Below are positions 1-35,304 of a stretch of DNA of 35,304 nucleotides, one piece after another. The notes beneath the pieces were generated by a model that had not been told where the DNA came from, ran no database searches, and was given only the letters and a program-made list of their open reading frames with translations. The number at the start of each line of letters is the position of its first letter. Position 1 is the stretch's first letter. Position numbers and translations under genes: made by a program. The stretch is from the NCBI GenBank assembly GCA_024635675.1, contig JAGXIJ010000057.1, forward strand, positions 1 through 35,304, read 5' to 3'. The DNA is from Gillisia sp. (GTDB lineage Bacteria; Bacteroidota; Bacteroidia; Flavobacteriales; Flavobacteriaceae).

Positions 1-20
1 ATGTTAGAGTATGGTTAAAG

Positions 21-782
21 CTATCGAATGGCTTTAACGAATTCCGCAATTGTTCTGGTTCCATTTTTAGTTAGGTGCTTTATAAAGGCACTTCCTATAA
101 TAGCGCCGCTAGAATACTGAATAGCCTCACGGAAACTTTCTTTGTCACTAATTCCGAAACCTACAATTTGTGGGTTCTGAAGTTTCATGTCGGAAATTCG
201 TTTAAAATAACTTTTGGTTTCTTCTCCAAAACCTGAGGTAGCTCCCGTTACACTAGCGCTACTTACCATATAAATAAACCCGTTAGAAACAGAATCTATA
301 AACCCTATTCTTTCTACAGATGTTTGAGGTGTTATAAGAAAGACATTTATAAGGTTATGTTTTTCAAAAATAGCCTGGTATTTTTCTGAATATACATCTA
401 CAGGTAGATCTGGAATAATTAAACCATCAATCCCGATCTCTTCACATTTTTTACAGAATTTTTCTACCCCATATTGAAGTATAGGATTGAAATAACCCAT
501 AATTATTAAGGGAATTTTTACTGTTTTTCTTATGTCCTTAAGCTGAGAAAAAAGTTTTTCGGTGGTCATTCCATTTTTTAAGGCTATGGTACTACTTTCC
601 TGAATGGTTGGCCCATCTGCCAAAGGATCACTAAATGGCAAACCAATTTCAATCATATCAACGCCATTTTTCTCGAGGTCTTCAATAATTGAAAATGTGT
701 CTTCAGAATTAGGATACCCTGCAGTAAAATATATGGATAAGAGCTTTTTGTCTTCTTGTAATTTTTCTTGAATTCTATTCAT
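21..782 (-). CDS. trpA: Tryptophan synthase alpha subunit
   Basis: This subunit cleaves indole-3-glycerol phosphate to indole and glyceraldehyde 3-phosphate and channels indole to TrpB in the cytoplasm. The 253-residue length is usual for the family. Residues 43-58 carry the IEIGLPFSDPLADGP signature; E45 and D56 correspond to the catalytic Glu49 and Asp60 of the enterobacterial enzyme. The C-terminal phosphate-binding region (GFGIS, then GAIIGSAF) is present. It is the last gene of the trp operon in the visible order, separated from trpB by 196 bp that hold a palindromic repeat; all other trp gaps are under 100 bp. The start codon ATG is the only good choice because the conserved N-terminal helix begins directly after it. 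Confidence 0.97.
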   Translation of the reverse strand: MNRIQEKLQEDKKLLSIYFTAGYPNSEDTFSIIEDLEKNGVDMIEIGLPFSDPLADGPTIQESSTIALKNGMTTEKLFSQLKDIRKTVKIPLIIMGYFNPILQYGVEKFCKKCEEIGIDGLIIPDLPVDVYSEKYQAIFEKHNLINVFLITPQTSVERIGFIDSVSNGFIYMVSSASVTGATSGFGEETKSYFKRISDMKLQNPQIVGFGISDKESFREAIQYSSGAIIGSAFIKHLTKNGTRTIAEFVKAIR

Positions 783-837
783 GTGTACTGTTTAAATTCT
801 TTTATAAACTCTCCTTTTTATTGTCATTTAGTTGTCT

Positions 838-932
838 CGTCACCCTGAATTTATTTCAGGGTCTCAACTAATTATATTGATACATCGTAAAATAATATTC
901 TGAAACTCCCGAAGGGTCGGGACAGAATGACG
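838..932. repeat. Palindromic intergenic repeat between trpB and trpA
   Basis: The element is bounded by CGTCA (838-842) and TGACG (928-932). It contains two hairpins: ACCCTGAA/TTCAGGGT (842-849 with 855-862, 5-nt loop) and ATTCTG-TCCCGA/TCGGGA-CAGAAT (897-902, 907-912, 917-922, 923-928). I recall the layout as typical of short mobile palindromic repeats common between genes in Flavobacteriaceae. It carries no coding potential. Whether it ends, slows or stabilises the trp transcript before trpA is not visible. Confidence 0.7.
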
Positions 933-978
933 TATTTTTTAACCTATTTGTATTTTATTGAAATTTTAAAGTCGCTTG

Positions 979-2160
979 TTATAAGTTGAAATAATCGATA
1001 TATGTACTCAAATCCTTGTCTCCACGTCCCGAAAGATTCAAGACTACAATGTCATCTTTCTCGAACTTACGATCTTCAAAAATCGCAAGCGCATGAGAAG
1101 TCTCAATTGCGGGGATAATTCCTTCCAGTTTCGCTAATTCTTGTCCTGCTTTCATAGCATCAGCATCTGTAACCGAAATAAATTCTGCCCTCCCGGATCT
1201 AAATAAATTAGCATGCATTGGTCCAATTCCCGGATAATCTAGTCCTGCAGATATGGAATATGGCTCTGTGATCTGCCCATCTTCTGTTTGCATAAGTAGG
1301 GTTTTGCTACCATGAATAATTCCTTCTTTTCCTAGGGCTGAGGTTGCTGCACTTTCCCCCGACAACACACCTTTTCCGGCAGCCTCTACTGCTATGATGC
1401 CAACGTCTGGATTGTCTAAATAATGATAGTAGATACCCGCGGCGTTACTTCCTCCACCTACACAAGCCACCACATAATCTGGTGCTTCACGACCTTCTTT
1501 TTCCAGTAACTGAATTTTGATCTCTTCAGAAATCACACTCTGAAATCTAGCCACCATATCTGGATAAGGATGAGGTCCTACCACAGAACCTATAATATAA
1601 TGAGTGTTTATGGGATTATTGATCCAATCTCGAATAGCCTCATTCGTAGCATCCTTTAAGGTTCTACTTCCCGATTTTGCAGGGATCACAGTTGCTCCCA
1701 GCAATTTCATTCTTGCAACGTTTGGTGCTTGTCTCGCAATGTCTATCTCACCCATATAAACGATACATTCTATCCCCATAAGAGCACAGACAGTAGCAGT
1801 AGCTACTCCATGTTGACCTGCACCGGTTTCAGCAATGACCCTGTTCTTTCCTAATCGTTTTGCCATTAATATTTGCCCTACAGTATTGTTTACTTTATGG
1901 GCACCTGTATGGCAAAGATCTTCCCTTTTAAGATAGATCTTGGTGTTGTATTTATCACTTAATCTTGATGCAAAATATAAAGGAGTAGGTCTTCCTACAT
2001 AATCTTTCAAAAGTTGCTTGAACTCTTTTTGAAATGATTCCTCCTGCATTATTTGTACATACTGTTGTCTTAATTCCTCGACATTAGGATATAACATTTC
2101 CGGGATATAGGCTCCTCCAAATTCCCCGTAATAGCCTTTTTCATCTGCTTGATAGGTCAT
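979..2160 (-). CDS. trpB: Tryptophan synthase beta subunit
   Basis: This PLP enzyme condenses indole with serine to give tryptophan. It is 393 residues, the normal length for the TrpB1 family. The PLP-binding lysine is K89 in the GAHKVNN motif, E111 lies in ETGAGQHG, and the phosphate-binding loop GGGSNA is at 235-240. The N-terminal [15 protein letters not shown] segment is typical, which supports the start. It lies 10 bp after trpF, so the two are co-transcribed. No defects are visible. Confidence 0.98.
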
Positions 2161-2170
2161 GTTTTATATT

Positions 2171-2857
2171 TTATAATTGGGGTTTTAATCCCAGGGTGTC
2201 TTTAAATAATTTTAGTTGCTTTTGATCTTTAAGACCTGCTTCTAATTCAAATTTACTATTTACATCTAAAGCATAAATTAAATGTGACTTATTATGCTTT
2301 TCAAAATAATTAATCAATTCTTTTATAGGTTCTATTTCTTCGAGCCCGATTCCCCCGCTTAGAAAAAATGGAGTATTCGATGGATTTTTTTTTAAAATAT
2401 CCCAATTAAAAACTGTCCCATTTCCTCCCTTGTTTTTTCCCTTGGTATCAAATAGAAAGAAATCTACGAGGCCATCATAAGGTTCCAGATTTTTAAAATC
2501 GAAGGAGTTTAAAATAGAAAACACCTTAATGATTTCTATAGATCTTTTTTCCTGAGACTTAATTTTGTCTATTAGTAAACGTCTTAGTTTTTCACAATAC
2601 TCTGGTGACTCATTGCCATGAAGCTGAATGGCTTTAAAATTGTATTTATCCACCATTTGAACAATAAAATTGAGTTCAGCATTTACAAAGACTCCGGTTT
2701 TTTTTATTTCTGAAGCTATTTCCGGGATTTCACCATTAAAATTTCTTGGTGATTTTTCATAAAAGATAAACCCGAGGTAATCCGGTTTTAAAGTGGTCAC
2801 CTCCAGTATATTTTCTGGATGCTTCATGCCGCATATTTTCAGTTTAGGAACGTTCAT
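2171..2857 (-). CDS. trpF: Phosphoribosylanthranilate isomerase
   Basis: This enzyme carries out the Amadori rearrangement of phosphoribosyl-anthranilate to CdRP, the fourth step of tryptophan synthesis. It is a 228-residue (beta/alpha)8 barrel. C9 in LKICGM and D137 in FLFDTKGKNKGG match the general base and acid of the family, and FFLSGGI near residue 164 is the phosphate site. It is separate from trpC here, unlike the fused enterobacterial form, and lies 1 bp after the trpC stop, implying translational coupling. Confidence 0.96.
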   Translation of the reverse strand: MNVPKLKICGMKHPENILEVTTLKPDYLGFIFYEKSPRNFNGEIPEIASEIKKTGVFVNAELNFIVQMVDKYNFKAIQLHGNESPEYCEKLRRLLIDKIKSQEKRSIEIIKVFSILNSFDFKNLEPYDGLVDFFLFDTKGKNKGGNGTVFNWDILKKNPSNTPFFLSGGIGLEEIEPIKELINYFEKHNKSHLIYALDVNSKFELEAGLKDQKQLKLFKDTLGLKPQL

Positions 2858-2858
2858 T

Positions 2859-3647
2859 TTATTTGCCTGTTAATTCTTTAATGAATTCTGAAGCACTTTT
2901 TCCGGGATTATCCGTCCTCATAAAATTCTCTCCAATTAAAAATCCTTGGTAGCCATAGTTTTTCAGATCTTGAATGGCTTCAGTGCTACTTATCCCACTT
3001 TCAGAAACTTTCACAAAGTCGGTTGGAATTTTTTCAGATAACTGTTTACTGATATATGTGCTTACTTCAAAAGTTTTTAAATTCCTGTTGTTCACTCCCA
3101 ACATATCCAAACTTGGCATAATAGATTTTTCTAATTCTTCCAGATTGTGAACTTCCAATAAAACCTCTAGCCCCAAACTTTTTGCCAATTCAGAAAATCG
3201 TTTTATTTCATCTTTAGTTAGTACGGCAGCTATCAGCAAAATAACATCTGCTCCATGCGCTTTCGCCTCGATGATTTGATATTCATCTATTATAAATTCC
3301 TTTCTTAATAAAGGCATTTTCACCGATGCTCTGGCCAATATCAGATCGTCTAAGGAACCTCCAAAATATTTACCATCTGTTAATACCGACATCCCACAAA
3401 CCCCTGCTTTTTCATATCCAATAGCAACATCCTGAACATTGAGATCTTGATTGATGACAGACTTAGAAGGAGATCTACGTTTATGTTCGGCAATGATCCC
3501 GCTTTTACTGGTTCTTAGGGCTGTTACCAAAGAAGACGTAGTTAAACCAAACAAAGGAAATTTTTCCAGCACATTAGAAATTATGAGCTTCTTTTTTAGA
3601 GCAACTTCGTTCCTTTTATCTGCTATAATTTTATCTAAAATATTCAT
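2859..3647 (-). CDS. trpC: Indole-3-glycerol phosphate synthase
   Basis: This enzyme closes the indole ring by decarboxylating CdRP. It has 262 residues. The active-site strand IIAEHKRRSPSK places E54 and K56 at the catalytic positions; most homologues have Phe where this one has His55, a small variation. Further motifs are DEYQIIEAKAHGAD, LLEVH, GVNNRNL and SESGI. It sits 24 bp after trpD and 1 bp before trpF inside the trp operon. Confidence 0.97.
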   Translation of the reverse strand: MNILDKIIADKRNEVALKKKLIISNVLEKFPLFGLTTSSLVTALRTSKSGIIAEHKRRSPSKSVINQDLNVQDVAIGYEKAGVCGMSVLTDGKYFGGSLDDLILARASVKMPLLRKEFIIDEYQIIEAKAHGADVILLIAAVLTKDEIKRFSELAKSLGLEVLLEVHNLEELEKSIMPSLDMLGVNNRNLKTFEVSTYISKQLSEKIPTDFVKVSESGISSTEAIQDLKNYGYQGFLIGENFMRTDNPGKSASEFIKELTGK

Positions 3648-3671
3648 TTTATAATCTCGTTTGAATGTGAA

Positions 3672-4667
3672 TTATGCCTTACTTAATTCTTGTAATTTGG
3701 TAAGAGCTTTCAGTGCTTTTCCCGACTTTAAAGATTCTTGAGCCCTTGCAAAACCGTCCTTTGGATTACAACCTGTGGAAGTTGCAATAGCCATTCCAGC
3801 ATTGGCACAAACCACATTGTTTTGAGGAGTTGTCCCTTTCCCATTTAAAATGTTCAGGAATATTTTAGCTGAACTTTCTATGGAATTTCCGCCTGAAATC
3901 TCTGAAGCTTTTAATATTTCTACTCCGAAATCTGATGGTTGTAAAACCCCTTCAGAATTATTTGATATAATTTTGGTATCTCCGGTTAGTGAGATCTCAT
4001 CATATCCATCAAGAGCATGTAAAATCGTGAAATTCTTATCGGTGTTCTGATAAAGATATCCATACATTCTAGCTAATTCTAAACTAAAAACTCCTACCAA
4101 CTGATTCTTTGGAAACGCGGGATTTACCATAGGCCCCAGCATATTGAAAAAGGTTTTAACCGCCAACGACTTTCTAATTGGAGCTACATTTTTCATAGCA
4201 GGGTGGAAGAGGGGAGCATGTAGAACGCATATTCCGGCCTTATCTATACATCTCTCCAAGAAACCTGCTTCGTTACTAAATTTAACACCTAAATGTTCCA
4301 TTACATTTGAACTTCCGCTAATGGAAGAAACTCCATAATTCCCATGTTTGGATACTTTTATTCCGGCACCTGCTGTAACAAAAGAAGATAGTGTGGAGAT
4401 ATTAAAAGTATCTTTTCCATCGCCACCTGTTCCGCAAAGATCTATAGGATTATATGCACCCAGGTCTATAGAAATACAAAGGTCTAATAAGGCATCACGA
4501 AAACCTTCCAATTCGTCTATGGTGATACTTCGCATCATGTAAACGGTTAAAAATGCAGCGATCTGACTTGGATTATATTCTCCGTGGGAGATATTAACCA
4601 ACACTTCTCTAGCTTCCGTTTTAGAAATTGTTTCGTGATTTATTAATCTGTTAAGTATATGTTTCAT
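3672..4667 (-). CDS. trpD: Anthranilate phosphoribosyltransferase
   Basis: This enzyme transfers phosphoribose from PRPP to anthranilate. It is 331 residues, usual for a stand-alone TrpD. The glycine-rich PRPP loop GTGGDGKDTFN is at 79-89, followed by KHGNYGVSSISGSSNVMEHLG and the RKSLAVKTFFNMLGPMVNP segment. The gene is separate from trpG, with a 91-bp gap upstream that contains an 18-codon mini-ORF of unknown value. It belongs to the trp operon. Confidence 0.97.
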   Translation of the reverse strand: MKHILNRLINHETISKTEAREVLVNISHGEYNPSQIAAFLTVYMMRSITIDELEGFRDALLDLCISIDLGAYNPIDLCGTGGDGKDTFNISTLSSFVTAGAGIKVSKHGNYGVSSISGSSNVMEHLGVKFSNEAGFLERCIDKAGICVLHAPLFHPAMKNVAPIRKSLAVKTFFNMLGPMVNPAFPKNQLVGVFSLELARMYGYLYQNTDKNFTILHALDGYDEISLTGDTKIISNNSEGVLQPSDFGVEILKASEISGGNSIESSAKIFLNILNGKGTTPQNNVVCANAGMAIATSTGCNPKDGFARAQESLKSGKALKALTKLQELSKA

Positions 4668-4758
4668 CAGTTCTGTTATATTTTCTTTTAACGGTCACAT
4701 GCAATTCGCCAATAATCATTTTGGTTTTTAAATAGATTTTTCATGGCTCATTTTATAA

Positions 4759-5385
4759 TTATTTAGCGCTCTCTTGTATCCAGTTTTTCATGATCTGTTT
4801 TCCCATTGGTGTTAAAACCGATTCAGGGTGAAATTGAACACCTTTTACATCATATTCTCTATGACGCAAAGACATTATTTGTCCGTTCTCGTCAAATGAA
4901 GTAGCTTCTAACGTTGGAGGTAATTCTGGAGCAACAACCCAGGAGTGATACCTGCCCACCATGATCTCTTTCTCTAAACCTTTGAACAAACTTTCATTAT
5001 CTACAACAATTTCAATTTTCGTGGATACACCATGAAATACAGCATCCAGATTAATTAATTTTGCGCCAAATACTTCTCCAATTGCTTGTTGACCTAAGCA
5101 TACTCCCAATATGCTTTTAGTGGCCGCATATTTGGCGATGATGTCCTTTAACAAACCTGCCTCATCGGGTATTCCCGGGCCTGGAGAAAGCAAAATTTTA
5201 TCATATTTCGCGATCATATCCAAATCCACTTCATTGTTACGGCAAACGGTAACAATGCACTCTAATTCTTCTAAATAGTGAACTAGATTATAAACAAACG
5301 AATCGTAATTGTCTATTACAAGAACCGAGGTCCTTTGTTGGGATTGATATCCTATTTTGTTCGATATATTATTGTTTTCTTTCAC
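4759..5385 (-). CDS. trpG: Anthranilate synthase glutamine amidotransferase subunit
   Basis: This subunit supplies ammonia from glutamine to TrpE. It is a class I glutamine amidotransferase of 208 residues with nucleophile C96 in GVCLGQ, and H186 and E188 in QFHPE. The recognisable domain starts at VLVIDNYDSFVYNL (residue 21), so there is a hydrophilic N-terminal extension of about 20 residues not found in most homologues; no internal Met allows a shorter ATG start. The same protein may also serve p-aminobenzoate synthase, as in other bacteria with a single copy, but its place 10 bp after trpE points to tryptophan synthesis. Confidence 0.95.
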   Translation of the reverse strand: MKENNNISNKIGYQSQQRTSVLVIDNYDSFVYNLVHYLEELECIVTVCRNNEVDLDMIAKYDKILLSPGPGIPDEAGLLKDIIAKYAATKSILGVCLGQQAIGEVFGAKLINLDAVFHGVSTKIEIVVDNESLFKGLEKEIMVGRYHSWVVAPELPPTLEATSFDENGQIMSLRHREYDVKGVQFHPESVLTPMGKQIMKNWIQESAK

Positions 5386-5395
5386 TTCTCTTTTC

Positions 5396-6790
5396 TTAAA
5401 TTTCTTCAGCTATTACCATTGCCTGTTTTAGGGCACCAAGCTTATTATATACCTCTTGTAACTCATTTTCTTCATTAGACTCTGAAACTATTCCAGCTCC
5501 GGCCTGATAATGTAAAGTATGGTTCTTGCTCACAAAGGAGCGTATAATAATGGCGTGATTGTAATTGCCATTAAAATCCATGAAACCAATGGCTCCACCA
5601 TAAGCACTTCTATTTACATTTTCATATTTTTCAATTAGGGTCATGGCACTATGTTTTGGTGCACCACTTAGGGTTCCTGCAGGGAAAGTATCTGCTACAA
5701 TTTGCATAGTTCCCACATCCTTATTTCTAGTCCCTGAAACTTTACTTACCAGGTGAATAACATGAGAGAAAAATTGTACTTCCCTATATTTTTCAACTTT
5801 AACGTTTTTGCTATGTCTGCTTAAATCGTTTCGGGCTAGATCCACCAACATTACATGTTCTGCATTTTCCTTTTCGTCTTCAGATAATTTCTTTGCTAAT
5901 TCTGCGTCTTTTTCATCATTTCCGGTTCTTTTGAAGGTGCCGGCAATTGGATGTATTTCAGCTTTGTCATTAGAGACAACTAATTGGGCTTCCGGAGAAC
6001 TTCCAAATATTTTGAAATTACCATAGTCGAAGTAGAATAAATATGGGGACGGATTAATACTTCTTAAGGCACGATATACATTAAATTCATCGCCTTTAAA
6101 GCTCTGGGAAAATCTACGGGATAATACCAATTGAAAAACATCACCTCGCTGGCAATGTTTTTTTCCTAGTTTAACGTTTTCCTTATATTCAGCATCGGTA
6201 AGATTTGAAACCGGAGAATTCTCTCTTCTAAAATTATAGGTCGCGAAATTCTTAACCTTAATTAGTTGTTCTATTTCTTCCAGCTTGCTTTCAGAATTAT
6301 AATTATGATCAAAAATATAGGCCTCATTATTAAAATGATTGATAGCAATTATATTTTGATACACTGCATAATAGATTTCAGGTATCTCTAGATCCCCTTT
6401 CTTTTTAGTTATGCTAATGTCTTCAAAATATTGAACCCCATCATAAGCTGTATAACCAAATAATCCATTGTTAATGAATTTGAAACTGGAAGCATCTGTT
6501 TTAAAAAGTGAGGAGAAATTTTGTATCGCTTCAGCAATATTCAAGTCGGATGTAATTGGTCGTGTTTTTCTATTTCCATCTGGAAAGAGCTCTTCAATTT
6601 GCCCGTCCTTAATCTTTATAGATGCAATTGGATTACAACACACATAGGAAAAACTATTATCGTTTGCATGATAATCACTACTCTCCAGCAAAAGACTGTT
6701 TGGATATTTATCCCGGATCTTAAGATACACACTAACCGGGGTTATAGTATCTGCCAGTAATTTCTTGTAGTTTGTTTTTAAGGTGTACAT
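5396..6790 (-). CDS. trpE: Anthranilate synthase component I
   Basis: This subunit makes anthranilate from chorismate with ammonia from TrpG. With the ATG at 6788-6790 the protein is 464 residues, normal for the family. An upstream in-frame ATG at 6838 would add 16 residues (MSHDKPFFYYNFLKND), but those codons lie in the attenuator terminator, so the downstream start is chosen. The LLESS motif at residues 34-38 is the known tryptophan feedback site. The C-terminal chorismate-binding half contains PSPYLFYFDYG, GSSPEAQ, HPIAGTFKRTG, LVDLARNDL and the GTLSGAPKH motif. Expression is predicted to be controlled by the leader at 6814-6930. First structural gene of the operon. Confidence 0.96.
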   Translation of the reverse strand: MYTLKTNYKKLLADTITPVSVYLKIRDKYPNSLLLESSDYHANDNSFSYVCCNPIASIKIKDGQIEELFPDGNRKTRPITSDLNIAEAIQNFSSLFKTDASSFKFINNGLFGYTAYDGVQYFEDISITKKKGDLEIPEIYYAVYQNIIAINHFNNEAYIFDHNYNSESKLEEIEQLIKVKNFATYNFRRENSPVSNLTDAEYKENVKLGKKHCQRGDVFQLVLSRRFSQSFKGDEFNVYRALRSINPSPYLFYFDYGNFKIFGSSPEAQLVVSNDKAEIHPIAGTFKRTGNDEKDAELAKKLSEDEKENAEHVMLVDLARNDLSRHSKNVKVEKYREVQFFSHVIHLVSKVSGTRNKDVGTMQIVADTFPAGTLSGAPKHSAMTLIEKYENVNRSAYGGAIGFMDFNGNYNHAIIIRSFVSKNHTLHYQAGAGIVSESNEENELQEVYNKLGALKQAMVIAEEI

Positions 6791-6813
6791 ATCGTTTTTT
6801 AAAAAATTATAAT

Positions 6814-6843
6814 AAAAAAAAGGCTTGTCGTGAGACAAGCCTT
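6814..6843 (-). terminator. trp attenuator terminator
   Basis: On the minus strand a perfect 10-bp stem, AAGGCTTGTC (6843-6834) with GACAAGCCTT (6829-6820), closes a 4-nt loop and runs into eight U residues (6821-6814). It ends 23 nt before the trpE start codon and lies 25 nt after the leader peptide stop, the place expected for an attenuator rather than for the end of an upstream gene. Confidence 0.92.
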
Positions 6844-6879
6844 GTATAGGAAAATACTATAGCAATGTTACTTCACGAC
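6827..6879 (-). promoter_or_regulatory. Candidate trp antiterminator pairing
   Basis: GTCGTGA (6879-6873), inside the last codons of the leader peptide, is perfectly complementary to TCACGAC (6833-6827), which is the loop plus the start of the descending arm of the terminator. A ribosome stalled at the Trp codons (6906-6898) would leave the first segment free, so this pairing would prevent the terminator. A ribosome that reaches the stop codon would cover it and allow termination. The pairing is inferred by eye, not by folding energy. Confidence 0.65.
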
Positions 6880-6930
6880 GTTTTGACGTAAGTTACTCCA
6901 CCACCAAGTATGTACTGTATTAATTTTCAT
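6868..6930 (-). CDS. trpL: trp operon leader peptide (MKINTVHTWWWSNLRQNVVK)
   Basis: A 20-codon ORF begins with ATG at 6930 and ends with TAA at 6868. Codons 9-11 are three consecutive TGG tryptophan codons, and the terminator of the attenuator follows after 25 nt. Tandem Trp codons in so short a peptide, directly upstream of trpE, are diagnostic of a ribosome-sensed attenuator. A structured trp leader of this kind is known in Bacteroidota (the Bacteroid-trp RNA motif). The peptide itself is probably without function after translation. Confidence 0.92.
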   Translation of the reverse strand: MKINTVHTWWWSNLRQNVVK

Positions 6931-6948
6931 TGGTTCAAATATAAGTAT

Positions 6949-6980
6949 CAAAGTTGAATAGACAATGGTTTTTTTCAAAA
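6949..6980 (-). promoter_or_regulatory. Candidate trp operon promoter
   Basis: TTTTG (6980-6976), a 19-nt spacer and CAACTTTG (6956-6949) match the Bacteroidota consensus TTTG-N19-TAnnTTTG with one mismatch. Transcription would start near 6942, giving a short leader before trpL at 6930. A second exact TATATTTG at 6943-6936 with ATTG 19 nt upstream is an alternative but would start inside trpL. Confidence 0.5.
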
Positions 6981-7013
6981 CTCTAACACAATTATAATTT
7001 TAAATAATGATCA

Positions 7014-7583
7014 TTAAAATTTCAAATTCACTTCTAGGTCAAAATTATCGTAGATAGTTTTATCTCCTAGGTCGTCAAAAAAGCTTCCAGAACCATACTT
7101 TACATCGTACTTCGATCTATCTATAGTTAATTTTGCATTTGCTGAATCTTCCTTCATTTTTAAATCGAAAGTTACTGGCTTAGTGATATTCTTAATTGTT
7201 AAATTACCAACTACTCCATAAGTCCCATTTCCTTTTTCAGCAATATTGGTAATAACCAATTTAGCTGTTGAGTGTTTTTTTACACCAAAAAAGTCTTCAG
7301 ATTTTAAATGACCTTCCAATTTTTGTTTGTACTCACCTGTAAGATCTTCATTGGTTATACTAGACATATCCATTACAAATTCACCACCAACTAATTTTTC
7401 GTCTTCTATGTTGAAAAATCCGCTTTTTAAGTTGATAGTTCCAGTATGAGAACCAGTCACTTTTTTTCCCGTCCAGGTTACTTTACTTTCTTTAACGTCA
7501 ATTTCTTTCTTTAAACTTGTAAAAGCTACTGTAGATAGTACAATTACTGAGGCTGCCAAGCCTTTTAAAAGATTCTTTTTCAT
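7014..7583 (-). CDS. YceI family periplasmic lipid-binding-like protein
   Basis: A 189-residue exported protein with a signal peptide (basic MKKNLLKG, then hydrophobic stretch to about residue 24). The rest fits the YceI/lipocalin-like beta-barrel family: an early VTWTGKKVTGSHTGTI strand, SGFF, FDLKMKE, and a C-terminal DRSKYDVKYGSGSFFDDLGDKTIYDNFDLEVNLKF that is typical of the family. Members bind polyisoprenoid or amide lipids in the periplasm; the ligand here is unknown. It lies 20 bp after the nitroreductase gene and is probably part of the marR operon. A link to envelope stress is an inference. Confidence 0.9.
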   Translation of the reverse strand: MKKNLLKGLAASVIVLSTVAFTSLKKEIDVKESKVTWTGKKVTGSHTGTINLKSGFFNIEDEKLVGGEFVMDMSSITNEDLTGEYKQKLEGHLKSEDFFGVKKHSTAKLVITNIAEKGNGTYGVVGNLTIKNITKPVTFDLKMKEDSANAKLTIDRSKYDVKYGSGSFFDDLGDKTIYDNFDLEVNLKF

Positions 7584-7603
7584 AACAATTCTCTTTTTTT
7601 GGT

Positions 7604-8236
7604 TTATAAAACATTAATTAAGTCATTCTTACTTTTTCTAACCTTTGCAGCAAACTGCGATTGGTCTTCATCACTTCTATACCCAACTGTTGCAATCACT
7701 GCAGTAGTTAGACCTTTCTCCTTTAAATTTAAAAGTTCATCATACTTTGCGATATCAAATCCTTCCATAGGGCAAGTATCTATTCTCATATTTGCTGCAG
7801 CAGAGAGTAAATTACCCAAAGCGATGTAAGCTTGTTTTGCTGCCCAAAGACTTTGATCCTCCGGATTTAACTTTAAAATAGTGCTTTCTAACATTCCTTT
7901 TAGGCCATCAAGATCTTCTAATTTTAGAGATCTAGTTTCGGCAATATCTTCTAGGTATGAATCTACATACTCAGTAGTTATTTGAGTTTTATTAGCAAAT
8001 ACAATAATTTCTGAAGCGTCTGTGATCTGTGTTTGATTCCATGAAGCCAGTTTTAATTCTTCTCTAAGAGCAGCATCCTTAACCACAATTATTTCGTAAG
8101 GTTGTAAGCCATAAGAGGAAGCTGATAGTTGTATTGCTTCTAGAAGGGTTTCTAAATCTTCTGAGGAAAGTTCTTTGTTTGCATCAAATTTTTTGGTGGC
8201 ATATCGCCAGTTTAAATCTTCAATGTAGTTACTCAT
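7604..8236 (-). CDS. NAD(P)H-dependent oxidoreductase, nitroreductase family
   Basis: A 210-residue FMN flavoprotein of the NfsB/nitroreductase fold, expected to reduce nitroaromatics, quinones or similar compounds with NAD(P)H. RYATKKFD near residues 11-18 supplies the FMN phosphate contacts, SSYGLQPYEIIVV (40-52) is the family signature, and the C-terminal AVIATVGYRSDED contacts FMN. No signal peptide. It lies 6 bp after marR, so the MarR protein probably controls it and the inducer may be a substrate. The physiological substrate cannot be read from the sequence. Confidence 0.92.
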   Translation of the reverse strand: MSNYIEDLNWRYATKKFDANKELSSEDLETLLEAIQLSASSYGLQPYEIIVVKDAALREELKLASWNQTQITDASEIIVFANKTQITTEYVDSYLEDIAETRSLKLEDLDGLKGMLESTILKLNPEDQSLWAAKQAYIALGNLLSAAANMRIDTCPMEGFDIAKYDELLNLKEKGLTTAVIATVGYRSDEDQSQFAAKVRKSKNDLINVL

Positions 8237-8242
8237 TGTTTT

Positions 8243-8695
8243 TTATTTTAAAAGTTTTTGTAAGATTTCAGATAATGTTTTGATCTCGGTAGCACTTAAA
8301 TTTTGGGTGAGTTCTGATTCCGCAGAATTGATTATTGGATCAACTTCAGAAAGGAGTTCTAAGCCTTTGTTGGAAATTGTGATTTCTACTTTTCGTCTAT
8401 TTTTCTCGCAAACAATACGGGACACATGCTCTTTGGAAATAAGTTTGTCTACAATTCTGGTGGTATTACTCATTTTACTTACCATTCTTTCCTGAATAGT
8501 AGAAAGATTAGCCGGTTTTCCTTTTTGTCCTCGTAAAATTCGTAACACATTAAATTGGGGAATAGTTAAGTCGAAAGGTTTTAGAGCTTCAGAGACCTTA
8601 TCGTTTATTACATTATTAGAAAGTAGAATACTGAGAATTAGTTTCCTGTTAGGAGGTAATTCGCTTTCAGATTTTATAATCTCTTCTATTTTCAT
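8243..8695 (-). CDS. MarR family transcriptional regulator
   Basis: A winged-helix repressor of 150 residues when started at ATG 8695; an earlier in-frame ATG at 8722 would add nine residues and lies inside the operator palindrome, so it is not preferred. The recognition helix region (PQFNVLRILRGQKG, LSTIQERMVSKMSNTTRIVDKLISKEHVSR) and the wing (CEKNRRKVEITISNKG) are clear. It heads the operon marR-nitroreductase-yceI. A palindrome at 8709-8724 overlapping the promoter suggests autorepression, relieved by a phenolic or electrophilic ligand as in other MarR proteins (inference). Confidence 0.92.
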   Translation of the reverse strand: MKIEEIIKSESELPPNRKLILSILLSNNVINDKVSEALKPFDLTIPQFNVLRILRGQKGKPANLSTIQERMVSKMSNTTRIVDKLISKEHVSRIVCEKNRRKVEITISNKGLELLSEVDPIINSAESELTQNLSATEIKTLSEILQKLLK

Positions 8696-8708
8696 TTGTT
8701 TAAACAAT

Positions 8709-8727
8709 ATTTGTATGTACAAATGTA
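8709..8727 (-). promoter_or_regulatory. Candidate marR operator over the -7 element
   Basis: ATTTGTATGTACAAAT (8709-8724) is a perfect 7-bp inverted repeat around a 2-bp centre, a usual size for MarR-type operators. On the minus strand TACATTTG (8727-8720), an exact TAnnTTTG -7 element, overlaps it. It lies 14 bp before the marR ATG. No convincing -33 element was found. Confidence 0.6.
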
Positions 8728-8865
8728 TTTCATTAGTTCAATGATCATTTAAAAGTTTTGTTAAAGTTTTTTCCGCTACTAAAAGTAAATGTTAATGGTT
8801 TGCCAATAAAAATCACTTTCATGCGTTACATATTAATTGATAGATTGAAAATTATCCTTGTAGTA

Positions 8866-8924
8866 TTTATTCGGTAGAGTCCTTTGCATTATATTTACAT
8901 TTCAATATTATAGTACCGAATAAA
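8866..8924 (+). promoter_or_regulatory. Promoter flanked by an 11-bp inverted repeat
   Basis: TTTATTCGGTA (8866-8876) and TACCGAATAAA (8914-8924) are perfect inverted copies 37 bp apart. Between them lie TTTG (8883-8886) and, after 19 nt, TATTATAG (8906-8913), a possible promoter for the rhodanese gene at 8935. Paired sites around a promoter suggest a dimeric regulator bound on both sides, perhaps looping; the factor is unknown. Confidence 0.5.
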
Positions 8925-8934
8925 AATTAGAGAT

Positions 8935-9246
8935 ATGAAAAACCTTACACAAGAACAATGGTCTAATGAAGTTGATCAGGATAAAAATGCCGTAGTTTTG
9001 GATGTGCGCACAGAAGAAGAATTTATTGAGGGTTATATTCCAAACGCAAAAAATATTGACATCTATAAAGGTCAAGGATTTTTAGATGAGGTAGAACAAT
9101 TGGATAAATCCAAGAACTACTATGTATATTGCAGGTCTGGTGCTAGAAGTGCTCAAGCTTGTGCCTTGATGAATCAACAAGGAATTGAAAACGCCTATAA
9201 TCTAATGGGAGGAATTACCGAATGGGATGGTGAAATCCAGAAATAA
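8935..9246 (+). CDS. Single-domain rhodanese sulfurtransferase
   Basis: A 103-residue cytoplasmic protein made of one rhodanese domain. It has the VLDVRTEEEF motif at 21-30, the active-site cysteine C66 in the loop CRSGARS (66-72), and the closing NLMGGITEW segment. Such proteins carry persulfide sulfur for thiosulfate or polysulfide metabolism or thiol repair; the acceptor is not known here. No signal peptide. The gene is followed after 10 bp by a lipoprotein with a related but degenerate domain, and the pair is probably co-transcribed up to the terminator at 9663. Confidence 0.92.
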   Translation: MKNLTQEQWSNEVDQDKNAVVLDVRTEEEFIEGYIPNAKNIDIYKGQGFLDEVEQLDKSKNYYVYCRSGARSAQACALMNQQGIENAYNLMGGITEWDGEIQK

Positions 9247-9256
9247 AAACCTACTA

Positions 9257-9628
9257 ATGAAAAAAGCTATTTTTATTTTATTATTAATTTCGATTACTTT
9301 ACTGAGCTGTGTAAAATCTAAAGCGAAGGAAATAGAAGTAGTTACCGTAAATGAAATGCAAACTAATTTGCATTATAATTCTATGGAGGAACCAGAGATT
9401 AAATCTAAAGAAGATTTTAAAAAATCACATTTAATAAATGCAGAAGATGTTTTAAAAAATAAAAATTTAAAAGAAAATTTAAAAGATTTAGATAAAAACT
9501 CTCCTATTGCAGTATATTTTACGTCTGAAAACAAAACGAATGAAGCTGCAGTAATTCTTCAAGATTTAGGATTTCTTCAGATTTATATTTTGGATGGTGG
9601 TATAAAGAAATGGTCGGCTAAGAATTAA
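9257..9628 (+). CDS. Lipoprotein with non-catalytic rhodanese-like domain
   Basis: Started at ATG 9257 the product is 123 residues; the start 30 nt upstream would hide the signal peptide and overlap the rhodanese gene. Residues 1-18 form a lipoprotein signal (MKKAIFILLLISITLLSC) with lipobox Cys18. The C-terminal part resembles the rhodanese fold: SPIAVYFTSENKTNEAAVILQDLGF, then YILDGGIKKW, which parallels VYCRSGARS and NLMGGITEW of the neighbour, but Phe stands where the catalytic Cys should be. It may bind rather than transfer sulfur, or have another role on the membrane. The family link is by eye and modest. Confidence 0.72.
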   Translation: MKKAIFILLLISITLLSCVKSKAKEIEVVTVNEMQTNLHYNSMEEPEIKSKEDFKKSHLINAEDVLKNKNLKENLKDLDKNSPIAVYFTSENKTNEAAVILQDLGFLQIYILDGGIKKWSAKN

Positions 9629-9662
9629 TGTATTAAATATAATTTAAATTAATTGTTTTAAG

Positions 9663-9717
9663 AGGTTGTCCTAGTATTGAATAATAGTTTTTCGATATTT
9701 GGGACAACCTTTTATTT
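9663..9717 (+). terminator. Intrinsic terminator after the rhodanese pair
   Basis: AGGTTGTCC (9663-9671) pairs with GGACAACCT (9702-9710) around a long 30-nt loop and is followed by TTTTATTTTT. The large loop is unusual, but the stem and T-rich tail are clear. Confidence 0.7.
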
Positions 9718-9779
9718 TTACATAACTTTAATAATTACATAATTTTTTTATTTTTGAAGCGTTTATCAGAAGAAACAAG

Positions 9780-9809
9780 TTTGTAATATCTATTAAAACA
9801 ATATATTTA
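9780..9809 (+). promoter_or_regulatory. Candidate promoter of the beta-barrel gene
   Basis: TTTG (9780-9783), an 18-nt spacer and TATATTTA (9802-9809) approximate the Bacteroidota promoter consensus. It leaves an untranslated leader of about 30 nt before the ATG at 9846. Confidence 0.5.
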
Positions 9810-9845
9810 CCAACAATACACACCTATTAGAATAACCTCTTTCAT

Positions 9846-10565
9846 ATGAATAAATTAGTTATCGCCCTCCTAATTAGCTTAACTAGCTTTTCTTTTCTAG
9901 AAATGAATGCTCAACAATTTCAGGTTGGGGTTAAAGGAGGGATCAATAAAACATCAGGTGGACAAATTACTGGGAACGACTCCGGACTTCCTGCGCAGTA
10001 TACCAGCGATACTTTTGAAGCAGTTGGTGATATTGGTTATCATGGTGGATTATGGGTTCAGGTAAATTTCGGTAAATTTTTTATTAGACCAGAAGTCGTG
10101 TATTCAAATCTTGAATCTACTTTTGAATTCCAAAACTTTAATTCTTTATATAATATAAAAGAACTTAGTGTTCCAGTACTAATAGGATATAATGTTTTTG
10201 GTCCTTTAGACATTTATGCTGGTGGAGCATACAAGAATATTGTAGATGTTAGCCTGTTTGGTTTAGAAAATGCTGGTGGTACCAATGCGCCTCCCGGAAT
10301 TGTGGTACAAGACACTCCTTTTTCTGCCCAATTTGGAGCAAAAGCTCAATTTGGAATTATTGGGGTGGATGTTAGATATGATTATGCACTTTCTTCAGAA
10401 GAAGTTCAGGGTTTAGATTTTGCTAACGGAGGTAATTATGGAATAAATAGAGCAACTTTCGACGATCAAAGATTAAACCAACTTATTGTTAGTCTTACTT
10501 TAAAATTATGGGATTCAGAAAATAAAGGAAAGAGACGCAGAAAGGGTGGAAACTGTTATTTTTAA
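9846..10565 (+). CDS. Outer-membrane beta-barrel protein (PorT/OmpW-like fold)
   Basis: A 239-residue exported protein with signal peptide to about residue 22 (ending MNAQ). The body alternates short hydrophobic strands with loops (FQVGVKGGIN, HGGLWVQVNFGKFFIRPEVVY, LSVPVLIGYNVFGPLDIYAGGAY, QFGAKAQFGIIGVDVRYDYALS), as in small eight-stranded barrels of the outer-membrane protein beta-barrel family. The last strand LNQLIVSLTLKLW is followed by an unusual basic tail, SENKGKRRRKGGNCYF, still ending in Phe. It is monocistronic between a promoter and a terminator. The cargo or partner is unknown. Confidence 0.85.
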   Translation: MNKLVIALLISLTSFSFLEMNAQQFQVGVKGGINKTSGGQITGNDSGLPAQYTSDTFEAVGDIGYHGGLWVQVNFGKFFIRPEVVYSNLESTFEFQNFNSLYNIKELSVPVLIGYNVFGPLDIYAGGAYKNIVDVSLFGLENAGGTNAPPGIVVQDTPFSAQFGAKAQFGIIGVDVRYDYALSSEEVQGLDFANGGNYGINRATFDDQRLNQLIVSLTLKLWDSENKGKRRRKGGNCYF

Positions 10566-10585
10566 TGAGGTAATATTAAATAAAC

Positions 10586-10620
10586 AAAAAAAGGAGTAAA
10601 TTTTATTTGCTCCTTTTTTA
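10586..10620. terminator. Bidirectional terminator
   Basis: AAAAAAGGAG (about 10587-10596) pairs with CTCCTTTTTT (10610-10619), extended inward by AAA/TTT, with A and T tracts on the two sides. It serves the plus-strand barrel gene and the minus-strand gene ending at 10622. Confidence 0.85.
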
Positions 10621-10621
10621 T

Positions 10622-11218
10622 TTAACAATTTTTGTATTTATCGTTTAACCCAATTCCTGAAAATATCATGGGTTTGATTTTTTCGAGTCGGTTTTGTTTG
10701 GTAGCCTCTCTTTTGGCTTCAATTATATATAGTGAATATTCTTTTTGTTTTCCCGGTGATAGTTGCGTGAAAGCGTTGTGATATTCCAAGTCATTAGACA
10801 TTTCTTCTTTTAATTCATTTGGGATGTCAACTTTTTTAGGAGCAACTAACTTTACTGTCTTTCCTTGATCATGTAATTCAATAGTTTCTTTGATATACTT
10901 CTTTAAAATATTAAGATCGATTTCAGAATTTTCATCTAATCGAAGTTGGCGCATCGCTTGAGTCTTTCCTTCTTGTGCATTTACTAGGAGATCTGTATTT
11001 TTTTGCAATAATGACCCTTGAAAAAACCATAACCCGAAGTGATTCTTAAAGGCACTAATTCCAACTAAATTTTTGCCGCCTTTAGTATATACCGGAGCAC
11101 CCCATTTTATGGTTTCAGAAAGCTTAGAGGAAAGTAATAACTTCCTTAAAAGTAGCAACTTATCTTCCCATTTAGGATGAGCCCTAATATATTGACCAAC
11201 GTTTTCAATCTTAGCCAT
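10622..11218 (-). CDS. YdeI/OmpD-associated family protein with DUF1801 domain
   Basis: A 198-residue cytoplasmic protein. Residues about 15-110 (WEDKLLLLRKLLLSSKLSETIKWGAPVYTKGGKNLVGISAFKNHFGLWFF) match the DUF1801/YdhG-like fold, and residues about 135-190 (IPNELKEEMSNDLEYHNAFTQLSPGKQKEYSLYIIEAKREATKQNRLEK) match the YdeI helical domain. The biochemical role of the family is not established. It begins 8 bp after the stop of pepT and is likely co-transcribed with it. It ends in a basic segment KYKNC. Confidence 0.88.
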   Translation of the reverse strand: MAKIENVGQYIRAHPKWEDKLLLLRKLLLSSKLSETIKWGAPVYTKGGKNLVGISAFKNHFGLWFFQGSLLQKNTDLLVNAQEGKTQAMRQLRLDENSEIDLNILKKYIKETIELHDQGKTVKLVAPKKVDIPNELKEEMSNDLEYHNAFTQLSPGKQKEYSLYIIEAKREATKQNRLEKIKPMIFSGIGLNDKYKNC

Positions 11219-11226
11219 AACTTAAT

Positions 11227-12468
11227 CTATTTATGTTTTTCTGAAATTAACTCTGCTATTTTAATGATTACTTCTGTTGCTCTTTGCATACTTTCTACAG
11301 GAACGTACTCAAATCTCCCATGGAAATTGTGTCCGCCTGCAAATATATTTGGGCATGGTAACCCCATAAAGCTTAATTGAGAACCATCTGTTCCACCTCT
11401 AATTGGTTTTATATGGGGAGTTATATTTAACTGTTTCATAGCTTCCTCTGCTAAATCTACAATATGCATTACTGGCTCCACCTTTTCTCGCATATTGAAA
11501 TATTGATCTTTAATTTCAATTGTGATGATCTCTTTTTCATGTTGAGAATTTATTTCCTGCACCAGATTGCTTATCATTTCCTTTCTTGCTTCAAAATGAC
11601 CTTTATCATGATCTCTAATGATATACTTCAAAGTAGTTTCTTCTACATCCCCTTTTATATCTGTTAAATGGAAAAAACCTTGCCTGTCTTCTGTATGCTC
11701 TGGTGTCTCTAGTCTTGGAAGAGAATTAATGAAGTCCTGTGCGATATACATACTGTTTATCATTTTATCCTTAGCATAACCGGGGTGCACAATTTTGCCT
11801 TTGATCTTAACGACAGCTCCGGCGGCATTAAAGTTCTCATATTCCAATTCGCCTATTTGGCTTCCATCCATTGTATAAGCCCATTCTGCACCAAACTTCT
11901 TAACATCAAATTTATGGGCACCTCTACCAATTTCTTCATCTGGGGTAAAGCCAACGCGAATCTTTCCGTGAGGAATTTGTGGGTTATTAATCAAATATTC
12001 CATAGCTGTCACTATTTCTGTTATCCCTGCTTTATCATCGGCTCCTAATAACGTGGTTCCATCTGTAGTAATTAAAGTTTGCCCTTTATATTGTAAAAGA
12101 TCCTCAAAATAATCTGGGGACAATATAATGTCCAATTCCTTATTCAATAGGATATCCTTTCCATCGTAGTTCTCTATTATTTGGGGTTTCACATTAGTTC
12201 CTGTAAAATCTGGAGAGGTATCAAAATGAGACACAAATCCTATAACCGGGACATCATGAGGGACATTTGCAGGAAGGCTTGCCATTATGTAGGCATTTTC
12301 ATCAATTTCTACTTCATCCAATCCAATTTTCTTCAACTCTAGGACAAGTTTATTGGCAAGATCCCATTGCTTTTCTGTACTAGGAGTTTTGGTACTATCC
12401 GGATCACTTTGAGTATCTATAGTTACATAACTGATAAATCTATTGATGATATTATTCTTTGAAATCAT
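11227..12468 (-). CDS. pepT: Peptidase T (tripeptide aminopeptidase)
   Basis: A 413-residue M20B zinc metallopeptidase that removes N-terminal residues from tripeptides in the cytoplasm. H81 and D83 in GFVSHFDTS are zinc ligand and activator, [10 protein letters not shown] contains the bridging Asp, [13 protein letters not shown] carries the catalytic Glu pair, and [33 protein letters not shown] is the C-terminal zinc region. Length and motifs agree with full activity. No export signal. It heads a two-gene unit with the YdeI-like gene. Confidence 0.96.
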
Positions 12469-12586
12469 TGGCTTCTAATATTTTATATATGTTAATAACC
12501 TCGTGTTAAGTTAACCGCTGACAATTAATCTTTTTAGATAATCTCAGCAAATTTTGCTTATCTAATTAATTCAAAAATATAAACTT

Positions 12587-13128
12587 ATGAAGAATATTTA
12601 CGTAATGTTATGTTTGTTTTTCGTGTGTTTTGATGCTGAGGCTCAAATGCAAGAAATTACAGGTATGTTGCAGACGACCAAATTCTGCCGTTAGTTGGGG
12701 TTTCGGTAGCAATTGAGGGTGCCAACAAAGGAATTATCAAAGATTTTGATGGAAAATTTAATATTGAAGCTACTATGGGACAAATCTTGGTTTTTTTCTC
12801 TTGTGGGTTTTGACAGCAAAAAAGTTGAGATTCAAAGTACTGTGAGGAATGTGACCATGGTATCTGGATTGGCTGTAAGTGAAGTAATGCTTATTGGATC
12901 CCGTAATCCAAGTAGAACTGCGGTAGAATCCACTGTTCCAATTAATTTTCTGAATATTTTCATATTCTAACAGTAGGAGCAAATAATTTATTAGATGTCT
13001 ATCCAGACAGAGCTAAAGATGAGTTCAATAATCGAAGTAGTGGAAGATTTGACTGGTCCAGACGTGCGCAACAATTTGGAGTAGCTGGTAGATTCCTTTT
13101 TGCAAGAATTGCATTTACACTCAAATAA
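12587..13128 (+). pseudogene. Remnant of a TonB-dependent outer-membrane receptor
   Basis: An intact signal peptide (MKNIYVMLCLFFVCFDAEAQ, 12587 on) is followed by a CarboxypepD_reg-like segment (ILPLVGVSVAIEGANKGIIKDFDGKFNIEATMGQILVF, then VGFDSKKVEI) and the start of the plug (EVMLIGSRNPSRTAVESTVPIN), but these lie in different frames: a shift occurs near 12662 and another near 12795. At about 12955 the sequence jumps straight to the receptor C-terminus (LTVGANNLLDVYPDRAKDEFNN, FGVAGRFLFARIAFTLK, stop at 13128). More than 600 residues of plug and barrel are therefore missing. The former substrate cannot be known. Confidence 0.88.
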
Positions 13129-13146
13129 AAACAACTAATTAAATTG

Positions 13147-13175
13147 AAAAAGCAGTCTTCGGGCTGCTTTTTTTT
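13147..13175 (+). terminator. Intrinsic terminator of the dead receptor gene
   Basis: AAAAAGCAGTC pairs with GGCTGCTTTTT through a G-T pair and a TTCG tetraloop, followed by a run of T (13168-13175). The terminator has survived while the gene decayed. Confidence 0.85.
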
Positions 13176-13253
13176 ATTGATATTTTTTAGCAGTTCATTT
13201 GGCAAGCAATTTAAAGTCCATTAATATAATAGCTTCAATTTTGCTAAATAAGT

Positions 13254-13261
13254 TATTTTTG
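13254..13261 (+). promoter_or_regulatory. -7 element of pyrD
   Basis: TATTTTTG matches TAnnTTTG exactly, 16 bp before the pyrD ATG. A convincing -33 element at the expected distance was not found. Confidence 0.45.
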
Positions 13262-13277
13262 CACAAACCACCCAGCT

Positions 13278-14300
13278 ATGTATAAATCCCTGATAAGGCC
13301 TTTATTATTCAATTTTGATCCTGAAAAGGTTCATTATTTCACCTTTGATGCGCTTAAGATTTTTTTTAAAATACCAGGAGTTTCAACTTTGTTAAAGAAC
13401 CAATTTCAGCTTAACGATCCTAGATTAGAAAGAAAAGTTTTTGGACTAACCTTTAAAAACCCGGTGGGATTGGCTGCCGGCTTCGATAAAAACGCCGTCC
13501 TATATAAGGAACTGGATCAGATAGGCTTCGGATTTGTAGAGATTGGAACCGTTACGCCGAAAGGACAACCGGGGAATGATAAAAAAAGATTGTTCAGGCT
13601 TAAGGAAGATTCTGCTATAATTAACCGAATGGGTTTTAATAATGAAGGAGTAGAGGCAGCGGTAAAAAGATTAAAATCCAACAAAAATGTGCTGATAGGT
13701 GGTAATATTGGGAAAAACAAAAACACTCCAAACGAAGAGGCTGTAACAGATTATACCATATGTTTCGAAGCTTTATTTGACTATGTAGATTACTTTGTAG
13801 TAAATGTGAGTTCTCCTAATACTCCAAATTTACGGGCACTTCAGGATAAAGAACCTTTGACCGATTTGCTGAATACATTACAAAGGTTAAATGAAACCAA
13901 AGCTAGCCCTAAACCTATTCTTTTAAAAATTGCACCAGATCTAACAGATGAGCAATTATTGGATATTATAGACATCGTTGCAACCACAGGCATTGCAGGG
14001 GTAATTGCAACGAATACCACAATTTCAAGAGATAACCTTCAATCTGAGAATAAAGTCGAAATGGGTGGGCTAAGCGGAAAGCCATTAAAAAATAGATCTA
14101 CGGAGGTGATTCGATTTCTTTCAGAAAAAAGTAATAAAGCATTTCCAATCATTGGAGTTGGTGGAATTCATAGCGCAAAGGATGCTTTGGAAAAACTGGA
14201 AGCAGGGGCAAGTTTGATCCAGCTTTATACCGGGTTTATTTATGAAGGCCCGGGATTAATTAAAGAGATCAATAAAGCTATTTTATCTGGTTCTAATTAA
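13278..14300 (+). CDS. pyrD: Dihydroorotate dehydrogenase, quinone-dependent (class 2)
   Basis: This membrane-associated FMN enzyme oxidises dihydroorotate to orotate in pyrimidine synthesis and passes electrons to the quinone pool. The 340-residue length and the N-terminal amphipathic segment ([27 protein letters not shown]) are typical of class 2. [12 protein letters not shown] binds [13 protein letters not shown] binds substrate, [13 protein letters not shown] holds the catalytic Ser, and ATNTT and GVGGI..AKDA complete the barrel. It is followed 21 bp later by the LysE-type gene on the same strand. Confidence 0.97.
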
Positions 14301-14321
14301 TAATAGCTAATTCAATTATTT

Positions 14322-14933
14322 GTGCTGCTACAACTCATTCCTTTTTTAACTGCTTCCATTTTGTTAACCTTGTCTCCGGGGCCGGATATCATTTATGTAT
14401 TGGTACAAAGTATATCGAATGGGAAAAAGGCAGGGATTATTACAACGCTCGGTTTAGTTTCAGGAATTCTTATACATACCAGTTTGGTTGCTTTTGGGGT
14501 ATCTGCAATCATTAAAGCCTCCCCAATCTTGTTTACGCTTATTAAAGTGTTTGGTGCTTTATATTTGTTCTATTTGGCCTATAGGGTGTTTAAAAGTGAT
14601 AGTTCCGTTGTAATAGATGGGTCTATTCCTGCTAAAAGATCTAGAAATCTATTTAGACAGGGCTTCATCATGAATGTACTTAATCCGAAAGTGACCATTT
14701 TCTTTCTGGCTTTTTTTCCGGGATTTTTATGGGAGCCGGATGGAAACACCGTTTTTCAATTTTATCTTCTAGGATTCTTATTCTTATTACAGGCATTATT
14801 GATCTTTGGAACTGTTGCATTACTGGCAGGGAAAATCTCAAATTACTTATTGAAACACGAGAAATCGGGTGTCTTTTTGAAATGGATACAGATCGTAGTT
14901 TTTATAGGAATAGGAATATTGATTCTGGTTTAA
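14322..14933 (+). CDS. LysE/RhtB family amino-acid exporter
   Basis: A 203-residue inner-membrane protein beginning with GTG. About six hydrophobic segments are visible, and the N-terminus carries the family motif LSPGPDIIYVLVQSISNGKKAGIITTLGLVSG (residues 18-49), followed by ALYLFYLAYRVF and FIMNVLNPKVTIFFLAFFPGF, both hallmarks of LysE/RhtB transporters. These export amino acids or their derivatives using the proton gradient; the substrate is undetermined. It follows pyrD by 21 bp and may be co-transcribed, though a functional link is not evident. Confidence 0.9.
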   Translation: MLLQLIPFLTASILLTLSPGPDIIYVLVQSISNGKKAGIITTLGLVSGILIHTSLVAFGVSAIIKASPILFTLIKVFGALYLFYLAYRVFKSDSSVVIDGSIPAKRSRNLFRQGFIMNVLNPKVTIFFLAFFPGFLWEPDGNTVFQFYLLGFLFLLQALLIFGTVALLAGKISNYLLKHEKSGVFLKWIQIVVFIGIGILILV

Positions 14934-15046
14934 GTGTAGATTTTATCGCAATATCTTAGTATTCAGGACCTAATTCGTGTAAATATCTCAATTCTCGAGA
15001 TATCCTCCTTAATTTTTATATATATGCTAAAATAGTATCTTTGAGC

Positions 15047-15910
15047 ATGGATAAAATTAAACTTATCGAATGTCCAAGAGATGCAATGCAAGGCATTAAA
15101 TCTTTTATACCAACAAATGAGAAAGTTCAATATATCCAGTCTTTACTTCGATGCGGATTTGATACTATAGATTTTGGTAGTTTTGTGTCTCCAAAAGCAA
15201 TTCCACAGATGGTGGATACAGCCGAGGTATTATCTAAGTTAGATCTTTCTACAACCCAAAGTAAATTACTTTCAATAATTGCAAATGTTAGAGGTGCACA
15301 AGATGCATCGAATCATGAAGAAATAAAATATCTTGGATATCCCTTTTCGATTTCTGAAAACTTTCAGATGAGAAACACTCATAAGACAATCGATGAGTCT
15401 GTAGAAATATTAAAGCAGATCTTGGAAATAGCAAATGCTTCAGGGAAAGAAGTTGTTGCCTATTTATCAATGGGATTCGGTAATCCTTATGGAGACCCAT
15501 GGAATGCTGAAATAGTTGGGGAATGGACTGAGAAATTGTCTAAGATGGGAGTGAGTATTTTATCTTTATCTGATACTATTGGAAGTAGCACCCCTGAAAT
15601 AATTTCTCATCTATTTACTAATCTAATTCCAAAATACCCAAATATCGAATTTGGAGCACATCTACATACTACGCCTAGTAAATGGCATGAGAAAATTGAT
15701 GCCGCTTATACATCTGGTTGTAGAAGGTTTGATGGTGCAATCCAGGGTTTTGGTGGTTGTCCTATGGCAAAGGATGAGCTCATAGGGAATATGCCCACAG
15801 AAAAAATGCTTTCTTACTTCAATTCTAAGAAAGCAGATTCTAATATTAAAATGACAAGTTTTGAATCCTCTTATAATGAGGCTACTAAAATCTTCACGGC
15901 CTACCATTAA
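15047..15910 (+). CDS. Hydroxymethylglutaryl-CoA lyase-like enzyme
   Basis: A 287-residue HMGL-like (DRE-TIM) barrel protein that is expected to split HMG-CoA into acetyl-CoA and acetoacetate in leucine breakdown. Started at ATG 15047 rather than a TTG two codons earlier. Motifs: IKLIECPRDAMQG near the N-terminus (R of the catalytic site), HLHTTPSKW (metal-binding HxH) and GAIQGFGGCPMAKDELIGNMPTEKM with active-site Cys238. The Asp-Ala-Met version of the first motif (usual DGLQ) and Met in GGCPM are somewhat divergent, so a related acyl-CoA lyase is possible. An exact -7 element, TATCTTTG (15036-15043), abuts the ATG. Confidence 0.85.
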   Translation: MDKIKLIECPRDAMQGIKSFIPTNEKVQYIQSLLRCGFDTIDFGSFVSPKAIPQMVDTAEVLSKLDLSTTQSKLLSIIANVRGAQDASNHEEIKYLGYPFSISENFQMRNTHKTIDESVEILKQILEIANASGKEVVAYLSMGFGNPYGDPWNAEIVGEWTEKLSKMGVSILSLSDTIGSSTPEIISHLFTNLIPKYPNIEFGAHLHTTPSKWHEKIDAAYTSGCRRFDGAIQGFGGCPMAKDELIGNMPTEKMLSYFNSKKADSNIKMTSFESSYNEATKIFTAYH

Positions 15911-15972
15911 TAAAATTGATACTTCTTCAGTTTTTTATTGTTAATTCTTATTTAAAATTAATCTAAATAAAC

Positions 15973-16003
15973 TTTGTATAATTAGGATTCATTTCTATAT
16001 TTG
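15973..16003 (+). promoter_or_regulatory. Canonical Bacteroidota promoter of the porin
   Basis: TTTG (15973-15976), exactly 19 nt, then TATATTTG (15996-16003), a full match to TTTG-N19-TAnnTTTG. Transcription should begin near 16010, giving a leader of about 40 nt to the ATG at 16051. Confidence 0.8.
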
Positions 16004-16050
16004 CTCCCGAAAACAAATCACTATTTTAATTCAGTCTAAATAAACAACAA

Positions 16051-17220
16051 ATGAAAAAGGTAATACTTTCATTAATTTTAGGAGCAACAACTGCTCTTTC
16101 ATTTTCTCAAACTACACAAGATACTGTCTCTACAGATCCTCAGCAACAAGTAAATGCTGCTCAGAGAATTCTTTCTGCAAATAATGGTAATGCAGTAACA
16201 ATTGGTGCTTATGGAGAAGTAATATACAATCAGCCAGAAGGCGATAACGGAACTTTAGATGTACAACGTTTGGTAGTACTTTTAGGATATAGGTTTAGCG
16301 ATAAAGTTCAGTTCGTTACAGAAATTGAGTTCGAGCACGTAGAAGAGGTTTTTGTGGAACAAGCTTTTGTAAACTATAACATTGCTAATAATTTGAATTT
16401 AAGAGCAGGATTAATGTTGGTTCCAATGGGAATCATAAATGAATATCATGAGCCAACTACTTTTAATGGCGTAAATCGACCAGGAATGGATCGATCTATA
16501 GTGCCAACTACCTGGAGAGAAATTGGGGTAGGAGTAACAGGGAGAATTAATAGTGTCTCTTTGTCTTACCAAGCCTATATTTTTAATGGCTTTAAATCTA
16601 CAGACTCAGATCTAAACGGAAAAATAGGAGGAGCGAACGGATTAAGAGGGGGACGCCAAAAAGGAATTGAGTCGACCATTAACAAGCCGAATTTTGCTTC
16701 AAAAGTTGAATATTATGGAGTTCCGGGATTGCGATTAGGTCTTTCTGGTTATATAGGTAGAACACAGGCAGATGATGAGGTAGATAAGATACCGGGAGCA
16801 GATATTGGATTATCTATGGTAGGTTTTGATGCAAGATATGTGAATAAAAAGTTCACAGCAAGAGGTCAATTAATTTATGCATCATTAACAGATACCGAGG
16901 ATTACAACGAGCTAACTGGATCTGATCTGGGAAGCGCACTTGCAGGTTGGTACACAGAGGTAGCGTATAATATTTTACCAATAGAAAACGAACAAAGATT
17001 ATTTGCCTTTGCACGTTACGAGCAATATGACACACATGCTGAAACAGAAGGGTCTTTAGTAAGAAATGATGCTTACAACAGAGATGATCTTACAATGGGA
17101 TTAAGCTATCATATAGCAAATGGTGTTGTTTTTAAAGGAGATTATCAAATTAAGAATAACGCGGTAAGCGGAAATTATGCTCAGAATCAAATTAATTTAG
17201 GAGTAGGAGTATGGTTCTAA
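16051..17220 (+). CDS. Outer-membrane porin (OprO/OprP-like or related)
   Basis: A 389-residue exported protein. The signal peptide runs to about residue 19 (ALSFSQ). A short linker rich in Gln, Thr and Asn precedes the barrel, which shows a YGEVIYN strand, repeated aromatic-bounded strands (VQFVTEIEFEHVEEVFVEQAFVNYNI, LNLRAGLMLVPMGIINEYHEPTTFNGVNRPGMDRSI) and a final GVGVWF ending in Phe, as expected for BAM-inserted barrels. The NEYHEPTTFNGVNRP segment is well preserved in this group of Bacteroidota porins. The solute is not evident. It has its own strong promoter and a terminator at 17244. Confidence 0.87.
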   Translation: MKKVILSLILGATTALSFSQTTQDTVSTDPQQQVNAAQRILSANNGNAVTIGAYGEVIYNQPEGDNGTLDVQRLVVLLGYRFSDKVQFVTEIEFEHVEEVFVEQAFVNYNIANNLNLRAGLMLVPMGIINEYHEPTTFNGVNRPGMDRSIVPTTWREIGVGVTGRINSVSLSYQAYIFNGFKSTDSDLNGKIGGANGLRGGRQKGIESTINKPNFASKVEYYGVPGLRLGLSGYIGRTQADDEVDKIPGADIGLSMVGFDARYVNKKFTARGQLIYASLTDTEDYNELTGSDLGSALAGWYTEVAYNILPIENEQRLFAFARYEQYDTHAETEGSLVRNDAYNRDDLTMGLSYHIANGVVFKGDYQIKNNAVSGNYAQNQINLGVGVWF

Positions 17221-17243
17221 TCAGAAAATAATAAAGAATGTTA

Positions 17244-17276
17244 AAGGTTGGGATAATAAAGTTTATCCCGACTTTT
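17244..17276 (+). terminator. Terminator after the porin
   Basis: GTTGGGATAA pairs with TTATCCCGAC (through one G-T pair), loop TAAAGT, followed by TTTT. It separates the porin from the FMN-protein gene that starts at 17322. Confidence 0.75.
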
Positions 17277-17321
17277 GGCATTTTAATTGACTAAGAGTAA
17301 ACTAATTGATATTTTTACATT

Positions 17322-17843
17322 ATGAAATTTAAAAAAATAATTCCAATTGTCTTTTCAGTACTTTTTTTGATGTCTTTTGGGATTCCCAAAAGTCTTGAGA
17401 AAAGAGTGGATAAGGAAGTGAAAGATGTATTTGAAATTTCTACCTATAATTTTGAAAACGTAAAAGTTTCTCAAGAGATCAATTCAAAGTTACCTTCACG
17501 AATTACTGAAGAAAATTTCTTTCAGATTAAATCTAAAGGAACTATTCTGGGGTATGTTTATTTAGATAATGCACCCAGTAAAACAGCTCAGTTCGATTAT
17601 TTGGTTATTTTTGATAAAGATCTAAAAATAGCAAGAACCAAAGTGTTGGTTTATCGTGAAGAATATGGGGGAGAAATAGGCAGCAGAAGATGGTTAAGTC
17701 AGTTTACTGGAAAAACCAATAAGGATTCTTTAGACGATATTGCCGCAATCTCGGGAGCTACTATTTCTGTCCGTTCAATGAAAAATGCTATGAATGATAT
17801 TTTAAGATCTGTAGAAATTCTTCATAACAAGAAAATTATTTAA
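17322..17843 (+). CDS. Exported FMN-binding domain protein
   Basis: A 173-residue protein with an N-terminal hydrophobic signal (IIPIVFSVLFLMSFGIP, 6-22). The second half is an FMN-binding domain like that of NqrC and RnfG: YVYLDNAPSKTAQFDYLVIFDKDLKI, VLVYREEYGGEIGSRRWLSQFTGK and the flavinylation motif SGATIS at 144-149, where T147 would carry FMN through a phosphoester bond made by ApbE. It is thus an extracytoplasmic electron carrier. Its stop overlaps the ATG of the following four-helix membrane protein (TAATG), implying coupled translation. ApbE is not in this window. Confidence 0.88.
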   Translation: MKFKKIIPIVFSVLFLMSFGIPKSLEKRVDKEVKDVFEISTYNFENVKVSQEINSKLPSRITEENFFQIKSKGTILGYVYLDNAPSKTAQFDYLVIFDKDLKIARTKVLVYREEYGGEIGSRRWLSQFTGKTNKDSLDDIAAISGATISVRSMKNAMNDILRSVEILHNKKII

Positions 17844-18343
17844 TGCAGTATAATGGCCTTCTTCTTACTCTTCCCAAAGAAGTTAAATATTTTCTTGCAA
17901 CTTTTATTATTGTTTTAAGTGTTGGCTATTTTACAGGTTTGCTATTTGTAAATCAAACAGAAACTACACGTCCCTCAGGAATCGAAGAAAATTATTTGGG
18001 GAATGAAGAAGATGTAGAAGCAAAGGTGATGAAATTTAAAAAAGGTGAGCGGGAGATGCTTACCATTGTTCATACACACATACTTTCCATGTCTCTTATC
18101 TTTTTCCTTTTAGGCGGAATCATGCTTTTCACGAAGCTTCCCACCTCACTAAAGATGTTTCTTATAATTGAACCTTTTATTTCAATCATTCTTACATTCG
18201 GAGGAATTTACCTTATGTGGGCTGGTTTTATTTGGATGAAATATATAGTGATGATCTCGGGTGTACTTATGACACTTATTTTTACAACTTCCGTTCTAAT
18301 CGTTTTATATCAGCTTCTAATTAAGAAAAATAAGATTAGCTGA
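17843..18343 (+). CDS. Four-helix inner-membrane protein coupled to the FMN protein
   Basis: A 166-residue protein with four predicted membrane segments at about 15-36, 78-97, 104-127 and 133-158. The loop between the first two (37-76) is acidic and carries PSGIEENYLGNEED, and H77 and H79 (IVHTHILSMSLIFFLLGG) lie at the mouth of helix 2, where they could bind haem or a quinone; E110 lies in helix 3. I recall similar flavobacterial proteins as uncharacterised, sometimes with misleading names. The one-base overlap with the FMN protein suggests they act together, the membrane protein passing electrons to or from flavin. Function not established. Confidence 0.75.
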   Translation: MQYNGLLLTLPKEVKYFLATFIIVLSVGYFTGLLFVNQTETTRPSGIEENYLGNEEDVEAKVMKFKKGEREMLTIVHTHILSMSLIFFLLGGIMLFTKLPTSLKMFLIIEPFISIILTFGGIYLMWAGFIWMKYIVMISGVLMTLIFTTSVLIVLYQLLIKKNKIS

Positions 18344-18374
18344 TTTTCAGACTATTTCCTTGTTTTAAATTACG

Positions 18375-18382
18375 TATATTTG
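18375..18382 (+). promoter_or_regulatory. -7 element of guaB
   Basis: TATATTTG is an exact TAnnTTTG element 23 bp before the guaB start; transcription would begin near 18389. No good -33 element at 19 nt was seen. Confidence 0.6.
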
Positions 18383-18385
18383 CAC

Positions 18386-18404
18386 GCAATTAATCTTTAA
18401 TTGC
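18386..18404 (+). promoter_or_regulatory. Inverted repeat at the guaB translation start
   Basis: GCAATTAA (18386-18393) and TTAATTGC (18397-18404) are perfect inverted 8-mers with a TCT loop, ending one base before the ATG at 18406. It could be an operator for a purine regulator at the transcription start or an RNA hairpin that affects initiation. Confidence 0.5.
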
Positions 18405-18405
18405 T

Positions 18406-19878
18406 ATGACTGCACACGAATCCAAAATTGTTGGGGAAGGACTTACATACGATGACGTATTATTGGTTCCTGCATTTTCAGAAATTCTACCTCGCGAAGT
18501 AAGTATTCGCACAAAATTCACAAGAAATATTACCATTAATGTACCTATAATATCCGCAGCAATGGATACGGTTACAGAGAGCAAGATGGCTATTGCCATG
18601 GCTCGTGAAGGTGGTATTGGGGTTTTGCATAAGAATATGACTATCGGGGAACAAGCGCGAAAAGTGCGTAAAGTAAAACGTGCAGAAAGTGGTATGATCA
18701 TAGACCCTGTAACCTTGCCTTTATCGGCAAAGGTCTCGGATGCTAAGAGCAATATGAAAGAACACAGTATTGGTGGAATTCCAATTATTGATGCTGAAGG
18801 AAAGCTACTGGGAATTGTAACCAATAGGGATCTAAGATTCGAGAAAAATGATAACAGGCCAATTGCTGAAGTAATGACTTCAAAGAATTTGGTAACAGTT
18901 TCTGAAGGAACTTCTTTAGAAGAGGCTGAAGTTATCTTACAACTAAATAAGATTGAAAAATTACCGGTCGTAAATGATAAGGATATTTTAGTTGGACTTA
19001 TTACTTTTCGGGATATCACTAAACTTACGCAAAAACCAAATGCCAATAAAGATAGCTACGGGAGACTTCGAGTAGCAGCGGCAATTGGTGTAACTGCAGA
19101 TTCTGTAGAACGTGCTACAGCTTTGGTAAATGCAGGAGTAGATGCTATTATAATTGATACAGCACACGGACATACTAAAGGTGTTGTAGAAGTACTTAAA
19201 AAGGTAAAAGCCAAATTCCCTGATTTAGAAGTGGTTGTTGGAAATATTGCCACTGCAGAAGCTGCTAAATATTTAGCCGAAGCTGGCGCAGATGCGGTAA
19301 AAGTTGGAATAGGGCCTGGATCTATATGTACAACTAGAGTCGTGGCAGGAGTTGGGTTTCCTCAATTCTCTGCAGTTTTAGAAGTTGCAGCGGCTCTTAA
19401 GGGAACCGGAGTGCCTGTTATTGCAGATGGAGGTATTCGATATACAGGCGATATTCCAAAGGCTATTGCAGCCGGAGCAGATTGTGTAATGTTAGGATCT
19501 CTACTTGCAGGAACAAAAGAATCTCCCGGTGAGACCATCATTTATGAGGGTAGAAAATTTAAATCGTATCGCGGAATGGGTTCTGTGGAAGCTATGAAAC
19601 AAGGTTCTAAAGACAGATATTTCCAGGATGTAGAAGATGATATTAAAAAATTAGTTCCAGAAGGGATTGTAGGTCGTGTTCCTTATAAAGGAGAACTGGA
19701 AGAAAGTATTCATCAATTCGTTGGTGGTTTAAGAGCGGGAATGGGCTATTGTGGTGCAAAGGATATAGAAACTTTAAAAGAGACTGGGAAATTTGTGAAG
19801 ATAACTTCTTCCGGAATTCAGGAAAGTCACCCACATGATGTTGCCATAACCAATGAATCTCCAAATTATAGCAGATAA
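18406..19878 (+). CDS. guaB: Inosine-5'-monophosphate dehydrogenase
   Basis: This enzyme oxidises IMP to XMP with NAD, the committed step of GMP synthesis. It is 490 residues, the full form with two CBS domains inserted in the barrel (about 95-205: [17 protein letters not shown], then [33 protein letters not shown]). The catalytic Cys308 is in [24 protein letters not shown] and the flap [12 protein letters not shown] are present. CBS domains usually bind adenine nucleotides and set allostery. Terminated by the long hairpin at 19952. Confidence 0.98.
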
Positions 19879-19883
19879 GCTAA

Positions 19884-19910
19884 TGTCATATTGAGCTTGT
19901 CGAAATATGG
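19884..19910 (+). repeat. Short palindromic repeat, copy 1
   Basis: GTCATATTGAGCTTGTCGAA followed by ATATGG, in the 3' region of guaB. It is the same element as at 24787-24810 with compensating base changes in the two arms. Confidence 0.65.
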
Positions 19911-19951
19911 ATAAATAATACTTATCGTATTGATAGGTTTCGATTAAACTA

Positions 19952-19993
19952 AAAGAAAAAGCTGTTTCATACCTATGAAACAGCTTTTTCTTT
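19952..19993. terminator. Bidirectional terminator between guaB and the ompH-like gene
   Basis: Arms of 20 bp (19952-19971 and 19974-19993) are perfect inverted copies with a 2-bp centre; the core is AAAAAGCTGTTTCATA. A-tract and T-tract on both sides let it end guaB (plus) and the convergent ompH-like gene (minus). Confidence 0.93.
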
Positions 19994-20009
19994 ATAATAA
20001 TCTTCAGTT

Positions 20010-20522
20010 TTACTCAGTAGGCATTTCAATCCCTAAATTTTTCATAACTGCCTCTGTAATATCATACTTCTCATCGGCATATGCCATTCCATTAATACTG
20101 GTATTAAAGACCTGTGTGTATTTTTCTTTTTCGATAATCGTCTTCATAGCTGCGTCCATTTTCATATAGAGTGGTTGCGTTAATTCATTTCGACGTATTT
20201 GCATTAAGGCAGAAGCTTTTTGTCTGAAATTCTTAATGTCATTTTCCACTGAAATTATTTCAGATTCTTTCGCGGCTTTTTCTTCATCAGTAAATGTTGC
20301 ACTATTGGTTTGGTAGCTCGCTACCATCTCCTCATATTTTTTAATGGTGGTTTGCAGATCTTCTTGTAGTTTGTTATTGTAAGTTTTTATTCCTTCCTCT
20401 ACCGATGAGATTTCTGGCATTTGTGAAAGAATAAATTCTGCATCAATAGTTCCTACTTTTGATTGAGCTTGTAGACTAAAACTTGAAATTAATATGGCTA
20501 ACGCCACTAAAACATTTTTCAT
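20010..20522 (-). CDS. OmpH/Skp family periplasmic chaperone
   Basis: A 170-residue exported protein with a signal peptide ending at about residue 19 (SLQAQ). The mature part begins KVGTIDAEFILSQMPE, the typical Skp/OmpH start, continues in long charged helices (about 40-130) that form the tentacle coiled coil, and ends with a beta-strand return (YTQVFNTSINGMAYADEKYDIT). Skp-type trimers hold unfolded outer-membrane proteins in the periplasm. It is not next to bamA here, so this may be a second copy. An exact -7 element, TATATTTG, lies at 20546-20539 on the minus strand. Confidence 0.9.
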   Translation of the reverse strand: MKNVLVALAILISSFSLQAQSKVGTIDAEFILSQMPEISSVEEGIKTYNNKLQEDLQTTIKKYEEMVASYQTNSATFTDEEKAAKESEIISVENDIKNFRQKASALMQIRRNELTQPLYMKMDAAMKTIIEKEKYTQVFNTSINGMAYADEKYDITEAVMKNLGIEMPTE

Positions 20523-20587
20523 AATTTGTAAATTTTTTCAAATATAATGGAGACTGTGAAATAATGGGAAGATTTATGTCAAAAAGA

Positions 20588-20830
20588 TTACTTTTCGTAA
20601 ACAGTTGCTCTATTGGGTTTTAATACATCTCGGTATTTTTTGATTTCGAACTCTGGCACCACCCAAAATGCAATAGCATGTAGTTCGCTTAACTCTTCAA
20701 AACCTGTTATATCTCTATCGGTTATCTTTTCAGCAATTATAAAATCTTTTAAATGGATCTCATGATGTTTGGCAATAGGTAATGCTTGCGGGCCTCTAAA
20801 ATCCCAAATAAGTTTAATTTGTCTTTCCAT
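20588..20830 (-). CDS. Small conserved protein of unknown function
   Basis: An 80-residue soluble protein without signal or membrane segment. It contains WDFRGPQALPIAKHHEIHLKDFIIAEKI and FEELSELHAIAFWVVPEFEIKKYRDVLKP. I do not recognise a characterised family; it looks like a compact alpha/beta protein conserved in flavobacteria. Its ATG overlaps the stop codon of the decayed SRPBCC gene (TAATG), so it was once its coupled partner. With the upstream gene broken, its translation may now be weaker. Confidence 0.75.
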   Translation of the reverse strand: MERQIKLIWDFRGPQALPIAKHHEIHLKDFIIAEKITDRDITGFEELSELHAIAFWVVPEFEIKKYRDVLKPNRATVYEK

Positions 20831-21289
20831 TATAATTTTTCATTTAGTACACTAGTACCATTTTCAGCAAAATCTTTAAATGCCTGCATAGATGTATATG
20901 TTTGTTATTAGAATGAACCGGGCATCAAAAATGCAATTATATTCATAAATCCGGAGAATTCAAATTCATTATCTGAGATCCATTTAGTTGAATTGTTTTC
21001 ATCTACTTCAAAAATAATTCTTTTGTTTGTTATATACTCCTTTAGCGTAATAAGTAACAAAAAGTTTATTGGGTTAGTTGTTTTTCTCTATAGTTTCTAT
21101 CATCTCAATTTCACGTTTGCCCATCTTGTATTTTAATTTGGATCGTGACTGGTCCTGATCTGGATTTCCGGTAACATGCTGATATGAAATAAATCCTTTT
21201 TGCCAATGTTTGAAATTTTTTGGGTCTTCCATTTTGGCAATTACTTCTTCTCTGGGTAGATCGATGACAATTTCTTTAGAATATTTCAT
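20830..21289 (-). pseudogene. Decayed SRPBCC-fold protein gene
   Basis: The first 71 codons (21289-21074, MKYSKEIVIDLPREEVIAKMEDPKNFKHWQKG on) are the N-terminus of an SRPBCC/START-like lipid- or ligand-binding protein, ending at an early TAA where LP is expected. The reading continues in the same frame (YAKGVYNKQKNYF), shifts by one base at a T-run near 21009, continues as EVDENNSTKWISDNEFEFSGFMN then FLMPGSF, meets two adjacent stop codons (TAATAA) where Lys-Lys would be expected, and finishes as QTYTSMQAFKDFAENGTSVLNEKL with the original stop overlapping the next gene. Three nonsense changes and one frameshift make sequencing error unlikely. Confidence 0.85.
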
Positions 21290-21384
21290 CTTGGTATCAT
21301 TTTAGTTGAGTTTCTAAGATACTTCAGAAAATTAGTTTTTTAAGGTATAATTTTCTCAAATTTGAATCGTTTACCGATTATAGC

Positions 21385-21414
21385 TTGTGTAAGCTTAAGG
21401 AATTATTATTTTTG
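21385..21414 (+). promoter_or_regulatory. Promoter of the lipoprotein-surA-moxR operon
   Basis: TTG (21385-21387), a 19-nt spacer and TATTTTTG (21407-21414) match the Bacteroidota consensus exactly. The transcript would have a leader of about 70 nt before 21492. Confidence 0.75.
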
Positions 21415-21491
21415 CGCCTATGTTTTTATAATAATCACAACATTCTGATTTTCTTGAAAATATAATTTAATATTAAAGTTATCTGTCTACA

Positions 21492-22352
21492 ATGGAGAAT
21501 TATATCTCGAAATTAGTTTTGTCCTTTGGTTTACTAATCCTACTTCAAAGTTGTAATTATTTTCAATCGGTAGAAGAGCGGGAAGTGGTAGCCAGAGTAA
21601 ATGAGAATTACTTGTATGTAGAGGATATTCAATCTTTAATTGGAGAAGATGTATCTGAAGAAGATAGTACTTTGATGGTGAATAATTTCATAAACAGGTG
21701 GGCCACACAGCAATTGTTAATCGATAAGGCTAAATTTAATTTAAGTATTGAGAAACAAAAGGAATTTGATGAATTGGTGAATAACTATAAAAATGAACTT
21801 TATAGTACTGCCTATGCTGATGCTCTGGTAGTTAAAAGCTTAGATACCACTTTTCAACAAAATGAAATTGAAGCATATTATAAAGCACATCTTGAAAATT
21901 TTAGGCTGAATGAAGATCTTGTGAAATTAAGATTTATCAACCTGAATAATACTGTAGAGTACGATGATGTTAAAAAGAAGTTTATAAGGTTTAAAGAAGA
22001 TGATAAAGCTGATCTTGATAAGATCTCCCTTCAGTTTAAATCATACTCCTTTAATGATTCTGTTTGGGTGTCTACAAAATCTGTTTACAATAGGATTGTC
22101 CCCTTAAATGATGCAAACAAATCACAACTTTTAAAAAAGTCGAATTTTCTTCAACTTGAAGATTCATTAGAGGTATATTTGGTGTATGTAAATGATGTGT
22201 TATTAAGGAACGATCAGGCCCCATTAGAATATGCCACTTCCACGATAAAACAGATCTTGCTTAATAAGCGAAAAGCCAATTTGGTAAAGGAATTAGAAAA
22301 AGATATAACTAGAGATGCAATTGAAAACAAACAATTTGAAATTTATAATTAA
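21492..22352 (+). CDS. SurA-like lipoprotein (PpiC-related, likely chaperone)
   Basis: A 286-residue lipoprotein: hydrophobic signal with lipobox ending LLQSC (Cys21). The N-terminal half (VVARVNENYLYVEDIQSLIGEDVSEEDSTLMVNNFINRWATQQLLIDKA) resembles the SurA/PrsA chaperone core, which usually starts with a similar VA.VNG..I...DL pattern. The C-terminal part has a weak PPIase-like region but lacks a clear parvulin domain, so chaperone action is more likely than isomerase activity. It overlaps the surA gene by 38 nt in another frame and forms one operon with it and moxR. Confidence 0.82.
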   Translation: MENYISKLVLSFGLLILLQSCNYFQSVEEREVVARVNENYLYVEDIQSLIGEDVSEEDSTLMVNNFINRWATQQLLIDKAKFNLSIEKQKEFDELVNNYKNELYSTAYADALVVKSLDTTFQQNEIEAYYKAHLENFRLNEDLVKLRFINLNNTVEYDDVKKKFIRFKEDDKADLDKISLQFKSYSFNDSVWVSTKSVYNRIVPLNDANKSQLLKKSNFLQLEDSLEVYLVYVNDVLLRNDQAPLEYATSTIKQILLNKRKANLVKELEKDITRDAIENKQFEIYN

Positions 22353-23772
22353 AGGTTTAGCTATTGGAGCCCTATTAGTAGGGTTTAATGGTTCAGTTAA
22401 AGCACAAGAAGTAATTGTAACAGATAGCACTGCCATCCAACCTAAAGAAAAGGTGGAAGAAGTTAAGGCAGAATCTACAGAATTTAAGCGGTATAAGGTT
22501 GATGGTATTGCAGCGGTTGTTGGAGGATATGTGATCTTAGACAGCGATATAGATCTTATGTACAAAGATCTTAAGAGTCAGGGAGTTTCTACTGAAGATA
22601 TTACAGATTGCCAGTTGGCAGGAAGTTTATTAGAGAATAAATTATATGCTCACCACGCAATTCAGGATAGTATCATTGTTTCAGATGCTGAAGTTAGGAA
22701 TTATGTAGACCAACAGATCACCCAAATGGTTGGGCAAGTTGGTTCTATGCAAAAGGTGTTGAGTTTTTATAAGAGAGATTCTGAAGATGAGTTTAGAAAT
22801 GAATTATTCGAATTAAATAAGCAACAGGAACTTTCTAAAAGAATGCAACAAAGCATCATAGAAAAGGTAGTAATTACTCCAGATGAGGTTCGAGCATATT
22901 TTGAAGGAATTGCAGAAGAGGAAAGACCGTTTTTTGGGGATGAGGTAGAAATAGCGCAAATAGTTATTAACCCTGAAGTTCCACAACGTGAAAAACAAAA
23001 GGTAATAGATAGGCTAAAGCAATTTAGAGAGGACATTATAGATAATGGTGCAAGTTTTGGTACAAAAGCTGTACTTTATTCTCAAGATCCGGGTTCTAGT
23101 AGTGATGGAGGTAAAATGGTGATTAATAGAAAAGACGGACTTGATAAAGATTTTAAAGACACCGCCTTTAGTTTGCAAGAAGGAGAAGTAAGTGAACCTT
23201 TCGCTTCTCAATTTGGATACCATATTATTAAAGTGGAAAAAGTGATTGGTCAAAATCTTGAGATCAGACATATATTGTTAATTCCAGATGTTACCAATGC
23301 AACTGTTGAAAGTGCCAAAAAAGAAATAGATAGCTTAAGATCGAAAATCTTAAGCAAGGAAATCACTTTTGGGGAAGCGGCAAAACGTTTTTCAGATGAA
23401 GAACAAACAGCAGCAAATAAAGGGAAATTAATTAATCCTACTAATGGAGATACGAGATTTGAACTTACCAAAATAGATCCCGAACTTTATGATCAAGTGG
23501 TGAATTTAAAGGAAGGTGATGTTTCTTTAGTTTTAAAAGAGCAAGATCGTACCGGGAAGTTGTTCTTTAAGATTATTACTGTAAATAAAAGATATAAAGA
23601 GCATAAAGCAGATTTCGCTCAAGATTATATGAAGATAAAAGAATTGGCATTAAGAGATAAGCAATTAACCGCTATTGCAAAATGGCAAGAAGATAAAATT
23701 GCTGATACTTATATTAAAATTAATGGTAAATTCAGAAATTGCTCCTTCGAAAGTGATTGGTTAAAGAAATAA
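22315..23772 (+). CDS. SurA-like periplasmic peptidyl-prolyl isomerase
   Basis: A 485-residue exported protein with signal peptide to about residue 30 (GSVKAQ). A SurA-type N-terminal chaperone domain (KVDGIAAVVGGYVILDSDIDLMYKDL) is followed by two parvulin domains: about 205-305 (VEIAQIVINPEV..SQDPGSSSDGGKM..GEVSEPFASQFGYHIIKVEK) and about 315-420 (LEIRHILLIPDV..FSDEEQTAANKGKL). The first has the typical GYHIIKV end; the second is more divergent. It assists outer-membrane protein folding. Start at ATG 22315, inside the preceding gene. Confidence 0.93.
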   Translation: MQLKTNNLKFIIKGLAIGALLVGFNGSVKAQEVIVTDSTAIQPKEKVEEVKAESTEFKRYKVDGIAAVVGGYVILDSDIDLMYKDLKSQGVSTEDITDCQLAGSLLENKLYAHHAIQDSIIVSDAEVRNYVDQQITQMVGQVGSMQKVLSFYKRDSEDEFRNELFELNKQQELSKRMQQSIIEKVVITPDEVRAYFEGIAEEERPFFGDEVEIAQIVINPEVPQREKQKVIDRLKQFREDIIDNGASFGTKAVLYSQDPGSSSDGGKMVINRKDGLDKDFKDTAFSLQEGEVSEPFASQFGYHIIKVEKVIGQNLEIRHILLIPDVTNATVESAKKEIDSLRSKILSKEITFGEAAKRFSDEEQTAANKGKLINPTNGDTRFELTKIDPELYDQVVNLKEGDVSLVLKEQDRTGKLFFKIITVNKRYKEHKADFAQDYMKIKELALRDKQLTAIAKWQEDKIADTYIKINGKFRNCSFESDWLKK

Positions 23773-23782
23773 AAATATACAA

Positions 23783-24736
23783 ATGTCTGATGTCACCGCT
23801 GTAGAAAATTTAGTCGATAAACATAGGCTACTTAAAAAGGAAATAGCGAAGGTAATTGTGGGTCAAGAGGAGGTTGTAGATCAAATCCTCTTATCCATTT
23901 TTTCCGGTGGACATGCATTATTAATAGGTGTGCCCGGGTTGGCAAAGACTCTTATGGTCAATACAATTGCTCAGGCATTGGGATTAAATTTTAAACGAAT
24001 CCAGTTTACACCAGATCTAATGCCAAGCGATATTTTAGGATCGGAGATCCTGGATGAGAACAGGCATTTTAAATTTATAAAGGGTCCGGTATTTTCAAAC
24101 ATCATTCTGGCCGACGAAATAAATAGAACCCCGCCTAAAACCCAAGCTGCTTTGCTGGAAGCCATGCAAGAAAGATCTGTGACCGTGGCAGGGAATCATT
24201 ATAAGCTTAGTTTGCCATATTTTGTACTGGCAACACAAAACCCAATAGAGCAGGAGGGAACCTATCCTTTACCGGAAGCTCAACTAGACAGGTTCATGTT
24301 CGCTATTAATTTAGACTATCCATCTTTTCAGGAAGAAGTAGATGTTGTAAAAACGACAACCTCGAATATAGAACAAACTGTAAATCCTCTTTTTTCTGCA
24401 TCAGAAATTTTGGAAATACAACAATTGGTTAGACGCGTTCCTGTGGCAGATAACGTAATTGAATATGCGGTAGGCTTGGTTGGCAAAAGTAGACCTAACG
24501 GGGAAGATACTCCAGATCTTATTAAGAACTATGTAGATTGGGGAGCAGGTCCAAGAGCTTCACAAAATTTGGTGCTGGCCGCTAAGGCACACGCTATATT
24601 AAATGGAAAATTCTCTCCAGATATAGAAAACATCCAGTCGGTTGCAACTGGGATCCTTAGGCATAGAATTATAAGAAATTATAAAGCAGAGGCAGAAGGA
24701 ATAACCGAAGATCAAATTATTAAATCTTTGTTCTAA
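23783..24736 (+). CDS. MoxR family AAA+ ATPase
   Basis: A 317-residue cytoplasmic ATPase. Walker A GVPGLAKT is at 49-56, Walker B LADE at 109-112 followed by NRTPPKTQAALLEAMQE, the sensor region ATQNPIEQEGTYPLPEAQLDRF is typical, and the C-terminal lid domain contains YVDWGAGPRASQNLVLAAKAHAILNG. MoxR proteins work as chaperones with von Willebrand factor A partners, most often encoded next door with a DUF58 protein; none follows here. It lies 10 bp after surA, which suggests an envelope role. Confidence 0.94.
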   Translation: MSDVTAVENLVDKHRLLKKEIAKVIVGQEEVVDQILLSIFSGGHALLIGVPGLAKTLMVNTIAQALGLNFKRIQFTPDLMPSDILGSEILDENRHFKFIKGPVFSNIILADEINRTPPKTQAALLEAMQERSVTVAGNHYKLSLPYFVLATQNPIEQEGTYPLPEAQLDRFMFAINLDYPSFQEEVDVVKTTTSNIEQTVNPLFSASEILEIQQLVRRVPVADNVIEYAVGLVGKSRPNGEDTPDLIKNYVDWGAGPRASQNLVLAAKAHAILNGKFSPDIENIQSVATGILRHRIIRNYKAEAEGITEDQIIKSLF

Positions 24737-25115
24737 TAATACTTTCACTAGTTCTCAACTTGTTTTTTATTTGAAGGTATGATAGGGTCACATCGAGCTT
24801 TGTCGAGATGTTTTACCTTTCCAAAGATTTCTTTCATTTATAGCAGTAAATAATTCATTTGTACTGCTTTCTTATTTTGGCTTCTCATCAATTAATTGGA
24901 GGGATTATACCCTGCTATTTTTACGAAATGCATTTTTAATTTATCATATTCTTAAAATATTAATCGAATTTTGATTCATATTAAAATTTCAGACTTAAAA
25001 CTGACATTTGTTTAGGGTATTCTGATTTATAATTCATTTTTAGTTCTAATTTTTAGAATTGGTTCGAATTTCGTAATTTCGCAAGACTTTTTTACAATAT
25101 AAAATCAAACAAAAT
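24737..25115. other. Intergenic region moxR-acn (379 bp)
   Basis: No convincing ORF. It contains the second palindromic repeat copy (24787-24810), a small inverted repeat TTCTAA/TTAGAA (25044-25058), and a near-consensus -7 element TAATTTCG (25074-25081) that may start the aconitase transcript. No terminator for moxR was recognised other than the repeat. Confidence 0.6.
24787..24810 (+). repeat. Short palindromic repeat, copy 2
   Basis: GTCACATCGAGCTTTGTCGA then GATG. It aligns with 19884-19910; where copy 1 has T and A in the two arms, this copy has C and G, so pairing is kept. Confidence 0.65.
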
Positions 25116-27383
25116 ATGGCATACGATATAGATATGATCAAAAAGGTTTATAGCCAAATGGGGGATCGTGTAAATAAAGCACGTGAAGTTGTTGGAAAGC
25201 CTTTAACACTTTCAGAAAAAATACTTTACTCTCATTTATGGGATGCAAAATCCAACCAAGCCTTTAAACGTGGAAAGGATTATGTAGATTTTGCACCAGA
25301 TAGAATTGCATGTCAAGATGCTACTGCCCAAATGGCTTTGCTTCAGTTTATGCAAGCTGGAAAAAAGAATGTTGCAGTTCCTACAACGGTTCACTGTGAT
25401 CATTTAATTCAAGCAAAAATGGGTGCAGCCTTGGATTTGGTTTCAGCAAATAAATCGAGTCATGAAGTTTTTGAATTTCTGGAATCTGTATCAAATAAAT
25501 ATGGGATTGGATTTTGGAAACCTGGTGCAGGGATCATTCACCAAGTAGTACTAGAAAATTATGCATTTCCTGGTGGGATGATGATTGGAACAGATTCTCA
25601 TACTGTGAACGCAGGTGGGTTAGGAATGGTTGCTATTGGAGTTGGTGGTGCAGATGCTGTAGATGTTATGGCAGGAATGGCATGGGAGCTTAAATTCCCT
25701 AAATTAATAGGGGTTAAGTTAACAGGAAAACTTTCCGGATGGACCTCTGCTAAAGATGTAATCTTGAAAGTAGCCGGAATTCTAACGGTTAAAGGTGGCA
25801 CCGGAGCTATTATAGAATATTTTGGAGAAGGTGCACGCTCAATGTCTTGTACTGGAAAAGGAACAATTTGTAATATGGGTGCCGAAGTTGGAGCTACTAC
25901 TTCTACGTTTGGATATGATGATTCTATGGAGCGTTATCTAAACGCCACAAATAGAGAAGATGTTGCTGCAGCTGCTAATGAAGTTAGAGAGCATTTAACA
26001 GGAGACGATGAGGTATATGCTAACCCTGAACAATATTTTGATGAATTAATTGAGATCAATTTATCTGAATTGAGACCGCACCTGAACGGGCCGTTTACTC
26101 CAGATCTTGCAACTCCTATCTCAGAAATGAGAGAAAAAGCGAAAGAGAACGATTGGCCGCTAAAAGTAGATTGGGGACTCATAGGGTCTTGTACTAACTC
26201 GTCTTACGAAGATTTAACACGTGCTGCCTCTATTGCTAAACAAGCCGTTGATAAAAAAATAAAAGCAAAGTCCGATTTCGGAATTAACCCTGGATCTGAA
26301 ACAATTCGATTTACTGCAGAGCGAGATGGTTTGCTTCAGATCTTTGAAGATTTAGATGCTACTATATTTACCAATGCTTGTGGTCCATGTATTGGGCAAT
26401 GGGATAGAAGTGATAGAAAAGGTGACGAAAAAAATACTATTGTACATTCTTTTAACCGAAACTTTTCTAAAAGAGCAGATGGAAACCCTAATACTCATGC
26501 ATTTGTAGGTTCTCCGGAAATGGTAGCTGCAATTGCAATATCGGGAAGATTGGATTTTGATCCTACCAGAGATAAGTTATTAAATGAGGACGGGGAAGAA
26601 GTGATGTTGGATGAGCCAACTGGAATTGAACTTCCTCCAAAAGGTTTCGATGTTAAGGATCCTGGTTATGTTGCACCTTCTGAAGATGGAAATGCAATAG
26701 AAATTAAGGTTGCAGAAGATAGCGAGCGTTTACAATTATTAGTGCCTTTCAAGCCATGGGATGGAGAAAATCTAACTGGAATGAAACTGCTTATTAAAGC
26801 CTTTGGAAAATGTACTACAGACCATATTTCTATGGCTGGACCATGGTTGAGATTTAGAGGACATTTGGATAATATTTCTAATAATATGTTAATTGGGGCC
26901 ATTAATGCCTTTAATAAAAAGAGCAATTTTGTAAAAAGTCAGATCACTGGTGAATACGATGGTGTGCCTGCGGTTGCAAGAAAATATAAAGCAGCTGGAG
27001 TTCCTACAATTGTAGTTGGAGATCACAACTACGGGGAAGGATCCTCTAGAGAGCATGCAGCAATGGAGCCTAGGCATCTTGGTGTAATGGTGGTATTGGT
27101 GAAATCTTTTGCGAGAATTCATGAAACCAACCTTAAAAAGCAGGGAATGTTAGGGATCACCTTTGTAAATGAAAAGGATTACGATCTTATACAAGAGGAT
27201 GATACTTTTAACCTTACAGATCTTGCTGAATTTGCACCGGATAAACCTTTAACTATTGAGGTTGTTCATGCAGATGGAAGTAAGGACACTTTCAAGGCTA
27301 ATCATACTTACAACAATTCTCAAATAGAATGGTTTAAGCAAGGTTCTGCATTAAACTTGATTAAGATCCAGAACAATGCCTAA
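25116..27383 (+). CDS. Aconitate hydratase, mitochondrial type
   Basis: This TCA-cycle enzyme interconverts citrate and isocitrate through cis-aconitate. At 755 residues it is close to mitochondrial aconitase rather than the longer bacterial AcnA or AcnB. The 4Fe-4S cluster ligands are Cys359 (GSCTNSS), Cys422 and Cys425 (ACGPCIGQW), numbers one away from those of the mammalian enzyme. [33 protein letters not shown] and the C-terminal swivelling domain with [22 protein letters not shown] are intact. It is followed by a terminator-like double hairpin. Confidence 0.97.
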
Positions 27384-27413
27384 GGAGTAGATTCTAACTT
27401 AGTATAAAAAGCA

Positions 27414-27445
27414 AACCCCGAGAAATTAAATTTTCGGGGTTCTTT
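27414..27445 (+). terminator. acn terminator, hairpin 1 of element A
   Basis: AACCCCGA (27414-27421) pairs with TCGGGGTT (27434-27441), loop of 12 AT-rich bases, followed by CTTT. It lies 30 bp after the aconitase stop. Confidence 0.75.
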
Positions 27446-27486
27446 AGTTAGAATAGTTAATACCCTACTATTAACTAACTAACTAA
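27444..27486 (+). repeat. Element A, AT-rich hairpin 2 with CCCTAC loop
   Basis: TTAGTTAG (27444-27451) pairs with CTAACTAA (27479-27486), and TAGTTAATA (27454-27462) with TATTAACTA (27469-27477); 2-nt and 1-nt bulges separate the stems. The loop is CCCTAC (27463-27468). It follows directly on hairpin 1. Confidence 0.75.
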
Positions 27487-27727
27487 TTATCAAAGTCCAA
27501 ATATCATGTGATTCATATTGACTGAAACACACTGAATATCTTATATACATTACTTCTGCATAATAGACTGAATATTAAAATATAATAAATTTAAATACCG
27601 AAATGTGATTAATTCGAACTGTACTGATTATAGAAGGTAGGGATTACAAAATCAGTTAATTGTCGCCTAAGCGATTTTAAAAATAAATCTAGTGTTTAAT
27701 TAATCTATTAAGAAGCATTAAAAGTCT

Positions 27728-27745
27728 TTAACATATAATTAACAT
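27728..27745 (+). promoter_or_regulatory. TTAACAT direct repeat, copy 1
   Basis: TTAACAT-ATAA-TTAACAT, a direct repeat with 11-bp period, which is the geometry of OmpR/PhoB-type binding sites. The flank ATTAAAA.TC is shared with the copy at 28169. Confidence 0.4.
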
Positions 27746-27839
27746 TTAAACAAATATAAGTAATGAATATTTAATCTAATAGAAAATTATAATAAATGAT
27801 TGTTAAGGTTGTTTTTAAATAGTAGAATAGTTAAAATGA

Positions 27840-27868
27840 AAACTCGGGAAATTTTCCCGAGTTTCTTT
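27840..27868 (+). terminator. Hairpin 1 of element B, terminator-like
   Basis: AAACTCGGG (27840-27848) pairs with CCCGAGTTT (27856-27864), loop AAATTTT, then CTTT. No gene ends upstream of it within 450 bp, so it may end an unannotated RNA. Confidence 0.65.
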
Positions 27869-27869
27869 A

Positions 27870-27905
27870 TTTGATTAAACAACACCCTACAATTGTTTAA
27901 TCAAA
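27870..27905 (+). repeat. Element B, AT-rich hairpin 2 with ACCCTAC loop
   Basis: TTTGATTAAACAA (27870-27882) and TTGTTTAATCAAA (27893-27905) form a perfect 13-bp stem around CACCCTACAA. The stem sequence differs entirely from element A while the loop core ACCCTAC is the same. Confidence 0.8.
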
Positions 27906-28168
27906 TTTCATATAATTTTTAATAATATTATTTTCAGTTTTTCTTTCGAAATAGTATGATTTATAATTATGACTTAATTATTTCAGATATTATTTTAACA
28001 TAATTTTATAATTTACAAAATATTTACAGCATCTTAAAATTAGATTTTCTTTCTAAATATAAATTGTTGATTTTTAAATAATTATTCTAATTTAAAAGAA
28101 AGAATTATCTTACTTATTGAGATTGAAAGTAAATTTTTATCGCTTATAGTCAACCTTATTAAAATTCT

Positions 28169-28186
28169 TTAACATAATATTAACAT
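28169..28186 (+). promoter_or_regulatory. TTAACAT direct repeat, copy 2
   Basis: TTAACAT-AATA-TTAACAT with the flank ATTAAAATTC, 125 bp before the XRE/S24 gene. Possibly a response-regulator site for that gene. Confidence 0.4.
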
Positions 28187-28310
28187 ATTAGCAGTTGGTA
28201 TCACCACGTTTTATCATTATCCATTATAATGCCTTTTCCCTATAGTTTAAAAGCCGATCTTCGTAAATAATAATCTGGCCTATTTAATTAATCTACACTT
28301 AATATTTATC

Positions 28311-29069
28311 ATGACTAAGCGATCATTTATTGGTGAAAGAATTAAAGCACTTAGAAAGAAAAATAGCTTTTCACAATCTCTTGTGTCCGAAAAACTATTT
28401 ATATCACAGGCGGCATACTCGTTAATCGAAAACTCACAAAATGGGATTTCTGTAGATCATATTATCAATTTAAGTAAACTCTATAATGTTACAACAGATT
28501 TTATATTAAAGGGGGAGAAGTATTCGATAAAAATAGATCGAGCTAGCGGATTTATCCCGCTTATTAGAGCTCATGCGCATGCCGGTTTTATAAAGAACTT
28601 TAATGAGGACAACGATTATGATGTTGCAGATTGGTATAGAATCCCCGGATTTAATCCGACTATCGAACAGAAGTTATTTGAAGTTACCGGAGAGAGTATG
28701 TATCCCACACTTCTTGATGGAGATGTTGTTATTTGCCAGAATCAACCAAAAATTGATAATATATTAGATGGTTCATTAATTCTTTTAGTAACCGAAAGCG
28801 GTGTTTTAATTAAACGCATCCGTTTAGATACCAATTCAGATTATCTTCTTCTAGAAAGTGATAATGAACATGAAATCGAGCCAACACGGAAAATAAAGAA
28901 AGACGAAATTTTTCAAGCCATGGTGGTACGAGGGAAAATTAGTAGTGTTTTATTGCCTCACCATCAACTTGCTTCTAAAGGGAAGTTACAGAATATGGAA
29001 GAAGCAATAGAATTTTTAAAAAGTGAGCTCTTTAAATTGAATAAAAAGTTAAGTAGTCTTAATAAATAG
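28311..29069 (+). CDS. XRE-family regulator with S24 (LexA-like) peptidase domain
   Basis: A 252-residue DNA-binding protein. The N-terminal helix-turn-helix spans about 8-65 (IKALRKKNSFSQSLVSEKLFISQAAYSLIENSQ). A linker with A91-G92 (RAHAHAGF) lies where LexA-type repressors are cleaved. The S24 domain has Ser129 in GESMYPTLLDGD and Lys168 in GVLIKRIR, so the catalytic dyad is present. The C-terminus (226-252) is a lysine-rich possible coiled coil. It may be a stress or signal repressor that inactivates itself; no phage genes surround it, so a prophage CI origin is not supported. It stands alone before a tlpA-like gene. Confidence 0.9.
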   Translation: MTKRSFIGERIKALRKKNSFSQSLVSEKLFISQAAYSLIENSQNGISVDHIINLSKLYNVTTDFILKGEKYSIKIDRASGFIPLIRAHAHAGFIKNFNEDNDYDVADWYRIPGFNPTIEQKLFEVTGESMYPTLLDGDVVICQNQPKIDNILDGSLILLVTESGVLIKRIRLDTNSDYLLLESDNEHEIEPTRKIKKDEIFQAMVVRGKISSVLLPHHQLASKGKLQNMEEAIEFLKSELFKLNKKLSSLNK

Positions 29070-29073
29070 ATAG

Positions 29074-29081
29074 TAACTTTG
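29074..29081 (+). promoter_or_regulatory. -7 element before the tlpA-like gene
   Basis: TAACTTTG is an exact TAnnTTTG match just after the stop of the XRE gene, 45 bp before the next ATG. The -33 region is weak. Confidence 0.4.
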
Positions 29082-29126
29082 GAACCGAATTTGCATGTTC
29101 CCGTACAGTAAATAAATATCTATTCT

Positions 29127-29687
29127 ATGAAGCTTTTTAAAAATCAATGGTCCAATATTATCATTGCAGTTATAATTTTGGTAATGGTTATTCCCGGTAC
29201 GCGTAAACCCATTCAAATTTTTGTAAATAAATTAATCGCGTTTAGCCCTTCAGTAACTTCTGAAGAGGAAAGAGAGACCCTCTCTACTTATAATTGGATC
29301 TTAGAAAAAAATAATAAGGATAGATTAGACTTTGCCAATTTAGAAGGAAAAGTTGTTCTTGTGAATTTTTGGGCTACCTGGTGTCCTCCATGTATTGCAG
29401 AAATGCCAAGTTTCGAATTGTTATATGGAGATTACAAGGATAAAGTGGAATTCTTATTTGTTTCTTCTGAAGATCCCGATGCAGTTCGAGGATTTCTAAA
29501 CAGAAAAAAATATTCGATCCCTGCTTTTAGGCCAATTAGCGAGGCTCCGGCACCTCTAAATGGAAACACGCTTCCCACAACATATTTAATAGATAAAAAG
29601 GGAGCTATTGTAATCAAAAAGATAGGTTCGGCAGATTGGAATAGCGAAAGTCTTAGAAAAACGCTAGATAAACTTGTTCTAGAATAG
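29127..29687 (+). CDS. TlpA/ResA-like thioredoxin-fold oxidoreductase
   Basis: A 186-residue protein anchored by one N-terminal membrane helix (about 9-25) with its thioredoxin domain outside the cytoplasm. The active site is WATWCPPC with Cys86 and Cys89, followed by IAEMPSFELL; PTTYLIDKKGAIV supplies the cis-Pro loop. Such proteins reduce disulfides of exported proteins, for example apocytochromes. Its last 9 bp overlap the end of the convergent crtY gene. Partner unknown. Confidence 0.92.
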   Translation: MKLFKNQWSNIIIAVIILVMVIPGTRKPIQIFVNKLIAFSPSVTSEEERETLSTYNWILEKNNKDRLDFANLEGKVVLVNFWATWCPPCIAEMPSFELLYGDYKDKVEFLFVSSEDPDAVRGFLNRKKYSIPAFRPISEAPAPLNGNTLPTTYLIDKKGAIVIKKIGSADWNSESLRKTLDKLVLE

Positions 29688-30815
29688 TTTCCTAAAAAAT
29701 GAGGTGATGAACTGAGGATGGTAAAGACTGATCATAATTTTTAACTCCTCCTTTAAACCGGTTTCTTCATCCAAATACTTGAATATTTCTTGCGGGGAAT
29801 TCTTTGTATAGAATTTTGAAAACAGCCGTTCTCCAAGATCATTTCTTCTATCCAATACATCCAGGAAAATAGCGTCGTAGAATCTGGATCTCGTATTAAG
29901 TAATCCTTGCTTTGGGTCTTTACCAGATTTAATATTTCGAACTAAGAGTTCAATTTTATTTTCTGTATGCTTAAAGGAATAACCGGTAGATCCTTTTACC
30001 CATGATCCGGCAGTTCCTATTTTGGTCACTTTTAATGTGCTTTCTTTATGAAAATCGTGATCGGTCATGGGAATTACCCCTTTCTCTGTATCCAGGATTT
30101 CGTATTGGTCTATATGGAGGATGTCTTTAATATAGGTCTCTAAATAGGTATCGTAAATGGATTCTTCAGTTAGGAAAGGTGTGAAAAATGTATGTTCTAT
30201 TAAAGCTTCAGAATCACTTAGAGGAAGTACATACGTAAAACTGGTACTATCAGGGAATTTAACTCTGAAATCCATCATAGTGAAGGTAGATTTATCAAAA
30301 ACAGGGGGCCTTGTTTTGATGAGGAATCCTTTAAAATGCTGAAAAATTTTAGTGCAGTTGGGATCTTCTAGGAAAGCTGAACTAATTCTACTATCAAAAA
30401 AGTGGGTTGCAGCATAATTATTATTCTTTCCTATTGCTAAGGAATTTGTTTCATCTATCTCCGTGATCTCATCTAAGATTAAATAAAAGTTCGACTTGTC
30501 ATTTATCGTCGCCTTTATGAAATTATAAAAATCTATGGATCTTAACATCTTATAGGAATAGGGGGCCAAATCTAGATCTATGTTGTTATTTGTAGAAATA
30601 AATTTTCCGTGATTCCAGGATTGGGTAATAATAGTATCCCATTTCCCGGTTCCTTTCTCCCAAAAACACCAGGTTTTATCGTTGATTTCTTTTGTTGAAG
30701 GATCAATGATCGCGATCTGGGAATCATTAAAAAAGGGATCAAGGCTAAGTCTATATGCCAATTGTAGTCCTGCTAAGCCACTTCCAATAATGATATAATC
30801 AAATTTTTGTGGCAC
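29679..30815 (-). CDS. crtY: Lycopene beta-cyclase
   Basis: A 378-residue flavoprotein that closes both ends of lycopene to beta-carotene. The N-terminal dinucleotide fold has IIGSGLAGLQLAYRL (8-22), followed by KTWCFWE and MMDFR, and GTAGSWVKGSTGYSFKHT is the family segment before the C-terminus. It belongs to the CrtY/CrtL type found in Bacteroidota, not the heterodimeric cyclase. Last gene of the carotenoid operon, 26 bp after crtZ, and overlapping the convergent tlpA-like gene by 9 bp. Confidence 0.93.
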   Translation of the reverse strand: MPQKFDYIIIGSGLAGLQLAYRLSLDPFFNDSQIAIIDPSTKEINDKTWCFWEKGTGKWDTIITQSWNHGKFISTNNNIDLDLAPYSYKMLRSIDFYNFIKATINDKSNFYLILDEITEIDETNSLAIGKNNNYAATHFFDSRISSAFLEDPNCTKIFQHFKGFLIKTRPPVFDKSTFTMMDFRVKFPDSTSFTYVLPLSDSEALIEHTFFTPFLTEESIYDTYLETYIKDILHIDQYEILDTEKGVIPMTDHDFHKESTLKVTKIGTAGSWVKGSTGYSFKHTENKIELLVRNIKSGKDPKQGLLNTRSRFYDAIFLDVLDRRNDLGERLFSKFYTKNSPQEIFKYLDEETGLKEELKIMISLYHPQFITSFFRKLF

Positions 30816-30841
30816 TAGAGTGTTTGATTTAAAATATGAAG

Positions 30842-31291
30842 TTACTTTTTAAAATATTTGAAAGGTACCCAGAGCATTCCAAAACATTCGCCTTCATCTT
30901 TCCCTAAATGTTTGTGGTGCATTTTATGAGCCCTTCTTACGCCCTTAGCATACCTGTTTTCAGCATTTCTAAATATTTTAAAACGTTGATGTATAAAAAT
31001 ATCATGTACCATAAAATAGGCAATTCCGTAGGCTAGGATTCCTAATCCAATAGGCAAGCCTATCCATAGATCATCGTATCTCCATAGGAGAAAAAATGTG
31101 ATGCTTACAATAGCATAGAAAATAAAAAACAAGTCATTTCTTTCCCACCAATGGCTATGGTCTTTTTTATGGTGATCACTGTGTAATTTCCATAAAAATC
31201 CATGCATCACATATTTGTGGGTAAACCATGCCATTCCTTCCATCATTAAGAATGTGGCGACAAAAATTAAGATCCAAAGTATGAGCTCCAT
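30842..31291 (-). CDS. crtZ: Beta-carotene 3-hydroxylase
   Basis: A 149-residue membrane di-iron hydroxylase of the fatty-acid hydroxylase superfamily that adds 3-hydroxyls to beta-carotene to make zeaxanthin. The histidine clusters are HKYVMH, HSDHH, HDIFIHQR and HKMHH, at the spacing expected. Four hydrophobic segments surround them. Its start overlaps the crtB stop by 1 bp. Confidence 0.95.
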   Translation of the reverse strand: MELILWILIFVATFLMMEGMAWFTHKYVMHGFLWKLHSDHHKKDHSHWWERNDLFFIFYAIVSITFFLLWRYDDLWIGLPIGLGILAYGIAYFMVHDIFIHQRFKIFRNAENRYAKGVRRAHKMHHKHLGKDEGECFGMLWVPFKYFKK

Positions 31292-32130
31292 TATATTAAG
31301 TTTAATCTATATGAGATGTAAGATTTTGCAAGCAATCCTACTTTTTGGTAGTTAGGAACACTTATACGCTTATTCTTAATTTCCAAAGATGGCACTTTCT
31401 TTAATTTGTTCAATAGTTTACTGTAATAGATATAGGCGGTATATACTCCTAATTTTGCCTCTACAGGTAATTTAGCAATTCCTTTTAACCCTGCTTTAAA
31501 ATCTTCTTCTATTTCTAAAATAATTCGCTGTTTGTTGTTTTCATCAAGTGCAGAAAGATTAGTTCCCGGAAAATAACTTCTGCTAAGGTCTTCAAAATCT
31601 GCCTTTAGATCTCTTAAAAAATTCACCTTTTGAAAAGCAGATCCTAAACTCATAGCAGAATCCTTTAGTTGCTCATATTTCTTGTTGTCCCCTTTCACAA
31701 AGACCTTTAAACACATTAATCCTACAACATCTGCGCTACCATAAATGTATTCGTTATAATCTTCTTGAGTAAGATAGGTGGATTTGGACAGATCTAATTT
31801 CATGCTTTTTAGAAATGAATTATATAACGAGGGATCTATTTTATAATTGTGAACCGTTTCCTGAAAAGAATTTAAAATAGGATTAAGACTTATTTTATTA
31901 TCTATAGCTTTATAAAGGTCCTGAGTGAAGTCGTCTAATAATTGCTTTTTATTGTAGTCATGAAAAGAGTCTACAATTTCATCTGCAAACCTTACAAAGC
32001 CATAAATATTGTAAATATCCTGCCGAATAGAAGGTGCCAGCATTTTAGTAGCCAGTGAAAATGAGGTGCTATATGCATGCGTTACCTCTTGGCTACATGT
32101 TCTGGATACTGTGTCAAAAATCGATTTCAT
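31291..32130 (-). CDS. crtB: Phytoene synthase
   Basis: A 279-residue enzyme that joins two geranylgeranyl diphosphates to phytoene at the membrane surface. The two Asp-rich sites are DEIVDSFHD (about 49-57) and FLRDLKADFEDLSRSYFP, and YGSADVVGLMCLKVF is the family signature. It overlaps crtI by 4 bp and crtZ by 1 bp. No GGPP synthase (crtE) is in the window. Confidence 0.95.
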   Translation of the reverse strand: MKSIFDTVSRTCSQEVTHAYSTSFSLATKMLAPSIRQDIYNIYGFVRFADEIVDSFHDYNKKQLLDDFTQDLYKAIDNKISLNPILNSFQETVHNYKIDPSLYNSFLKSMKLDLSKSTYLTQEDYNEYIYGSADVVGLMCLKVFVKGDNKKYEQLKDSAMSLGSAFQKVNFLRDLKADFEDLSRSYFPGTNLSALDENNKQRIILEIEEDFKAGLKGIAKLPVEAKLGVYTAYIYYSKLLNKLKKVPSLEIKNKRISVPNYQKVGLLAKSYISYRLNLI

Positions 32131-33593
32131 ATGGTAAATTCTTTTTGAATGAGTCCGGACACTAATTTTCCTGAAATAAGTGCCGGTGGAACTCCCGGGC
32201 CAGGAACAGTAAGTTGTCCCGTAAAAAACAATCTTTTTACTTTACTGCTCATTAATTTAGGTCTTAAAAATGCAGTTTGTAAAAGGGTATTGGCCATTCC
32301 GTATGCATTTCCTTGATAGCTGTTGTAATCTTCAATAAAATCGTTTACACAAAATGACTCTTTAAATATAACGTGTTTTCTTACTTCTTGGTTTGATAGT
32401 TTTTCAAATCTGGTTATTATTTTATCAAAATATTCTTCTCTTAAGGCAGCAGTATCTTCCAAACCAGGAGCTAAAGGAATTAAAAAAAATCCATTTTCAC
32501 AATTTTCAGGAGCTGTACTTGGGTCTGTCACGGAGGTGAAATTTGCGTAAAAAAGAGGTTCATCTGGCCATTTAGGCTCATCGTAAATATCTTTGGCATG
32601 AGCTGCAAAATCTACATCAAAAAACAAATTATGATGCTTGATGTTTTTAATTTTTTTACTGAAACCAACATAGAAAAGTAAAGAGGATGGTGCAAAAGTC
32701 TTTTTCTTCCAGTATTTTTCAGAATATTGACGATGTTTTGGTTCTAATAAAGTTTCACTATGATGATAATCTGCACCGGTTAAAATTATATCTGAAACTA
32801 TTTTTTTACCATTTATAACAATACTTTCTGCCTTACCGCTGGAAACATTTATTTTAGCTACGGGAGAATTGGTGTGGAATTTAACTCCTAAAGATTCTGC
32901 CAAAGAGATCATGCCTTGGGTCACTTTATTCATTCCTCCCTGGGGATGCCAAGTCCCTAGTCCAAAGTCGGCATAATTCATAAAACTATAAAAAGAGGGG
33001 GTGTCACTAGGTTTAGCACCAAGAAATAAGACAGGGAATTCTAATATTTGTATAAGATTCTCATTCTTAAACTCCTTGCGAACATCGGCTGCAATTGTCC
33101 CAAAGAACTGCCCAATCTTTTTAATTGTTTTGGGCGTAATAAGTTCTAAAGGAGAAATACCCGGTCTATACACCAACTCCTTTATGGCAATATTATAATT
33201 GCTTTGTGCTTGATCTATAAATTTTTTGAGCTTTTTGGAACTACCTTTTTCCTCCTTCTCGAATGCGATATAGATTTTTTCTAACGTGTCTTCTATAGTA
33301 ATGCTTTTTCCATCTTCAAAGAAAACCTTATAAGCAGGATTCAGTTTGTCTAAGGTGTAATAGTCTGATGGAGATTTATTGAAATCGGCAAAAAACCGTT
33401 CAAACACATCTGGCATCCAATACCATGATGGGCCCATGTCGAATGTGAATCCATCTTTTTTAAACTGCCTTGCTCTTCCACCCAGTTGAGCGTTTTTTTC
33501 GTAAATAGTTACCAGATATCCATCTTTTGCCAAATAAGCAGCAGCAGCAAGGGATGCAAATCCAGATCCTATTATACTTACTGTTTTACTCAT
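32127..33593 (-). CDS. crtI: Phytoene desaturase
   Basis: A 488-residue FAD enzyme that converts phytoene to lycopene in four desaturations. The N-terminal FAD fold SIIGSGFASLAAAAYLAKDGYLVTIYEKNAQLGGRARQF and FDMGPSWYWMPD are typical, and the C-terminus carries GQLTVPGPGVPPALISGK. It overlaps the regulator gene upstream by 1 bp and crtB downstream by 4 bp, so the operon is translated as a coupled unit. Confidence 0.96.
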   Translation of the reverse strand: MSKTVSIIGSGFASLAAAAYLAKDGYLVTIYEKNAQLGGRARQFKKDGFTFDMGPSWYWMPDVFERFFADFNKSPSDYYTLDKLNPAYKVFFEDGKSITIEDTLEKIYIAFEKEEKGSSKKLKKFIDQAQSNYNIAIKELVYRPGISPLELITPKTIKKIGQFFGTIAADVRKEFKNENLIQILEFPVLFLGAKPSDTPSFYSFMNYADFGLGTWHPQGGMNKVTQGMISLAESLGVKFHTNSPVAKINVSSGKAESIVINGKKIVSDIILTGADYHHSETLLEPKHRQYSEKYWKKKTFAPSSLLFYVGFSKKIKNIKHHNLFFDVDFAAHAKDIYDEPKWPDEPLFYANFTSVTDPSTAPENCENGFFLIPLAPGLEDTAALREEYFDKIITRFEKLSNQEVRKHVIFKESFCVNDFIEDYNSYQGNAYGMANTLLQTAFLRPKLMSSKVKRLFFTGQLTVPGPGVPPALISGKLVSGLIQKEFTI

Positions 33594-34492
33594 TAATTAG
33601 ATAATTGATTGGAGAATTCTGGAATAGATTTAAATATTTTAATGTTGCTAGGTTGCGTAGTGGGATCGATAGATTGAATCTTGGTTCCAAAAAGATTCAA
33701 TTCCATTTTCCTACCCTTACCCAAAGTTGCTTCAAACTCTTTAATGAATGCTGAAAGCTCTATAGGTTCAATTGTGAAGTAACTTATAAATTTTGGATTT
33801 GGATGTATTTCTAAAATATATCTCATATCATTAAGCGGCATACTTGGCCCTAGATATATGGTCTTTTTATGATGAAGATTGAGTTCGTAATTTATATATA
33901 GTAAGCCTAGGTCATGGATTTCATTCACTGGAAGGAATAGTACATATAAATCGTCCTTCTCATCTTTTTCTGTTAAATCTAATTGCGCAATGTTGAGATA
34001 TAATTTTTGTTTGATCAAACCAACCAAAAAATGTTCGTGAACAGGATTTATAGTATCCGTTTGCCACAAAAGTCCAATTTCATTAAGCAGCGGAACAAAT
34101 ATTTCTAAAAAAATTTCACGAAAGCTTTTAGTGACTATTAATTTAAGGTAGGTGGAGTGGAACAAATTCACATCAAAATTTATCATAGAAATTTTAAATG
34201 AATTTATGGCTCTATTTTGTTCACTAGCAGATGCCGCAACATTTTTTACCATTTTCCCAATTTCGGGATCGGTTAATTTTGCTATCCTCGAAATTTTATA
34301 TCCGTGTTCATTTAAAAACGTTATATTTAAGATCTTCTGAAGATTCTCGAGATCATAAGATCTAATATTGGTGTCGGTTCTATTAGGCGACAGAATATTA
34401 TATCGCTTTTCCCAAATCCTAATAGTGTGCGCCTTTATACCACTTAGATTTTCTAAATCCTTAATGCTGAAGTTCTGTTTGATGTGTTCCAT
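33593..34492 (-). CDS. MerR-family regulator with CarH-type cobalamin-binding domain
   Basis: A 299-residue regulator. Residues 7-75 form a MerR winged helix (FSIKDLENLSGIKAHTIRIWEKRYNILSPNRTD, then ENLQKILNITFLNEHGYKISRIAKL). Residues about 95-175 form the four-helix bundle with W143-x9-E153-H154, the Wx9EH signature of CarH. The following Rossmann part has E191-I-H193-D-L-G196, matching the ExHxxG cobalamin motif, with His193 as predicted lower ligand. Position 144, after the Trp, is Gln where Thermus CarH has the second axial His. It is first in the operon, overlapping crtI by 1 bp. I infer adenosylcobalamin-dependent light control. Confidence 0.88.
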   Translation of the reverse strand: MEHIKQNFSIKDLENLSGIKAHTIRIWEKRYNILSPNRTDTNIRSYDLENLQKILNITFLNEHGYKISRIAKLTDPEIGKMVKNVAASASEQNRAINSFKISMINFDVNLFHSTYLKLIVTKSFREIFLEIFVPLLNEIGLLWQTDTINPVHEHFLVGLIKQKLYLNIAQLDLTEKDEKDDLYVLFLPVNEIHDLGLLYINYELNLHHKKTIYLGPSMPLNDMRYILEIHPNPKFISYFTIEPIELSAFIKEFEATLGKGRKMELNLFGTKIQSIDPTTQPSNIKIFKSIPEFSNQLSN

Positions 34493-34514
34493 AGGGAGCT
34501 TGAAGTAATAGGCT

Positions 34515-34592
34515 CAAATTTAATTAAAATTTCAGTTGACAGATAATTAGAAATGTTAAATTGTTTAAATTTAAATCAAAAAAGTTAAACAA
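34515..34592 (-). promoter_or_regulatory. Promoter and candidate operator of the crt operon
   Basis: On the minus strand TAAATTTG (34522-34515) is an exact -7 element 22 bp before the regulator ATG. Upstream, TTGTTTAA (34561-34568) and TTAAACAA (34585-34592) are perfect inverted 8-mers with a 16-bp spacer, with a further GTTAAA at 34555-34560. These could be bound by the CarH-like protein itself. A good -33 element was not found. Confidence 0.45.
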
Positions 34593-34741
34593 AATATTAT
34601 TTAGATTTTTCCGAAGCTCTTAATTATCCAAAAATAATTTTTTTAGCACTAAGATACTTCCGTTAATAACTTATTTAAAGTAGGGGTGTAATTTTATAAA
34701 TGATATTTTCGCAATCTCAAAAAGACACAAATTTTTAAATC

Positions 34742-35209
34742 ATGAATCAGGATCCTGTTTATAACTATAAAATAGCATCGAAAGGAAAGCGTTTATTAGC
34801 TCATTTTCTGGAAGGGATTATATATCTCATAATTACCTTAATCTATTATAAAATGCTTGGAAATTCGGTAGATGATTATTTGAATAGGGAAGTTTCAGTG
34901 GCAGATGTTCTTTATTCGGCCTTAGCAACTATAGTTACTGGTTTTGTTTTTTATCCTATTTTTTCTGGAAACTTGGGGCATAAACTATTAGGACTAAAGG
35001 TGATTTCCTCTAAAACAGGAGAGGAATATAATATAGCTTCAGATGGAGCCATTCGAGAATTACTTAAATATTTAGGTGGTTTTTTAATCATCCCGGTAGT
35101 TTGGTTATTATGGGATAATGAAAATCAGAATTTATATGATAAAGTGACCGAGACATTTGTCGTAGAAAAATGGTCTAAAGAAGAATTAGAGATAGAGGGT
35201 GATTTATGA
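34742..35209 (+). CDS. RDD family membrane protein
   Basis: A 155-residue inner-membrane protein with three hydrophobic segments (about 20-35, 60-78, 109-125). KRLLAHFLEGIIYLI near residue 16 corresponds to the conserved RDD opening with Glu for Asp, and NLGHKLLGLKVISSKTGEEY and LYDKVTETFVVEK are the usual closing segments. The role of most RDD proteins is unknown; some are linked to ion or solute transport. A near-consensus -7 TATTTTCG lies at 34704-34711. It is divergent from the crt operon and need not be linked. Confidence 0.87.
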   Translation: MNQDPVYNYKIASKGKRLLAHFLEGIIYLIITLIYYKMLGNSVDDYLNREVSVADVLYSALATIVTGFVFYPIFSGNLGHKLLGLKVISSKTGEEYNIASDGAIRELLKYLGGFLIIPVVWLLWDNENQNLYDKVTETFVVEKWSKEELEIEGDL

Positions 35210-35226
35210 GAGAGGTGAAGAAATAG

Positions 35227-35304
35227 TACCCGGAGCGGGACTTGAACCCGCACGCCCTAAAGGACACATGGCCCTCAACCATGCCTGTCTGCCAATTCCA
35301 GCAC
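35227..35304 (-). tRNA. tRNA-Leu (GAG), cut at the window edge
   Basis: On the minus strand CTGGAATTGGCAGACAG forms the class II leucine D arm, the anticodon stem GCATGG/CCATGT closes loop TTGAGGG with anticodon GAG, an extra arm follows, and GCGGGTTCAAGTCCCGC is the T arm. The 3' acceptor strand TCCGGGT and discriminator A lie at 35234-35227; CCA is not encoded. About six bases of the 5' acceptor strand lie beyond the window. Confidence 0.93.

Follow-up and report, generated by a model that had tools for sequence, protein, structure and literature searches.

An unnamed candidate locus for minus-strand small RNAs, convergent with the aconitase gene, in one clade of Gillisia

Several described RNAs provide points of comparison for a hairpin-rich locus beside the aconitase gene of Gillisia sp. 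(Flavobacteriaceae). Rfp18 of Flavobacterium psychrophilum is, as presented in PMC9723704, widely conserved in Flavobacterium and accompanied by mutant data. The Gillisia locus resembles it in being intergenic, structured, short and limited to a lineage, and in having a stem-loop predicted to pair; it belongs to another genus. GibS of Bacteroides thetaiotaomicron, from the same phylum, is likewise an intergenic small RNA with an intrinsic terminator, about 145 nt in length, but the account in PMC7366714 has it largely unstructured with a single-stranded seed at the 5' end, whereas the candidate seed of the RNA proposed here, RNA-A, is a hairpin loop in a transcript that would be about twice as long. 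A precedent for the proposed way of working is CJnc190 of Campylobacter jejuni: according to PMC8687705, the C/U-rich loop of this sRNA targets G-rich sequence, and an antagonist RNA, CJnc180, comes from the same locus. That antagonist is antisense to CJnc190, whereas RNA-A and a second candidate, RNA-B, would be arranged in tandem on a single strand, with only a loop complement in common. The guanidine-II riboswitch offers a likeness of another kind, a contact between two hairpin loops (PMC9300104); compared with the features given there, the Gillisia locus is without a ligand, without a minus-strand gene of at least 80 aa in its gap, and has other loops. By title, none of the literature covered on Gillisia noncoding RNA concerns such an RNA. 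Our best reading is that the locus would represent a small-RNA family, as yet without a name, from a single clade of Gillisia, encoded on the minus strand and convergent with aconitase.

The window, that is, the whole 35,304-nt stretch of DNA that was analysed, corresponds to contig C103 in a draft genome of 2.2 Mb and 66% completeness. A gene-free gap of 927 bp (27384-28310) separates the aconitase gene (25116-27383, plus strand; Pfam Aconitase and Aconitase_C) from the gene of a helix-turn-helix/peptidase S24 regulator (28311-29069, plus strand), and no gene of at least 80 aa occurs on the minus strand of this gap. The initial annotation had pointed out the gap and, within it, two double hairpins, element A (27414-27486) and element B (27840-27905). 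The extent of the gap was borne out, folding reproduced both double hairpins at these positions, and seven other Gillisia genomes were found to carry both, contrary to the refuting condition set there, that the paired hairpins would be absent from every other genome. Element A had been said to follow aconitase, and it does so 27-63 nt past the stop codon in seven of the eight genomes and 592 nt past it in G002. The annotation knew of no named family with this arrangement; in agreement, Rfam at gathering score gave no match at the locus in the window or in nine genus loci of the region, and the best hit of an E-value scan of the region was sraA, at 24.6 bits versus the 56 needed. What had been overlooked is a third conserved hairpin, C, predicted at 27623-27656, whose loop complements those of A and B.

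Read on the minus strand, element A consists of an AT-rich hairpin, A' (27444-27486; from folding and alignment), with the 6-nt loop GUAGGG at 27463-27468, and of a GC-rich hairpin, terminator A (27414-27441; from alignment), which is followed by UUUGCUUUUUAU and folds on both strands. Element B consists of an AT-rich hairpin, B' (27869-27906, minus; from folding and alignment), with the loop UGUAGGGU and GUAGGG at 27885-27890, and of the GC-rich terminator B (27839-27865, minus) with its hairpin at 27840-27864, which the pattern scan lists on both strands. Both elements fold far better than dinucleotide shuffles (z -7.2 for A and -7.9 for B, with 0/200 shuffles as good in either case). The plus-strand motif ACCCTA has 12 sites in the window when both strands are counted, and only those of A and B lie in a loop whose stem scores at least 8. 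Patterns for additional ACCCTAC hairpins in the own genome gave no result. A search of that genome for CTTT-to-ACCCTAC spans gave 32 matches, 30 of which were fetched and screened for a stem score of at least 8; this yielded two further CTTT-ACCCTAC hairpins, with stem scores of 12 (C24:9867-9893) and 9 (C26:3046-3088), each of which lies within a long open frame (of 555 and 159 codons, respectively). Such a hairpin alone is therefore not unique.

The strand of the locus can be read from imperfect pairs in the stems. Counted outward from the loop in eight genomes, the A' pairing cells comprise 55 Watson-Crick, 9 G-U and 0 A-C cells on the minus strand, and those of B', excluding the closing pair column (U-G in most), comprise 72 Watson-Crick, 11 G-U and 0 A-C cells with 5 other mismatches. 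All 20 wobble cells of A' and B' are G-U on the minus strand and would be A-C mismatches on the plus strand, which places the RNA on the minus strand, with the proviso that these cells are related by descent and do not amount to 20 independent events. The C' hairpin (see below) has 57 Watson-Crick, 3 G-U, 1 A-C and 3 other cells, so that one of the four wobble cells of C' dissents from this strand signal, with none in A' or B'; one pair in the GC stem of A in the window dissents as well (see below). The plus-strand reading of the initial annotation is overturned by these counts (20 G-U cells on minus versus 0 on plus), and several of its details change with it. The order of terminator and then hairpin is reversed, since on the minus strand the GUAGGG-loop hairpin precedes the terminator. 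Element B had been proposed to end an unannotated RNA of the 27446-27840 region; on the minus strand it is A that would end an RNA, of 27405-27679, and B would end an RNA coming from the right.

A' and B' align on the minus strand in one register around GUAGGG (16 sequences). The 7-pair helix of this alignment is paired in 94.6% of cells, versus 26.8-61.6% in slid registers, and its 26 double-sided cells compare with 9.6 +/- 2.6 in shuffles (0/500 as high). The number of pairs with a double change, five, was equalled in 74/500 shuffles and is less telling. This covariation is in part a contrast between A and B; in the B' set alone there is AU/GC double-sided exchange at three of the seven pairs, and in the A' set alone the double changes come from G005, with G009 contributing at the outermost pair. 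GUAGGG is present in 16/16 aligned copies and also in the cut A' of G004. The earlier proposal that both structure and loop are under selection is upheld by this pairing and by the constancy of the loop. The proposal of an RNA- or protein-binding loop survives in that an RNA-binding loop is likely, and needs amending in that the loop is GUAGGG(U), not ACCCUAC. By eye, no short open frame is common to the eight genomes. A TTG/GTG-start frame that runs through A' and its terminator, similar in G013, G006, G007 and G002, was considered as a small coding frame and judged non-coding.

Hairpin C' (27623-27656, minus) has the loop UCCCUACC, with CCCUAC at 27637-27642. The first base of this loop varies in relatives, the 9 nt CCCUACCUU are kept in 8/8 genomes, and G004 changes the next base. 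The stem is almost invariant, and the covariation score of the C' domain was reached in 122/500 shuffles. CCCUAC is the perfect complement of the GUAGGG of A' and B' (6/6 bases in 8/8 genomes), and the arrangement of a kissing loop, two hairpin loops with complementary bases, is found in all eight. The free-duplex energies of the C' loop with the A' and B' loops are -9.8 and -9.6 kcal/mol, respectively; the native loop alone among 30 permutations of the A' loop reaches -9.8, as do 0.12% of 20000 random 8-mers. The paired bases of the C' and A' loops are invariant, and there is accordingly no C'-A' covariation. The C' loop region at 27631-27644 (minus) would also pair over about 11-13 bases, with two G-U pairs, with GGAAGGUGGGGAU, which we take to be a stretch of 16S rRNA; this is probably chance.

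The distance between the C' and A' loops is nearly constant in the eight genomes (167, 170, 174, 174, 174, 175, 175 and 177 nt) despite indels. The B'-C' distance is 231-256 nt in seven genomes and 405 nt in G002, where the extra bases between C' and B hold a dispersed repeat (2675115-2675140), one pattern of which occurs 113 times in that genome. As judged by eye, it lies upstream of both the TTAACA repeats and the promoter region of RNA-A. The position of this repeat between C' and B fits two transcription units, of which RNA-A would be the fixed one. In G005, no exact CCCUAC partner for the A' loop was found within the 2.9 kb that were read, which suggests that the GUAGGG loop is older than C' or independent of it.

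The candidate RNA-A would extend over 27405-27679 on the minus strand, a length of about 275 nt between its inferred start and the point where the U-rich tract of terminator A ends. It is delimited by the conserved 5' domain, the C'-A' distance in eight genomes and the terminator hairpin, both ends being putative. The alignment-based consensus energy of the 5' domain on the minus strand is -10.2, versus -0.6 +/- 0.9 in 200 column shuffles (z -10.5, 0/200), and folding of the opposite strand gives z -1.75, with 15/200 shuffles as good. A structured RNA-A on the minus strand is very probable.

The start of RNA-A is put tentatively near 27679. A candidate -7 promoter element at 27684-27691 (minus) reads TAGATTTA in the window, TAAATTTA in five relatives, TAATTTTA in G013 and TAAATTCG in G009. 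An element of the TAAATTTA type lies 46-49 nt before CCCUAC in seven genomes and 55 nt before it in G015. The flavobacterial promoter consensus is given in PMC6847099 as TAHHTTTG, often 4-5 nt before the start. The match of the RNA-A element to this consensus is imperfect, in that the final G is missing from seven of eight genomes and a disfavoured G occupies the middle of the window copy; a promoter scan that demanded an upstream TTG passed only G006 at the RNA-A position. Before B', no conserved promoter comparable to the RNA-A element was found. A twin stretch of 36 nt with TTAACA-N5-TTAACA occurs at 27717-27752 and 28158-28193, with 83% identity; one copy is upstream of the regulator gene, and the other, upstream of the promoter region of RNA-A, is oriented opposite to that region. 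The twin is possibly a shared operator or promoter element.

Three further hairpins are predicted within RNA-A. P1, at the 5' end (27663-27674, minus; UCGC/GCGA in the window), folds with changed stems in six of eight genomes, not in G007 and G004, and is outside the alifold consensus. P3 (27594-27618, minus) follows C', is formed by UUUCGAAU..AUUCGAGAU in relatives and is weaker in the window; it belongs to the alifold consensus, with 87.0% of cells paired. P5 (27505-27535, minus), in the spacer, is variable and weak; it folds singly in six of eight genomes, G007 folds otherwise and G009 hardly at all, and the alignment there is too loose for pair counting. Alignment of the C'-A' spacer gave no consensus structure.

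At the 3' end, terminator A has the features of an intrinsic terminator on the minus strand, namely a conserved stem and a U-rich tract, as does terminator B. The pattern scan of the window lists terminator A on the plus strand only, and one pair of its stem in the window reads G-T on the plus strand and A-C on the other. The U-tract of terminator B is UUUUUUAUU-like in 6/7 relatives and interrupted (UUUUCAUUUU) in the window. Terminator stems vary among relatives with pairing kept. Between the aconitase stop and A, no strong hairpin was found in seven genomes, the best being one of -8.1 kcal/mol in G004; because A lies only 27-63 nt past the stop with no strong hairpin between, terminator A is probably bidirectional and serves aconitase from the plus strand as well as the minus-strand RNA. 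B' and terminator B would form the 3' end of the second candidate, RNA-B, coming from the right.

The locus is carried by 8 of the 16 Gillisia genomes (the own genome, G002, G004, G006, G007, G009, G013 and G015). A and B stand downstream of aconitase, with changed stems and an unchanged loop, in G002, G006, G007, G009, G013 and G015; in G004 a contig end cuts terminator A, and A', C and B are on another contig, where C and B presumably belong to the same locus. A model of C' (R2) matched once in each of the eight genomes, seven of which built the model, so that in 40 genomes searched C' was found in 8/16 of the genus and 0/24 others. A model of A' and B' (R1) gave 16 matches of at least 50 bits in the 40 genomes, all at this locus: seven genomes contribute both A' and B', G004 contributes B', and G005 contributes A'. 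Fourteen of these 16 are the model's own sequences, which leaves as independent matches the B' hairpin of G004, at 73.2 bits, and the A' hairpin of G005, at 51.5 bits; the next score among the matches listed, 45.5 bits, is a plain terminator. Under stricter filters, R2 matched only the own genome among 299 genomes sampled from the family. Among 80 aconitase loci, R2 matched only the Gillisia loci L134 and L135, beyond which R1 gave only matches of at most 35.3 bits; the sequence of the third locus from Gillisia, L136, stops within element A. The loop pattern of C occurs at 16 places in 60 relatives, seven of them C loci and nine, by eye, in unrelated contexts.

Outside the carriers, G005 has an A'-like module with a terminator (the 51.5-bit match, outside the model's sequences), and in G008 a terminator is preceded by a looser hairpin with a UAGGGG-containing loop; at 22 bits with R1, this genome was not counted as a carrier. 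In both genomes aconitase has, by eye, its own terminator, and the module of G005 or the looser hairpin of G008 is then convergent with it. G001, G003, G010 and G011 have a plain aconitase terminator (by eye), and G012 and G014 were searched with the R1 and R2 models only. A DNA tree of aconitase covered 15 of the 16 genus genomes (G012 with a partial gene) and three sequences from outside, 18 in all. It unites the eight carriers in one clade (support 1.000), with G005 as the sister (0.989) and G010, which is without the locus, branching next (0.994). G014 was left out of the tree as its gene is broken: its aconitase (C1:4234354-4236620) matches in several pieces, one with eight in-frame stops, and is either a pseudogene or an assembly error. 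The tree suggests an order of assembly, as G005 has A' alone and its sister clade has A', B' and C' together; A' may have come first, or G005 may have lost C' and B'.

Several other structured elements were encountered in the window and in relatives. Rfam RF01692, the Bacteroidete tryptophan peptide leader, matches the window with 62.6 bits at 6834-6950 (minus), where a run of minus-strand genes has its upstream end. A dispersed palindromic repeat, GTCACCCTGAA-N4-TTTCAGGGTCT, found for example at 839-864 of the window, occurs 15 times in the own genome, 29 times in G006 and 113 times in G002, and its reversed control 0 times; similar repeats lie downstream of aconitase in the Salegentibacter loci L145, L147 and, partly, L171. 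Salinimicrobium has a structured 3' region of a small convergent gene, in which the hairpin AGUAAUUUUUACUGGGGGGCAAAAAUUACU is kept in 4/4 loci (L152 ~6385-6480, L150 near 6602, L149 near 6499 and L153 near 3649) and the stem of a second hairpin differs among those read. This region has no Rfam match, and a search for the complement of its loop gave nothing useful. Other hairpins that carry a G-rich loop and stand ahead of a terminator or close to one, on the opposite strand to aconitase, were seen in Salegentibacter lacus (GAUUGGGGCA, L144 7004-7091, minus), in Christiangramia gaetbulicola (UUUGUAGGGAG, L151, minus, ~158 nt past aconitase) and as the UAGGGG-loop hairpin of G008 (L067 2320-2403, plus); they are either chance or distant relatives. 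A further hairpin, GUGGUAGGGUAGAAGCUACCAU, stands shortly before a terminator at another genomic place in G011 (L117 centre, minus) and scores 38.8 bits with R1.

These observations can be accommodated in several ways. The RNAs of the minus strand may be real and the GUAGGG and CCCUACCUU loops independent sites for RNA or protein, with their complementarity a coincidence or by-product. The retention of GUAGGG at A' in G005 without C' speaks for such independence, as do the conservation of C' over 9 nt in 8/8 genomes, beyond the 6 that A' needs, and the insertion that parts B' from C' in G002. An exact 6-nt complement in an 8-nt apical loop is expected in only about 3/4096 random cases, however, and it holds here in 8/8 genomes along with a near-constant distance, so that independence of the loops appears rather unlikely. 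It is also conceivable, and improbable in our estimation, that A' and B' are merely 3'-end elements, each a stabilising hairpin joined to an intrinsic terminator, with no regulatory RNA of interest upstream. Both do precede terminator hairpins on the minus strand, little is conserved upstream of B', and the R1 model scores plain terminators up to 45.5 bits among the matches listed, but the invariant loop, the conserved C' domain, the strand-specific folding and the near-constant distance are left unexplained by this account.

The two remaining explanations are disfavoured. The form originally read, in which a terminator on the plus strand precedes an ACCCUAC-loop hairpin, has in its favour the terminator-like matches of the plus-strand scan at A and B (for A on plus only) and the position of A after aconitase. 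Against this stand the A'/B' wobble cells, 0/20 of which fit the plus strand, the far better folding of the middle domain on minus, and the separate aconitase terminators of G005 and G008 with the module or looser hairpin convergent (by eye), and we give this form very little credence. A DNA-level origin, with the hairpins as ends of a mobile element (IS200/IS605-like or REP-like), is suggested by the way in which two similar hairpin modules flank a 0.4-kb stretch. Here the eight carriers form one clade, the G-U wobbles are of the RNA type, and the 40 genomes contain no R1 match of at least 50 bits and no R2 match (E up to 0.1) elsewhere; we regard this origin as very improbable. Membership in a mobile-element class (IS200/IS605, REP or MITE), for which several dispersed copies would be expected, was set aside, as no strong match away from this locus was found in the 40 genomes.

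The model that we propose is of a minus-strand RNA-A that closes by a kissing contact between C' and A', with B' competing for C' in trans; taken as a whole, its chances of being right seem about even. In this model RNA-A (~275 nt) would start near 27679 and end at hairpin A' and the intrinsic terminator. The C' and A' loops would pair by six Watson-Crick base pairs, and this kissing contact, which taken singly we regard as a possibility of slightly less than even standing, would close RNA-A and cover the pyrimidine-rich C' loop (CCCUACCUU). That loop is likely to be the target-binding seed. RNA-B, coming from the right, would end in B', present the same GUAGGG and compete for C' in trans, and the ratio of RNA-A to RNA-B would then set the amount of free C'. 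The role of B' as a competitor is doubtful. More speculative still is the idea of a self-titrating pair, in which A' hides the seed C' of RNA-A in cis and B' of the tandem RNA opens or sequesters C' in trans. On that idea, two terminator-linked hairpins with unrelated stems and one shared loop would be cis and trans decoys of one seed.

The regulatory RNAs of the Flavobacteriaceae are little known, and the present locus supplies a genus, a strand and coordinates. If the C'-A' contact is real, it would provide an example of a small RNA that masks its seed with a hairpin at its own 3' end, together with a tandem decoy that carries the same loop on a different stem.
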